Shown in pieces: positions 1 to 54,323 of a stretch of 54,323 bases of DNA (its first letter is position 1; every line of letters starts with the position of its first letter). The notes below the pieces were generated by a model that made no database searches, was not told the origin of the DNA, and worked only from the letters and a program-made list of their open reading frames with translations. The DNA is from an uncultured SAR116 cluster alpha proteobacterium (GTDB taxonomy: Bacteria; Pseudomonadota; Alphaproteobacteria; Puniceispirillales; Marisalimonadaceae), in contig CACNEF010000006.1 of the NCBI GenBank assembly GCA_902619485.1, positions 1 through 54,323 on the forward strand, written 5' to 3'. Both the position numbers and the translations under genes were made by a program.

Positions 1-833
1 AAATAATCAAATATTGAATTTAATTGTTTTTCATGAAGTAAAGGTAAAAAATGTTCTATACCATTAAACTTTATACCAGCAGATATATTTTCGTAAGATA
101 GACTATTTATACTAGCAGCACCGTTTTTACTTCTAAATCTTTTTCTGAAATTTTTTATGTTTTGTTCATTCAAAATAAATTCATTTGATGTATAAATATT
201 AAAATCATCTATTTTGTCCTTAGATCTTTGTGTAAGAGGATCCATTATTTTGATTGTTTCAATGTTTTCACCTATGAAGTCAATTCTAAATGCACTTTGG
301 TTACCAACAGGAAAAACGTCTAATATACTTCCTCGTATACTAAATTCACCAAACTCTCTTACTGATTGTACCCTTTTATATCCAGAGTTATTTAAAAACT
401 CGATAATTAATTGAAATTTATGATTTGAAGATAAATTTAAATTGATAAAATGTTTTAAAAAAAAATCTTTAGGCGCTGTCTTGGTAAATAAACCGTTAAT
501 AGTAGTTAAAATAACGTTTTTGCTTTTATTTTTATTTTTATTTTTTTTGAAAAAACAAAGATCTGTATATGACTTTACACGCTCACCAATTAAATTAAGA
601 TTTGGTGATGATATATCATAAGGCAAACAATCCCATGCTGGGATTTTGTATATGTTTATTTCTTTGAAATTCGAATATAAAAAGTTATAAACATTCGAGA
701 GTTCTAAATCATTCTTTGCTATGTAAAATATATTTTGATATTGGGATAGATAAGAAATTAAGAAAGGTATTAAGCTATCTCTAATGCCATTTATTTTACT
801 TATTTTTTTTAAATCTTTATAAAAATTAAACAA
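1..833 (-). CDS. mfd: Transcription-repair coupling factor Mfd, N-terminal part (runs off window)
   Basis: Mfd is a DNA translocase that removes stalled RNA polymerase at lesions and recruits UvrA. Only about the first 277 codons are in the window; the gene continues past base 1. The translation shows the UvrB-like N-terminal module: the motif IPAWDCLPYD, then the conserved stretch REFGEFSIRGSILDVFPVG followed by FRIDFIGENIE and DPLTQRS, all typical of Mfd. No ATG is available near the start. TTG at 833-831 is preceded by AAAGG about 7 bases upstream, inside the end of sdhE, and is the likely start. The gene begins one base after the sdhE stop, so the two are probably co-transcribed, as in other alphaproteobacteria. 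The helicase half lies outside and cannot be judged. Confidence 0.93.
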   Translation of the reverse strand, partial: MFNFYKDLKKISKINGIRDSLIPFLISYLSQYQNIFYIAKNDLELSNVYNFLYSNFKEINIYKIPAWDCLPYDISSPNLNLIGERVKSYTDLCFFKKNKNKNKSKNVILTTINGLFTKTAPKDFFLKHFINLNLSSNHKFQLIIEFLNNSGYKRVQSVREFGEFSIRGSILDVFPVGNQSAFRIDFIGENIETIKIMDPLTQRSKDKIDDFNIYTSNEFILNEQNIKNFRKRFRSKNGAASINSLSYENISAGIKFNGIEHFLPLLHEKQLNSIFDY

Positions 834-834
834 T

Positions 835-1092
835 TTAATGACCTTTAAATTCTTTTATAAGGTCTATTAGAAAATTTTCTTTATGAGATTTAGATTTCTC
901 TATATCTATGGATAAACGCCAAATTCTTGGATCACCTGAATTTAGAAGATCTTGGTACGCAAACAAATCATCATCATCAAGATTTTCTAAATGGTTATCT
1001 GCAAAATTACCTAATAAAATATCTGTTTCTCTAGTACCAGTATATTTAGATCTATAAATTAATTTTTTAATAAAAACAGTTCTATTATACAA
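835..1092 (-). CDS. sdhE: Succinate dehydrogenase assembly factor SdhE (DUF339)
   Basis: SdhE is a small soluble protein that promotes covalent FAD attachment to SdhA. The 85-residue length is typical. The family signature is visible as TGTRETDILLG near residues 18-28, followed by an acidic helix (DDDDLFAYQDLL) and DPRIW. The family motif is RGxxE. Here the Gly and Glu are kept but the Arg is replaced by Thr, which is unusual. The start is TTG, with GAG about 6 bases upstream in the short divergent gap before recG. The position between mfd and recG is the standard alphaproteobacterial arrangement and supports the call. Succinate dehydrogenase itself is not in the window. Confidence 0.88.
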   Translation of the reverse strand: MYNRTVFIKKLIYRSKYTGTRETDILLGNFADNHLENLDDDDLFAYQDLLNSGDPRIWRLSIDIEKSKSHKENFLIDLIKEFKGH

Positions 1093-1154
1093 TTTTTTCT
1101 CGTTATATTAATTTATTTTGTTATCATTTATTATAAATAAAGGTTTTTGATTTC

Positions 1155-3281
1155 TTGTCTAATTTAATTATTAAAAGACCAAAAGAGATTTTTGAATTAT
1201 TTTCATCACTTAGAAATTTAAGTGGTGTTGGTGAAAAAAAATTAAACCTTTTAGAAAAAAAAATTGGTCCATATTTAATAAATCTTTTATTTTATTTGCC
1301 TCACAAGTCTATTAGTAGATTCCAAAATATATCTTTAAAAGAAGTTAATCATGGTGACATATTAACTTGTGAAGTAGAGGTTGTAGAAATAAATATTCCT
1401 CCCTTTAATTTTAGAAAAAAAAATAATATGTCTAGGATAATAACCTTTGGCCTCAATAACGAAAAAAATGTTAGATTAGACATTGTTTATTTTGGGCAAA
1501 ATACACAATATTTAAAAAATATTTATAAAGTTGGTAGTAAAATTTATGTAAGTGGAAAATTTGAGAACTTTAATGGGCTTGGACAAATTGCTCATCCTGA
1601 ATATGTAGTAAAAGTAACCGAAAAAAAATTAATACCATTGTTTCAACCAATTTATCCTTTATTTTTTGGAATAAACCAAAAATTCATATCAAAAATTATC
1701 AATCAAGGTATAAAGAAAATACCTTTAATACCTGAATGGTTAAGTAAAGATATACTGATAAAATACAAATTCCCAAATTGGCATACTTGCATATCTAGAA
1801 TACATAATCCAGAAAGCAATGATGACTTGAACTTAGATAGTATTTTTAGAAAACGACTCGCTCTAGATGAATTAATAGCAAATCAGATTTCAATGTTACT
1901 AATAAAAAATAAAATTTCTAAAATTAAAGAAATTAAACAATTTTATGACAACTCAAAATTAATTGATAATTTCTATTCCAATTTACCATTTGAGTTAACT
2001 GAAATTCAAATCAAAGTTATTAATGAGATAAAAGAGGACATTCATAGCAACAAAACTATGGTTAGAATGCTTCAGGGAGATGTTGGGTCAGGAAAAACAA
2101 TTGTTGCTGTGATTTCTATGCTAAACGCAATATTAGACGGTTCTCAAGCAGTGTTGATGGTTCCAACGGAAATTCTTGCAATTCAACATTTTAATACAAT
2201 TAGAGACTTACTTACACCACTAAAAATTGAACCAACTCTTCTATTAGGAGAAAGTAGATCCGTTTATGACAATAAAACTAGATCCAATATAATTAAACAA
2301 ATAGCAGATGGTGAAATTAAAATTATAATTGGAACTCACGCATTAATTTCAAAAAAAGTAAATTATAATAATCTATCTTTAGCTGTTATTGACGAGCAGC
2401 ATAGGTTTGGCGTTAAACAAAGAGTTGAAATAACAGAAAAAGGTAATAACGTTAATGTATTAGTTATGACAGCAACTCCTATACCTAGGTCTCTCGCACT
2501 TACTGCTTATGGTGATATGGATATTTCAGTTTTAAGTGAAAAACCGATTGGTAGAAAATCAATTAATACATACGTTTTATCACAAAAAAAAATAGCAGAA
2601 GTATTATCTTCTATTGAAAGAGCAATTAAAGCTGGAGCTTTAGTATATTGGGTTTGTCCACTAATTGAAGATTCTGAGAATTCAGATCTGATTGCAGTTA
2701 ACGAAAGATATAATTTTTTAAAAAATAATTTTAAAAACATTAATGTTTCATTGATTCATGGAAAACAAAATCAGGCTGATAGAGAAGCATCAATGAATGA
2801 GTTTAAATCTGGTGAAAGTAAAATTCTTGTTGCAACAACTGTAATTGAAGTTGGAGTAGATGTTCCTGAAGCTACTATAATGGTGATTGAATGCGCAGAA
2901 AGATTTGGGTTAGCTCAAATACATCAATTAAGAGGAAGAGTTGGAAGAAGTAATAAAGAATCATCATGCATATTGTTATATAATACTAATTTGAGCTCAA
3001 TTGCTCATTCAAGGTTAAAAATCCTAAAGGAAAATGACGATGGATTTAAAATTTCTGAACATGATTTAGAATTACGAGGACCTGGAGAAATTCTTGGAAG
3101 CAAACAATCTGGCAATCTTGAATTTAAGTTTGTAGATTTACATATCCACAACCAAATGATTCCTGTTGCAAGAGACGAAGCGAGGAAAATGCTGGAAAAT
3201 AAAGATGATAAAGAAAAAATTAATGTTCTTTTATCTATTTTCGAAAATAATGATGCTATCAAATTATTAAAAGGTGGTTGA
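1155..3281 (+). CDS. recG: ATP-dependent DNA helicase RecG
   Basis: RecG is a superfamily 2 helicase that remodels stalled replication forks and Holliday junctions. The wedge/OB domain covers about residues 50-170. The helicase core has Walker A GDVGSGKT at 308-315, DEQHRFG at about 413-419, TATPIPRSLALT, and the C-terminal motif RFGLAQIHQLRGRVGR. The 708-residue length is normal. The start is TTG. No in-frame ATG occurs upstream, and AAGG lies about 11 bases before it. The gene is divergent from sdhE across 62 bases and converges on the DUF502 gene with only 3 bases between stop codons. The linkage mfd-sdhE-recG-DUF502 is classic for alphaproteobacteria. Confidence 0.96.
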   Translation: MSNLIIKRPKEIFELFSSLRNLSGVGEKKLNLLEKKIGPYLINLLFYLPHKSISRFQNISLKEVNHGDILTCEVEVVEINIPPFNFRKKNNMSRIITFGLNNEKNVRLDIVYFGQNTQYLKNIYKVGSKIYVSGKFENFNGLGQIAHPEYVVKVTEKKLIPLFQPIYPLFFGINQKFISKIINQGIKKIPLIPEWLSKDILIKYKFPNWHTCISRIHNPESNDDLNLDSIFRKRLALDELIANQISMLLIKNKISKIKEIKQFYDNSKLIDNFYSNLPFELTEIQIKVINEIKEDIHSNKTMVRMLQGDVGSGKTIVAVISMLNAILDGSQAVLMVPTEILAIQHFNTIRDLLTPLKIEPTLLLGESRSVYDNKTRSNIIKQIADGEIKIIIGTHALISKKVNYNNLSLAVIDEQHRFGVKQRVEITEKGNNVNVLVMTATPIPRSLALTAYGDMDISVLSEKPIGRKSINTYVLSQKKIAEVLSSIERAIKAGALVYWVCPLIEDSENSDLIAVNERYNFLKNNFKNINVSLIHGKQNQADREASMNEFKSGESKILVATTVIEVGVDVPEATIMVIECAERFGLAQIHQLRGRVGRSNKESSCILLYNTNLSSIAHSRLKILKENDDGFKISEHDLELRGPGEILGSKQSGNLEFKFVDLHIHNQMIPVARDEARKMLENKDDKEKINVLLSIFENNDAIKLLKGG

Positions 3282-3284
3282 TAA

Positions 3285-3929
3285 TTACTTAATCTTATTA
3301 GTTTTCATTTTTGGAGTAACTATACCTCCAGAAATCACCATTTTAACAGCATCTTCAACTTTCATTTTCATATATATTAAATCCTTTTTGGGAACAAATA
3401 AAAGAAATCCACTTGTAGGGTTAGGAGTGGTAGGTATAAAAACATTAATTAAGGATTCGTCGTTTAAGGTTTGAACTTCTCCTTTGGTCTCTCCTGTAAC
3501 AAACCCAATAACCCAAATTTTTTTCCTTGGATATTCGACTAAAACAACCTCTCTAAAACTATCAGAATTAGTAGACATGACTGTTTCCATAATTTGCTTA
3601 ATTGCACTGTATATACTTCTAACAACAGGCATTTTATCAAGCACTCTTTCTCCAGCTTTAAGCAAAGTTCTGCCAATAAATCCAGGAGTTATTGCTCCAA
3701 TAAAGGTGATAACCACAATGCTTATAATCAATCCTATTCCAGGAATTTGGTGTGGTAACTTTTTAGTGAAATCCAAACTATCAGGTAATAATCCAGCAAC
3801 TTGAGAGTCTATAAAAGTAATTATGATCCAAGTAACGTAAATTGTTATTAAAATCGGAGATATCACTAATATGCCCGCAAGAAAATATCTTCTAAATCTT
3901 GCAAAAAAACCAATTTTTTCTTCAGACAA
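3285..3929 (-). CDS. DUF502 family membrane protein
   Basis: This 214-residue protein of the DUF502 family has no firmly known biochemical role. Two hydrophobic segments are visible, at about residues 15-37 and 62-85, the first after a short basic N terminus (FARFRRYF). A soluble C-terminal domain follows, with the family stretches LDKMPVVRSIYSAIKQ and IPTTPNPTSGFLLFVP. The start is TTG with a strong AGGAG about 6 bases upstream. The partner of recG in the usual alphaproteobacterial cluster is this family, so the neighbourhood supports the assignment. It is divergent from mazG across 74 bases, which must hold promoters for both genes. Confidence 0.85.
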   Translation of the reverse strand: MSEEKIGFFARFRRYFLAGILVISPILITIYVTWIIITFIDSQVAGLLPDSLDFTKKLPHQIPGIGLIISIVVITFIGAITPGFIGRTLLKAGERVLDKMPVVRSIYSAIKQIMETVMSTNSDSFREVVLVEYPRKKIWVIGFVTGETKGEVQTLNDESLINVFIPTTPNPTSGFLLFVPKKDLIYMKMKVEDAVKMVISGGIVTPKMKTNKIK

Positions 3930-4003
3930 TATAAACTCCTGATGATATAAATGTTATAAATTATATAAATAAATACTCAAAACCAATATGAAAAGATTTA
4001 AAA

Positions 4004-4837
4004 ATGAAAAAATTATCTGATGAAAAATTAAGCGAATTAAATAAGTTAGAATCTATTTCAAAAATAAGAAAAGTAATTCAAATATTAAGAGATCCAATTG
4101 ATGGTTGTCCATGGGACTTAAAACAAGATTACAATTCATTGGCTCCCTATTCAATTGAAGAAGCTTACGAACTTGTAGATGCTATAGAGAGCGATGATAT
4201 AGAAGAGATAAAAAAAGAGCTAGGAGATTTATTATTACAAGTTATTTTAATTTCACAAGTCGCTGATGATAAAGGAGATTTTAATTTCGATGATGTTGCT
4301 AATGAGATATCTAAAAAAATAATTAGAAGACATCCACAAATATTTGATAAAAATTACAAAGAAAATGATCTTCCTCAAGAATCATGGGAAAAAATTAAAA
4401 AGTTAGAAAAAAACAAAGATATAATTGGAAAAAATACATTAGACCAAGTTGAAAAAAATATTCCAACATTACTAAGATCTCTTAAAATACAAAAAAAAGC
4501 TGCATCATTGAATTTTGATTGGGAAAATGAAACTCAAGTTTTGAATAAAATTGATGAAGAAATTCATGAATTAAAAAATGCACTAAAGGTGAATAACAAA
4601 AAAATGATTGAAGAAGAATTAGGAGATCTATTATTTACTATTATTAATTTATCACGACGTTTAAATCTAGATCCAGAGCAAACTATAAGAAAAGCTAATA
4701 AAAAATTCATAACCAGATTTAATGAAATGGAAAACTTTATTGAAGACAACAAACTAAAATGGCATAATTTAAAAAAACATGATTTTAAAAATCTTTGGAA
4801 TAAAGTAAAAAACAATCAAAGAGGAATTAATGAATAA
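4004..4837 (+). CDS. mazG: Nucleoside triphosphate pyrophosphohydrolase MazG
   Basis: MazG hydrolyses (d)NTPs to NMP and pyrophosphate, acting as a house-cleaning enzyme and modulator of the nucleotide pool. The protein has the two tandem MazG domains of the long form. The first has CPWD at 35-38, EExxE at 52-56 and ExxD at 72-75. The second shows DEEIHEL and later EELGDLL, so both metal-binding sets look intact. At 277 residues it is normal length. Its last 8 bases overlap the start of the following SDR gene, which implies translational coupling. In many alphaproteobacteria mazG lies beside hflX; here it is a few kilobases away on the other strand. Confidence 0.95.
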   Translation: MKKLSDEKLSELNKLESISKIRKVIQILRDPIDGCPWDLKQDYNSLAPYSIEEAYELVDAIESDDIEEIKKELGDLLLQVILISQVADDKGDFNFDDVANEISKKIIRRHPQIFDKNYKENDLPQESWEKIKKLEKNKDIIGKNTLDQVEKNIPTLLRSLKIQKKAASLNFDWENETQVLNKIDEEIHELKNALKVNNKKMIEEELGDLLFTIINLSRRLNLDPEQTIRKANKKFITRFNEMENFIEDNKLKWHNLKKHDFKNLWNKVKNNQRGINE

Positions 4838-5594
4838 TAACATACCTAAAACTATTCTTATTACGGGTGCAACTTCAGGCTTTGGCAAAGCAACCGCAAA
4901 GCTATTTAATCAAAAAGGCTGGCAAACAATAATTACAGGTCGAAGAGCTGATCGTTTAGAAGAGCTCGCAAAGGAATTAGGTGAGAGATCATTACCACTT
5001 GCTTTTGACATAAGTGACAGGCGTGCAGTTAAATCAGCCATACAAAATATATCACCAAATTTTAATAATATATCTGTATTATGTAATAATGCAGGTTTAG
5101 CTCTTGGATTAGAAGGCGCTGATAATGCAAACCTTGATGACTGGGATCAAATGATTGATACTAATGTAAAAGGCTTAGTATACGCTACTCGAGCTGTTTT
5201 ACCATTAATGGTTGAAAACGGAGAAGGTCATATAATTAATCTAGGATCAGTTGCTGGCTCATATCCTTATCCTGGAGGAAATGTTTATGGAGGAACCAAG
5301 GCTTTCGTAAGTCAATTTTCTTTAAATTTAAGAGCTGATTTAGTTGGCAAAGGTATTAATGTAACTTCAGTAGAACCAGGTTTAGCAGAAACAGAATTTT
5401 CTATTGTTAGGTTTAAGGGAGACAAAGAAAAAGCGTCTCAGGTTTATCAAAATACAAGATCAATAAAAGCCGAAGATATTGCAGAAACAATTTATTGGGT
5501 GTCTACAAGACCTAAAAATATAAATGTTAATAAAATTGAAATTATGGCTGGAGACCAAGCTTTTAACCCATTTAATATTGTAAAAAATAGTTAG
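4830..5594 (+). CDS. Short-chain dehydrogenase/reductase, YdfG-like
   Basis: This is a classical SDR with a Rossmann fold that resembles the YdfG group (NADP-dependent 3-hydroxy acid / L-allo-threonine dehydrogenase). Visible motifs are TGATSGFG (residues 12-19), GRRADRL after beta-2, suggesting NADP preference, NNAG (86-89), catalytic Ser140, and YGGTK with Tyr153 and Lys157. The 254-residue length fits. GAGG lies just upstream of the ATG inside mazG. The C-terminal stretch WVSTRPKNINVNKIEIM is typical of YdfG-like proteins. Substrate cannot be told from sequence alone. The gene converges on the inositol-phosphatase-like gene with a 4-base overlap of the coding ends. Confidence 0.87.
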   Translation: MNNNIPKTILITGATSGFGKATAKLFNQKGWQTIITGRRADRLEELAKELGERSLPLAFDISDRRAVKSAIQNISPNFNNISVLCNNAGLALGLEGADNANLDDWDQMIDTNVKGLVYATRAVLPLMVENGEGHIINLGSVAGSYPYPGGNVYGGTKAFVSQFSLNLRADLVGKGINVTSVEPGLAETEFSIVRFKGDKEKASQVYQNTRSIKAEDIAETIYWVSTRPKNINVNKIEIMAGDQAFNPFNIVKNS

Positions 5595-6466
5595 TTTTTA
5601 TATTTCCTGTATGGATTATCGGATGGAATAATTAAATCTCTAATTTTATTCCAAATTTGAAGATTACTAGCAGCTAGAATTGATCCTTTAGATTTTACGT
5701 CAAATTCACTTTTATTGATTGCCATATAAACACTACCTCCAGCTTCTTTTGTTATCAAGTACATAGGGGAATGGTCCCAAGGCGTAACTCTTCCGTGAAA
5801 AATAAATTGAATTTCATTTTTAGCCAACATAATAGTCTCAATACCAGCACTACCAATAAATAATCTTTCTGTATTTGTTTTCAAATTATTAAGAATAGAT
5901 TGTCTATAATTTTTAGGTATCCCTTTAGTACCACCAGAACCAATTAATTTTAGAATCTTAGAAGGTTTTATTAAAAGTTTAGATGAAATGTTAGTATTTG
6001 TATCAACTATGTAAGCACCAAATTTTTTAAACGCATAAACAAATGTATTTTTTAAAGGATAATAAATAAATGTAGCTATAGGGACATTAGAACTAACCAG
6101 TGAAATCATAGAGCAAAATTCTTTTTTTCCATTTATATAATTCTTTGTTCCATCTATTGGATCAACAACCCATAATAGTGAATTTTGTAAATATTTATCA
6201 TAATTATTAACTAAAAAAGCAGCTTCTTCGCCTAATATGACATTAACCCCAAAAAAACCGATTAATTGATCCGAAATAAATTTTTCACTTTTTTTATCTG
6301 CAATACTCACAAAATCTTCATTTGATGATTTTGTGCTAATGTCTTCAGATTTCAAATTTTTATAATAATGTAAAATAATATTCTTATTAACATTAATTAA
6401 TATATTCATTAAATAATTAACAATTTGTGTTCGTGATTTATTGTTTTGAATTAAAATATCATTCAT
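5591..6466 (-). CDS. Inositol monophosphatase family phosphatase
   Basis: This member of the Mg2+-dependent, Li+-sensitive phosphatase superfamily has a complete metal site: GEE at 79-81, DPIDGT at 102-107 and WDHSP starting at residue 230. The family includes inositol-1-phosphatase, the PAP phosphatase CysQ and a histidinol-phosphatase (HisN); these motifs do not separate them. At 291 residues it is slightly longer than average because of an N-terminal helical extension. It follows hflX by 5 bases on the same strand and is likely the last gene of that operon. Its 3' end overlaps the end of the SDR gene. Confidence 0.85.
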   Translation of the reverse strand: MNDILIQNNKSRTQIVNYLMNILINVNKNIILHYYKNLKSEDISTKSSNEDFVSIADKKSEKFISDQLIGFFGVNVILGEEAAFLVNNYDKYLQNSLLWVVDPIDGTKNYINGKKEFCSMISLVSSNVPIATFIYYPLKNTFVYAFKKFGAYIVDTNTNISSKLLIKPSKILKLIGSGGTKGIPKNYRQSILNNLKTNTERLFIGSAGIETIMLAKNEIQFIFHGRVTPWDHSPMYLITKEAGGSVYMAINKSEFDVKSKGSILAASNLQIWNKIRDLIIPSDNPYRKYKN

Positions 6467-6471
6467 ATTTA

Positions 6472-7782
6472 TTAAATAGTATATAATTCAATTTCAGGAA
6501 AATTTGATCTAAATGAATTTAATTTATCATGAGATATTTTAGCTTTAACCTTATTACCTACAAAATCTATATCACAATAGGATTCGTTATATACATGTGA
6601 ATTTTTGTACAACCATGAATAAATTCCAGAAGATTCAATAGGTACATGAAAAAGTACCTTAGTAAATTTTTTGTCAGCCAAAATTTCAATATAATTTTTT
6701 AAATCTTGTATGCCCTCGGATGTTAAAGCAGAAGATTTAACTGAATTTTTCTTGAACTTGATTTTTAAATTACTCAAATCAGAATTTAAATCACATTTAT
6801 TAAAAACATTAATTATCTTCTTTTCTAATTCTTCTTCAGTAAAACCAATAGAAATTAGTGTGTCAAATACTAATTTTGCCTGGTTTTCTATATTAGCATT
6901 TGACAAATCATGAACTAACAACAAATAATCAGAAGAAAAGAGTTCTTCTAAAGAAGATTTAAATGAATCAATTAACTCGGTAGGTAATGCTGATATAAAA
7001 CCTACAGTGTCTGAAATTATAACTTTTTTATTGTCAGACATTTTTATAGAACCCATTTTTGTATCTAACGTCGCAAATACCATATCTTTAACTAATATAT
7101 TGGAAGATGTAAGATTATTAAAAATTGTTGACTTACCACTGTTGGTATAACCAACCAAAGAAAAAATTAAAGAAGAAACGTTTTTTCTAAGTTTTCTTTG
7201 TACGTTTCTTGTTAGTTCAACTTTTACAAGTGATTTTTTCATTTGTTTAATTTTTGAACTAATCATTCTTTTATCTAATTCTATCTGACTTTCACCAGGT
7301 CCACCTACTTTACTTAACCCACCTCTTTGTCTTTCAAGATGAGTCCAAGATCTTACTAATCTAGTTTTTTCAAAACTTAAATTAGCTAATTCGACTTGTA
7401 ATTTACCTTCTTTGGTTTTGGCTCTCAAACCAAAAATTTCAATAATAAGTTGTGTCCTATCAATGATTTTTTTTTGAAGAATTCTTTCTAAATTTCTTTG
7501 TTGGATGGGAGATAAAGAACAATCAAAAATCACCAAATCAACGAGGCTTAGATCAAAATTTCTTTTAATTTCATTGGCAACTGTATTATTTATTAATAAT
7601 GACGATTTTGGAATACTGATATTAATTATTTTTTCAAACACAATTGATGCATCTAATGCTTGTACAAGACTTCTTGTTTCAGAAGAACGAGAAATAAAAT
7701 TCTTTTGATTAAAAATATCATTTTGAGAAAATTTGTTATTTTTAAAAATAGGAAGAATTAAAAATGTATTGTATTTAACCAT
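6472..7782 (-). CDS. hflX: Ribosome-associated GTPase HflX
   Basis: HflX is a GTPase that splits stalled 70S ribosomes. The N-terminal HflX domain contains the glycine-rich linker RQRGGLSKVGGPGESQIELD (about 151-170), which is diagnostic. The G domain shows GYTNSGKST at 211-219, FATLD for switch I, DTVG at 258-261 and NKCD at 328-331. At 436 residues it is normal. It sits 9 bases after the aminotransferase gene in a long minus-strand block downstream of ntrX and trkA. In most alphaproteobacteria hfq lies directly upstream of hflX; here no such gene is present in the spacer. Confidence 0.95.
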   Translation of the reverse strand: MVKYNTFLILPIFKNNKFSQNDIFNQKNFISRSSETRSLVQALDASIVFEKIINISIPKSSLLINNTVANEIKRNFDLSLVDLVIFDCSLSPIQQRNLERILQKKIIDRTQLIIEIFGLRAKTKEGKLQVELANLSFEKTRLVRSWTHLERQRGGLSKVGGPGESQIELDKRMISSKIKQMKKSLVKVELTRNVQRKLRKNVSSLIFSLVGYTNSGKSTIFNNLTSSNILVKDMVFATLDTKMGSIKMSDNKKVIISDTVGFISALPTELIDSFKSSLEELFSSDYLLLVHDLSNANIENQAKLVFDTLISIGFTEEELEKKIINVFNKCDLNSDLSNLKIKFKKNSVKSSALTSEGIQDLKNYIEILADKKFTKVLFHVPIESSGIYSWLYKNSHVYNESYCDIDFVGNKVKAKISHDKLNSFRSNFPEIELYTI

Positions 7783-7791
7783 ATAATATTA

Positions 7792-8640
7792 CTAATTTAA
7801 AAAAGTTTTGAAATATAAATTTCTTAATTCAATTGAAGTTTTACCAACAATACCGTTATTGATTTTGAAGTTATCAATTTGGATAATTGGAGTTAGAAAT
7901 GAAGAGGCGCTAGTTAAAAAAACTTCTTTGGATTCCAATAATTCGTCTTTTGTGAATTTTTTTTCTAATAGTTTAAAATTATTTTTTTTAGCAAAATCAG
8001 CAATAGTCTTTCTAGTAATTCCAGATAAAATTTTTCCATCAATTTCACGAGTTAAGATTTCATTATTATTATTAATAATCCAAATATTAGAACTAGATCC
8101 TTCAGTTACATAACCTTCATGATCAATAAAAATTCCCTCATAAGCATTTTTTTCATTAGCAAAGGTTTTAGCTAAAACATTTGGTAATAATTGAGTTGTC
8201 TTAATATCTGGCCTAGACCATCTATTATCTGCCATAGTAATTGCTTTTACACCTTTTATATCGTCAGAAATATTATTTTTTTTCTTTGAAACAATCATTG
8301 TTAAAACAGGTTTGGAATAAAGACCAAAATAACTATGATTTCTATCAGCCACACCCCTTGAAACCTGAATATAGATACTACCAAAATTTACTCTATTTAA
8401 TTTAAACAGATTTTTAATAATTATTTTAAGTTGTTGTTCTGATAAATGAAATTTAATATTTATCAATTTTAATGAATTAAATAACCTTTTTATATGCCCT
8501 TCATAATCATAAAAGATGCCGTTATTATATAATATTACTTCGTAAACAGCATCACCAAAATGATACCCCCTATCATTTATGCTGATTTTAGCGTCTTGAA
8601 TATTGCAATATAAGCCATTTACATAAGATATATTTGCCAT
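7792..8640 (-). CDS. Fold-type IV PLP aminotransferase, D-amino acid transaminase-like
   Basis: The enzyme belongs to the branched-chain/D-amino-acid aminotransferase family. The PLP lysine is Lys147 in RPDIKTTQLLPNVLAK, and the cofactor-phosphate loop is around EGSSSNIWI. The RPDIKxxxLLPNVLAK form is typical of D-amino acid transaminase (Dat), which interconverts D-Ala and D-Glu for peptidoglycan. BCAT-like or aminodeoxychorismate-lyase activity is less likely but not excluded. At 282 residues it is the usual length. Its ATG overlaps the trkA stop by one base. A dat gene between trkA and hfq/hflX is common in alphaproteobacteria. Confidence 0.88.
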   Translation of the reverse strand: MANISYVNGLYCNIQDAKISINDRGYHFGDAVYEVILYNNGIFYDYEGHIKRLFNSLKLINIKFHLSEQQLKIIIKNLFKLNRVNFGSIYIQVSRGVADRNHSYFGLYSKPVLTMIVSKKKNNISDDIKGVKAITMADNRWSRPDIKTTQLLPNVLAKTFANEKNAYEGIFIDHEGYVTEGSSSNIWIINNNNEILTREIDGKILSGITRKTIADFAKKNNFKLLEKKFTKDELLESKEVFLTSASSFLTPIIQIDNFKINNGIVGKTSIELRNLYFKTFLN

Positions 8641-10025
8641 TAAAAAAAATCCAAATTAACTGAAAGTAGTTCTTCTACTTTTTTCATTGATTTTACTGGA
8701 ACGAACATAACCACCATGTCTCCTGCATTAATAATTGTATCACCTCTAGGCGACACTATGCTTTCATCATCTTTTACAATTGCTCCTAAAGATACATCAT
8801 TCGGTAATTTGATATCTTTAAGAGGCTTCCCAATTATAGATGATGATTTTAGAGCCTCAAAGGAAATAACTTCACCAAATTCTTCAATTATAGAATGGAC
8901 ATGTTCTATTTGACCACTTCTAACTTCTTGTAAAATTGAAGACGCAGTTAAATTTGGCGGGCTTACAACACCCTCTAGGTCCAATGAATTAAAAAGAGGT
9001 ATAAATACAGGTAAATTTATCAGAGCTACAGTATGTGATGCTCCAGATCTTTTAGATAATAGTGACGAAAGAATATTAACTTCGTCATTGTTAGTTGCCG
9101 CAATGTAAGTTTCACCCTGACCTAATCTTGCTTCTAATATTATTTCTGGATCCAAAGAATCTCCAGAAATTATTGTTGCATATTCTAGCATTTCCGCAGC
9201 ATGTCTTGCCTTATCTTTGTTGATTTCTAGAATTGTGAGATTGGTTTCAGGAGATAATTTGTGTATTTCTTCTGCCACCCTAATTCCAATGGCACCAGCT
9301 CCTGAAATAGTAACTTTCTCTGCAGTTGTTTCAATATGACCAAATGCATTTAAAGTTCTATTAATTTGATTAGTAGGACAAGCCAAGTAAACTCTGTCTC
9401 CAGCCAAAATTGTATCATCTCCACCTCTTGGGACAATTAATTTTGGCCCTCTAATTATTGCCATTACTGTAACACTTAGATCTGGAAATAAGTCAATTAA
9501 ATTTCTTAATGGTGTGTCAAGTATTGGACAATCTACCTTACAAGATACGCCCAACATAGTAACAAGTGATCTAGCAAACTCAGCTACATCAAAAGCCCCA
9601 GGGGTTCTCCATTGATTAACAATAGCATTTGCAACCTCATCTTCTGGCGATATTATTCTGTTAACACCTACATCTTTTAATAAATAATTTGAATATTTAG
9701 GATCAAGATATTCTTTTGATCTTATTCGTATTATCATTGTAGGAGTACCAAAAATTGATTTTGCTACATGACAGGCTGCAATGTTAATCTCGTCAGATTG
9801 AGTTACAGCTATAATAAGGTCTGTATCAACAATGCCAGCATCTTCTAGTACATTTGGATAAGATGCTAAACCTAATACTCCTTGAACATCATATAACTCT
9901 GTTATACGCTGAATAGCCTCAGAGTTCGAATCAATTACAGTAATATCAAATCCTTCATTAGATAAATGCTCAGTAATAGAAGTGCCAACTCTTCCAGCAC
10001 CACAAATTATAACTTTTTGTTTCAT
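8640..10025 (-). CDS. trkA: Trk potassium transport regulatory subunit TrkA
   Basis: TrkA is the cytosolic NAD(H)-binding regulator of Trk/Ktr K+ channels. The protein has two RCK units in tandem. Rossmann motifs are GAGRVG near residue 9 and GAGAIG near residue 242, each followed by a TrkA-C domain. The C-terminal TrkA-C ends with GDMVVMFVP. Its 461 residues match E. coli TrkA. It lies 22 bases downstream of ntrX, the normal alphaproteobacterial position after the ntr cluster, and overlaps the aminotransferase start by one base. The membrane subunit TrkH is not in the window. Confidence 0.95.
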   Translation of the reverse strand: MKQKVIICGAGRVGTSITEHLSNEGFDITVIDSNSEAIQRITELYDVQGVLGLASYPNVLEDAGIVDTDLIIAVTQSDEINIAACHVAKSIFGTPTMIIRIRSKEYLDPKYSNYLLKDVGVNRIISPEDEVANAIVNQWRTPGAFDVAEFARSLVTMLGVSCKVDCPILDTPLRNLIDLFPDLSVTVMAIIRGPKLIVPRGGDDTILAGDRVYLACPTNQINRTLNAFGHIETTAEKVTISGAGAIGIRVAEEIHKLSPETNLTILEINKDKARHAAEMLEYATIISGDSLDPEIILEARLGQGETYIAATNNDEVNILSSLLSKRSGASHTVALINLPVFIPLFNSLDLEGVVSPPNLTASSILQEVRSGQIEHVHSIIEEFGEVISFEALKSSSIIGKPLKDIKLPNDVSLGAIVKDDESIVSPRGDTIINAGDMVVMFVPVKSMKKVEELLSVNLDFF

Positions 10026-10047
10026 AAAACTTCCAAATAAATTTAAT

Positions 10048-11448
10048 TCAATTAAAATTATTAATATCTATATCTAATTCTTTTAATTTTCTATGTAAAG
10101 CTGATCTATCCATTCCAATAAATGTAGATGTTTTTGCGATATTTCCCTTAAATCTTTTTAAATGTTCTTTTAAATAATTTTTCTCAAAAATTTTTCTAGC
10201 TTCTTTAAGAGATAAACTTAATTGATTTGAAATTTGAATATCTTCTTCTTTATTATTATAACCTAAAATTTCAGGAGATAAATGTGAAGGGGAAATAATA
10301 AAATCCTTTTGCTTACCATACATTATATTTAACCATTCTAAAATATTTTTTAGCTGCCTTACATTACCGGGCCAATCATAACTTTTTAATAAAAGTAAAG
10401 TTTCAGAAGAAAGATTGAGTGTGTTATTTCCAAAATCTTTTGCTAACAAATTTAAAAAATGAAAAATAAGATCCTCTATGTCTTCCCCCCTTTTATTTAA
10501 TGGAGGCACTTCAATTGGAGCGACTGAAAGTCTATAAAACAAATCCTCTCTTAGTACGCCTTTTTTAATATATTCAGGTAAATTATTATTACTGGCTGAA
10601 ATGATTCTAACATCTACATTAATTTTTTTATTTGATCCAATTTTGTAAAAACTTTGATCTTGAATTGCTTGAACTAATTTTCCTTGAGTTTGAAGAGGCA
10701 AATCACATATTTCATCAAAAAAAAGTGTACCATTATTAGCTTGCTCAAAAAGACCTAAATTTGATTGATTATTATCTCCGTCTGTTATTGTATCATTCCA
10801 GCCAAATAAAACCTGCTCCACTCTTTCTGGAGACAAAGTAGCACATGAAGCAATAATAAAAGGAAATGACGACCTTTTTGAATTCTTATGAATCCATCTT
10901 GCAATCAATTCTTTTCCTGATCCAGATGGACCAGTAATTAAGACCCTACTATTAGTTGGAGCAATTTTATTTAAATTTTGTTTTATATTTTTAAAAGTAG
11001 CTGAATTTCCAATTAAAGCCGTCCGTTCATTTTCTTTTAATTCAAAATCAAGTACTTTTAATTTTAAATTTCTATCTATTAACGCTTTCTCTATTAATAA
11101 TATCAAGCGTTCAGCTTTAAATGGCTTTTCAATAAAATCGAATGCTCCATTTTTTGCTGCTTTCATTGCTGTTTCAATATTACCGTGACCAGACATCATT
11201 ATTACAGGGATTAAAGGATTATAATTTTGACTAAAAGTCAGAAGATTAAGTCCAGCGCTTGCATCATTATTCATCCATATGTCAGTAATTAAAAGATTTA
11301 TGTTTTCATTTTTCAGAATATCAATAGCCATGTCATAATTAGTTGCTATAATGGGATTGTAATTCTCATCTTTAAGAGTTTCAGCGACCATTTCACAAAT
11401 ATCTAATTCGTCATCTACAACAAGAATAGAAATTTTGTTTTTTATCAT
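10048..11448 (-). CDS. ntrX: Response regulator NtrX (AAA+ type, no GAFTGA)
   Basis: NtrX is the partner of the membrane histidine kinase NtrY and is linked to nitrogen and redox responses. The receiver domain has phospho-acceptor Asp56 (LLITDIW). The AAA+ domain has Walker A GPSGSGKE at 173-180 and Walker B TLFFDEI at 241-247. The C-terminal Fis-type helix-turn-helix covers about residues 425-466. Where sigma-54 activators carry GAFTGA after LFG, this protein has LFGWNDTITDGDNNQSN (214-230), so it should not remodel sigma-54 holoenzyme. Lack of GAFTGA is, to my knowledge, common in alphaproteobacterial NtrX. The ATG overlaps the ntrY stop by 4 bases. Confidence 0.93.
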   Translation of the reverse strand: MIKNKISILVVDDELDICEMVAETLKDENYNPIIATNYDMAIDILKNENINLLITDIWMNNDASAGLNLLTFSQNYNPLIPVIMMSGHGNIETAMKAAKNGAFDFIEKPFKAERLILLIEKALIDRNLKLKVLDFELKENERTALIGNSATFKNIKQNLNKIAPTNSRVLITGPSGSGKELIARWIHKNSKRSSFPFIIASCATLSPERVEQVLFGWNDTITDGDNNQSNLGLFEQANNGTLFFDEICDLPLQTQGKLVQAIQDQSFYKIGSNKKINVDVRIISASNNNLPEYIKKGVLREDLFYRLSVAPIEVPPLNKRGEDIEDLIFHFLNLLAKDFGNNTLNLSSETLLLLKSYDWPGNVRQLKNILEWLNIMYGKQKDFIISPSHLSPEILGYNNKEEDIQISNQLSLSLKEARKIFEKNYLKEHLKRFKGNIAKTSTFIGMDRSALHRKLKELDIDINNFN

Positions 11449-13625
11449 TTATTTTTTTCTTTTTTTAGTTTTGAAATAAGAGGAAATTTTAAAGTTACAG
11501 ACATTCCTTTGGAGCCTTTTAATGGTTTGATTAATATTATTCCATTATGGTCATCTATAATTTTTTTTGTTATTGCCAATCCCAAGCCTGAATTGCCAAC
11601 TTTTGTGGTATAATAAGGTTCAAGTATTTTTGATATAATTGACTTGTCAATACCAGTACCATTGTCATTTATTGTAATAGAAGCAAAATCATTTTCAATT
11701 CCAAAACAAATTGAGATATTTCCTTCTGATATTTTATTTAATGTAATATTTTCGTATGAATTTTTTATTAAATTACTACATGCTTGTCTTATTTGTTTTT
11801 CATCAGCCATTATAAAAGCTTTTTCAATAATTTTATCAATCTCAATGGTTACGTCATTAAATGATGAAATTAATGGTTTGATATAATCTGTTACAACCTT
11901 ATTAATATTAACTACTTTTAATTTTGGAGAAGGCATTCTTGCAAAAGATGAAAATTCATTTACTAAATGATGTATGTCATCAACTTGACGAGTAATCATA
12001 TTTAAAGATTGTTCAAAAACTTTTTTATCAATTTTTTTGCCACTGTTTAGCTTGTTTTTTAAGCGTTCTGCACTTAACCTTATTGGTGTAAGAGGATTTT
12101 TTATTTCATGTGCTATCCTTCTTGCTATGTCAGACCATGCAGCCATCTTTTGAGCAGCAATTAAACTAGTGACATCATCAAAAGTTAAAACATAACCTAA
12201 AATTATACTATCTGATTTTTGTATAACTAATCTTGTGATTAAATTTAGAATTTTATCATTTCTAACTATTTGTATTCTATCTTCTACAACATTCATGTCT
12301 GATTTTAAAAAATTTTCAATTAAGTTTTTAAATTCAGGAACAACCTCTAAAATTGACTTACCATAATCTTTATTTATCGAAATATTTAATAACTCTGTTG
12401 CAGTAACATTTGGAAGATTTATCTTTAAATCTTTATCTAATCCGATTACGCCAGAATAAACACCTGAAAGAACAGACTCAGAAAATTTTCTTCTTTTGTC
12501 TAGTTGATCATTTGCATGCTCCAAATCAACTCTATTTGATTTTAAATCTGAAATCATTAGGTTGAATGCTTGAACTAACCTCTTAATTTCATTAACATTT
12601 ATTTTAGAAAGCACATTATTAGAAATTTTATAATCTAAATTACCACCACCCACTTCTTCAGCTCCTGTAATAAGTGAACTAATGGGCTCAAGTAATCTGT
12701 TAGCAATATTGAGCCCAATTATCAATGAAGTAAATAATAAAATGACTGTAATCAAAATAAAAATTACAATAAAAGAAATTTTTATATCAAATTGTTTTAA
12801 CTCAATTGATTGATAATCTGAAGCTGCAATTGATGTGCTTTCTATTGCATTTAAAACTTTTTGATCTACAAACCTTGTAATCAGCAAATAAGCATCTATA
12901 AATTGAGATAGCTTAATAAATGCACTAATTTTGTTGGAATCAACTTCTTTGACAATAAAAATTTTGTCATCATTTGCTACGGAATAATAATTTTGTGGTA
13001 TTTCTGTATAAGTATATTCAAAAACAAACTCAGAAAACGCTAAAACATTACCTATAGAATCAATAATAACAGCCTCAGATAAATTATGCTGTCTAGTATA
13101 TTTATTCAGAAAATTATTAAATTTATTTTTGTCAGATGATAAAAAATTAGAATTCGTGTTTATCAAATTAACAAGTTCTAAAATTTCTCCTCTAATTGCA
13201 CTTTGATGTTCATTTAAATATTGATTAGCAACCTCAACAGATTGGGAAATAGCAGTTGAGATTTTTTTATTAAACCATCCACTTAACGCGGTATCAAAAA
13301 TAAAAATTGAGAAAAAAGCTATTAATAAAGTAGGAATTAATGTTATAGCAGAAAAAATAACAAGTATTTTTTTTTGAAGCTCCTGTCCTGCTCTTTTTAA
13401 TTTTAAGTTATTAAAAATATCTAAAAAATTTTTAATAAAAATATTAGATAAACTTAGTGTTATAAAAAAAGATATAACTAAAATTAAAATAAATAAATTT
13501 TTGTTATCATTAATAAGTTTAAACTGATAAAGAGAGTTATAAATAAATAAAAAAAATATTAAAGTTATTAAGAATGGTAAAAAAAATAATTTTTGTTGAA
13601 ATATATTTAAAAAAAATTGTTTCAT
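11445..13625 (-). CDS. ntrY: Membrane sensor histidine kinase NtrY
   Basis: NtrY is the inner-membrane sensor kinase for NtrX. Hydrophobic segments lie at about 12-31, 43-62 and 88-110, then a periplasmic region (about 111-283) and another membrane helix at 284-306. HAMP (about 308-365), PAS (about 385-490), HisKA with His506 in ARRIAHEIKNP, and an HATPase with NDNGTGI and GLGLAI follow. All catalytic boxes look complete. At 726 residues it matches other NtrY. A 59-base gap separates it from ntrC, and its stop overlaps the ntrX start, so ntrY and ntrX are coupled. Confidence 0.94.
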   Translation of the reverse strand: MKQFFLNIFQQKLFFLPFLITLIFFLFIYNSLYQFKLINDNKNLFILILVISFFITLSLSNIFIKNFLDIFNNLKLKRAGQELQKKILVIFSAITLIPTLLIAFFSIFIFDTALSGWFNKKISTAISQSVEVANQYLNEHQSAIRGEILELVNLINTNSNFLSSDKNKFNNFLNKYTRQHNLSEAVIIDSIGNVLAFSEFVFEYTYTEIPQNYYSVANDDKIFIVKEVDSNKISAFIKLSQFIDAYLLITRFVDQKVLNAIESTSIAASDYQSIELKQFDIKISFIVIFILITVILLFTSLIIGLNIANRLLEPISSLITGAEEVGGGNLDYKISNNVLSKINVNEIKRLVQAFNLMISDLKSNRVDLEHANDQLDKRRKFSESVLSGVYSGVIGLDKDLKINLPNVTATELLNISINKDYGKSILEVVPEFKNLIENFLKSDMNVVEDRIQIVRNDKILNLITRLVIQKSDSIILGYVLTFDDVTSLIAAQKMAAWSDIARRIAHEIKNPLTPIRLSAERLKNKLNSGKKIDKKVFEQSLNMITRQVDDIHHLVNEFSSFARMPSPKLKVVNINKVVTDYIKPLISSFNDVTIEIDKIIEKAFIMADEKQIRQACSNLIKNSYENITLNKISEGNISICFGIENDFASITINDNGTGIDKSIISKILEPYYTTKVGNSGLGLAITKKIIDDHNGIILIKPLKGSKGMSVTLKFPLISKLKKEKNK

Positions 13626-13684
13626 CTTTTAACCTAATAATACAAAGCGTATTATAACTTATATTATTATTTAAATACATAAAT

Positions 13685-15121
13685 TTAAGCCTTTCTTCTT
13701 TTTATAACTTCAATACCATATAAATTAATTTTTGATCTTAGAGTGTTTCTATTGAAACCTAAACATTTAGAAGCTTTAATTTGATTTCCTCTAAACAAGT
13801 TTAGGGTTGTTTCGATAAGAGGTTTTTCAATTTTAGATATAAAAGTATTGTGTAAATTATTTATTGATAAATTTTCGTTAAAATCTTTAAAATATTTTTT
13901 AAGATAATTTCTGAAATATAATTCTAGATTTTCTTCATATTTATTTTCTTCATCAAATCTGTCTTCTGATAATACTTCTTTAATAAGATTTAGAGATACG
14001 TCATCTGTTGATGATAATAAACAAAGTCTTTCAATAACGTTTTTTAACTCTCTTATATTTCCAGGCCATGAGTGATCTTTGAGTAAATTCATGCCTTCAT
14101 ATGAAATATTTCTATTAACAGATGTTTTTTTATAATTGGCATTCAAAAAAGCTGAACACAAATCTGGTATGTCTTCAAAGCGGTCTTTCAATGAGGGTAA
14201 TTTTATAGGAACAACATTTAATCTATAATATAAATCCTCTCTAAATAATCCTTTTTCTACATCATTAACAATATTTTTTTTTGTTGAAACAAAAATTCGA
14301 GACTTTTTTAAATTAGAATTTTCAGGAAATAATTGAGATAAACCGTTTTCTATAAAATTTAAAAAATTTTTTTGCTGTACCTCAGATAATTCATTTATAT
14401 CTTTTACATAAATAGAACTCCCACTTAAATCATTTAAATCCTTTATATCACACGAACTATAGCGATTAATACTTTGAATTAAATCATCATATGAATAATT
14501 ATCAAAAAATTTTGAATCTAAATCTATAAAAAATTTATCTGTTTTAGAGCTTAGATCATGAATGGATTTTGCTATAAGTTTCTTACCTGTACCACTATCG
14601 CCAGATATTAAAATAGAAAAATTTGTATTTACTATTCTAGAAATTATTTTATAAATTTCCTGCATTGCAGTTGACTTTCCAACAACGGGACCGGAATCAT
14701 ATATATTTTTAGGGAGATCGCTAATCATTTCATTTTTATTTAATTTAGGTTGTGAAAATGTATTTGAAACTAAATTTAAAAGTTCGTCTAAATCAAATGG
14801 TTTTGGTAAATATTCAAAGGCTCCTTTTTTTTCTGCCCTTACCGCTGTCAACAATGTTGTTCTAGCAGACATCACTATTATTTTTAAATTAGGATTATTT
14901 TTTTGTAATTTTGGCAAAATATCTAAAGCATCCCCATCTGGCAAACCAACATCTGTAATTAGAACATCTGCAAAATCAGATTCAACTATTCTCCACATAC
15001 CTGCTGCAGTGCCACTAGATTTTACATTATACCCAGCTCTAGTTAAAGCTGTAGAAATTACAACTCGAATACTTCTATCATCATCTACAACAATTATATT
15101 TTTAACATTTTTAGCTTCCAT
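13685..15121 (-). CDS. ntrC: Response regulator NtrC with degenerate AAA+ domain
   Basis: This is the response regulator paired with NtrB, recognised by position and architecture: receiver domain with Asp57 (LITDVGL), AAA+ domain, and a C-terminal Fis-type helix-turn-helix (LFRGNQIKASKCLGFNRNTL). The AAA+ part is unusual. Walker A GDSGTGK (174-180) and the distal FREDLYYRLNVVPIKLP are conserved. However, the LFG/GAFTGA region is replaced by an unrelated asparagine/serine-rich stretch (about 205-235), and the Walker B acidic pair is lost, with SIYVKDI where LFLDEI is expected. It may act as a DNA-binding regulator at sigma-70 promoters, as known for GAFTGA-less NtrC of Rhodobacter capsulatus. 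Lack of Walker B suggests it does not hydrolyse ATP normally. Confidence 0.9.
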   Translation of the reverse strand: MEAKNVKNIIVVDDDRSIRVVISTALTRAGYNVKSSGTAAGMWRIVESDFADVLITDVGLPDGDALDILPKLQKNNPNLKIIVMSARTTLLTAVRAEKKGAFEYLPKPFDLDELLNLVSNTFSQPKLNKNEMISDLPKNIYDSGPVVGKSTAMQEIYKIISRIVNTNFSILISGDSGTGKKLIAKSIHDLSSKTDKFFIDLDSKFFDNYSYDDLIQSINRYSSCDIKDLNDLSGSSIYVKDINELSEVQQKNFLNFIENGLSQLFPENSNLKKSRIFVSTKKNIVNDVEKGLFREDLYYRLNVVPIKLPSLKDRFEDIPDLCSAFLNANYKKTSVNRNISYEGMNLLKDHSWPGNIRELKNVIERLCLLSSTDDVSLNLIKEVLSEDRFDEENKYEENLELYFRNYLKKYFKDFNENLSINNLHNTFISKIEKPLIETTLNLFRGNQIKASKCLGFNRNTLRSKINLYGIEVIKRRKA

Positions 15122-15140
15122 TTATAAAAACTCCTTCTAT

Positions 15141-16202
15141 TTAAGTTCTCTTTAGAGGAAAATTCATACAAAAATTTGTTAGTCCAGCATTTGATGTAAC
15201 ATCTATTACTGCACCCATATCTTCTAAACCACTAGCAACTATTGATAATCCAAGACCTTTTCCTTCTTTTTTTGAAGAAACAAATGGATCAAATATACTA
15301 GACAATAAGTTACTAGGAATACCAGTGCCAAAGTCAATTATTTCTATTTGAAGAGGTAAAGGTGTAGGAATGTCATCATTGCCAAAAGACGTTATTTTAT
15401 TTGAATTAAAACTAGTTTTAATTTTAATTTTACCTTTACCTTGGCTTGCTTCAGTAGCATTTTTTAACAAGTTTATTACGATTTGAATTAAAAGATTTTT
15501 ATTTGCAAACAATCTAGGAAGAGACGGATCAAATTCATTTATAAATTTTATTTCGCTCCCAAAACTATTCTCAGCTACACGTTTACAATGATTTAATATC
15601 TCGTGTATATTTAGATTTTCATAATCTAATTTAATATTGTTATTTGAAATTTGTTCCATTCTATTTAATAAATCTTCGACGCGATCACATTCAATTGAAA
15701 TAAGATTTGTCAATTCTAATAAATTAGAATTATCTTTTATGTCAGTTTCAATCAATTGTGAGGCGCCTTTAATTCCAGCTAAAGGATTTTTTAATTCATG
15801 CATTAACATGTCTATCATTGATGAAAAAGATTTAGAAATTTTACTGTTTATTCTTTGTGATTGAAACATTTCTGACAGAGCCAACTGACTTATTTGTATG
15901 ATTATTTTATTGTTATCAAATGATAAAGGTACAACATGAACTCTTACTTTTCTATTTGGAAAATTTAAATTACTAAAATCTAAACTTTCTTCAGTAATAC
16001 CAGATTTGCTATTTCTAACTCTTTCAATCAAAGTTAATATAGGTGAGTCTTTTGGGATAATATCGTTAATTTTTTTCCCAATTAATATATATGAGCTTAC
16101 TCCAAAGAATTCTTCACCGATTTCATTAATATATTTAATTTCATTATATTTATTAACTAAAAAAACTGGAGTTCTTAATTCATTTAAAATATTATTTTTC
16201 AT
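15141..16202 (-). CDS. ntrB: Nitrogen regulation histidine kinase NtrB (GlnL)
   Basis: NtrB is the soluble PII-responsive kinase that phosphorylates NtrC. Numbered from the ATG, an N-terminal PAS domain (about 3-105) is followed by the phospho-acceptor His135 in LMHELKNPLAGIKGASQLI, and an HATPase with LLKNATEAS, DFGTGIP and GKGLGLSIV. There are no membrane segments, as expected. I chose the ATG; a TTG four codons upstream (16214) is possible, but neither has a clear Shine-Dalgarno. The gene heads a minus-strand block ntrB-ntrC-ntrY-ntrX-trkA and is divergent from ispDF. In most alphaproteobacteria a dus-family gene (nifR3) lies just upstream; it is missing here. Confidence 0.93.
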   Translation of the reverse strand: MKNNILNELRTPVFLVNKYNEIKYINEIGEEFFGVSSYILIGKKINDIIPKDSPILTLIERVRNSKSGITEESLDFSNLNFPNRKVRVHVVPLSFDNNKIIIQISQLALSEMFQSQRINSKISKSFSSMIDMLMHELKNPLAGIKGASQLIETDIKDNSNLLELTNLISIECDRVEDLLNRMEQISNNNIKLDYENLNIHEILNHCKRVAENSFGSEIKFINEFDPSLPRLFANKNLLIQIVINLLKNATEASQGKGKIKIKTSFNSNKITSFGNDDIPTPLPLQIEIIDFGTGIPSNLLSSIFDPFVSSKKEGKGLGLSIVASGLEDMGAVIDVTSNAGLTNFCMNFPLKRT

Positions 16203-16214
16203 AGCAATACACAA

Positions 16215-16321
16215 AATTATTTGTAATTAAAACCAAAATTGATTATAAATTATACAAAAAATTTAAGTTTGTAGAAATTTTTATAATAATTGCCTATATT
16301 TTAAGCGATTTGGAGACAAAT
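16215..16321. promoter_or_regulatory. Divergent ntrB / ispDF control region
   Basis: This 107-base gap between divergent genes must carry both promoters. On the plus strand a perfect TATAAT lies at 16282-16287, about 35 bases before the ispDF ATG, without a clear -35. On the minus strand two TATAAT matches are read from 16254-16249 and 16247-16242, about 45 bases before the ntrB ATG. In DNA this AT-rich such matches occur by chance, so they are candidates only. No sigma-54 (GG/GC) element is visible. Confidence 0.35.
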
Positions 16322-17512
16322 ATGAATAATGTCAACCTAGTGTTAATTTTACTAGCAGGAGGTATAGGTACAAGAATAAACAGAAAAATTAGCAAACAAA
16401 TGATAAAGTTTAACAATCTAACAATTTTAGAGATTAGTATAATTAATTTTAGTAAAATTTTTAAAAATATTCCAATCCAGATTGTAACTAATGATAAAGA
16501 TTTTATAGAAGTTTCTGAAATTTGTAATAAATATGATTTACTTACTCCAGTATTAGGAGATGATAAAAGGCATAAAAGTACTTACAATGCACTTAAATCA
16601 ATCGAACATATAAATCCTAAATACGTATTGATACATGACGTAGCACGTCCAATTATTTCTTCTGAAGTAATAGAAAAATTAGTCTCATACAGCAAACAAG
16701 AAATTTTTTGTGTAGCTCCTGTATTAAAAATCAGTGACTCTGTTAGGAAGATATCAAAGAATACGCTTAAATCTTCAATATCAAAAAATGACAAAGTTTT
16801 AGTTCAAACACCACAGTTGAGTAATTACAAAATACTTAAAAATACTATTAAAAATACTAATAAAATATTTGAAGACGAAACCTCTCTTTTTTTGCATAAT
16901 TCAATGCAAGTTATTGCTATCGAAGGCGACCCACTATCATTGAAAATAACTTATGAAAAGGATCTTAATTTATTGGAGCCTCATTTGACTAAAAATTTTA
17001 ATAATTACATAACAAAAATAGGCAATGGTTTTGACATTCATCGATTTGATAATAGTAGAATATCAGAAAACAACTTTATTATACTTGGAGGTATTAAAAT
17101 TAAAGCTTCAAAAAAATTAATTGGTCACTCTGATGCTGATGTATTACTTCACGCAATTACTGATAGCATTTTAGGTGTAATAAATAAAGGTGATATAGGA
17201 AGTATTTTTCCACCTACTGATGATAAATGGAAGAACGCGGACAGCTCTATATTTTTAAAACATGCGTCAAAATTACTTCAGAGTGAAAAAGGGATAATTA
17301 ATAATATTGATGCTACAATTATTTGTGAAAAACCAAAAATAATAGATTATTCAAAAGAAATGAAAAAAAATATTGCAAACATACTAAATATTAATGAGCA
17401 AAAAATTAGCATTAAAGGTAAAACATCTGAAAGCATCGGTTTCATTGGTAGGAAAGAAGGAATAGCAGCTATGGTTTCAACTGCTATACAAATTAAAAAT
17501 ACTGATTTTTAA
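16322..17512 (+). CDS. ispDF: Bifunctional IspD/IspF, MEP isoprenoid pathway
   Basis: This fusion enzyme combines CDP-ME synthase (IspD) and MEcPP synthase (IspF) of the non-mevalonate isoprenoid pathway, a fusion typical of alphaproteobacteria. The IspD part (about 1-225) shows LLAGGIGTRI, ISKQ, DDKRHKST and IHDVARP. The IspF part shows NGFDIHRFD (metal ligands about Asp238 and His240), GHSDADVLLHAITDS, GDIGSIFPP and ADSS. The ATG at 16322 is preceded by GGAG at 16312-16315 with ideal spacing. A TTG four codons upstream overlaps that ribosome site and is rejected. The stop overlaps the pgpA start (TAATG). Confidence 0.95.
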   Translation: MNNVNLVLILLAGGIGTRINRKISKQMIKFNNLTILEISIINFSKIFKNIPIQIVTNDKDFIEVSEICNKYDLLTPVLGDDKRHKSTYNALKSIEHINPKYVLIHDVARPIISSEVIEKLVSYSKQEIFCVAPVLKISDSVRKISKNTLKSSISKNDKVLVQTPQLSNYKILKNTIKNTNKIFEDETSLFLHNSMQVIAIEGDPLSLKITYEKDLNLLEPHLTKNFNNYITKIGNGFDIHRFDNSRISENNFIILGGIKIKASKKLIGHSDADVLLHAITDSILGVINKGDIGSIFPPTDDKWKNADSSIFLKHASKLLQSEKGIINNIDATIICEKPKIIDYSKEMKKNIANILNINEQKISIKGKTSESIGFIGRKEGIAAMVSTAIQIKNTDF

Positions 17513-18030
17513 TGAGTATTAATCAAAAATTTTTATTGTATCTTTCAAGGTTTGCCGAGGCATATCCAATTGGACGTTCAAAATATGCTCCAGGAACAAT
17601 GGGTTCCCTAATTGCTGTTATAGTAGGTTCTTTTTTAATATTAAATTTAAATATTAAATTTTATTTAATATTTTTAATTATTTTTATTATTATAAGTTTT
17701 TTTCTTTGTGAAGCTCACTTAAAATTACATAATGTAAAAGACCCTAAAGAAGTTGTAGTTGATGAAATTTCTGGACAATTTATTGCATTGTTAGGATGTA
17801 TACAATCGGAAAAATCAACTTACATGTTTTTGTCTTTATTATTATCATTTATATTATTCAGATTTTTTGATATCACAAAAATTGGTCCAATAAAAAGATT
17901 TGAAAATTTGCCAAATGGTATTGGCATTATGGCAGATGATTTAGTTGCAGGATTATTCGCATTAGTAACTCAATCAGCAATTTTAACTAGTTTAAATCAA
18001 ACTATATACATAAAAACATTATGGAATTAA
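17512..18030 (+). CDS. pgpA: Phosphatidylglycerophosphatase A
   Basis: PgpA dephosphorylates phosphatidylglycerophosphate to phosphatidylglycerol in the inner membrane. Family motifs are APGTMGS at 26-32, the acidic KDPKEVVVDEISGQ and the C-terminal FRFFDITKIGPI with GIMADDLVAG. Hydrophobic segments lie near residues 33-65, 100-120 and 140-158. At 172 residues it is normal. The gene starts in the ispDF stop and its last 10 bases overlap pncC, so the three genes form a tight operon. Confidence 0.93.
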   Translation: MSINQKFLLYLSRFAEAYPIGRSKYAPGTMGSLIAVIVGSFLILNLNIKFYLIFLIIFIIISFFLCEAHLKLHNVKDPKEVVVDEISGQFIALLGCIQSEKSTYMFLSLLLSFILFRFFDITKIGPIKRFENLPNGIGIMADDLVAGLFALVTQSAILTSLNQTIYIKTLWN

Positions 18031-18521
18031 AAATGTGGAAAAAAATCAATCAAGAAACAGAAAAGCTATATTTTAATTGTATTAATAAAAATTTAACAAT
18101 AACAACAGCGGAAAGCTGCACAGGTGGAATGATATCATCTGCAATTGTTCATATTAATGGCTCAAGTCAAATATTTAAATCTTCGGTAATTGTTTATTCT
18201 AACGATATGAAAAGTAAATTACTTAATATCCCAAAAGTTTTAATTACAAAAAATGGGGCTGTTAGTGAAATAGTAGCATTTTATATGGCTAAAAACTCAT
18301 TAAAAATATTAAAATCACACTTATCCATTGCAGTTACCGGAATTGCCGGCCCCACTGGAGGAAGTGTTGATAAACCAGTTGGACTTGTTTGGATTGGAAT
18401 TGGAACAAAAGAAAAAATTATTACAAACAAATATCAATTTAATGGAGATAGACTTGAAATTAGACAAAAAACTACATATGAGTCTCTTAAATTAGCTAAT
18501 AAGGTTATTTTAGAAATCTGA
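18021..18521 (+). CDS. pncC: Nicotinamide-nucleotide amidase PncC (CinA C-terminal domain)
   Basis: PncC deamidates NMN to nicotinic acid mononucleotide in pyridine nucleotide recycling. The protein is only the CinA C-terminal domain: AESCTGG at 30-36 with the catalytic Ser, a GAVSEIVA segment, and AVTGIAGPTGGS followed by KPVGLVWIGIG. The N-terminal MoaB-like/COG1058 half of full CinA is absent, which is common in proteobacteria. The ATG at 18021 lies inside pgpA; a second ATG at 18033 after the pgpA stop is equally possible. It converges on ratA with 3 bases between stop codons. Confidence 0.92.
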   Translation: MELKMWKKINQETEKLYFNCINKNLTITTAESCTGGMISSAIVHINGSSQIFKSSVIVYSNDMKSKLLNIPKVLITKNGAVSEIVAFYMAKNSLKILKSHLSIAVTGIAGPTGGSVDKPVGLVWIGIGTKEKIITNKYQFNGDRLEIRQKTTYESLKLANKVILEI

Positions 18522-18524
18522 CTT

Positions 18525-18953
18525 TCAATTATATAATTCATTAGCCCTGTTCTCAAAAGCTTTTACCATTCTTTTTACAGCTTCATTGAACAAAGTTTCC
18601 ATCAAAGTTTGTAAAAAAATAGATTTGAATTTAAAGTCAACCATAAACTCTATCTCACAGCCATCTGGATTTTCTTTAAATAACCAGTAGTTTTGAAGAT
18701 ATTCAAAAGGACCATCTTTATAATCAACAATTATTTTTTTCTTTTTTTTATCTAGAGTAATTTTTGAAGAGTAAACTTCTTTATAAATTTTAAACCCTAT
18801 TATTAAATCTGCTTCAAAAGATTTTAAAGAAGTATTTTTAACTCTTGCACCTAAACACCATGGCAAAAATTCTGGATATTTTTTAACATCTGCGACAAGA
18901 TTATATAAATTATTTGGAGTATGTTTTATTATTCTCCGCTCTTCATGCTTCAT
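18525..18953 (-). CDS. RatA/Coq10-type START domain protein
   Basis: This 142-residue protein of the Coq10/RatA polyketide-cyclase family resembles proteins that bind ubiquinone or isoprenoid-like ligands; mitochondrial Coq10 supports respiratory quinone function. The family features are visible: HTPNNLYNLVADVKKYPEFL at the N terminus with PWC, the central DYKDGPFEYLQNYW, and the C-terminal helix FNEAVKRMVKAFENRA. E. coli RatA was described as a toxin acting on ribosomes, but in alphaproteobacteria this gene sits next to lipA and a quinone role is more plausible (inference). It is the last gene of the pdh-lpd-lipA block, 14 bases after lipA. Confidence 0.85.
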   Translation of the reverse strand: MKHEERRIIKHTPNNLYNLVADVKKYPEFLPWCLGARVKNTSLKSFEADLIIGFKIYKEVYSSKITLDKKKKKIIVDYKDGPFEYLQNYWLFKENPDGCEIEFMVDFKFKSIFLQTLMETLFNEAVKRMVKAFENRANELYN

Positions 18954-18967
18954 TAAAGGTTACTTTT

Positions 18968-19906
18968 CTAATTATTTAATTGATTTATTCTAATTTTTTT
19001 TAATTTTTCAAAATCTTCGCTTGCATGAAAACTACTTCTTGTAAAAGGAGAAGATGAAACTAATAAAAAGCCTTTAGACAAAGCAACTTTCTTATATTTA
19101 TCAAACTCATTAGGATGTACAAATTTCTCTACTTTGTGATGTTTAATGGTAGGCTGTAAATATTGACCAATAGTTAAAAAATCAATATCTGCCGACCTCA
19201 TATCATCCATAACTTGATATATTTCGTTTTGACTTTCACCTAAGCCAACCATTATTCCAGATTTAGTAAAAATATTTGGATTAACTTCTTTCACTTTAGC
19301 TAATAAACTTAATGAATGAAAATATCTAGCTCCAGGACGAACAGATGGGTATAATCTTGGGACAGTTTCAAGATTATGATTAAAAACATCTGGTTTTGCA
19401 TTTATAACCTTTTCCAAAGCACCATTTTTCTTTAAAAAATCAGGCGTTAGGATTTCAATTGATGTGTTTGGAGAATATTTTCTTATATCTGCGATGGTCG
19501 CAACAAAATGATCTGCACCACCGTCATATAAATCATCTCTATCGACAGATGTTACAACAACATGGCTTAAGTTCAATCTTGCCACTGATTTAGCGACTCT
19601 TATTGGTTCCGATAAATCAAGTTTGTTAGGTTTTCCGGTTGCAACATTGCAGAATGAACAAGCCCTTGTACAAATATCACCCATAATCATCATTGTGGCA
19701 TGTTTTTTTGTCCAACAATTTCCAATGTTTGGACAACTAGCTTCTTCACAAACAGTTGTAATATTAAGATCATCTAATAAATCTTTTGTTTGGTCAAAAA
19801 TCTTACCTTGAGGAGCTTTAACTTTTAACCAATATGGTTTTTTTGGTGATATATTATCAGGTTTATTAATTTTTTCTGGATGTCTTATTTTTTTTAAATC
19901 ATTCAT
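18968..19906 (-). CDS. lipA: Lipoyl synthase LipA
   Basis: LipA is a radical SAM enzyme that inserts two sulfurs into octanoyl groups bound to E2-type lipoyl domains. Both clusters are complete: the auxiliary cluster Cys53, Cys58 and Cys64 ([12 protein letters not shown]) and the radical SAM motif CTRACSFC with Cys79, Cys83 and Cys86. The C-terminal [10 protein letters not shown] is also typical. The ATG at 19906 gives the normal [12 protein letters not shown] start and 312 residues. A TTG seven codons upstream is possible but lacks a ribosome site. Its substrates, the lipoyl domains of PdhB and PdhC, are encoded directly upstream in the same block. Confidence 0.95.
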
Positions 19907-19932
19907 AATAAATAATATTTTTTCCAATCTGT

Positions 19933-21342
19933 TTAGTAGTGAATTGCTTGATTATAGGCATCCAAAACTGACTCATGAATACCTTCAGAAAGCGTCGGAT
20001 GAGGAAAGATTGTGTGCATGAGCTCATATTCTGTAGTTTCTAATTTTTTTGCTATAGAGAAACCTTGTATAAGTTCAGTGACCTCTGGACCAACCATATG
20101 AGCTCCAATTAACTCGCCAGTATCCTTATTAAAAATGGTCTTAATTAAACCTTCAGAGTCCCCTAAGGCAATAGCTTTACCATTACCAATGAATGGGAAT
20201 TTACCAATTTTAAGATTAAGATTTTTAGACCTTGCTTGTGTTTCAGTCAATCCTATTGAGGCAACTTGAGGTCTGCAGTATGTACATCCTGGGATTGATG
20301 TTTTATCTATTGGTTTTAAATTTTGATGACCTGCAATTTTTTCAACGCATAAAATACCTTCATGACTGGCTTTATGAGCCAACCAAGGGCCGTCAGTGAT
20401 ATCACCTATTGCGAACACTCCCTTCTCATCTGTTTCTAAAAATTCATTAGTTACGACATGACCTTTGTCAATTTTTACATTAAAATCTTTTAAACCTAGT
20501 TTTTCAGTATTTGCAATTATTCCAATTGCTAAAATAAGTTTTTCTGAGTTTATTATTTCAACATTTTCATTAGTGATTATTTCAGCTGAAACAGAATTTT
20601 CTTTACTTGTAACTGATTTTAATACTGAGTTAGTTTTAATCCTTATACCTCTTTTTTCAAAATTTAACTTTACAATTTTGGATATATCAGTGTCTTCATT
20701 TGGTAAAATTGAGGGTAAAGCTTCTACGATTGTTACATCAACTCCTAAATCATTATAAAAAGAGGCAAATTCCATTCCAATTGCACCAGAACCAACTATA
20801 ATAAGTGATGAAGGTAACTTTGGAGGTGTCATTGCGGTTTTATAATCCCAAATATTTATCCCATCAGATGAAACAAAAGATAAATTTTTAGATCTAGCAC
20901 CAGTAGCAAGGATAACATTCTTAGCAGTTTTTTCCATATTGTTATCCTTGGTTTTTATTCTTATTTTTTTAATATTTGATCTATCTTTAACCAAACTACC
21001 AAAACCTTCAAAGACTTGTACTTTATTTTTTTTCAAAAGATGACCAATACCAGATGACAATTGCGATGCAACTTTTCTAGATCTTTTAGTTATATTATTT
21101 ATATCCATTTTTATACCAGATACTGTAAAACCAAATTCATCAACATTATCTAACATATGTCTAACTTCACTAGCTCTTAATAACGCCTTAGTAGGAATAC
21201 AACCCCAGTTTAAACAAATCCCACCTAAATGTTTATCCTCAACTAATGCAACTGACATACCTAGTTGAGACGCTCTTATCGCAGCCACATATCCGCCGGG
21301 GCCACCACCAATAACAATAAGATCATAATCAATATCTTTCAT
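19933..21342 (-). CDS. lpd: Dihydrolipoyl dehydrogenase (E3)
   Basis: E3 reoxidises dihydrolipoyl groups with NAD+ in the pyruvate dehydrogenase complex. FAD-binding GGGPGG is at 12-17, the redox disulfide at Cys43 and Cys48 (CLNWGCIP), an NAD motif [13 protein letters not shown] follows, then [16 protein letters not shown], and the active His-Glu pair in HPTLSE near residue 448. At 469 residues it is full length. It lies 8 bases downstream of pdhC, so this E3 is probably dedicated to PDH, although it may also serve 2-oxoglutarate dehydrogenase. Confidence 0.96.
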
Positions 21343-21350
21343 ATCATTTC

Positions 21351-22628
21351 CTACAATAGCAATAATGAGGGATTTTCAATTAAATTTTTAAATTCTGATA
21401 AAAATTCTGCACCAACGGCGCCATCAACAACTCTATGATCACAAGATAAAGTAACAGTCATAATAGTTGCGATTGAAATTTCATTGTTAATTACTACGGG
21501 TCTTTTTTCACCTGACCCGACAGCGAGTATGCAACCTTGTGGTGGATTAATTACTGCTGAAAATTCTTTAATACCGTACATTCCGAGATTAGAAATTGAA
21601 AAAGATCCGCCAACATACTCATTAGGCTGTAATTTTCCATCTTTAGCCTTGGAAACTAAATTTTTCATATCATTTGAAATTTCTAACAAGCTTTTTGACT
21701 GAACATTTTTAACAATAGGTGTTATCAATCCGCCCTCAATAGCCACAGCTACAGATATGTCAGTGTTACTGAAATATTTAGTATTTTCATTTTCCCAACT
21801 AGCATTGGCTTTAGGCACCTTTAAAAGAGTTGCGCTTGAAGCTTTAATAATCACATCATTTACAGATATTTTGTATTCATCATTAGATTTAGAGTTTAGG
21901 GTTTTTCTTACTTTTAAAAGTTCATCTATATTACAATCTAAAGATAGATAAAAATGAGGAGCTTCATTTTTAGATTTAACTAATCTTTCAGCAATAGTTT
22001 TTCTCATCGCACTATTTTTTACTATTTCAAAATTATTACTTTCTTGATTGTTTAGGCTTGGATATTCAATTTTTTTGATATCAAAATTATCTACGTCAAT
22101 TTTAAGAATTCTACCATTAGGTCCTGATCCTTTAATTGAACTTAATGGTATATCTCTTTGTTTAGCAATTCTTTTTGCTAAAGGAGAAGCAAAAATTCTT
22201 TCTAGTTTATGACTTTTAAAATATGATTTAGTTATATTAGTGGGAATTGATTTTGATATTTCATCGTTATTTTTGATATCGTTAATCTGCACAACGTTTT
22301 TTATATCTTTTTGCACTTCATTTTGTACTTCTTGTTTTATTTCTTTATTAGAATCTGAGGAGATTGCGTTCTCAGAAAGATTTTCGCCTTCAGATAAAAG
22401 GACGGCTATAGGAGAATTAACTCTAATAGATTCTTGACCTTCTGAAACTAGAATCTTACCAATAATACCATCTTCGATTGCCTCAACTTCCATTGTTGCT
22501 TTATCTGTTTCAATTTCAGCAATTAAATCACCTGACTCGACTTTATCACCCTCTTTAACCAACCATTTTGATAATGTTCCTTCTTCCATTGTAGGGCTAA
22601 GAGCTGGCATTAAGATATTTACACTCAT
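21351..22628 (-). CDS. pdhC: Pyruvate dehydrogenase E2, dihydrolipoamide acetyltransferase
   Basis: E2 is the core of the pyruvate dehydrogenase complex and transfers acetyl groups to CoA. One N-terminal lipoyl domain (lipoyl Lys43 in [11 protein letters not shown]), a charged linker, an E3/E1-binding domain (about 145-183, FASPLAKRIAKQRDIPLSSI), and a catalytic domain ending with DHRVVDG (His398, Asp402) are visible. At 425 residues with a single lipoyl domain it is of the alphaproteobacterial/mitochondrial type. Its lipoyl domain is strikingly similar to that at the N terminus of PdhB next door. Confidence 0.96.
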   Translation of the reverse strand: MSVNILMPALSPTMEEGTLSKWLVKEGDKVESGDLIAEIETDKATMEVEAIEDGIIGKILVSEGQESIRVNSPIAVLLSEGENLSENAISSDSNKEIKQEVQNEVQKDIKNVVQINDIKNNDEISKSIPTNITKSYFKSHKLERIFASPLAKRIAKQRDIPLSSIKGSGPNGRILKIDVDNFDIKKIEYPSLNNQESNNFEIVKNSAMRKTIAERLVKSKNEAPHFYLSLDCNIDELLKVRKTLNSKSNDEYKISVNDVIIKASSATLLKVPKANASWENENTKYFSNTDISVAVAIEGGLITPIVKNVQSKSLLEISNDMKNLVSKAKDGKLQPNEYVGGSFSISNLGMYGIKEFSAVINPPQGCILAVGSGEKRPVVINNEISIATIMTVTLSCDHRVVDGAVGAEFLSEFKNLIENPSLLLL

Positions 22629-22637
22629 TGAATATTC

Positions 22638-23972
22638 CTAATCTTCATTGCATACTTGTGCAGATGCACTTACGATATCAACAACTTGTGGTAAAGCCAA
22701 TTTTTCTAAATTAGCAGCATAAGGCATTGGAACATCTTTCCCTGTTACTCTCACAACAGGAGCATCGAGCCAATCAAAAGCTTTTTCGGAAATTATAGCT
22801 GAAATTTCTGCACCAATTCCAGAAAAAGGAAAACCTTCTTCACAAGTAACAACCCTATTTGTTTTTTTGACTGATTCAATTATAGTATCAATATCTAATG
22901 GACGTAATGTTCTAAGATTAATAACTTCTGCGTTTATGTTTTTATCTTTAAGAATTTCTGCAGCTTCTAAGGATTTTCCAACCATTATGGAAAATGCAAT
23001 TATTGTTACATCATTTCCTTCTTTTTCAATATTTGCCTTACCAATAGGTAAAGTAAAATTGTCATCATCTGGACAGCTAAAACTTTGTCCATACATTACT
23101 TCATTTTCTAGAAAAATTACCGGATCAGGATCCCTAATTGCAGACTTAAGAAGGCCTTTAGCATCTTTACTGGACCAGGGAGAAACAACTTTTAAACCAG
23201 GACAATGTGCGTACCAACTTGCATAACATTGACTATGTTGAGCTGCAACTCTTGATGCTGCTCCATTAGGACCTCTAAAAACTATTGGACAACCCATTTG
23301 ACCACCAGACATATAAAGTGTTTTAGCTGCTGAATTTATTATTTGATCCATTGCTTGCATAGCAAAATTAAAAGTCATAAATTCAACAATAGGCTTTAAA
23401 TTTCCAAAAGCAGCACCTATACCTATCCCGGCGAAACCATGTTCTGTTATTGGAGTGTCATATACTCGTTTATCTCCAAATTCATCTAGTAAACCCTGAG
23501 TTACTTTATATGCACCTTGGTATTCAGCAACTTCTTCTCCCATTATAAACACATTTTTGTCAGCTCTCATTTCTTCAGCCATAGCATTTCTTAATGCTTC
23601 CCTTACTGTGATTAAACTAGAATTAGCTTCAATTGAGATTGTTTTGTCATTTGTAGGTTTGGATTGGATCTTTTCTTTTTCTAAGTACGGTTTATCAGCA
23701 ATATTTTTTATTGAAGCGTGAGGTGATTCATTTGTATCTACTAACAAAGCAATAGGAGTATTGACTTTCACTCCTTCAGTGCCTTCAGGAACTAATAATT
23801 GTCCAATTTTGCCATCATCAACTGCTTCAACTTCCATGGTAGCTTTATCAGTTTCTATTTCAGCAATTAGATCTCCAGATGAAATAGAATCTCCTTCATT
23901 TACAAGCCATTTTGATAAGGTACCCTCTTCCATAGTGGGGCTAAGGGCTGGCATCAATATTTCAATTGTCAT
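22638..23972 (-). CDS. pdhB: Pyruvate dehydrogenase E1 beta with N-terminal lipoyl domain
   Basis: This is the beta subunit of the thiamine-diphosphate-dependent E1 of pyruvate dehydrogenase. It carries an additional N-terminal lipoyl domain (about 1-78, lipoyl Lys43 in [11 protein letters not shown]) and a linker before the transketolase-like domain, which begins around residue 118 ([17 protein letters not shown]). Motifs [27 protein letters not shown] and FLENEVMYG are conserved. A lipoylated E1 beta is known from alphaproteobacteria such as Zymomonas and Sinorhizobium. At 444 residues it is accordingly longer than a plain E1 beta. It lies between pdhA and pdhC with about 10-base gaps. Confidence 0.95.
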
Positions 23973-23982
23973 TAAAACACCA

Positions 23983-24987
23983 TTAATTAATAGTTATATC
24001 AGTAAATAATTCATCTTCAGATGGCTCGGGTGAATCTTGAGCAAATTTGGCTGCTTCTGCAATAACTGATTTAATATCTCTATCAATATCCTTAAGAGTT
24101 TTATCTTCAACACCCATCTTATTTAATAGTAATTTTATATTTTCTATCGGATCAGATGTTTTTCTTATTTTATCAACTTCGTCTCTAGTCCTATATTTAG
24201 CAGGGTCAGACATTGAATGTCCTCTATATCTATATGTTTTCATTTCTAAGATATATGGCCCCTTTCCTGATCTACAATAATCAATCGCTCTTATAGCAGC
24301 ATCTCTGACTGCTAGAATATCCATTCCATCAACTATCTCAGACTTAATACCATAAGGTTTACCTCTATTAGATAAATTCTCCCCTGCTGAAGATCTATTT
24401 ACAGACGTTCCCATACCATACTTATTATTTTCAATTACAAAAACTACTGGGAGCTTCCAAAGAGAGGCAATATTGTAAGACTCATAAACTTGACCTTGAT
24501 TTGCTGCGCCATCTCCAAAATAGGTAATCGAAACATTTTTATTTCCATTATATTTATGAGAAAAAGCTAAACCGGCTCCTATTGGGACTTGAGCGGCTAC
24601 AATACCGTGACCACCAAAAAAACCCTTTTCACGACTAAACATATGCATGGAACCACCCTTGCCTTTTGAATAGCCGTCTTTTCTGCCCGTAAGCTCTGCC
24701 ATGACTCCTTTAGGGTCCATGTCACATGCTAACATATGACCATGATCTCTATAAGATGTGACAATACTATCACCATCAATTTGAGCCGATTGGATACCAA
24801 CTACCACAGCTTCCTGCCCAATATATAAATGACAGAATCCTCCAATTTGTCCCATCCCATACAACTGACCAGCTTTTTCTTCAAATCTTCTAATAAGAAG
24901 CATTTTTTTATACATGTCTTGTAATAAATTTAAATCATAGTTCATTTTTGGTTCAATTGATATTTTCTTAGCCATATTTTTATTCAT
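23983..24987 (-). CDS. pdhA: Pyruvate dehydrogenase E1 alpha
   Basis: E1 alpha binds thiamine diphosphate and decarboxylates pyruvate together with PdhB. The ThDP motif is visible as [15 protein letters not shown] followed by ENNKYGMG, and the active-site loop as [16 protein letters not shown]. The early family stretch [25 protein letters not shown] is conserved in full. At 334 residues it is normal. The ATG at 24987 has AGGAA 5-6 bases upstream, favouring it over the inner ATG five codons later. It leads the pdhA-pdhB-pdhC-lpd-lipA-ratA block and is separated by 80 AT-rich bases from ftsB, where a promoter could lie. Confidence 0.96.
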
Positions 24988-25067
24988 TTTATTCCTATGA
25001 ATTTAAAGTGGATTCAAATTTACTTTTAACAAAGAATTAAATTTATTTCTAATACTAATTTAATCTA

Positions 25068-25376
25068 TTATTTAATATCAATGACTATTTGATCAGATTT
25101 TATCAATCCTAAAAGATCATATGAAATTTCAGTAATATAATCTGAGTCTAAATTATTATCTCTTAAAAGATTAATCTCAGTCATAATATTTTTTTTATTG
25201 TTTATAAGTTTATTATACTCTTGTTTTGCTACAGCTATTTGTGAATTAAGCCAAAAAATTTTCCAAACAGATCTTTCACCAAAAAAAATATGAGAAATTA
25301 AAAAAACAAAAACAATAAAAGTTAAAATAGTTAGAGAATTTGAAACAAATTTTTTTCTTATTAAATAATTATTCAT
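25068..25376 (-). CDS. ftsB: FtsB/DivIC-type septum formation initiator
   Basis: This small bitopic division protein would form part of the FtsQLB complex. One membrane helix spans about residues 13-32, followed by a periplasmic coiled coil (about 45-75: VAKQEYNKLINNKKNIMTEI) and a short C-terminal domain with DSDYITEISYDLLGLI, which matches the family ending (D..YiEEiAR..LgmvkpgE). At 102 residues it is normal. It lies 9 bases after eno; the eno-ftsB-pdhA order is typical of alphaproteobacteria and supports the call despite low sequence conservation. Confidence 0.88.
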   Translation of the reverse strand: MNNYLIRKKFVSNSLTILTFIVFVFLISHIFFGERSVWKIFWLNSQIAVAKQEYNKLINNKKNIMTEINLLRDNNLDSDYITEISYDLLGLIKSDQIVIDIK

Positions 25377-25385
25377 ATATAATCC

Positions 25386-26669
25386 TTAAGTATTCGAATT
25401 AAAGAAATCTTTTCCATAATAATGAGCATTATCTCCAAGTGTCTCTTCAATTCTAAGAAGTTGATTATACTTAGCTGTTCTGTCACTTCTAGACAATGAA
25501 CCTGTTTTAATCTGACCTGCATTAAGTGCCACTGAAAGATCACTTATAAAAACATCCTCTGTTTCGCCTGATCTATGAGAAATTATAACCCCAAAATTAT
25601 AATTTTTGGCAAGTTCGATAGTTTCTAAAGTTTCTGAAACCGTTCCAATTTGATTTAATTTTATTAAAATAGCATTTCCTGATTTTTCTTTAATACCTCT
25701 AGAAAGTCGTTTTTTATTTGTAACAAATAAATCATCTCCAACAACTTGTAATTTATTACCTAAAAACTTAGTAAGCTCTTTAAACCCATCCCAGTCATTT
25801 TCATCAAAGGGATCTTCAATTGAAACAATTGGAAATTTTTTACAGATACCTTGCCAATATTTAAAAAGTTTATCAGTATTTAATTTTTTATTTTCACCAC
25901 TTAAATGATAAAAACCGTTCTTATATAATTCACTTGCTGCAGCATCAATAGAAATAAAAATTTCTTCTCCTAATTTATATCCACTTTTTTCTATAGCTAT
26001 GGAAATATACGAAAGTGCCTCTTCAAGATTACTTATATTAGGGGCAAATCCACCTTCATCACCCACTGCTGTTGAAAGAGAATTTTCTGACAATATATTT
26101 TTTAAGCTTTGGAATATTTCCACTCCAGCTCTAAGCGCTTCAGAAAATGTTGAAAACCCAATAGGCATTATCATACATTCTTGAAAATCCAAACCATTAT
26201 TAGCATGAGCACCACCATTAATTATATTCATCATTGGTACAGGTAAAGTATTAGCTCTAATACCACCTATATAATGCCAAAGAGGTAAACTTCTAAAATT
26301 AGCAGAAGCTCTTGCAACAGCCATCGAAAAACCTAAAATAGCATTAGCCCCTAAACGACTTTTATTTTTTGTATTATCAAGCTCAATTAAATCATAATCT
26401 ATACTTTTTTGATCTAGTGGATTTCTTCCAGAAAAAGTATTGAATATTTCAACATTCACATTTTCAACTGCTTTACTTACACCAAAACCGTTGTATAAAT
26501 TTCTTTTTTTATCTCTTAGCTCATAAGCTTCATATTTTCCTGTAGAAGCTCCTGATGGGACAGCTGCTCTACCAACACTTCCATCAGATAATCTTACATC
26601 CACTTCCAAAGTTGGATTACCTCTACTATCTAATATTTGTCTAGCTCGAACATCTTCAATATATACCAT
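25386..26669 (-). CDS. eno: Enolase
   Basis: Enolase interconverts 2-phosphoglycerate and phosphoenolpyruvate. Conserved elements are [17 protein letters not shown] and VPSGASTG at the N terminus, [28 protein letters not shown], the metal ligands in [20 protein letters not shown] and [10 protein letters not shown], and the C-terminal [10 protein letters not shown] with [10 protein letters not shown]. Its 427 residues match the bacterial norm. It lies 25 bases downstream of kdsA in the tpiA-secG-pyrG-kdsA-eno-ftsB block, which combines glycolysis with CTP and KDO synthesis. Confidence 0.97.
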
Positions 26670-26694
26670 AATAACTCCAATTTAGGATAATATA

Positions 26695-27519
26695 CTACGT
26701 TTTTATAATTTTATCTATTTCAATCAACTTAGCTAGTAAAGGTTCAAGTTCAGACATTTTTAACATATTTGGGCCATCACTTGGAGCTTTATCAGGATTT
26801 TCATGAACTTCAATAAACAGACCTGAAATTCCAACTGAAACAGCAGCTCTTGATAATGTTGGAACATACTCTCTTTGACCTCCAGATGTAAGACCTAATC
26901 CACCAGGTTGCTGAACAGAGTGGGTTGCATCAAAAATAATGGGATATCCAAAACTAGACATTTGTGGAAGTGCGCGCATATCAGAAACCAAGGTATTGTA
27001 ACCAAAAGACGTACCTCTTTCGGTGAGTAAAATTTGATCATTTCCATTATTTAAAATCTTGTCTAATACATTTTTCATATCCCAAGGGGCTAAAAATTGA
27101 CCTTTTTTTACATTTATTACCTTTTTAGTATTAGCAGCAGCAGTTAATAAATCAGTTTGCCGACATAAAAAAGCAGGTATTTGAATAATATCTACAATTT
27201 CTTCAATTTCTTTACATTGATGTGTTTCATGAACATCAGTTAATATTGGTAAATTAAAACTTTTTTTTACATCAAATAAAATACTTAAACCCTTTTCAAG
27301 GCCGACCCCCCTAAAAGACTTTGTACTAGATCTGTTTGCTTTATCAAAAGATGATTTATAAACAAAATTTATATTTAATTTTTTACATATATCTCTAATC
27401 ATACCTGCATGATTAATCGCGTGTTCTTTGCTTTCAATAGAACAAGGGCCAGCAATTAAAAACAAAGGAAATTTATTAGAAACTTTAAAATTTAATATTT
27501 CAACAATGTTTTGTGTCAT
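26695..27519 (-). CDS. kdsA: KDO-8-phosphate synthase
   Basis: KdsA condenses phosphoenolpyruvate with arabinose-5-phosphate to KDO-8-phosphate for lipopolysaccharide, so the cell has a classical outer membrane. Motifs are [75 protein letters not shown] and [17 protein letters not shown]. Its 274 residues fit. The substrate PEP is produced by enolase encoded directly downstream. Confidence 0.96.
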
Positions 27520-27545
27520 TTAATACAATACCAAAATATTTAACA

Positions 27546-29192
27546 TTATAATAATCTTGACTGCTTTAAACTTGCATTAATAAATGAAGAAAAAAGTGGG
27601 TGTGGATCAAAAGGTTTAGATTTTAGTTCTGGATGAAATTGAACACCAATGAACCAGGGATGTTTTGGAACTTCAAGTATTTCTGGTAAAGAGTTATCAG
27701 GCGACATTCCTGAAAATATCAGACCAAATTTTTTAAAATCTGAAATATATTTATTATTTACCTCATATCTATGCCTATGACGTTCTGAAATAGTCTTTTT
27801 TTTGTAAATTGAACTTACAAAACTATTTTCTAAAAGCTTACAATCATAAGCCCCAAGTCTCATAGTACCACCAAGATCAGATTCTTTATCTCTTTTTTCT
27901 AATCCTGTTTTTGTTTGCCATTCTGTTAAAAGACCTACTAGCGGCAATTTTGTAATCCCAAACTCGGATGAAGAAGCATCTTTCATATTAAGAACGTTTC
28001 TTGCAAATTCAATTACAGCCATTTGCATACCAAAACAAATGCCGAAAAATGGTATATTATTTAATCTAGCATATTTAATGGCATTTATTTTACCTTCAGA
28101 ACCACGCTCACCAAATCCTCCTGGAACAATTATACCATTTATATCTTTAAAAATATTTATTAAATTTAAATTATAACCTTCTAAAGATTCAGAGTTCACC
28201 CATTTAATTGTCACTTTTACATTATTATCTAAACCACCATGATTGATTGCTTCAATCAAAGATTTATAAGCATCAATCAAAGAGGTGTATTTTCCTACAA
28301 TGCCAATATTTACATTTCCATCAGATGAACTTTGAATCTCATTTATTTTTTTCCAACGACTTAGATCAATTGTTTTTGATAAATCTAAATTAAAATGTTT
28401 ACAAATTTGTTCATCTAGTCTCTGTTTATGATAAGATATTGGAACTTCATATATTGATGAAGAATCAAGAGCTTCAATTACAGATTCAGGTTTTAAATTA
28501 CAAAATAAGGCAATTTTTGATTTTTGTTCATCTGGAATTCTGTCTTCAGTTCTACATAATAACAAATCTGGTTGTATACCCATTCCTTGCAATTCTTTTA
28601 CAGAATGTTGAGTGGGTTTAGTTTTTAATTCTCCAGCAGTCTTTATATAAGGCAAGAGAGTAACATGTAAAAAACAAGTTTGAGATAAACCTAATTCATT
28701 ACCTAATTGTCTAATAGCTTCTATAAATGGAAGTGATTCTATATCCCCAACGGTTCCACCAATTTCACAAAGAATGAAATCCTCATCGTTAATATCAGAT
28801 AGTATATATTCTTTTATTGAATCGGTAACATGAGGAATTACTTGTATAGTAGCACCTAAATAATCACCTCTTCTTTCCTTCGCGATAACGTTCGAGTAAA
28901 TTTTACCTGTTGTAATATTGTCAGATTTTTTTGCAGGAACTCCCGTAAATCTTTCATAATGACCTAAATCTAAATCTGTTTCAGCTCCATCATCTGTAAC
29001 ATAACATTCTCCATGTTGATAGGGACTCATTGTCCCAGGATCAACATTCAAATATGGATCTAATTTTCTTAATTTAACACTATATCCCCTGGCTTGAAGC
29101 AAAGCTCCCAAAGATGCAGATGCTAATCCCTTACCTAATGATGAAACAACGCCCCCGGTTATAAAAATAAACTTTACCGATGTATTTTTCAT
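27546..29192 (-). CDS. pyrG: CTP synthase
   Basis: PyrG converts UTP to CTP using glutamine and ATP. The amidoligase domain shows [54 protein letters not shown] and [11 protein letters not shown]. The glutamine amidotransferase domain has the nucleophile Cys386 in FGICFGMQ and the His-Glu pair in QFHPELKS. Its 548 residues are normal. It lies 12 bases after secG and 26 before kdsA, whose product is later activated with CTP. Confidence 0.97.
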
Positions 29193-29204
29193 TTAATAAC
29201 CTAG

Positions 29205-29513
29205 TTAATTATCAAGAGGAACAGCAGGAATTTTTGTAGAACTTTCTTCAATTGTTTTCTTTACTTCATTTGAAATCGAAGGAGACTCTTGAGAGGATAA
29301 TAATGCAAGAACTATCGAAGTTAAGAAAAAACAACCACCCAGAAATGCTGTAAGTTTGGTCATAAAGTTCGCAGTACCTCTCGCAGTCATGAAACCACCA
29401 CCGGCACTGGATCCTCCAATGCCTAACCCACCACCTTCACTTTTTTGCATTAAGACTGCTAAGATTATACATATAGCCAAAATAACATGAATAACTAATA
29501 TTACCGTAATCAT
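29205..29513 (-). CDS. secG: Protein translocase subunit SecG
   Basis: SecG is a small accessory subunit of the SecYEG translocon. Two membrane helices (about 2-21 and 52-71) flank the conserved glycine-rich loop QKSEGGGLGIGG with RGTANFMTKLTA. At 102 residues with a short polar tail it is a standard alphaproteobacterial SecG. It lies between tpiA and pyrG with gaps of 12-14 bases, the common order in this class. Confidence 0.94.
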   Translation of the reverse strand: MITVILVIHVILAICIILAVLMQKSEGGGLGIGGSSAGGGFMTARGTANFMTKLTAFLGGCFFLTSIVLALLSSQESPSISNEVKKTIEESSTKIPAVPLDN

Positions 29514-29527
29514 TTAATATCCTGTAA

Positions 29528-30268
29528 TTATGATGAAGCTTCTAAATGTTTAACTGCTGCTGAATAAATTGCAAGAAAATCTTTTGCTTTAAGGCTTGCT
29601 CCACCTACTAATACACCATCAACATTAGTTATTTTTAATATTTCCTGTATATTTTCAGTATTGACTGAACCGCCATAAAGAACTTTTATATTTTTATTTG
29701 ATATCCTAAATACAATGTTTTTTATATGAGAATGCATTTCTTGAATTTCAATTGCACTTGGAATTTTTCCAGTACCAATTGACCATACAGGTTCATATGC
29801 TATAAGTGAATTTTTAAAATTATTTGGCAAACAGTCATTAATTTGTTTTTCTATATGTTCAAGAGCCTTACCTTCTTCTCGATTAGTTAAACTCTCTCCC
29901 ACACAAAGTATAACTTTTAAATTAGAATTTATTGCAGTTTGAGCACGTGACTTTATTTCGGTATTATTTTCGTTATTTAGTATTCTTCTTTCAGAGTGTC
30001 CCACTAAGACATATTCACAACCCGTATCTTTAAGAAAATTTGCAGAAACTTCTCCAGTGAACGCTCCGGAGGATTTGAAATGACAATTCTGTCCTCCAAC
30101 AGATATAGGTAAGTTGCAAATAAGATCATGTAAATAATCTATGTAAATCATTGGAGGGAAAATACATGTATTAATTTGGTTTGAAAATTTAAATTTATGT
30201 AATGATCTAGCAAATTCTAAAATAGATTTTTTGTCTAAATTCATTTTCCAATTTGCAGCTACAAACAT
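29528..30268 (-). CDS. tpiA: Triose-phosphate isomerase
   Basis: TpiA interconverts glyceraldehyde-3-phosphate and dihydroxyacetone phosphate. Numbered from the ATG, Asn6 and Lys8 lie in AANWKMN, the electrophilic His91 in VGHSERR and the catalytic base Glu159 in AYEPVWSIGTGK. The phosphate loop YGGSVN and the ending VLVGGASLKA are present. At 246 residues it is normal. I use the ATG at 30268; a TTG six codons upstream (30286) adds RKDVH, and has no convincing ribosome site. It is divergent from the ppiD-like gene. Confidence 0.95.
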   Translation of the reverse strand: MFVAANWKMNLDKKSILEFARSLHKFKFSNQINTCIFPPMIYIDYLHDLICNLPISVGGQNCHFKSSGAFTGEVSANFLKDTGCEYVLVGHSERRILNNENNTEIKSRAQTAINSNLKVILCVGESLTNREEGKALEHIEKQINDCLPNNFKNSLIAYEPVWSIGTGKIPSAIEIQEMHSHIKNIVFRISNKNIKVLYGGSVNTENIQEILKITNVDGVLVGGASLKAKDFLAIYSAAVKHLEASS

Positions 30269-30286
30269 ATGAACATCTTTTCTCAA

Positions 30287-30390
30287 TTGCTTTAAGTCAA
30301 AAAATTGAATAATTACAAATTAAATTATTTAAATAATAATACATATAGTATATTAATTTAAAATTATTAACAATTCTACCAGGTAATTAA
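30287..30390. promoter_or_regulatory. Divergent tpiA / ppiD-like control region
   Basis: This AT-rich gap of about 100 bases separates two divergent genes and must contain the promoters of both the tpiA-ftsB block and the periplasmic chaperone gene. A clear ribosome site AGGT lies at 30381-30384 before the plus-strand ATG. Several TATA-like hexamers exist (for example TATAGT at 30345-30350), but none is paired with a good -35, so I do not name an exact promoter. Confidence 0.3.
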
Positions 30391-32253
30391 ATGTTAAGAG
30401 CTCTTCGCAACCAAACACAATCTATATTTTTTAAATGCTTTCTTGTCCTTTTAATCTGCGGTTTTGCTTTGTGGGGTGTTGGAGATTTAACAGGAGGATC
30501 AAAAGGCAAAAATATATTAACTGTTGAAAATCAAACTATATCAATTGAAGAAGTTCTAAATGAAATTAACAGAGCAAGGTATATGATGCCGGATAGACCT
30601 AGCTTAGAAGATGCAATTAAAAATGGCATGCATAGGAGCGTTTTAAACAAACTAGAACAAAAAATTTTAATAAATGAAGAAGCTAATTTTTTAGACTTAA
30701 ATGTTCCATTATCTGAACAAATGAGATTAATTAAAGAAGAAAAGGCATTCAAAGATCCACTTGGTAAATTTTCACAAAACAAATTTATACAAAGCCTTAA
30801 AAATGCAGGATTATCTGAAGAAAAATATCTAAACACAATAAAAACTAAATCAAATTTTAAACAACTATTAATGCCAATTATGAATAACGATTATTATAAT
30901 AAAAAAATTGTAAAGAAAATTATTGACTGGCAAAATGAAGTTAGAGATATTGAATATGAAATTTTTAAAATTGTTAACAAAAATGAAATTAAAAATCCAT
31001 CTGATGATGTTTTAAAATCTTTTTATGAAGAAAATAAAAAATTTTATGAAATACCTGTAACAAGAGATATAAAGTATTTAAAGATTGTTCCATCTTACTT
31101 TGAAGATCAGATAGTATTAAATAAAAAACAAATAGATGAAAAATACGAAATTGAGAAATCAAATTATAAAATAGAAGAAACAAGAGAAATACTTCAAATA
31201 ACAACACAAAATGAAATTAAAGCTCAAGAATTTGTTGATTTGGTTAAAAAAGGTAAAAATTTCAATGAACTTGCAAAAGATAAATTCAATCTAAATAAAT
31301 CAGACACAAATCTAGGCTATTTAAAAAAATCTGAACTACCTTTAGAAAGTGCTGATATAATTTTCAATGCACGATTGAATGAAACGTTAGGTCCTATAAA
31401 AACTAAGTTTGGGTTAAGTATCTATAAAATAATTACTATTTTACCTGAAAATCAATCTAATTATGACGATATAATAAAAGACATTAAGAAAAAATTAATA
31501 AAAGAACTGTCAGTGGAAATACTTTTTGAAAAACTTGATGAAATTGAGGATTTAATAGCAGAAGGTAATAATATTGAAGAAATTGCAAAATCAAATATAT
31601 TTAATAAAAACATTTCAGTTGGAAATTTAAATAAAATTTCTAAACAAGGCCTCGTTTACTCTTATGATGAAGAAACCTCTTTTTTAGAAAAAAAACCTGA
31701 ATTTATTAAAAATATATGGAATACAGAAGTAAATGAAATAAGTGAAATTTTTAATTTAAATGATGATAATTATTATATTATTGAAATTGTTAATCAAAAT
31801 AACAGTGAAACTCCAAAATTTAATTTAATTAAAAATAAGGTTTTTGATCAATGGCTTAAAAAAGAATTAATTTTTAAGACTAAAGAAAAAACTAAAAATA
31901 TAGTTGCATCAAAAAACAATAAATTATCATCCAGGTTCTCTCTAAAAAGAAATGATAAATCTTTAGGAAATATAAAAGATCAATATTTAATTAATAAAAT
32001 TTTTGAAATCGAAAATAAAAAAATAGAATATATTGTGTCAGAAGATAATTTAATTGCAATTAAGGTTATTAAAACTAAAACAGATAATTATAAAATTAAT
32101 GAAAAAACATTTAACGATTTAAATCTCAGTTTTTCTGAAAGTTTTTCAAGTGACATTTCTAATTTTTATATTCAACACTTAGCTTCAAAACATAAATTAC
32201 AAAGAAACTATAAAGACTTAGAAAATTATTTTGTTAATCAAAAAAATAATTAA
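30391..32253 (+). CDS. ppiD: PpiD-like membrane-anchored periplasmic chaperone
   Basis: The layout is that of PpiD: a short cytosolic N terminus (MLRALRNQTQSIFFKC), one membrane helix (about 17-33), a SurA-N-like chaperone region (about 34-165), a parvulin-like domain (about 235-355) and a long C-terminal domain. The parvulin domain is recognised from FVDLVKKGKNFNELAKDKF, NLGYLKKSEL and GPIKTKFGLSIYKI. The usual active-site histidines are replaced: Glu in REILQI and Ser in GLSIYKI. It probably acts as a chaperone for outer-membrane proteins rather than an isomerase, as known for E. coli PpiD. At 620 residues it is normal. The tpiA-secG-pyrG side by side with ppiD is an alphaproteobacterial arrangement. 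Confidence 0.88.
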   Translation: MLRALRNQTQSIFFKCFLVLLICGFALWGVGDLTGGSKGKNILTVENQTISIEEVLNEINRARYMMPDRPSLEDAIKNGMHRSVLNKLEQKILINEEANFLDLNVPLSEQMRLIKEEKAFKDPLGKFSQNKFIQSLKNAGLSEEKYLNTIKTKSNFKQLLMPIMNNDYYNKKIVKKIIDWQNEVRDIEYEIFKIVNKNEIKNPSDDVLKSFYEENKKFYEIPVTRDIKYLKIVPSYFEDQIVLNKKQIDEKYEIEKSNYKIEETREILQITTQNEIKAQEFVDLVKKGKNFNELAKDKFNLNKSDTNLGYLKKSELPLESADIIFNARLNETLGPIKTKFGLSIYKIITILPENQSNYDDIIKDIKKKLIKELSVEILFEKLDEIEDLIAEGNNIEEIAKSNIFNKNISVGNLNKISKQGLVYSYDEETSFLEKKPEFIKNIWNTEVNEISEIFNLNDDNYYIIEIVNQNNSETPKFNLIKNKVFDQWLKKELIFKTKEKTKNIVASKNNKLSSRFSLKRNDKSLGNIKDQYLINKIFEIENKKIEYIVSEDNLIAIKVIKTKTDNYKINEKTFNDLNLSFSESFSSDISNFYIQHLASKHKLQRNYKDLENYFVNQKNN

Positions 32254-32271
32254 TTTATTAAATATTTTTTT
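32240..32271. terminator. Candidate bidirectional AT-hairpin terminator
   Basis: A near-perfect inverted repeat spans both stop codons at the ppiD-like/merR convergent junction. Seven A plus TA (32240-32248) pair with TA plus seven T (32263-32271). An inner four-base stem follows after one A-A mismatch, closing a TTTA loop. An A-run on one side and a T-run on the other give a U-tract on either strand, as expected for a bidirectional terminator. There is no G:C pair, so stability is low and this is a candidate only. Confidence 0.4.
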
Positions 32272-32608
32272 TAATTAAGGTCATTCCTTCTTGTATTAGA
32301 TTGATTGATTTTGTTAATTTTATATTTACAGAATTTTCTACATTCTTAGTGTCCTTTTGACTATTCTTATTAATAATGCTTATAGCTCCTTTTATGGTAA
32401 AACCTTCTTCATAAAGTAAATTTTTAATCATTAATAAAGTTTCAATATCTTCTGAAGAATAAAAACGTCTTCCACTTAAACTTTTTTTGGGGTTGATTGA
32501 AGAAAACTTCTTTTCCCAAAATCTTAACACATGTGATTTAACACCAATAATTTTAGCGGTTTTAGATATTGTGTAAAAAGAATTTTGATTAGATTTTAAA
32601 TCAAACAT
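32258..32608 (-). CDS. MerR family transcriptional regulator
   Basis: This 116-residue protein has an N-terminal MerR-type winged helix: TISKTAKIIGVKSHVLRFWEK, then RRFYSSEDIETLLMIKNLL, with the recognition helix and wing clearly visible, and a short coiled C terminus. No metal-binding cysteines are present. The gene follows ihfA by 5 bases in the block plsX-fabH-ihfA-merR, a conserved alphaproteobacterial linkage in which the regulator's target is unknown. It converges on the ppiD-like gene with 4 bases between stops. Confidence 0.88.
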   Translation of the reverse strand: MFDLKSNQNSFYTISKTAKIIGVKSHVLRFWEKKFSSINPKKSLSGRRFYSSEDIETLLMIKNLLYEEGFTIKGAISIINKNSQKDTKNVENSVNIKLTKSINLIQEGMTLIKKNI

Positions 32609-32613
32609 TATTA

Positions 32614-32898
32614 TTATTTAAAAGATGATTTCAAAACGTTTGAAGAAGTAAAAGTCACAACATTTCTTTCTGTTATAGGAGCTTCTACACCAGTTTTCGG
32701 GTTTCTTCCAATTCTTGATTTTTTGTGCCTTACAGAAAAAGTTCCAAATGAGGATATTTTAACATCCGCTCCTTTTTCAAGTTCATCTATAATAAATTCA
32801 AATATTTCTTCAATTATCAAAGAGGAATCAGATAAAGACAATCCTACATTATCACTTATAGCTTCAATAATATCATTTCTAGTCCATGTTTTTTTCAT
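32614..32898 (-). CDS. ihfA: Integration host factor alpha subunit
   Basis: IHF-alpha is a DNA-bending nucleoid protein that acts with IHF-beta. The 94-residue protein shows the start WTRNDIIEAISDNVGLS, the central VKISSFGTFSVR, and the DNA-inserting arm with GRNPKTGVEAPITERNVVTF including the intercalating Pro. It could be mistaken for HU, but the position between fabH and merR and the N-terminal pattern favour IhfA. The beta subunit is not in the window. Confidence 0.93.
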   Translation of the reverse strand: MKKTWTRNDIIEAISDNVGLSLSDSSLIIEEIFEFIIDELEKGADVKISSFGTFSVRHKKSRIGRNPKTGVEAPITERNVVTFTSSNVLKSSFK

Positions 32899-32939
32899 AT
32901 TCCTATATTAGTATAATTTAATTAAGTTAAAAGTTTTTT

Positions 32940-33917
32940 TTATAAATTTTTTGGCTTACCAATTCTTATTATAGAAGCTCCCCAACTTAAACCACCACCA
33001 ATTGCGTGTAATCCAATTAAATTTCCATTTAAAATTTTATTTGAGTTAATAGCATTCTCTAAAGCTAGGGGAATAGAAGCTGCAGATGTGTTACCATGAT
33101 TTTTCACAGTAGAAATAACCTTACTAACGTCAATTTTTAATTTATCAGCAACAGCTAATATTATACGTTGATTAGCCTGATGAGGAACTAAACAATCTAA
33201 TTCATCAATTTTTTTGTTAGAAGCAATTAATGCTTCTTCAAGAGAGGAAGAAAGTTTGTCTACAGCATGTTTGAAAACTTCTTTGCCTTCCATTTCAATA
33301 AAACCAACTTTCTGATTTGTTGATACACCACCATTAGTTTTTAATAAATCGTAAAATTGACCATCTGAATGTATTATATTGGATAAAATTCCCCAATCAT
33401 CATATTTGCATCCTGTATTTTCAAATTTTTGAAGAATTACAGCCCCTGCACCGTCACCAAATAATACAGATGTAGTTCTATCCTTCCAATCTAATAACTT
33501 TGACATAGAATCTGCACCAATTACTAAACAGTTTTTAAAATTCCCCTCTGACATCATTGATTTAGCAACAGACAATGCAAATACAAATCCAGCACAGACA
33601 GCTTGAATATCAAAAGAAACTGCATTAATATTTAATTTTTTTTGAACTAGTGTTGCAGTTGATGGGAAAGTATTATCCGGAGTAGTAGTAGCCAAAATTA
33701 TTAAATCAACATCATTTTTGGAAATTCCTGCATTTTCTATAGCTTTATTAGCTGCAAAAAAAGACATGTCAGAAGTTTTCTCATTATCTGTTACAAAATG
33801 ACGGTTTTTTATTCCAGATCTTTTAGAAATCCACTCATCAGAAGTATCAACAAAATTTGAAAGATTTTTGTTTGAACATTTATTTATTGGTAAGTAGGAT
33901 CCAACACCAGTTATCAA
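32940..33917 (-). CDS. fabH: Beta-ketoacyl-ACP synthase III (FabH)
   Basis: FabH starts fatty acid synthesis by condensing acetyl-CoA with malonyl-ACP. The catalytic Cys is in DIQAVCAGF (about residue 108), His in LVPHQANQRI and Asn in KNHGNTSAAS; the end GGGLSWGASIIRIG is typical. The first ATG-like codon in this frame is TTG at 33917, which begins within the first beta strand (ITGVGSYLP). A GGGAG at 33947-33943 is not correctly spaced for it, but stands about 10 bases before an in-frame ATT at 33932 that would add ISHKI-type residues. The start is therefore uncertain. It lies downstream of plsX in the conserved lipid block. Confidence 0.93.
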   Translation of the reverse strand: MITGVGSYLPINKCSNKNLSNFVDTSDEWISKRSGIKNRHFVTDNEKTSDMSFFAANKAIENAGISKNDVDLIILATTTPDNTFPSTATLVQKKLNINAVSFDIQAVCAGFVFALSVAKSMMSEGNFKNCLVIGADSMSKLLDWKDRTTSVLFGDGAGAVILQKFENTGCKYDDWGILSNIIHSDGQFYDLLKTNGGVSTNQKVGFIEMEGKEVFKHAVDKLSSSLEEALIASNKKIDELDCLVPHQANQRIILAVADKLKIDVSKVISTVKNHGNTSAASIPLALENAINSNKILNGNLIGLHAIGGGLSWGASIIRIGKPKNL

Positions 33918-33958
33918 TATTTTATGTGAAATTTTTGTATCTCCCGGGACTATGACTT

Positions 33959-34978
33959 TTAAAGCTTATATTTTATTTTATCTATCTTATTTTTTAAATC
34001 AGATATAAAGTTGTATCTAACCATATCAACAGCAACACCTATCGCATTTGCAAAACCAAAAGAATCTGTACCTCCATGACTTTTCACAGCTATACCGTTG
34101 AGGCCTAAAAACACAGCTCCATTGTATTTTCTAGGATCCATTTGAAGTCTAAAATTATTAATAGCTTTTTTAGCAAACAAATAACCAATTTTTGAGCTAA
34201 AAGAGCTATTGAGAGCTTTTTTTAAATAAGAGGTTACTAGTAAAGCTGTACCTTCAGCAGTTTTAAGTGAAATATTACCTACAAATCCGTCTGAAATTAT
34301 AACATCTGCCATGCCCTGTGCAATTTTATCGCCTTCTATAAACCCTTTATAATTTATTTGTTTGTCTAAGCTATATAAAATTTTTGAAGCCTCTTTTATA
34401 TAATCTAAGCCTTTTTGTTCTTCTTCACCAATATTTAATAGAGATATTGAGGGATTTTTTATACCCATTACAATATTAGCGAAAGCTTGCCCCATGAAAG
34501 CAAATTGAACTAAATTTTTTTCATCACATTCAATATTCGCTCCTAAATCTAACATACAGCTTTCGCCAATAATCGTTGGGAAATAAGCTGCAATAGCTGG
34601 CCTTGTTATACCATCCATTGGTCTTAAAATTAATTTTGAAATTGCCATAAGAGCACCAGTATTACCTGCTGAAACTATTGCATCAGCTTTGCCTGATTTC
34701 ACAAGTTGAATAGCCATACCCATAGATGAGTTTTTACCTTTTCGAACAGCTATACTTGGCTTTTCATTTGAATCGATAATTTGATCAGTATGAATGATGT
34801 TTGAGTTTCTTAATATTTTAATAGAGTCTATTATAGGAAATATTTTGTCCTTATTTCCAAAAAAAGAAAATTTTAAATATGGATACCTAATTTTTGATTG
34901 TGCTGCGCCTTCAATAACTATTTGAGGAGCATAATCACCACCCATAGCATCTAGTGATAAGTGAATTGATTGTGTCAA
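33959..34978 (-). CDS. plsX: Phosphate acyltransferase PlsX
   Basis: PlsX makes acyl-phosphate from acyl-ACP for phospholipid synthesis with PlsY. The sequence has the family start LSLDAMGGDYAP, SAGNTGALMAIS, RPAIAAYFP, LDLGANIEC, GEEEQKG, and EGDKIAQGMADVIISDGFVGNI, with HGGTDSFGFANAI near the end. At 339 residues it is normal. The start is TTG, preceded by GGAG with a 5-base gap, a convincing ribosome site. In most relatives a DUF177 gene lies just upstream; here the next gene is the CBP3-type chaperone, after 102 non-coding bases. Confidence 0.95.
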   Translation of the reverse strand: MTQSIHLSLDAMGGDYAPQIVIEGAAQSKIRYPYLKFSFFGNKDKIFPIIDSIKILRNSNIIHTDQIIDSNEKPSIAVRKGKNSSMGMAIQLVKSGKADAIVSAGNTGALMAISKLILRPMDGITRPAIAAYFPTIIGESCMLDLGANIECDEKNLVQFAFMGQAFANIVMGIKNPSISLLNIGEEEQKGLDYIKEASKILYSLDKQINYKGFIEGDKIAQGMADVIISDGFVGNISLKTAEGTALLVTSYLKKALNSSFSSKIGYLFAKKAINNFRLQMDPRKYNGAVFLGLNGIAVKSHGGTDSFGFANAIGVAVDMVRYNFISDLKNKIDKIKYKL

Positions 34979-35080
34979 AATAACTCCAATAAAAATTAGA
35001 TAGAACTACAAATTTTTAATTAGTAAACTATTAACAATAACGTTTGATTAATGCAAATTAATAAATAATTGAAATTAAAC

Positions 35081-35632
35081 TCATTCGAAAAAAATATCTA
35101 TTTGAGGAAAATTGAATTTACTTGACATAAAATATTCAATTTGTTTATTTTTGAATTCCTCAATACATTTCTTAGAATATTCTACTAGTAATTTTGGTTC
35201 GTTGTCATATTGATCTACGTTTCTGTAAATGTTTTTTATAATGCTTTTTTCTAGTTTAGTGTAATTATCTTTTTCGAAACAAGCACAATAAGCTTTTTGT
35301 CTTCCCATGTAAGATCTTATCATATCTTTTATTTTAATATTAACTCCTACGTCTCCTGCTCCTAATTCCCGCATACTCAAATCTAGATCTAAAAAAATTT
35401 TGTCAAATAAAATTTGGGATAATTCTAAACCTTTTGAGCCTGATCTTGATAATGCAAAAGTCAGTATAATAGAAAATAAGGCCAATAAATCATACCTACC
35501 ATCTAATGTATCAGGTATATTAAGTTTAGTATAAAAGACTTTATTTCTAGAAACATTAACAATTTTTTGATAAAATATATCTACTAAATCTCTTTTTTGG
35601 CGCTTTGTAATTAAGTAAGAATTAAAAAACAT
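35081..35632 (-). CDS. Ubiquinol-cytochrome c chaperone (CBP3 family)
   Basis: The protein belongs to the CBP3/UQCC family, which in mitochondria assists cytochrome b assembly in the bc1 complex. The recognisable core is PDTLDGRYDLLALFSIILTF, then SQILFDKIFLDLDLSMRELGAGDVGVNIKIK and YMGRQKAY. An ATG at 35632 has GAGG upstream with a slightly long spacer; TTG at 35650 is an alternative start. The bamE / CBP3 / plsX neighbourhood is standard for alphaproteobacteria. Its presence implies a bc1 complex elsewhere in the genome, to which quinol from Na+-NQR could pass. Confidence 0.87.
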   Translation of the reverse strand: MFFNSYLITKRQKRDLVDIFYQKIVNVSRNKVFYTKLNIPDTLDGRYDLLALFSIILTFALSRSGSKGLELSQILFDKIFLDLDLSMRELGAGDVGVNIKIKDMIRSYMGRQKAYCACFEKDNYTKLEKSIIKNIYRNVDQYDNEPKLLVEYSKKCIEEFKNKQIEYFMSSKFNFPQIDIFFE

Positions 35633-35704
35633 TTTTAAATTTTTCCTCAAAAAAGAAACAACAATAAGTATTAATATATCAAATAAATTAAATTGGAAAC
35701 ATAT

Positions 35705-36136
35705 ATGTATAATTTAAAACTTGTTATAATTTTCTTAATTTTTATTTTTAGTTCTTGTACTCAAACAATTCAAAATAATGGTTTGTCAGAAAAAAAAATA
35801 GAAAATATTAATATCAAAATTGGAAAAACATCAAAAAAATATTTAATAAATAATTATGGTCCTCCAATTTTTGAAAACGTATTTAATGATAACGTAATTT
35901 ATTATATATCACATAGTACAAGTTATGAAACTTTTGACGAACGCAAAACTAAAAAATTATTAGTTTTAGAAATTACATTAGACAAAAAAGATATTGTAAA
36001 AAATTTTAAGAAATATACGCACAAAGATAGTTTTCAAATTAATGTATCAAAAAAACAAGATGATAAAAAAATAAATTTTACATCTTTTTGGAAAGACATA
36101 ATTAGAGCAATAAGAAGAAATAACAACGAAAATTAA
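35705..36136 (+). CDS. bamE: BamE/OmlA-like outer-membrane lipoprotein
   Basis: This probable lipoprotein of the BAM complex assists assembly of outer-membrane beta-barrels. A hydrophobic signal peptide (about 4-15) ends at the lipobox-like IFSSC with Cys18; Phe at -3 makes the lipobox suboptimal. The mature part has the SmpA/OmlA pattern IGKTSKKYLINNYGPPIFENVF followed by a conserved beta segment IYYISHSTSYE. The ATG at 35705 has GGAA 6 bases upstream; the upstream TTG at 35693 overlaps this ribosome site and is rejected. It is divergent from the CBP3-type gene and overlaps the end of thiL by 4 bases. Confidence 0.85.
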   Translation: MYNLKLVIIFLIFIFSSCTQTIQNNGLSEKKIENINIKIGKTSKKYLINNYGPPIFENVFNDNVIYYISHSTSYETFDERKTKKLLVLEITLDKKDIVKNFKKYTHKDSFQINVSKKQDDKKINFTSFWKDIIRAIRRNNNEN

Positions 36137-37068
36137 AAGTGTAAATAAGAGTTTTTAGGTTTAGAAGTATTATTTTTAAACTTAAGAAATCCTTTTTTAA
36201 ATTCTTTAAAAACACCTATTTTAGTTAACTTTAAATTCATTTTATCAGACAATTGCTCAACTAAACTTTCATGTGAGTTATCACAAGAAAATAATAACTC
36301 ATAATCGTCTCCGCCATATAAAGCTGAATCTAAAATTAATTTTCTATCAAGGTTTTTGATATTTGGCAGTGGGATTTTACATAAGTTTAACTCGACCGTT
36401 AATTTAGAGTTTTTAGCTAAATGAGTTGCATCTTGTATTAGTCCGTCTGAAATATCAATCATTGAGTTAGCTATATTTTTTAGTTCAATACCTAAATCAA
36501 CTCTTGGTTGTGGGATTAAATATTTTCTTTTAGATTCTTCAAATTCTTTTGAATTTGAGTTGAAATTATCTAATCCTATTTTTGATAAACCTAAAATTCC
36601 TGAAACATATAAGTAATTTCCTATCTTGGCTCCGTCTCTAGAAATTGATTTACCTTTTACAGTTTCACCAAAAATTGTAATGGTAATATTTATATGTTTT
36701 AGTGAAGACGTTAAATCACCTCCAATTAATTTGATACCAAATATTTCTTGGTCATCTTGAAGACCTTTGGCAAATTTAGGTATAAATTGACTTGCTTTAA
36801 TCTTTGGTATGCTTAATGCAAGATTATAAAAAATGGGTTTTGCTCCCATTGATGCCATATCAGACAGATTAACTCTTAGACTTTTTTTTGCTATATCTGC
36901 AGGATTCTCATTTCCAAAAAAATGAATGCCCTCACACAAAGTGTCAGTACTAATAATCAAATCAAAAGATGACTTTTGGTTAAATATTGCTGCATCATTT
37001 TTTAAATTAATAGCAAATTTGTTCGTTAAAGGCCTAAAATATTTATCTATATAATCAAATTCGTTCAT
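36133..37068 (-). CDS. thiL: Thiamine-monophosphate kinase
   Basis: ThiL phosphorylates thiamine phosphate to thiamine diphosphate, the cofactor of PdhAB encoded in this window. Conserved segments are NDAAIF, STDTLCEGIHFF, KSLRVNLSDMASMGAKP, LIGGDLTSS, VSGILGLSKIGL, NSMIDISDGLIQDATHLA and YGGDDYELLFS. At 311 residues it is normal. The ATG follows directly after the nusB stop, and nusB-thiL is a common pair. It is the last gene of the long riboflavin operon. Confidence 0.95.
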   Translation of the reverse strand: MNEFDYIDKYFRPLTNKFAINLKNDAAIFNQKSSFDLIISTDTLCEGIHFFGNENPADIAKKSLRVNLSDMASMGAKPIFYNLALSIPKIKASQFIPKFAKGLQDDQEIFGIKLIGGDLTSSLKHINITITIFGETVKGKSISRDGAKIGNYLYVSGILGLSKIGLDNFNSNSKEFEESKRKYLIPQPRVDLGIELKNIANSMIDISDGLIQDATHLAKNSKLTVELNLCKIPLPNIKNLDRKLILDSALYGGDDYELLFSCDNSHESLVEQLSDKMNLKLTKIGVFKEFKKGFLKFKNNTSKPKNSYLHF

Positions 37069-37548
37069 TTAATTTTCATATATTTCTTTTGAAATATTTT
37101 CTAGTATTCCATTAGCAAAATCCGGGCTTCCCCCAAACACTTCAATTATACTTATATATTCGTTAATTATTGTTAATTTTTTAAATTTTCTTTCGAAAAG
37201 TAATTCATATGTTGCTAATCTTAATATAGATTTCTCTGTTTCACTTAATCTATCAATTGACCAATTTTTAGATAGTTTTTTTGAGATTATTTTATCAATT
37301 TTCAAAATGTTGTTACAAACCCCCCTAATAATTGTATTTAAGAGATCATAATCCAAATCTTTTAATCCTAATTCCTCTAAAATTGAAGGAAGATAGTTTA
37401 TCATGTAAGATTTTATTAATATATCAATATCACAATTTGAATAAGACGAATTATACAAAACTTGAGTAGAGCATATTCTTGAAGCTGTTTTTTTTCTTAT
37501 GGAAATATGTCTTACATTTTCTCTAAATTTATATTTAGTATCATTCAT
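37069..37548 (-). CDS. nusB: Transcription antitermination factor NusB
   Basis: NusB binds boxA RNA with NusE/S10 for rRNA antitermination. The 159-residue protein has the all-helical NusB pattern: KKTASRICSTQVLYNSSY, NTIIRGVCNNILKIDKIISKKLSKNWSIDRLSETEKSILRLATYELLF, NEYISIIEVFGG, and FANGILENISKEI. A short extra N-terminal segment (about 15 residues) precedes the fold. The start lies 8 bases inside the end of ribH, as often seen for the ribH-nusB pair. Confidence 0.94.
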   Translation of the reverse strand: MNDTKYKFRENVRHISIRKKTASRICSTQVLYNSSYSNCDIDILIKSYMINYLPSILEELGLKDLDYDLLNTIIRGVCNNILKIDKIISKKLSKNWSIDRLSETEKSILRLATYELLFERKFKKLTIINEYISIIEVFGGSPDFANGILENISKEIYEN

Positions 37549-37990
37549 AATTGATATTATTTTTAATATTTATTAGAGATAGGCAAGCAAGAGCTGCATC
37601 TGCCCCTTTATTTAATTGTTTGGGATCAGATCTTATAATAGCTTGATCTTTATTAGAAACAGTTAAAATTCCGTTCCCTATTGGTATAGAGTAATTTATT
37701 GATAAATCTGTTAGCGCTCTTGCTGATTCATTAGCAACTATTTCAAAATGATACGTCTCACCTTTTATAACACAACCTAAAGCTACAAAACCGTCAAAAA
37801 TTGGTTTTTTTAACGATTTGTTTAAAACAAATTTAATTGCTGGCGCAACTTCTAGAGCTCCTGGCACATCTAAAATTTTATAATCTACCGATTTAGATTC
37901 TAGTAAATCTGACGCTCCTTTTATTAAATTACTAGCGATATCTTTGTAATAAGGAGAACAAACTAATAAAATTTTTTTTTTATCTATCAT
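37541..37990 (-). CDS. ribH: 6,7-dimethyl-8-ribityllumazine synthase
   Basis: RibH condenses the RibA/RibD-derived pyrimidine with dihydroxybutanone phosphate from RibB. Motifs are LDVPGALEVAPAIK, DGFVALGCVIKGETYHFEIVANE with the catalytic His, and PIGNGILTVSNKDQA, followed by NKGADAALACL. At 149 residues it is normal. It sits 4 bases after ribBA and overlaps nusB. Together with ribD and ribE upstream it forms an almost complete riboflavin pathway. Confidence 0.95.
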   Translation of the reverse strand: MIDKKKILLVCSPYYKDIASNLIKGASDLLESKSVDYKILDVPGALEVAPAIKFVLNKSLKKPIFDGFVALGCVIKGETYHFEIVANESARALTDLSINYSIPIGNGILTVSNKDQAIIRSDPKQLNKGADAALACLSLINIKNNINYE

Positions 37991-37994
37991 AATC

Positions 37995-39092
37995 TTAGCC
38001 TAGTTTTTTCCAGTTTTTTATTTTTAAATCAAATCCTTCTAAACCAATTGCATTAGCTTTTTTGTTAGATAATACCGTCATGTTTTTCACACCTAAATCT
38101 GATAAAATTTGAGCTCCTACTCCATATTCTCTTATGTTAGTAGATTTTTTTTGAATTGATTTTAAAGATTTCAAGATCTTTTTTGATAAAGATTCAGGTG
38201 ATAAATCTCTTATCAAAATAATAATTCCATTCCCCTCATTAGCTATAACTTCCATAGCAGAAGATAATTCAGAACCATTTCTTTCTGTTGATTGTTTTCC
38301 TAACACATCTGATAAAAGATCAAGAGCATGAACTCTTACTAGAATTGTTTCATTTGGGTTTATTATACCTTTTACTAATGCAATATGTTCTGATTGATCA
38401 ATTATGTTTTTATATATAATTATTCTCCATACTCCACCAAACTTACTTTCAAGAATTGACTCAGAAACTCTTTTTAAATAAATTTCATTTTTTCTTCTGT
38501 ACGATATCAAATCTGAAATTGAACCAATTTTAATGTTATGCTTTTTTGAAAAAGTAATAAGATCCGGTAATCTAGCCATTTCTCCATTATCTTTCATTAT
38601 TTCACAAATAACTCCTGAAGGATTTGCATTAGCAAGTTTTGCTATATCCACGACAGCTTCAGTATGACCAGCTCTTATTAAAGTTCCACCATCTTTAGAA
38701 ATCAATGGGAAAACATGTCCAGGTGTTGTAATTTCGTTTTTAGTTGCATTAGGATTAATTGCTGTTTTTATTGTAACTGATCTATCTGCCGCCGAAATAC
38801 CTGTAGTAACTCCTTGTGTGGCTTCAATAGAGACGGTAAAAGCAGTTTCAAATCTACCTTCATTTCTTCTTTCCATCAAAGACAAACCTAAATTTTCAGA
38901 TTGTGATCTTGTTAAAGACAAACAAATAAGACCTCTACCGTATTTTGCCATAAAGTTTATCGCATCAGGTGATGCAAACTCTCCTAAAACACACAAATCA
39001 CCCTCATTTTCTCTATTTTCATCATCAACTAATATAAAAATTTTACCTTTAGATGCATCTTTGATTACATCTTCAATACTGGACAAACCCAT
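37995..39092 (-). CDS. ribB: DHBP synthase RibB with degenerate RibA-like domain (RibBX-type)
   Basis: The N-terminal domain (about 1-200) is 3,4-dihydroxy-2-butanone-4-phosphate synthase: VDDENRENEGDL, MAKYGRGLICLSL, RSVTIKTA, TPGHVFPL and RAGHTEA are intact. The C-terminal half resembles GTP cyclohydrolase II (VRVHALDLLSDVLG; EYGVGAQILSDLGVKNM), but the three zinc cysteines of RibA are replaced, by Asp268, Thr279 and Arg281, and the RGxG active-site segment is missing. This matches the known proteobacterial RibBX variant, in which only RibB is active, so a separate RibA must exist elsewhere. It follows ribE by 48 bases. Confidence 0.92.
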   Translation of the reverse strand: MGLSSIEDVIKDASKGKIFILVDDENRENEGDLCVLGEFASPDAINFMAKYGRGLICLSLTRSQSENLGLSLMERRNEGRFETAFTVSIEATQGVTTGISAADRSVTIKTAINPNATKNEITTPGHVFPLISKDGGTLIRAGHTEAVVDIAKLANANPSGVICEIMKDNGEMARLPDLITFSKKHNIKIGSISDLISYRRKNEIYLKRVSESILESKFGGVWRIIIYKNIIDQSEHIALVKGIINPNETILVRVHALDLLSDVLGKQSTERNGSELSSAMEVIANEGNGIIILIRDLSPESLSKKILKSLKSIQKKSTNIREYGVGAQILSDLGVKNMTVLSNKKANAIGLEGFDLKIKNWKKLG

Positions 39093-39140
39093 TTCAACTC
39101 CAAGAAAAATCTCTTACTTTTGACATCATATCATAGTTAC

Positions 39141-39749
39141 TTAAATTGCATTAAGACTTTCTAAATATCTGACCAAAATATCAATTTCAATGTTTACAAT
39201 AGTCCCAGTTTTATAATTCTTAAAGCTAGTGTGTGACCATGTAAAAGGAACAATATTAACTGTAAAAAAATCATTATCAACATCGTTAACTGTGAGAGAA
39301 ACACCATCCACTGAAACAGAACCTTTCGAAGCAAAATACTTTGAAAAATCTCTATTTATATTAAAAGTTATTTTATATGAACCATTAATCTTTTCAATAG
39401 AACTAATCACAGCAGTAGTATCAACATGTCCATAAACAAAATGACCACCTAATTCATCTCCAACTTTAAGAGACTTCTCTAAATTAATTAAAGATCCAAC
39501 CTTCCAAGTTGAAAAGTTTGTTTTTTCTCGGGTTTCGTCACTTACATCAAAAAATAATGTATTATTAGAAACTTTTTTTAAGGTTAAACAAATACCCGAA
39601 CAAGATATGGAAGAACCAATGGCTAATGAATTTATATTAAAATTATTATTTGTATTATTATCATTAATTACATCAACCAACAATTCCCAATCATCAGGAT
39701 GTGAAATCTTATTAACTTTTCCTATATTACTTACAATACCTGTGAACAT
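39141..39749 (-). CDS. ribE: Riboflavin synthase alpha chain
   Basis: RibE dismutates two lumazine molecules to riboflavin. It has the characteristic tandem lumazine-binding repeats: the start MFTGIVSNIGKV, GICLTL, GGHFVYGHVDTT and, in the second half, KGSVSVDGVSLTVNDV followed by VNIVPFTWSHTSF. At 202 residues it is normal. The start overlaps the ribD end by 19 bases, which suggests translational coupling. No FMN-riboswitch-like leader is visible because there is no intergenic space. Confidence 0.96.
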   Translation of the reverse strand: MFTGIVSNIGKVNKISHPDDWELLVDVINDNNTNNNFNINSLAIGSSISCSGICLTLKKVSNNTLFFDVSDETREKTNFSTWKVGSLINLEKSLKVGDELGGHFVYGHVDTTAVISSIEKINGSYKITFNINRDFSKYFASKGSVSVDGVSLTVNDVDNDFFTVNIVPFTWSHTSFKNYKTGTIVNIEIDILVRYLESLNAI

Positions 39750-40861
39750 GTAACATCCTTATTTGTCAAATTTCTTATTTCTAAAATATTATCTTCAAAA
39801 GTTTTTATGCTAGAAATTTTATAATTTGAAAGATCACTAATTTCTTTGAAGTTTAAATTATTAACAAAAGGAAGACCATCATTACCGATAATATTTCCTG
39901 AACGAAATATTACTAATTCATCTACTAAATTTAGAGACAACAACAAAGTATTTATAGTGGAGCCTGCTTCGATTAATAAATTATTTATGCCTTTTTTAGC
40001 CAAATCATTAAAAATAAAATTAAAAAAATCTTCGTCATTCAATTTCTTATCAACTTTAATTTTTTTTACAAATTTATTATTAGTCAAATGTTGTTTCATA
40101 TCCATAAAAGAATAAACAAAGATATCTTTTTTATTTGATGGATCATATATATTATAATTAGAAGATACTTTTAAATGTCTATCCAATATAATTTTTGTAG
40201 GACTTCTTTTTTCTAATCCATTTAGTCTACAATTCATTCTTGGGTTATCATTTAAAATAGTAGAACTTGAAGTCATTATAGCATCGTTTTGAGATCTTAA
40301 AAAATGTGCATAAGAACGGCTCAATTCATTGGTTATCCATTTAGATTTATTATTTTTTAATGCAATTTTACCATCCAATGAGCAGGCAATTTTAAGTGAA
40401 ACATAAGGTTTGTTGAGTAAAATTCTAGAAAAAAAACCATTATAAAGTTTTAGAGCTTCATTATTCATAAAATTTTCATGAACTTTAATTTCCTTTTTTC
40501 TTAAAAAATGAATTCCTTTTTTATTAGTTCTAGCATCAGGATCTATACAACTAATGAAAACTTCTTTGATACCAGATCTATAAATTTGCTCAGCACAAGA
40601 TAATCCATTTTTATTTTTATGAGCACACGGCTCAAGGGTTACATACATCGAAGATTCAGTTAGATTTTTTTTGTCAACTACATTGTTAATCGCTTCTTCT
40701 TCAGCATGCGGCCTACCAGATATACCGGTCCTACCATAAGATAACAAAATATCATTCTTTACAATTACACATCCAACTGGTGGATTTTTTCCAGTATTAC
40801 CTTTTGATCTTAAACCCTGTAAAATTGCAAAATTCATCCATTTAGTGTGGTTTAGTGACAT
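39731..40861 (-). CDS. ribD: Bifunctional riboflavin deaminase/reductase RibD
   Basis: RibD carries out the deamination and side-chain reduction steps of riboflavin synthesis. The deaminase domain has its zinc site complete: His52 in HAEEEA, and Cys79 and Cys89 in LEPCAHKNKNGLSCA. The reductase domain follows from about residue 148 (NKPYVSLKIACSLDGKIAL) with ILDRHLKVS and LLIEAGSTINTLLL. Its 376 residues are normal. It lies 17 bases downstream of nrdR, a very common pair. Confidence 0.95.
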   Translation of the reverse strand: MSLNHTKWMNFAILQGLRSKGNTGKNPPVGCVIVKNDILLSYGRTGISGRPHAEEEAINNVVDKKNLTESSMYVTLEPCAHKNKNGLSCAEQIYRSGIKEVFISCIDPDARTNKKGIHFLRKKEIKVHENFMNNEALKLYNGFFSRILLNKPYVSLKIACSLDGKIALKNNKSKWITNELSRSYAHFLRSQNDAIMTSSSTILNDNPRMNCRLNGLEKRSPTKIILDRHLKVSSNYNIYDPSNKKDIFVYSFMDMKQHLTNNKFVKKIKVDKKLNDEDFFNFIFNDLAKKGINNLLIEAGSTINTLLLSLNLVDELVIFRSGNIIGNDGLPFVNNLNFKEISDLSNYKISSIKTFEDNILEIRNLTNKDVTCSQVL

Positions 40862-40878
40862 TTATTAACTATAATTTA

Positions 40879-41331
40879 TTATTCTTTGATTTCTTGTTCT
40901 ACAAATTTACCAAAATCTCCAGCTTCTCTAAAATCTCTATATACTGATGCATATCTAATATAAGCAACATTATCAATTTCAGCCAAAGCATTCATGACTA
41001 ATTCACCAATGAGTTTTGATTGAATATCGTTTTCACCATAAGATTCAAGCTGTCTTACAATACCATTAACAGCTCGCTCAATTGCATCCTCTTCAGTTTG
41101 TCGTTTACGGAGTGCCATCAGCATTGATTTTAAAAGTTTATCTCTATCAAAAGGAATCTTTTTTCCATTCCTCTTTATTACTATTAAGTCTCTTAATTGA
41201 ATTCTTTCAAAGGTTGTAAATCTTGAGCCACAGCTGGTGCATAATCTTCTTCTTCTAATTGATCCACCATCATCACTTGCCCTGGAGTCTTTTACTTGTG
41301 TATCATCTTTTCCACAAAAAGGGCATCTCAT
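40879..41331 (-). CDS. nrdR: Transcriptional repressor NrdR
   Basis: NrdR is an ATP/dATP-sensing repressor of ribonucleotide reductase genes. It shows the zinc ribbon with Cys3, Cys6, Cys31 and Cys34, then an ATP-cone domain (about 49-139, [20 protein letters not shown]). The end [13 protein letters not shown] is highly conserved. Its 150 residues are normal. It sits between glyA and ribD, the usual alphaproteobacterial order. I see no NrdR box in this window. Confidence 0.96.
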
Positions 41332-41347
41332 AATTTTCTCCTATACA

Positions 41348-42619
41348 CTAATAAATTGGAAAATGGGCACATAAATTTTTAACTTTTTCATAAATATTTT
41401 GTTCTTTTTTTACGTCCGATACATTATCTTTAAAACCGTCTAAAACATCTGCAATAAAGTTTCCTATTGCTTCAAATTCTTTTTCTTGAAAACCTCTAGT
41501 TGTTGCAGCTGCAGAACCAAATCTAACACCTGATGTGATAGATGGTGGCAAAGGGTCAAATGGAATACCATTTTTATTACAAGTTAAACCAGCATTTTCA
41601 AGAGCCAATTCTGCGCTAGCGCCTGTTATATTCTTATTATTTAGATTTAATAAAACTATATGATTATCGGTTCCACCAGAAACTATTTCATAACCTCTTT
41701 TTATTAATGTTTTAGATAAACATTGAGCATTTAAAATGACGTTTTTTGCATATGTTTTGAATTCGTTTGATAGTGCTTCTCCAAAACCTGCAGCTTTGCC
41801 AGCAATTACATGCATTAATGGACCACCCTGAAGTCCAGGAAAAACAGCAGAATTTATTTTTTTAAAGAGCTCTTCATTATTTGTTAAAATCATTCCACCC
41901 CTACCAGATCTAAGAGTTTTATGAGTAGTTGTTGTTACTATATCTGCATAGTCAATAGGATTTGGATGAACACCTCCTGCAACCAAACCTGAAAAATGAG
42001 CCATGTCCACTAATAAATAAGCATTAATTTTATTTGCTATTTCTCTAAATTTATTAAAATCAATTATTCTAGGATAAGCAGAACCTCCTGCAATAATTAG
42101 TTTTGGTTTATGTTTGAAAGAAAGTTCTTCAATTTCTTCAAAATCTATTAATGAATCCTCTTTCCTTACACCGTATTGAATTGCATTAAACCATTTACCT
42201 GAAAGATTGGGTTTAGCGCCATGTGTCAAATGACCACCAGCTGCCAAACTCATTCCAAGAATGGTGTCATCTGGCTTTAATAAACTAAGAAACACAGCCT
42301 GATTTGCTTGTGCGCCTGAGTGTGGCTGTACGTTTACAAAGTTAGAATTAAAAAGCTTTTTTGCTCTGTCAATTGCAAGTTTTTCAACTTCATCTACATA
42401 TTCACATCCACCATAATATCTTTTACCATGGTAACCTTCAGCATATTTATTTGTTAAAACAGAGCCTTGTGCCTGCAAGACTGATTTTGATACTATATTT
42501 TCTGATGCTATTAACTCAATTTGATTTTGTTGTCTATCAAGTTCTCTGTTAAGAGATTGATGTAAGATTGGATCATAATCACTTATATCTTTGTCAAAAA
42601 AACCATCTTTATAAAACAT
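41348..42619 (-). CDS. glyA: Serine hydroxymethyltransferase
   Basis: GlyA converts serine and tetrahydrofolate to glycine and methylene-THF. The PLP lysine is Lys234 in [14 protein letters not shown]. Other family parts are [63 protein letters not shown] and [17 protein letters not shown]. The loop after the lysine has RSGRGG where RGPRGG is usual, a minor change. At 423 residues it is normal. It follows rpiB by 23 bases. Confidence 0.96.
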
Positions 42620-42642
42620 TTATCTATCCTTATTATTAAATT

Positions 42643-43071
42643 CTATATTTTATCAACTCTTAAACTATGTCTGCCAGCCTCAAAATCAGTATGCAAAAAC
42701 TCTTTTACTATTTCCAAAGCTAAATTGCCTTCTAAAATTCTTCCACCCAACGCGAGCACATTAGCATCATTATGTTTCCTACTCTTTGAGGCCATTTCAA
42801 CACTTGTACACAAAGCAGCTCGTATATGTGGAAATCTATTTGCAGCCATTGAAATACCAATTCCTGTGCCGCAGAAAAGTATGCCCTTAGAATTATTTTT
42901 ATCTTTTATTTTTTTAGATAAAAGTTTTGCATAATCTGGATAATCTACTGGTTCTAAACAAGAACAACCTAAATCTTCATACTCAAAGTTATTATCTATT
43001 AAAAAACTTTTAACTTTTTCTTTGAGTTCAAATCCAGCATGATCTGAGGATAAAAAAATTTTATTCAACAT
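42643..43071 (-). CDS. rpiB: Ribose-5-phosphate isomerase B
   Basis: RpiB interconverts ribose-5-phosphate and ribulose-5-phosphate, the precursor of the DHBP synthase substrate used in this same operon. Motifs are SSDHAGFELKEKV, DYPDYA, GILFCGTGIGISMAANRFPHIRAALC with the active Cys, and KHNDANVLALGGR. Its 142 residues fit. It is the first gene of the minus-strand block running to thiL, with 89 non-coding bases upstream. Confidence 0.95.
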   Translation of the reverse strand: MLNKIFLSSDHAGFELKEKVKSFLIDNNFEYEDLGCSCLEPVDYPDYAKLLSKKIKDKNNSKGILFCGTGIGISMAANRFPHIRAALCTSVEMASKSRKHNDANVLALGGRILEGNLALEIVKEFLHTDFEAGRHSLRVDKI

Positions 43072-43160
43072 TATAATATTGCCAACGAAAATACATAATG
43101 ATTTTTACCTCAGAAATACTCAAAGTTCAATTTCAAAATATAGTAAAAAAGATGATATTA
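43072..43160 (-). promoter_or_regulatory. Probable promoter region of the rpiB-glyA-nrdR-rib-nusB-thiL block
   Basis: This 89-base gap is one of the few in the right half and is the only space for a promoter of the nine-gene block downstream. On the minus strand TTGAGT (43123-43118) is followed by a 17-base spacer and CATTAT (43100-43095), a modest -35/-10 pair that would give a short leader. The match is weak and could be chance in AT-rich DNA. No riboswitch-like structure was recognised. Confidence 0.28.
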
Positions 43161-43409
43161 TTATAAAATATAGTTATTAAAAATGTTATCAAATATTTTT
43201 TTTTCAATCACCCAATAAATCAAAGATGCTGGTATAAACGATATTAAAAAAGAAATAATGACTTTAGTTTTTAAATTAGTTTTATCTGGAGCAGAGTTTG
43301 CCAATCCTTCTTCATGATGCTCAGAAACATTAACACCTATAGGAAGTGAAATAAAAAAAGAAATCATCCAAATCATTAAAAAAACCACTATATATGATAC
43401 TAAACTCAT
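43161..43409 (-). CDS. DUF1467 family small membrane protein
   Basis: This 82-residue protein has two hydrophobic helices (about 5-24 and 51-69) with a conserved polar loop between. The pattern IVVFLMIWMISFFISLPIGVNVSEHHEEGLANSAPDKTNL matches the DUF1467 family, which is found almost only in alphaproteobacteria (first 18 residues shown in other families vary). Function is unknown. It follows rnj by 9 bases, the conserved place of this family. It is useful as a marker that birA-coaX-rnj-DUF1467 is the ancestral downstream part of a nuo operon. Confidence 0.85.
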   Translation of the reverse strand: MSLVSYIVVFLMIWMISFFISLPIGVNVSEHHEEGLANSAPDKTNLKTKVIISFLISFIPASLIYWVIEKKIFDNIFNNYIL

Positions 43410-43418
43410 CTATATTTA

Positions 43419-45074
43419 TTAAACTCTATTGATATGGACGCTTACTGCAGGTCTCTTTAAAAAAGTTGATTTAAATTCACTTCTAATGATCTTTTTAATT
43501 TTGTTAATAATGTCATCATCAGATTTTGATATACTTAACATATTATCATCTATCAAGTTTTCAATTTTTAGAGAAATACTAATTAAAAAATTATTCATAG
43601 TGTTACTATCTGATACTCCTATTTGTGAGATCTGCGGAGGAGTAACTAAATAACCTTCATCATTGATTACAACTGAAACACTTACAAATCCATTCCATAA
43701 TGAATGTCTTCTAACTGTAAATCTCTCATTATTTATAGGAACAATTTCACCAGCATCATAAACATGATTAACAAAATCAATTTTTGAAATCACATTAGGA
43801 GAAGATCCATTTAACTTTATAACATCTCCATTTTTTGGTTTTATAATTTTTGGCACCTGACATTGATGTGCTAGTTCTGCGTGTGCATCTATGTGCTCTC
43901 TTGTTCCATGCACTGGAATAGAAATTTTTGGCTTTATGTACGAGTACATATCCACTAATTCATCTTTTGAAGGATGACCAGAAACATGAACATTTTTGTC
44001 ATTATCTGTAATTATTTCAACACCCATCTCAAGAAACCTCGTTTGAACTTTTAATATAGCATTTTCATTACCTGGTATTTTCCTACTTGAAAAAATTACT
44101 GAATCACCCTTTCTTAATTTAATATATTTGTCAGCATCTCTAGAAATTCTATTTAAAGCTGAATTTGGCTCGCCCTGAGATCCAGTAGAAATTATTAAAA
44201 CGTTAGATCTAGGAATTAAATTAAAGTCATTTACAGATAATAAATCAGGTAAATTATCTAAAATTCCAACCTCTTTTGCCGCATCAATTGCCCTTAAGAG
44301 TGCTCTACCAATAATTAACACTGATCTATCACATTTTTTAGCTATATCTAATAGTGATTTAATTCTACTAATATTGGAAGAAAAACAAGTAACTAGCACT
44401 ATTCCTTTTACATTAGTAATGGTTTCCATCAATCCATTATAAGCAAATTCCTCTGATGGTGTTCTACCCTCAACTAGAGCATTAGTAGAATCACAAACCA
44501 TTGCCAAAATTCCATCTTTTCCTAAAGATCGGAAATCATTTATGTCAATGTTTTCATTTATATTAGAAGAGTTATTCAGTTTCCAATCTCCTGAATGAAA
44601 AATATTACCTGTTTTTGTAGAAATTAAAATTGATACAGGATCAGGAATCGAATGTGAAGTTCTTATAGCTTTTAATTTAAAGGGACCAATTTTAAATATT
44701 TCATTTATATTTAAAGTATTAAATTTAATTTTATCATTTTTGTTATTTTCTTTTAATTTTCTTTTTAAAAGAGCAATGGTAAAAGGTGTACCCCAAATAG
44801 GACAATTTATACTATCTGCAAAATATGGTATTGCACCTATGTGATCTTCATGTCCATGTGTTAAAATTATACCTAAAAATTTGTCTCCTAAAGATTTGAT
44901 GAATTCATAATCTGGCAACAAAACATCAATACCTAAGTCTGTTTCATCAGGAAATGAAATACCAAAATCAACTAGAACCCATTTATCATCATAATGATAT
45001 AAATTTGCATTCATTCCTATTTCTTCAGAGCCACCAACAGGCAAAAATAATAAATCAGATTTATCCCAATGCAT
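43419..45074 (-). CDS. rnj: Ribonuclease J
   Basis: RNase J is a metallo-beta-lactamase/beta-CASP ribonuclease with endo- and 5'-exonuclease activity. Metal ligands lie in LTHGHEDHIG (His73, His75, Asp77, His78), SHSIPD and FHSGDWKLN; beta-CASP motifs include VCDSTNALVEGRTPSE, STGSQGEPNSAL and the C-terminal VHGTREHIDAH. Its 551 residues are normal. It is 21 bases downstream of coaX in the conserved birA-coaX-rnj order of alphaproteobacteria. Confidence 0.95.
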   Translation of the reverse strand: MHWDKSDLLFLPVGGSEEIGMNANLYHYDDKWVLVDFGISFPDETDLGIDVLLPDYEFIKSLGDKFLGIILTHGHEDHIGAIPYFADSINCPIWGTPFTIALLKRKLKENNKNDKIKFNTLNINEIFKIGPFKLKAIRTSHSIPDPVSILISTKTGNIFHSGDWKLNNSSNINENIDINDFRSLGKDGILAMVCDSTNALVEGRTPSEEFAYNGLMETITNVKGIVLVTCFSSNISRIKSLLDIAKKCDRSVLIIGRALLRAIDAAKEVGILDNLPDLLSVNDFNLIPRSNVLIISTGSQGEPNSALNRISRDADKYIKLRKGDSVIFSSRKIPGNENAILKVQTRFLEMGVEIITDNDKNVHVSGHPSKDELVDMYSYIKPKISIPVHGTREHIDAHAELAHQCQVPKIIKPKNGDVIKLNGSSPNVISKIDFVNHVYDAGEIVPINNERFTVRRHSLWNGFVSVSVVINDEGYLVTPPQISQIGVSDSNTMNNFLISISLKIENLIDDNMLSISKSDDDIINKIKKIIRSEFKSTFLKRPAVSVHINRV

Positions 45075-45095
45075 TTTTTTCTTTCAAATAATTAA

Positions 45096-45890
45096 TTAAT
45101 TTTTATTATGTAAATATAACTCTACTAATCCAATCAAAGTTAAATCATCTACAATTACATCAATACTTTTTACCGATTTTTTGAATAAATTACTTAATCC
45201 ACCAGTTGCTACAACTTTATAATCAGAGAATTTATTAACTGATTTTATCTTTTCTATCAAACCCTCAATCATTGATACATACCCCCAAAATATTCCCGAC
45301 TCCATGGCGTTTATAGTATTTTTCCCAATAATGGAAGAGTTCTTATCTATCAAAGGTCTAAGTGATACTTTTGGTAAATTAGCTGTAGCTAAATAAAGAG
45401 CCTCAAGAGATAAATTAACACCAGGGGCAATTATACCTCCATTATAACTACCATTTTTTCCAACAATATCAAAAGTTGTTGCTGTACCAAAATCGATTAT
45501 AATAGCAGGTGAAATTTTTAATTTTTCAGCAGCATATGAGTTAACTAATCTATCAGCGCCTGCTTCTTTTGGATTATCAATATTAACTTTTATCCCCAAA
45601 TCAAGAATATTTTCATTTACAATTAATGCATTAACATTGAAATACTTTTTAATTAAGGATTTTATATTTAAAAGCGTTTCTGGAACAACTGATGCAATAG
45701 ATATTCCAGTAACACTGGTAATATCAAATTTAGATATTTCAAACATTTTTAATAACCAAGGATAGTATAAATCAGCAGTTCTATTAGAGTCGTTGTTAAT
45801 TCTCCAACTTGTCAACTGATTAATTTGATTATTTACAGTATAGAGGGCAAAAACAGTATTTGTATTGCCACAATCAATTGCTAAGATCAT
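45096..45890 (-). CDS. coaX: Type III pantothenate kinase
   Basis: CoaX phosphorylates pantothenate, the first step of coenzyme A synthesis. Motifs are IDCGNTNTVFAL near the N terminus, GADRLVNSYAA, IIDFGTATTFDIVGKNG, GGIIAPGV and VVATGGLSN. Its 264 residues are normal. The start codon overlaps the birA stop by 4 bases. Type III kinases need K+ or NH4+ and are not feedback-inhibited by CoA (family knowledge). Confidence 0.95.
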   Translation of the reverse strand: MILAIDCGNTNTVFALYTVNNQINQLTSWRINNDSNRTADLYYPWLLKMFEISKFDITSVTGISIASVVPETLLNIKSLIKKYFNVNALIVNENILDLGIKVNIDNPKEAGADRLVNSYAAEKLKISPAIIIDFGTATTFDIVGKNGSYNGGIIAPGVNLSLEALYLATANLPKVSLRPLIDKNSSIIGKNTINAMESGIFWGYVSMIEGLIEKIKSVNKFSDYKVVATGGLSNLFKKSVKSIDVIVDDLTLIGLVELYLHNKN

Positions 45891-46627
45891 GATAATTCTT
45901 CATCTGGAAAAAAAAAACTTTCGATAGAATAATATTCTAAATATTCATTGCCAACTTTAATCTTCAAACTCCCATTATCTCCTAGTCCTAAAAAAACTCC
46001 ACTTATATCTACAGATTTAGAATTTAATTTGATAACAATTTTATTATTAATATTATAAATAATTTTATTTATCTTATCTCTAAAAAAATTAAATCCTTTA
46101 TATTCCCAAATAGAATAATTTGTAAAAATTATTTTTAATGTTAGATTTGCGATATATTTAAGAGAAAAATTATTATCAATATGATCATACAATTTAGTAG
46201 TATTCCATTTTGTTTCGTTTTGTGGTGTTTTTAAAATATTTAATCCAATTCCAGCAACAATGAAATCATCAAAAGACTCTAATAAAACACCCGAAATTTT
46301 TCTTTTTTGAACAAGCACATCGTTTGGCCATTTTAATTCAATTTTATCTTTATCAACACCAAGATTAATTAGAGTTTCTAATATTGATAAACCAATTATT
46401 AATGAAAGTTGGTGCCATTTAACTTTACTCATTGTAGGTCTAAAAATTGTAGATAAAAAAAGATTACCTTTCATTGATTCCCAATGATTATTATTTCTAC
46501 CTCTTCCTTTAGTTTGCACATAGGATAAATATGATGTGCCCTCTGGCAATCCTTTTTTTGCATTTATTATGGCTATATCATTTGTACTAGAACAGGTTCG
46601 CAAAATATTGAGATCTAAATATGCCAA
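45887..46627 (-). CDS. birA: Biotin-protein ligase BirA (no DNA-binding domain)
   Basis: This enzyme attaches biotin to the carrier protein of acetyl-CoA carboxylase. It is the short monofunctional form: SSTNDIAI, QTKGRGRNNHWES (GRGR at 41-44), the ATP/biotin segment KWPNDVLVQKRKISGVLLE, and VAGIGLNI. The N-terminal helix-turn-helix of the repressor-type BirA is absent, as usual in alphaproteobacteria. The start is TTG with GAGG about 7 bases upstream. It lies 20 bases downstream of the NuoL-like gene, where it would normally follow nuoN. Confidence 0.93.
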   Translation of the reverse strand: MAYLDLNILRTCSSTNDIAIINAKKGLPEGTSYLSYVQTKGRGRNNNHWESMKGNLFLSTIFRPTMSKVKWHQLSLIIGLSILETLINLGVDKDKIELKWPNDVLVQKRKISGVLLESFDDFIVAGIGLNILKTPQNETKWNTTKLYDHIDNNFSLKYIANLTLKIIFTNYSIWEYKGFNFFRDKINKIIYNINNKIVIKLNSKSVDISGVFLGLGDNGSLKIKVGNEYLEYYSIESFFFPDEELS

Positions 46628-46647
46628 GAATTAACCTCTAAAGTTAC

Positions 46648-48339
46648 CTATCTATTAAAATCATAAGAAGTAAAAGATTTCAGATAATACCTAAATAATT
46701 TCTTATTTTTAAGTCTTAAATTATTTCCTAGCTTTGGGAAGATAAAATAATTCATAAAAGCTAAAAAAATTCCAATATAGCAAACAATATTTCTAATTTC
46801 TAAAAGTTCTTTATTTTTATCAATATTATTATTTAACGAAAAGTTAACATCACCAACTAAAACTAAACGCCACAAGGTTTCACCAAAATTACCCGAGAAT
46901 AAATTATTTAAGTACCAACCTGAAAAAATGATAATAAGAGATAAAATAAATAGAATAAACTTCAAATAGTATGATCCTTCTTCTATCTTGTTATATAAAT
47001 GAATGTTACAATTATTTTGGCCTAAAAATACGACTAAGATAATCTTAAAAGAAATATAACTAATGATGAAAGTATAATAAGAACAATATGTAAAAATAAA
47101 TAAATAATTTTCTTTATTGATTATTAATGATTGGGATAAAAATAATTTATTAGAATAAAATCCAGAAAAATAAGGAATCCCTAACAAAGAAACAAAGCCA
47201 ATTAGAATAAATAAAGAAATGAAAGGACATTTAACAATTAGATTACCCATTTTCCTAATATCTTGTTCATTGTTCAATTTGAATGTAATAATTCCAAAAC
47301 TTAAAGACAAAATTAATAAGGAGGTTATGGATGTAACAAAATGAAACATAACTGCATTATATAATTTTAAACCAATTCCAATTAGTAAAATACAAAATTG
47401 AGAAGAAGCAATATATAAAATCAATTTATTCAATTTATAAGATCGAATTAATAAAATTGAAAACATTAAATTAAAAATCAATCCTAATAATAATAAAATA
47501 TTTGAATAATTTAAACTTAGATGGGTTATACTTAAGAAGCGTAAAATGAAATAAAGACCAATAGGTAAATATAACCCATATAAAACTAGTGAGTTAGAAC
47601 TTGTATTCAGGCTTAACAAATCATAACTTGAATTTGAAATATAAAATTGACGACATCTTAACAAAAATGAAAAAATCAAAATAAATGTTATTATTTCAAA
47701 ATTACTAAAAGTTTTGTTCAAAATAGTTGTATTATTTTCTATTGTATCAAAACTTTCAAATATCACATCAAAATTTATTGAGTTTGAAAAAGTATAAATA
47801 AAATAGAGACTTAAAAAAAAGCATAGATCAGAAACTCTGTTTTCAAAAAAAATATTACTATTATCAACCTTATTTTTGAACATGTTAGATATCAAATAAG
47901 AAGATATAATTACTAAATACCAACCTAAAAAAAACTGAATTAAATTGTTTGATGTGACTAGAACTAAAACACTAAAAATTGATAGTGAGAGAAAACTATT
48001 TATTTTAAAATTTTTTAAATGGTTTTTGGTTAAATTTGTTGAATAAACCGCCAACAATAATCCAATAAAAGTTATCAAAATTATTAAGCTAGAAACAAAC
48101 AAATCAAATCTTAAAGACCAATCTATTAGAAGATTATCAATCTTTATTATTCTACAGAAAAATAATGGAAGATCTTTATCTAAATTTAAAATTTTAAAAT
48201 AAATATATAAACCTAAACTGAAGTTCAGAATACATAGAAAATAATGTAAAGCATATATACTATTAGTTTTAACTTTTTGACTAAAAAACTGAAATAATAA
48301 AAAGCTTAATAATGGGAAAATAAATAATAAGATTTCCAT
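46648..48339 (-). CDS. Degenerate NuoL-like antiporter subunit, function unknown
   Basis: This 563-residue polytopic membrane protein has about 13-14 hydrophobic helices. NuoL ancestry shows in SLRFDLFVSSLI, FFLGWYLVIISSYLI, ENRVSDLCFFLSL, RSYKLNKLILYIASSQF, MFHFVTSITSLLILSL, IRKMGNL and GIPYFSGFYSNKLFL. Key residues are changed. The Glu of GWEGVG is Tyr141. The Lys of GKSAQ is shifted to Arg228, with the following HTWLPDAMEGPTPVSALIH motif almost wholly replaced. The Lys after HLMTHAFF is Leu341. The Lys-Asp of SKDEIL is Asn397-Lys398. The protein ends near the NKWYFDELYD position, so the lateral helix and last membrane helix are absent. It is intact, with AAGGG 8 bases before the ATG, and sits between nqrF and birA. 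It is unlikely to pump protons. Confidence 0.75.
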   Translation of the reverse strand: MEILLFIFPLLSFLLFQFFSQKVKTNSIYALHYFLCILNFSLGLYIYFKILNLDKDLPLFFCRIIKIDNLLIDWSLRFDLFVSSLIILITFIGLLLAVYSTNLTKNHLKNFKINSFLSLSIFSVLVLVTSNNLIQFFLGWYLVIISSYLISNMFKNKVDNSNIFFENRVSDLCFFLSLYFIYTFSNSINFDVIFESFDTIENNTTILNKTFSNFEIITFILIFSFLLRCRQFYISNSSYDLLSLNTSSNSLVLYGLYLPIGLYFILRFLSITHLSLNYSNILLLLGLIFNLMFSILLIRSYKLNKLILYIASSQFCILLIGIGLKLYNAVMFHFVTSITSLLILSLSFGIITFKLNNEQDIRKMGNLIVKCPFISLFILIGFVSLLGIPYFSGFYSNKLFLSQSLIINKENYLFIFTYCSYYTFIISYISFKIILVVFLGQNNCNIHLYNKIEEGSYYLKFILFILSLIIIFSGWYLNNLFSGNFGETLWRLVLVGDVNFSLNNNIDKNKELLEIRNIVCYIGIFLAFMNYFIFPKLGNNLRLKNKKLFRYYLKSFTSYDFNR

Positions 48340-48429
48340 GTTTAGTGCCCTTATTTTATAATAAGATATAATATAAAAACATGAAAGTAACTTAAAAAAA
48401 TAGTTTAATTACTTGATTAATAAATAAGT
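48340..48429 (-). promoter_or_regulatory. Spacer between nqrF and the NuoL-like gene
   Basis: Ninety bases with no gene, the largest gap in this part of the window. It separates the tightly packed nqrA-F operon from the NuoL-like gene. On the minus strand it contains TATTATA-type hexamers and a ribosome site AAGGG before the NuoL-like ATG. There is no GC hairpin, so readthrough from nqr is possible. An independent promoter for the NuoL-like/birA/coaX/rnj block is plausible but not proven. Confidence 0.28.
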
Positions 48430-49650
48430 TTACCCACCAAAATCATCAAGCATAATATCTTCTCTGTCAACACCTAGATCAAGTAGCATATTTATAACTG
48501 ACTGGTTCATCATAGGTGGACCACACATGTAATACTCGCAATCTTCAGGAGCAGGATGGTCCTTAAGATATTGCTCATATAAAACATTATGAATAAATCC
48601 AGTAAGACCCTTCCATTTATCTTCAGGCATTGCGTCAGATAAAGCCACATGCCAACTGAAGTTAGAATTCTCTTTAGCTAGCTTATTAAAATCTTCTACA
48701 TAAAACATCTCTTTTTTAGACCTTGCACCATACCAAAAGGTAACTTTACGTTTTGTCTTAATTCTATTAAATTGATCAAAAAGGTGACTCCTCATAGGTG
48801 CCATACCAGCCCCACCTCCAATAAAAACCATTTCCTTTTCTGTTTCCCTAGCAAAAAACTCACCGAAGGGGCCAGAAATCACCACCTCATCTCCGGGTCT
48901 TAAATTGAATATATATGAAGACATCTTCCCAGCAGGAATTCCTGTTGAGCCTGGGGGCGGTGATGCTATTCTGACATTAAGCATGACAATTCCTTTTTCA
49001 TCAGGACAATTTGCCATAGAATATGCTCTTTCAATTGGCTCATTCGATTCAGCATTAAAATCCCATATTTTAAATCTATCCCAATCTTCATGATATTCTT
49101 TAGCAACATCAAAATCTTTATATGATAATGAATAACTTGGAGCTTCAATTTGTATATATCCACCAGCTCTAAAGTTAACATCCTCTCCTTCTGGAAGTTC
49201 TAATATTAATTCTTTTATAAAAGTAGCAACATTATCATTGCTTCTAACTTTACATCTCCATTTTTTAACACCAAAAACTTCTTCTGGTACTTCAATTTCC
49301 ATGTCTTGCTTAACTGCAACTTGACATGATAAACGGTCTCCACAGGAAGCTTCTCTTTTATTTATATGACTTTCTTCAGTAGGTAAAATAGCTCCACCAC
49401 CTGAGTGAACTTTAACTCGACATTGAGCACATGTTCCTCCTCCCCCACATGCTGAAGGAACAAAGAGCTTTTCTGCTGCAAGTGTTTGTAATAATTTGCC
49501 TCCAGCTGGAACACTTACCTTTTTTTCTCCGTTAATAATTATATTTACATCACCAGATGAAACTAATTTACTCCTAGCAAAAATAATAATAGAAACTAAT
49601 GTAAGTACTATCATTGTAAAAAGAGTTATTCCTAGAACAAATGTATCCAT
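48430..49650 (-). CDS. nqrF: Na+-NQR subunit F (NADH- and FAD-binding)
   Basis: NqrF is the electron-input subunit of the Na+-translocating NADH:quinone reductase. One N-terminal membrane helix (about 5-24), then a plant-type 2Fe-2S domain with Cys68, Cys74, Cys77 and Cys109, a FAD domain with RAYSMAN, and a NADH domain with [14 protein letters not shown] and [10 protein letters not shown]. Its 406 residues match the family. It is the last gene of the operon. The genes nqrM and apbE, needed for Fe and FMN insertion and often found downstream, are not present here. Confidence 0.96.
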
Positions 49651-49661
49651 TTCTTAATCCT

Positions 49662-50270
49662 TTATAATTTAACGCCAGAAAAACACATAAAAGCCATCGC
49701 CATAAGCCCAGCAGTTATAAAAGTAATTCCTAGTCCTTGTAAGCCATCAGGTATATCACTATACTTTAGCTTCTCTCTCACACCAGCCATAGTTGCAATT
49801 GCTAAGGCCCAACCAAATCCTGAAGCCAACCCATATGTTGTAGCTTCAGCAAAATTATAATCTCTTTCTACCATAAATAATGAACCTCCTAAGATTGCAC
49901 AATTAACTGTAATTAGGGGAAGAAATATTCCAAGTGCATTATATAATGGTGGAAAATACTTGTCTAATATCATCTCTAAAATTTGGACTAAGGCAGCTAT
50001 AACTCCGATGTAAGAAATAAGGCCCAAAAAAGTAAGATCAATATCTGGGAATCCTGCCCAAGCTAAGGCTCCAGGTTTTAATAAATAAGAAAGTATAATA
50101 TTATTTGCTGGAACAGTTATAGATTGAACAATCATAACCGAAATTCCTAAGCCAATGGCTGTTGATATTTTTTTAGACACAGCAATAAAAGTACACATCC
50201 CTAAAAAAAAGGATAAAGCTAGATTTTCTACAAAAATAGCTTTTACAGCTAATGAAATCAAACCTTCCAT
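49662..50270 (-). CDS. nqrE: Na+-NQR subunit E
   Basis: This integral membrane subunit has six predicted helices. With NqrD it holds an intramembrane iron centre; the ligand cysteines are visible as Cys26 in FFLGMCTF and Cys124 in VNCAILGG, matching the family pattern. The 202 residues are normal. RnfA is homologous, but the operon context with nqrABCDF makes NqrE certain. The ATG overlaps the nqrD stop by one base. Confidence 0.96.
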
Positions 50271-50923
50271 TAATGTTCCTCTAGTGTTTGTATTTTATAT
50301 TCACGAGCCTCAACTTGAGACTTCTTCCATGTTCTAACACCCCAAATAATAAACCCAATGATAAAAAAAGCTGAGGGAGGAAGAAGTAACAAACCGTTGG
50401 GAACATACCACCCACCATTACTCACAGGTTCAAAAATCATTATTCCAAATAAAGAGCCAGAACCAAAAAGCTCGCGAATTACTCCAACACTCATTAATAA
50501 AAGACTATATCCTAGACCATTTCCAACACCATCTACAAATGACTCAAATGGCTTGTTTTTCATTGCAAAAGCTTCTGCTCTTCCCATAACAATACAATTT
50601 GTAATAATTAAGCCTACAAAAACTGATAATGTTTTGGAAATCTCATAAGCATATGCTTTTATTATTTGATCAACTAGAATTACTAATGATGCGATTATAA
50701 CCATCTGAACAATAATCCTAATTGAATTTGGTATATAATGCCTTAAAAATGAAATAAATAAAGATGAGAAACCACAAACAGCAATTACAGCTAATGACAT
50801 AACAAAAGCAACATTCAAAGAAGATGTTACTGCTAAAGCAGAACAAATTCCTAAAACTTGAAGAGTTATTGGGTTATTATCTACCAAAGGATCAGTAAGT
50901 AATTGTTTCCTAGTTTGAGACAT
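50270..50923 (-). CDS. nqrD: Na+-NQR subunit D
   Basis: This integral membrane subunit is homologous to NqrE and RnfE. Iron-centre cysteines are Cys27 in VLGICSAL and Cys110 in [14 protein letters not shown]. Six hydrophobic segments are visible, and a polar tail ends in a glutamate-rich stretch. Its 217 residues are normal. Its ATG overlaps the nqrC stop by one base. Confidence 0.96.
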
Positions 50924-51714
50924 TAAGCCGCTCCATTTTGCAAATTTGTTAGAAACTTTTTAAAACCAGCCTCACCCATCCAAAATTTTACTAAATTATC
51001 AACACCATTTGAAGTAAGGGTGGCTCCAGCTAAAGCATCAATATGATGTTCTTTGTACTTTTGAGTTTTGGCGACTGTAATCATCAGTTCACCACTATCA
51101 TTGTTAATTTTCTTTCCTTTCCATTGAGCTTTCCATTTGGGATTATCAACTTCAGCCCCTAAGCCAGGTGTTTCTGCATGTTGGTAAAATTGAAGACCAA
51201 AAATATCATTACCATTTTTTTCTAAAGCTATAAAACCGTATAATGTTGACCACAAACCATATCCATGTATTGGAAGTATAACCTTGTCTAATGATCCATC
51301 TTCTTTTTTGAGCAGATAGACAGTTGCAAAGTTGGTTCTCCTTCCTATTGAAGCTGGATCTTCCTTTAATGAGATACTTAATTGCGGATCTTGTGCAGCT
51401 TTTTTATCATCAAAAGTTAATGGATCAAAACGATTTGTAAATTTACCCTGATTTAAGTCAACTACTATTGGTTCGAATGAAGAAAATGATTTTTCAACAT
51501 CTATACCTTCATAATAAAGTCCAGCGACTTGAAGAATATTTTTTTGTTTATCAATTGCTTTATTAACTTCCTGAACTTCTTTTAAATTTACAGCAGCAAA
51601 AGAAACAACCATGGAACAAACAAGACATAAAGTTATTGCAACAAATAAAGTCTTAGTCATCCCATCAACAGGCATGTTTTTAAAATTAGTTAAAATGTTA
51701 TTGAGTTTGGACAT
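50923..51714 (-). CDS. nqrC: Na+-NQR subunit C (covalent FMN)
   Basis: NqrC carries FMN covalently bound to threonine. One N-terminal membrane helix (about 21-42) is followed by a periplasmic FMN domain with [28 protein letters not shown] and the flavinylation site [12 protein letters not shown], Thr232. The family motif is normally SGAT; here it is AGAT. The ATG at 51714 has AAGGA about 7 bases upstream, gives 263 residues, and overlaps nqrB by 17 bases. A longer reading from 51762 would add 16 residues coded inside nqrB and is rejected. Confidence 0.95.
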
Positions 51715-52915
51715 TAAATTTTGTCCTTCTCTTAATATTTGCCATAATAACAAAATGATCAATTAATGGGGCAAATATATTTCCAAATAAAATTGCTAAC
51801 ATCATACCTTCAGGAAATGCAGGGTTTAATACCCTTATCATTACAACCATAAAACCAATCAATGCGCCATATATGTATCGTCCAAGATTAGTATGACTGC
51901 CAGACACAGGTTCAGTTACCATAAAAACTAACCCAAAAGCATAACTTCCAATAACTAGGTGCCAATACCAAGGCATACTAAACATTGGATTTGTGTCTGA
52001 ACCTACCCAATTAAGAAATGAAGAAAAAATGATCATTCCCAAAAGACATCCAACAACCATTCTATAGTTTGCAATTTTTGTTAAAAGAAGAAAAACTAAA
52101 CCAATAGCGCATGCAAGTGTAGACGTTTCACCAAGTGAACCTTGAATTGTTCCGAAAAAAGCATCTGCCCAAGTTATACCATAATTGCTTAAACTTTCAT
52201 ATCCTTCGGCAGCAGCTATTCCAAGAGAAGTAGCTCCTGAATATCCATCAACTGGTGTCCAGATTGAGTCACCTGACATATAAGCAGGGTATGCAAAATA
52301 TAAGAATGCACGACCTGTAAGTGCCGGATTAAGAAAGTTCTTGCCAGTTCCACCGAAAACCTCTTTCCCAACTACAACACCAAAGGCTATACCAAGAGCA
52401 ACCTGCCATAAAGGAGTAGATGCTGGCAATGTTAAAGCAAATAACATAGAAGAGACTAAAAAACCTTCATTTACTTCATGACCTCTAATCGTAGCAAATG
52501 TTACTTCACAGATACCTCCAGCTATTAAAGTAGTTAAATAAATTGGTAAAAAATACAATAATCCGTGAAAAATATTCGACACTAAACTTTCAGGACTAAT
52601 TCCTAAGCCAATAAATTGAAGCAACGATATACGCCATCCTGATTGCGCTTCAATACCTAAAGTAGCCAAAGCACTATTAGTCTGTAAACCAGTGTTGTAA
52701 AGTGCCCATAATACGCATGGTATAGTAGAAATGACAACATAGGTCATTACCCTTTTCATATCTACAAAGCTTCTAGCGTGGGGAGCAACTTTTGTAACTG
52801 TGTTACTTGTAAAAAATATAGTCTCAACCATTTCAAAAATAGGATAATATTTTTCGTATTTACCACCTTTTTCAAAATGAGGTTCTATAGAATGGAAGTA
52901 ATTTCTTAATGACAT
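51698..52915 (-). CDS. nqrB: Na+-NQR subunit B (covalent FMN, Na+ path)
   Basis: NqrB is the large membrane subunit that contains the Na+ channel, a covalent FMN and riboflavin. About ten hydrophobic helices are visible. The flavinylation motif SGAT is intact, with Thr229 in DGYSGATSLG. Also conserved are ARSFVDMKRVM near the N terminus, GKNFLNPALTGRAFLYFAYP and the end VMVIRVLNPAFPEGMMLAILFGN. Its 405 residues are normal. It follows nqrA by 3 bases and overlaps nqrC by 17 bases. Confidence 0.96.
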   Translation of the reverse strand: MSLRNYFHSIEPHFEKGGKYEKYYPIFEMVETIFFTSNTVTKVAPHARSFVDMKRVMTYVVISTIPCVLWALYNTGLQTNSALATLGIEAQSGWRISLLQFIGLGISPESLVSNIFHGLLYFLPIYLTTLIAGGICEVTFATIRGHEVNEGFLVSSMLFALTLPASTPLWQVALGIAFGVVVGKEVFGGTGKNFLNPALTGRAFLYFAYPAYMSGDSIWTPVDGYSGATSLGIAAAEGYESLSNYGITWADAFFGTIQGSLGETSTLACAIGLVFLLLTKIANYRMVVGCLLGMIIFSSFLNWVGSDTNPMFSMPWYWHLVIGSYAFGLVFMVTEPVSGSHTNLGRYIYGALIGFMVVMIRVLNPAFPEGMMLAILFGNIFAPLIDHFVIMANIKRRTKFNVQTQ

Positions 52916-52918
52916 TAA

Positions 52919-54262
52919 TTAGCCTTCTTTTTCAATTTTTGTTAAACTGTCTCTAAGAGCAGTACCATATTCATATTTTGCAGGGCAAGCAAAAGTACAC
53001 AATGCTATATCTTCTTCATCAAGTTCAAGCGCACCTAATGATTGAGCAACGTCAGTGTCCATTACCAAAAGGGATCTAAGTAATTGTGTTGGCAAAAAAT
53101 CCTGTGGCATTAAAGTTTCAAAAACACCAGTTGGAACCATTGCTCTTCTTCCTCCATTTAAATTAGAGGTGAGATTAAATAATTTAAAAAAACTAAAAGC
53201 AGATAAAAGGACAGGCATAACTGAATATTTATGAGGTTGCGGTTTAATCCAACCAAAAAAATGTTTTTCTTTATCTTCTTTTATAATTGTAATTTGCCTA
53301 GAATATTTTCCTAAATAAGCCATGTCACCAGTCGCATGGAATCCTGAAAGAATAGATCCTGAAATTATTCTACAATCCTCTACTTTATTATATTCTCCTT
53401 CTAGAATATCAACAAGGGAAGCACCAACAACAGTATTTACTAATCTAGGATTATTGGATAAAGGACCTGAAATTGAAATTGTCCTATTAATATTGATATA
53501 GCCATTCAGAAATAATTTACCAATTGCAATAACATCTTGATAATTAATTGACCATACAGTCTTGTTTGCATTTGGTGGATCTAAAAAATGCATATGAGTA
53601 CCACTCAAACCAGCAGGATGTGGTCCACCAAATTCATATGTATCAAAACCATTAACCCTAATTTCACTATCTTCTCTTATGCATGTAAAAACATTACCAT
53701 TAGTCAAAAGTGAAATATGTTTCACACCTTCTTCAAATGCACTTAGATCATTCATAATAATGATATCTGCATCTGGGCTAAGTGGTTCTGTATCCATAGC
53801 AGTTATAAAAATTGAAGATGGTTCAGATTGACTGTAAGGAATTTTTGAATATGGCCTTGTTAAAAAAGAAGTCCATAAGCCACTGCTAAACAAGCATTTT
53901 TTTATGAACTCTTTTTTTGATTTTTCTTTAGAATGATGTTTTGTTATTGAAACACCCTTATCTTCTAAATTTTCAATTTCAATAACAACACTTAGTAATG
54001 CTCTTTTTTCTCCCCTATTGATTTCTTTAACAAAACCTTTACAGGGAGAGACGAAAAGAACCTCTGGATTGTCCTTATGACAAAAAAGAGGTGAGCCTCG
54101 TTCAACTTTATCACCTACGTTAACAAACATTTTAGGTTTAAGACCATTGTAATCTGGACCTAAAATAGCTAAAGATTTTGGGATTTTAGTGTCAACTATA
54201 ACTTGTTTTGGTGCGCCTGAAACAGGAATATTCAGACCTTTCTTAAGATTAAATTTATACAT
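52919..54262 (-). CDS. nqrA: Na+-NQR subunit A
   Basis: NqrA is the peripheral cytosolic subunit involved in quinone interaction. Its 447 residues match the family (about 446). Conserved parts are KKGLNIPVSGAPKQ at the N terminus, PLFCHKDNPEVLFVSPCKGFVKEINRG, SIFITAMDTEPLSPD, FGGPHPAGLSGTHMHFLDPP and the C-terminal MVPTGVFETLMPQDFLPT with CTFACPAKYEYG. It is the first gene of nqrABCDEF. A GAGGT lies rather far (about 13 bases) before the ATG. The upstream 61 bases to the window end probably contain the operon promoter. Confidence 0.96.
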   Translation of the reverse strand: MYKFNLKKGLNIPVSGAPKQVIVDTKIPKSLAILGPDYNGLKPKMFVNVGDKVERGSPLFCHKDNPEVLFVSPCKGFVKEINRGEKRALLSVVIEIENLEDKGVSITKHHSKEKSKKEFIKKCLFSSGLWTSFLTRPYSKIPYSQSEPSSIFITAMDTEPLSPDADIIIMNDLSAFEEGVKHISLLTNGNVFTCIREDSEIRVNGFDTYEFGGPHPAGLSGTHMHFLDPPNANKTVWSINYQDVIAIGKLFLNGYININRTISISGPLSNNPRLVNTVVGASLVDILEGEYNKVEDCRIISGSILSGFHATGDMAYLGKYSRQITIIKEDKEKHFFGWIKPQPHKYSVMPVLLSAFSFFKLFNLTSNLNGGRRAMVPTGVFETLMPQDFLPTQLLRSLLVMDTDVAQSLGALELDEEDIALCTFACPAKYEYGTALRDSLTKIEKEG

Positions 54263-54323
54263 TAAAAGTAATATTTACCTCTATTTAAAAAAATAATTTA
54301 ATATAGTTAAAACAAGTTTATAT
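54263..54323 (-). promoter_or_regulatory. Upstream region of nqrA (cut by window end)
   Basis: These last 61 bases hold no gene in the window and precede the nqr operon on the minus strand. The sequence is AT-only for long stretches and includes the distant GAGGT of nqrA. A promoter here is expected, but the region is cut, so nothing specific can be named. Confidence 0.25.

Follow-up and report, generated by a model that had tools for sequence, protein, structure and literature searches.

The window (the whole stretch of 54,323 nucleotides analysed here) carries a gene for a NuoL-derived membrane protein that lies, apart from any nuo operon, between the genes of a Na+-pumping NADH dehydrogenase and a housekeeping cluster. 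We refer to it as the orphan. The nqr genes, including nqrF, lie upstream of it, and birA, coaX, the RNase J gene rnj and a DUF1467 gene lie downstream, all in the same direction. The features, with codon coordinates computed from the ORF start at 48339, are as follows.

43161..46627, minus strand: birA, coaX, rnj and DUF1467, the genes found after nuoN in G052 and G006, two complex I keepers
46648..48339, minus strand: the orphan NuoL-derived membrane protein gene, 563 aa
46984..47016, minus strand: codons 442-452, the orphan-specific stretch NNCNIHLYNKI, recognised by column conservation
47656..47658, minus strand: codon of Arg228, standing where GKSAQ has its Lys; Arg in 16/16 full homologues
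47827..47838, minus strand: codons 168-171, the retained NRV(S)D motif, with Arg168 and Asp171 invariant in 16/16
48340..48429, minus strand: the 90-bp gap between nqrF and the orphan
48430..54262, minus strand: nqrF, nqrE, nqrD, nqrC, nqrB and nqrA, the operon in place of nuo

The orphan starts with ATG and runs for 563 codons without an internal stop, so the intact frame described in the earlier note is real. nqrF is named by its match to TIGR01941, and the names nqrA to nqrE are presumed from ORF order. A scan of positions 46500-48800, which includes the nqrF-orphan gap, returned no terminator-like site. The G+C content of the orphan is 0.21-0.23 along its length, versus about 0.33 in nqr. 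The window contig stops 61 bp upstream of nqrA (54262-54323), and 7 of the 26 nqrF contigs of the genus (G019, G020, G024, G028, G033, G044 and G045) reach no more than about 540 bp past the downstream end of nqrF; both edges of the nqr operon seem to be points where assemblies break.

Several lines of evidence place the orphan in the NuoL family. It matches TIGR01974 (NuoL) with an E value of 3.7e-60 and 204.5 bits, below the curated cut-off of 407.5, and Pfam Proton_antipo_M with an E value of 1.2e-24. Its closest PDB matches are NuoL/ND5 chains of complex I, and a profile-profile alignment of 7 orphans with 10 canonical NuoL proteins spans 548 columns at 26% identity (probability 100%). The kinship with NuoL that had been read from the letters is thus confirmed across the antiporter core, though at a score under the curated TIGR01974 cut-off. 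AlphaFold2 models built on 7-row and then 8-row alignments were unusable (mean pLDDT 40.7 and 41.4). A scan of viral contigs for NuoL returned one locus. Among 385 genomes of the class, one besides the window's genome passed an E value of 1e-56; that match, at 25% identity, is a 700-aa open frame that is itself NuoL-like.

The named related loci all belong to the SAR116 cluster (7/7), as does the window's genome, which is not the AEGEAN-169/HIMB59-like host that had been supposed. We examined 136 genomes of the order, including the window's genus (g1) and a second NQR genus (g3). NqrF scores over its cut-off in 28 of the 136 (26 in g1 and both of g3). NuoH occurs in 75/136 of the order genomes, with one occurrence among the 40 of g1 (G022 alone) and none in the two of g3, many of these genomes being incomplete. 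For the window's genome (78% complete), a search that covered NuoH and PF00361 did not recover the rest of complex I. Among the PF00361 matches listed, strong complex I type matches in g1 come from G022 only; the remaining PF00361 genes listed for the genus lie in other places and, judged by length and gene order, look Mrp-like. The G022 bin is 5% contaminated and its nuoLMN genes lie beside a second, divergent birA and coaX; we therefore treat its complex I set as foreign, and these nuo genes are probably bin contamination. In this NQR genome, contigs C68 and C96 hold NuoH and the nuoLMN cluster of complex I type, the cluster having a birA and coaX of its own. A PF00361 match with two in-frame TGA codons (G049:C57:821-1651) was also seen in a 100%-complete bin, and its contig is possibly foreign.

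Gene order suggests where the orphan came from. The complex I keepers annotated here (G052 and G006) have the order nuoL-nuoM-nuoN-birA-coaX-rnj. Orphan-bearing NQR genomes have nqrF-orphan-birA-coaX-rnj, and nqrF-orphan-birA is found at 16/16 full loci. The simplest history that fits these positions is that nqr replaced nuo in place and one nuo gene was left behind. From gene position, rather than from a phylogeny of NuoL, we infer that the orphan descended vertically from the lineage's own nuoL.

The residues expected of a proton pump were compared between 16 full orphan copies (contig-edge pieces left out) and 13 canonical NuoL proteins, 12 from other genera of the order and one from the G022 bin, several of them mutually close. 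In the window protein, canonical E141 is replaced by Tyr141, K233 by Arg228, K346 by Leu341 and K402-D403 by Asn397-Lys398; the HTWLPDAMEGP block is gone, and the C-terminus falls where KWYFDE would start. All of these calls had been made correctly in the earlier note, and the alignment shows no shifted register in which the key Lys or Glu residues reappear. Across the 16 copies, the TM5 Glu is always absent (Tyr in 9, Gln in 6, His in 1) and the TM7 Lys is always Arg. Canonical H258, H342 and K346 are lost in 16/16, the last mostly to Leu (13 copies, plus Phe, Val and Thr), and the distal Asp, D403, is likewise lost in all (Lys 7, Gln 7, Thr, Glu). No copy has the HTWLPDAMEGP block. Every copy also ends near the KWYFDE motif, as the earlier note had concluded for the window protein from a stop at the start of NKWYFDELYD, and thereby lacks the last TM helix and the lateral helix, which we take to be what holds NuoL to complex I.

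The losses are extensive and yet incomplete. Arg168, Asp171 and Lys370 are unchanged in 16/16 orphans, nine copies have His and seven have Tyr at canonical H338, and at K402, the distal Lys, five have Lys, ten Asn and one His. The statement that the charged residues of the antiporter are gone therefore holds for most of them but not for those three invariant ones; the central Lys is an Arg in every copy, and the distal Lys persists in five. The TM5 Glu and TM7 Lys correspond to E144 and K229 of Escherichia coli (numbering from PMC4938563, mapped by motif), and the distal Lys-Asp exit to K399 and D400, whose role is taken from PMC9271201. The latter source describes Lys229 and Asp178 of complex I as an ion pair that opens and closes. 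An Arg at the site equivalent to Lys229 could keep such a pair and yet resist deprotonation.

The orphan also has a conservation pattern of its own. With thresholds of 12/13 canonical NuoL proteins and 15/16 orphans, 53 columns keep the NuoL residue in the orphans, 26 are fixed for another residue (e.g., K233>R228, G174>S170 and P244>Y239), 207 are conserved in canonical NuoL only and 62 in the orphan only. The last group includes most of NNCNIHLYNKI at 442-452, where N442, I446, H447 and K451 are found in 16/16 orphans and N443, C444, Y449, N450 and I452 in at least 15/16.

Most residues of the classical input, centre and exit are gone, so proton pumping of the NuoL type is improbable. The orphan might still be a single-subunit channel or carrier for Na+ or H+, its chemistry altered, and some conduction is conceivable because Arg168, Asp171 and Lys370 are kept in all copies, His338 in nine and the distal Lys in five. 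The orphan genomes run a Na+ pump. According to PMC4938563, moreover, NuoL can replace MrpA in Bacillus subtilis, and its E144Q and K229A variants behaved only slightly differently in an mrpA deletion strain. Changes in helix VIII had clearer effects there, however, and the H, T, M and V of the HAATMV segment of that helix are replaced in the window protein; the loss of canonical K346 and D403 from all 16 copies also speaks against conduction. We regard this alternative as rather unlikely, although it is the strongest of the competing explanations.

The orphan could instead be a relic that is drifting toward loss and is open by chance. The 16 full-length homologues are 559-565 aa long, share 35-89% identity and are all free of stops. 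In 200 runs of random mutation (50 at each of four divergence levels), no copy stayed stop-free. Estimates of omega (iqtree2, GY+F3X4) for the orphan are 0.126 for 14 sequences (G034 and G030, in both of which birA is cut, were left out). Two clades gave 0.129 and 0.161, and two close subsets 0.19 and 0.23. The close sets are more trustworthy than the overall value, because synonymous sites are saturated at depth. In the two close subsets, omega=1 is rejected at a cost of 103 and 59 lnL units; between G015 and G027, a dN of 0.044 compares with a dS of 0.227. Corresponding values are 0.09-0.14 for birA, 0.009-0.014 for nqrF and 0.018-0.036 for canonical NuoL (3 to 5 sequences of genus g4, with or without one g2 genome). 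The orphan lies well above canonical NuoL, so constraint on it is real but several-fold looser.

Fast evolution, elevated omega and repeated loss are what a relic would show, and the elevated omega and low G+C also fit relaxed constraint. Against this stand the 16/16 intact ORFs, omega far below 1, and 78 columns that are invariant although identity among the orphans goes down to 35%. These data speak strongly against a relic, which we consider very improbable. The earlier argument that a full frame sets the gene apart from a decaying pseudogene is accordingly upheld; a dN/dS near 1 and frequent stops in relatives, which had been named as grounds for doubting it, were not seen (0.13-0.23, and no stop in any full copy). 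A contig-edge match in G023 carries a TAG that, by its coordinates, is the end of a 93-aa frame there.

The neighbouring birA (window 45887-46627) evolves fast as well. Within the genus its identity to the window copy is 54-86%, a range taken without the G022 copy, which is likely foreign, and without a 26-residue piece in G034, and its protein distance is on average about 1.8 times that of rnj. G039 (L091) and its flanking-gene sister G042 (support 100) are only 48% identical in the orphan and 63% in birA, versus 99% in nqrF and 95% in glyA. This pattern suggests either that the orphan-birA segment was replaced by recombination or that it went through a local burst of change.

The distribution of the orphan bears on its relationship to Na+-NQR. 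The junction can be judged in 26 g1 genomes, and the orphan is present in 24 of them, as 16 full copies and as contig-edge pieces in G019, G020, G023, G024, G031, G033, G044 and G045 (those in G019 and G024 being only 12 and about 8 recognisable residues). In the other two, G021 and G049, nqrF is joined directly to birA, as it is in G009 and G010 of g3, so the gene is dispensable. In a tree of flanking genes, with G034 and G030 placed on nqrF alone, the sister of g3 is the orphan-bearing pair G022/G023 (support 89), and G021 groups with G049 in a clade apart (support 100); some deep nodes have a support of only 55. These separate placements imply at least two losses of the orphan. No compensation for the losses was found.

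A subunit or maturation factor dedicated to Na+-NQR, and obligate for it, would be expected to follow the enzyme. The orphan does lie directly downstream of nqrF, in the same direction and with no terminator-like site in the scanned region, and nqrF is over its cut-off in 23 of the 24 orphan-bearing genomes; in the remaining one, G031, the genome is 68% complete and the orphan a contig-edge fragment. The reverse does not hold, as four genomes have nqr without it, and the expectation that the orphan and nqr would occur together fails in that direction, with at least two losses. NqrM was detected in 18/24 orphan-bearing genomes (all except G019, G020, G027, G031, G033 and G039) and in 4/4 orphan-free NQR genomes, and the idea that the orphan replaces NqrM was rejected on these counts. 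NqrF is also far more constrained (omega 0.009) than the orphan (0.126). Since NQR genomes without the orphan exist and NqrM occurs in both groups, NQR seems not to need it, and an obligate partnership is unlikely, less probable than ion conduction.

A putative ApbE-like gene lies divergently beside nqrA in all six loci read, of which four have the orphan and two lack it. Loss of succinate dehydrogenase was considered as a correlate and rejected, as sdhA is over its cut-off in 32/40 g1 genomes, among them the orphan-free G021 and G049, and in G009 of g3. In the window's genome sdhA (G000:C1:427849-429602) is in two overlapping pieces, each with a stop, which reflects either an assembly error or a frameshift; a match over the cut-off and spanning all 568 positions is found in 44/58 family genomes. 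One SAR116 genus has been reported to lack SDH (PMC8547437).

We therefore favour, as the probable explanation, an exapted NuoL that no longer pumps and has taken on a non-pumping role in the membrane, left when nqr displaced nuo. The lineage's own nuoL would have stayed in place upstream of birA while nqrABCDEF took over from the other genes of the nuo operon. The TM5 Glu, H258, H342, K346, the lateral helix and the distal Asp would have gone before the sampled species split, and the distal Lys would have gone in most lineages. A poorly titratable Arg would have become fixed at the central Lys site with Asp171 retained, and the classical proton path is therefore probably closed. Purifying selection has since held the product, which would be a non-pumping multi-helix membrane protein. 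Its most likely mode of action would be contact within the inner membrane, with the orphan serving as an accessory and non-essential partner or regulator of another membrane complex, for which NQR is the first candidate by its position. That the gene is intact and under selection in most species, after losing most pump residues, points to a new job; this part of the earlier proposal survives. A scaffold role, also named there, is conceivable, whereas an obligate partnership with NQR is not supported. A more specific version is speculative and improbable as a whole. Here a pump-dead scaffold or regulator would work beside the Na+-NQR that took the place of complex I, with a fixed Arg-Asp pair substituting for the proton switch and NNCxIHxYNKI as a new contact motif, making a hybrid of two unrelated NADH dehydrogenases.

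The exapted NuoL, if so understood, is an example from nature of how selection can keep a proton-pump subunit, without most of its pumping residues, after its complex vanished, and this in an abundant marine group. The copies are a natural set of variants for what NuoL-type proteins do without proton transfer, and they raise the concrete question of how, within a lineage, Na+-NQR takes over from complex I in place.

Among known systems, the orphan is closest to NuoL (ND5, TIGR01974), with which it is homologous over about 550 residues, shares the NRVGD motif, Lys370 and many Gly, Pro and Trp residues, and has in common a position upstream of birA; it differs in that its genus is without NuoH in 39/40 genomes. 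MrpA, a Na+/H+ antiporter subunit, belongs to the same superfamily and is weakly similar, but the orphan lies outside any Mrp operon, with nqrF and birA as its neighbours. DabB/MpsA is also a NuoL-type membrane protein used without complex I, and the orphan might likewise be the membrane half of a CO2-hydrating or membrane-potential system. Used outside complex I and NuoL-like, DabB2 is said to lack ion-pair motifs regulating directional pumping (PMC13144422), some such motifs being missing from the orphan too. However, the same source has DabB2 keeping its proton-transfer residues, most of which the orphan has lost. DabA (PF10070), sought as a partner, was found in 0/58 family genomes, many of them incomplete (control genomes were positive in 2/14), which counts against a DabA-dependent form. 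We consider a DabB-like role extremely unlikely.

The nearest precedent is in SAR116 itself. Roda-Garcia et al. 2021 (PMC8547437) reported that nqr replaced nuo in two SAR116 genera, with nuoL immediately beside the nqr operon, and their nuoL next to nqr in genera LGC2-C and LGC2-D is very probably the same gene as the orphan. A literature search at the level of titles and abstract openings recognised no further reports of a SAR116 nuoL adjacent to nqr. The arrangement is already in print, and the suggestion of an undescribed system is unproven. The section of that paper on nuoL contains no analysis of residues, selection or loss; to the known position of nuoL beside nqr, the present analysis adds the claims on residues and selection, in numbers.
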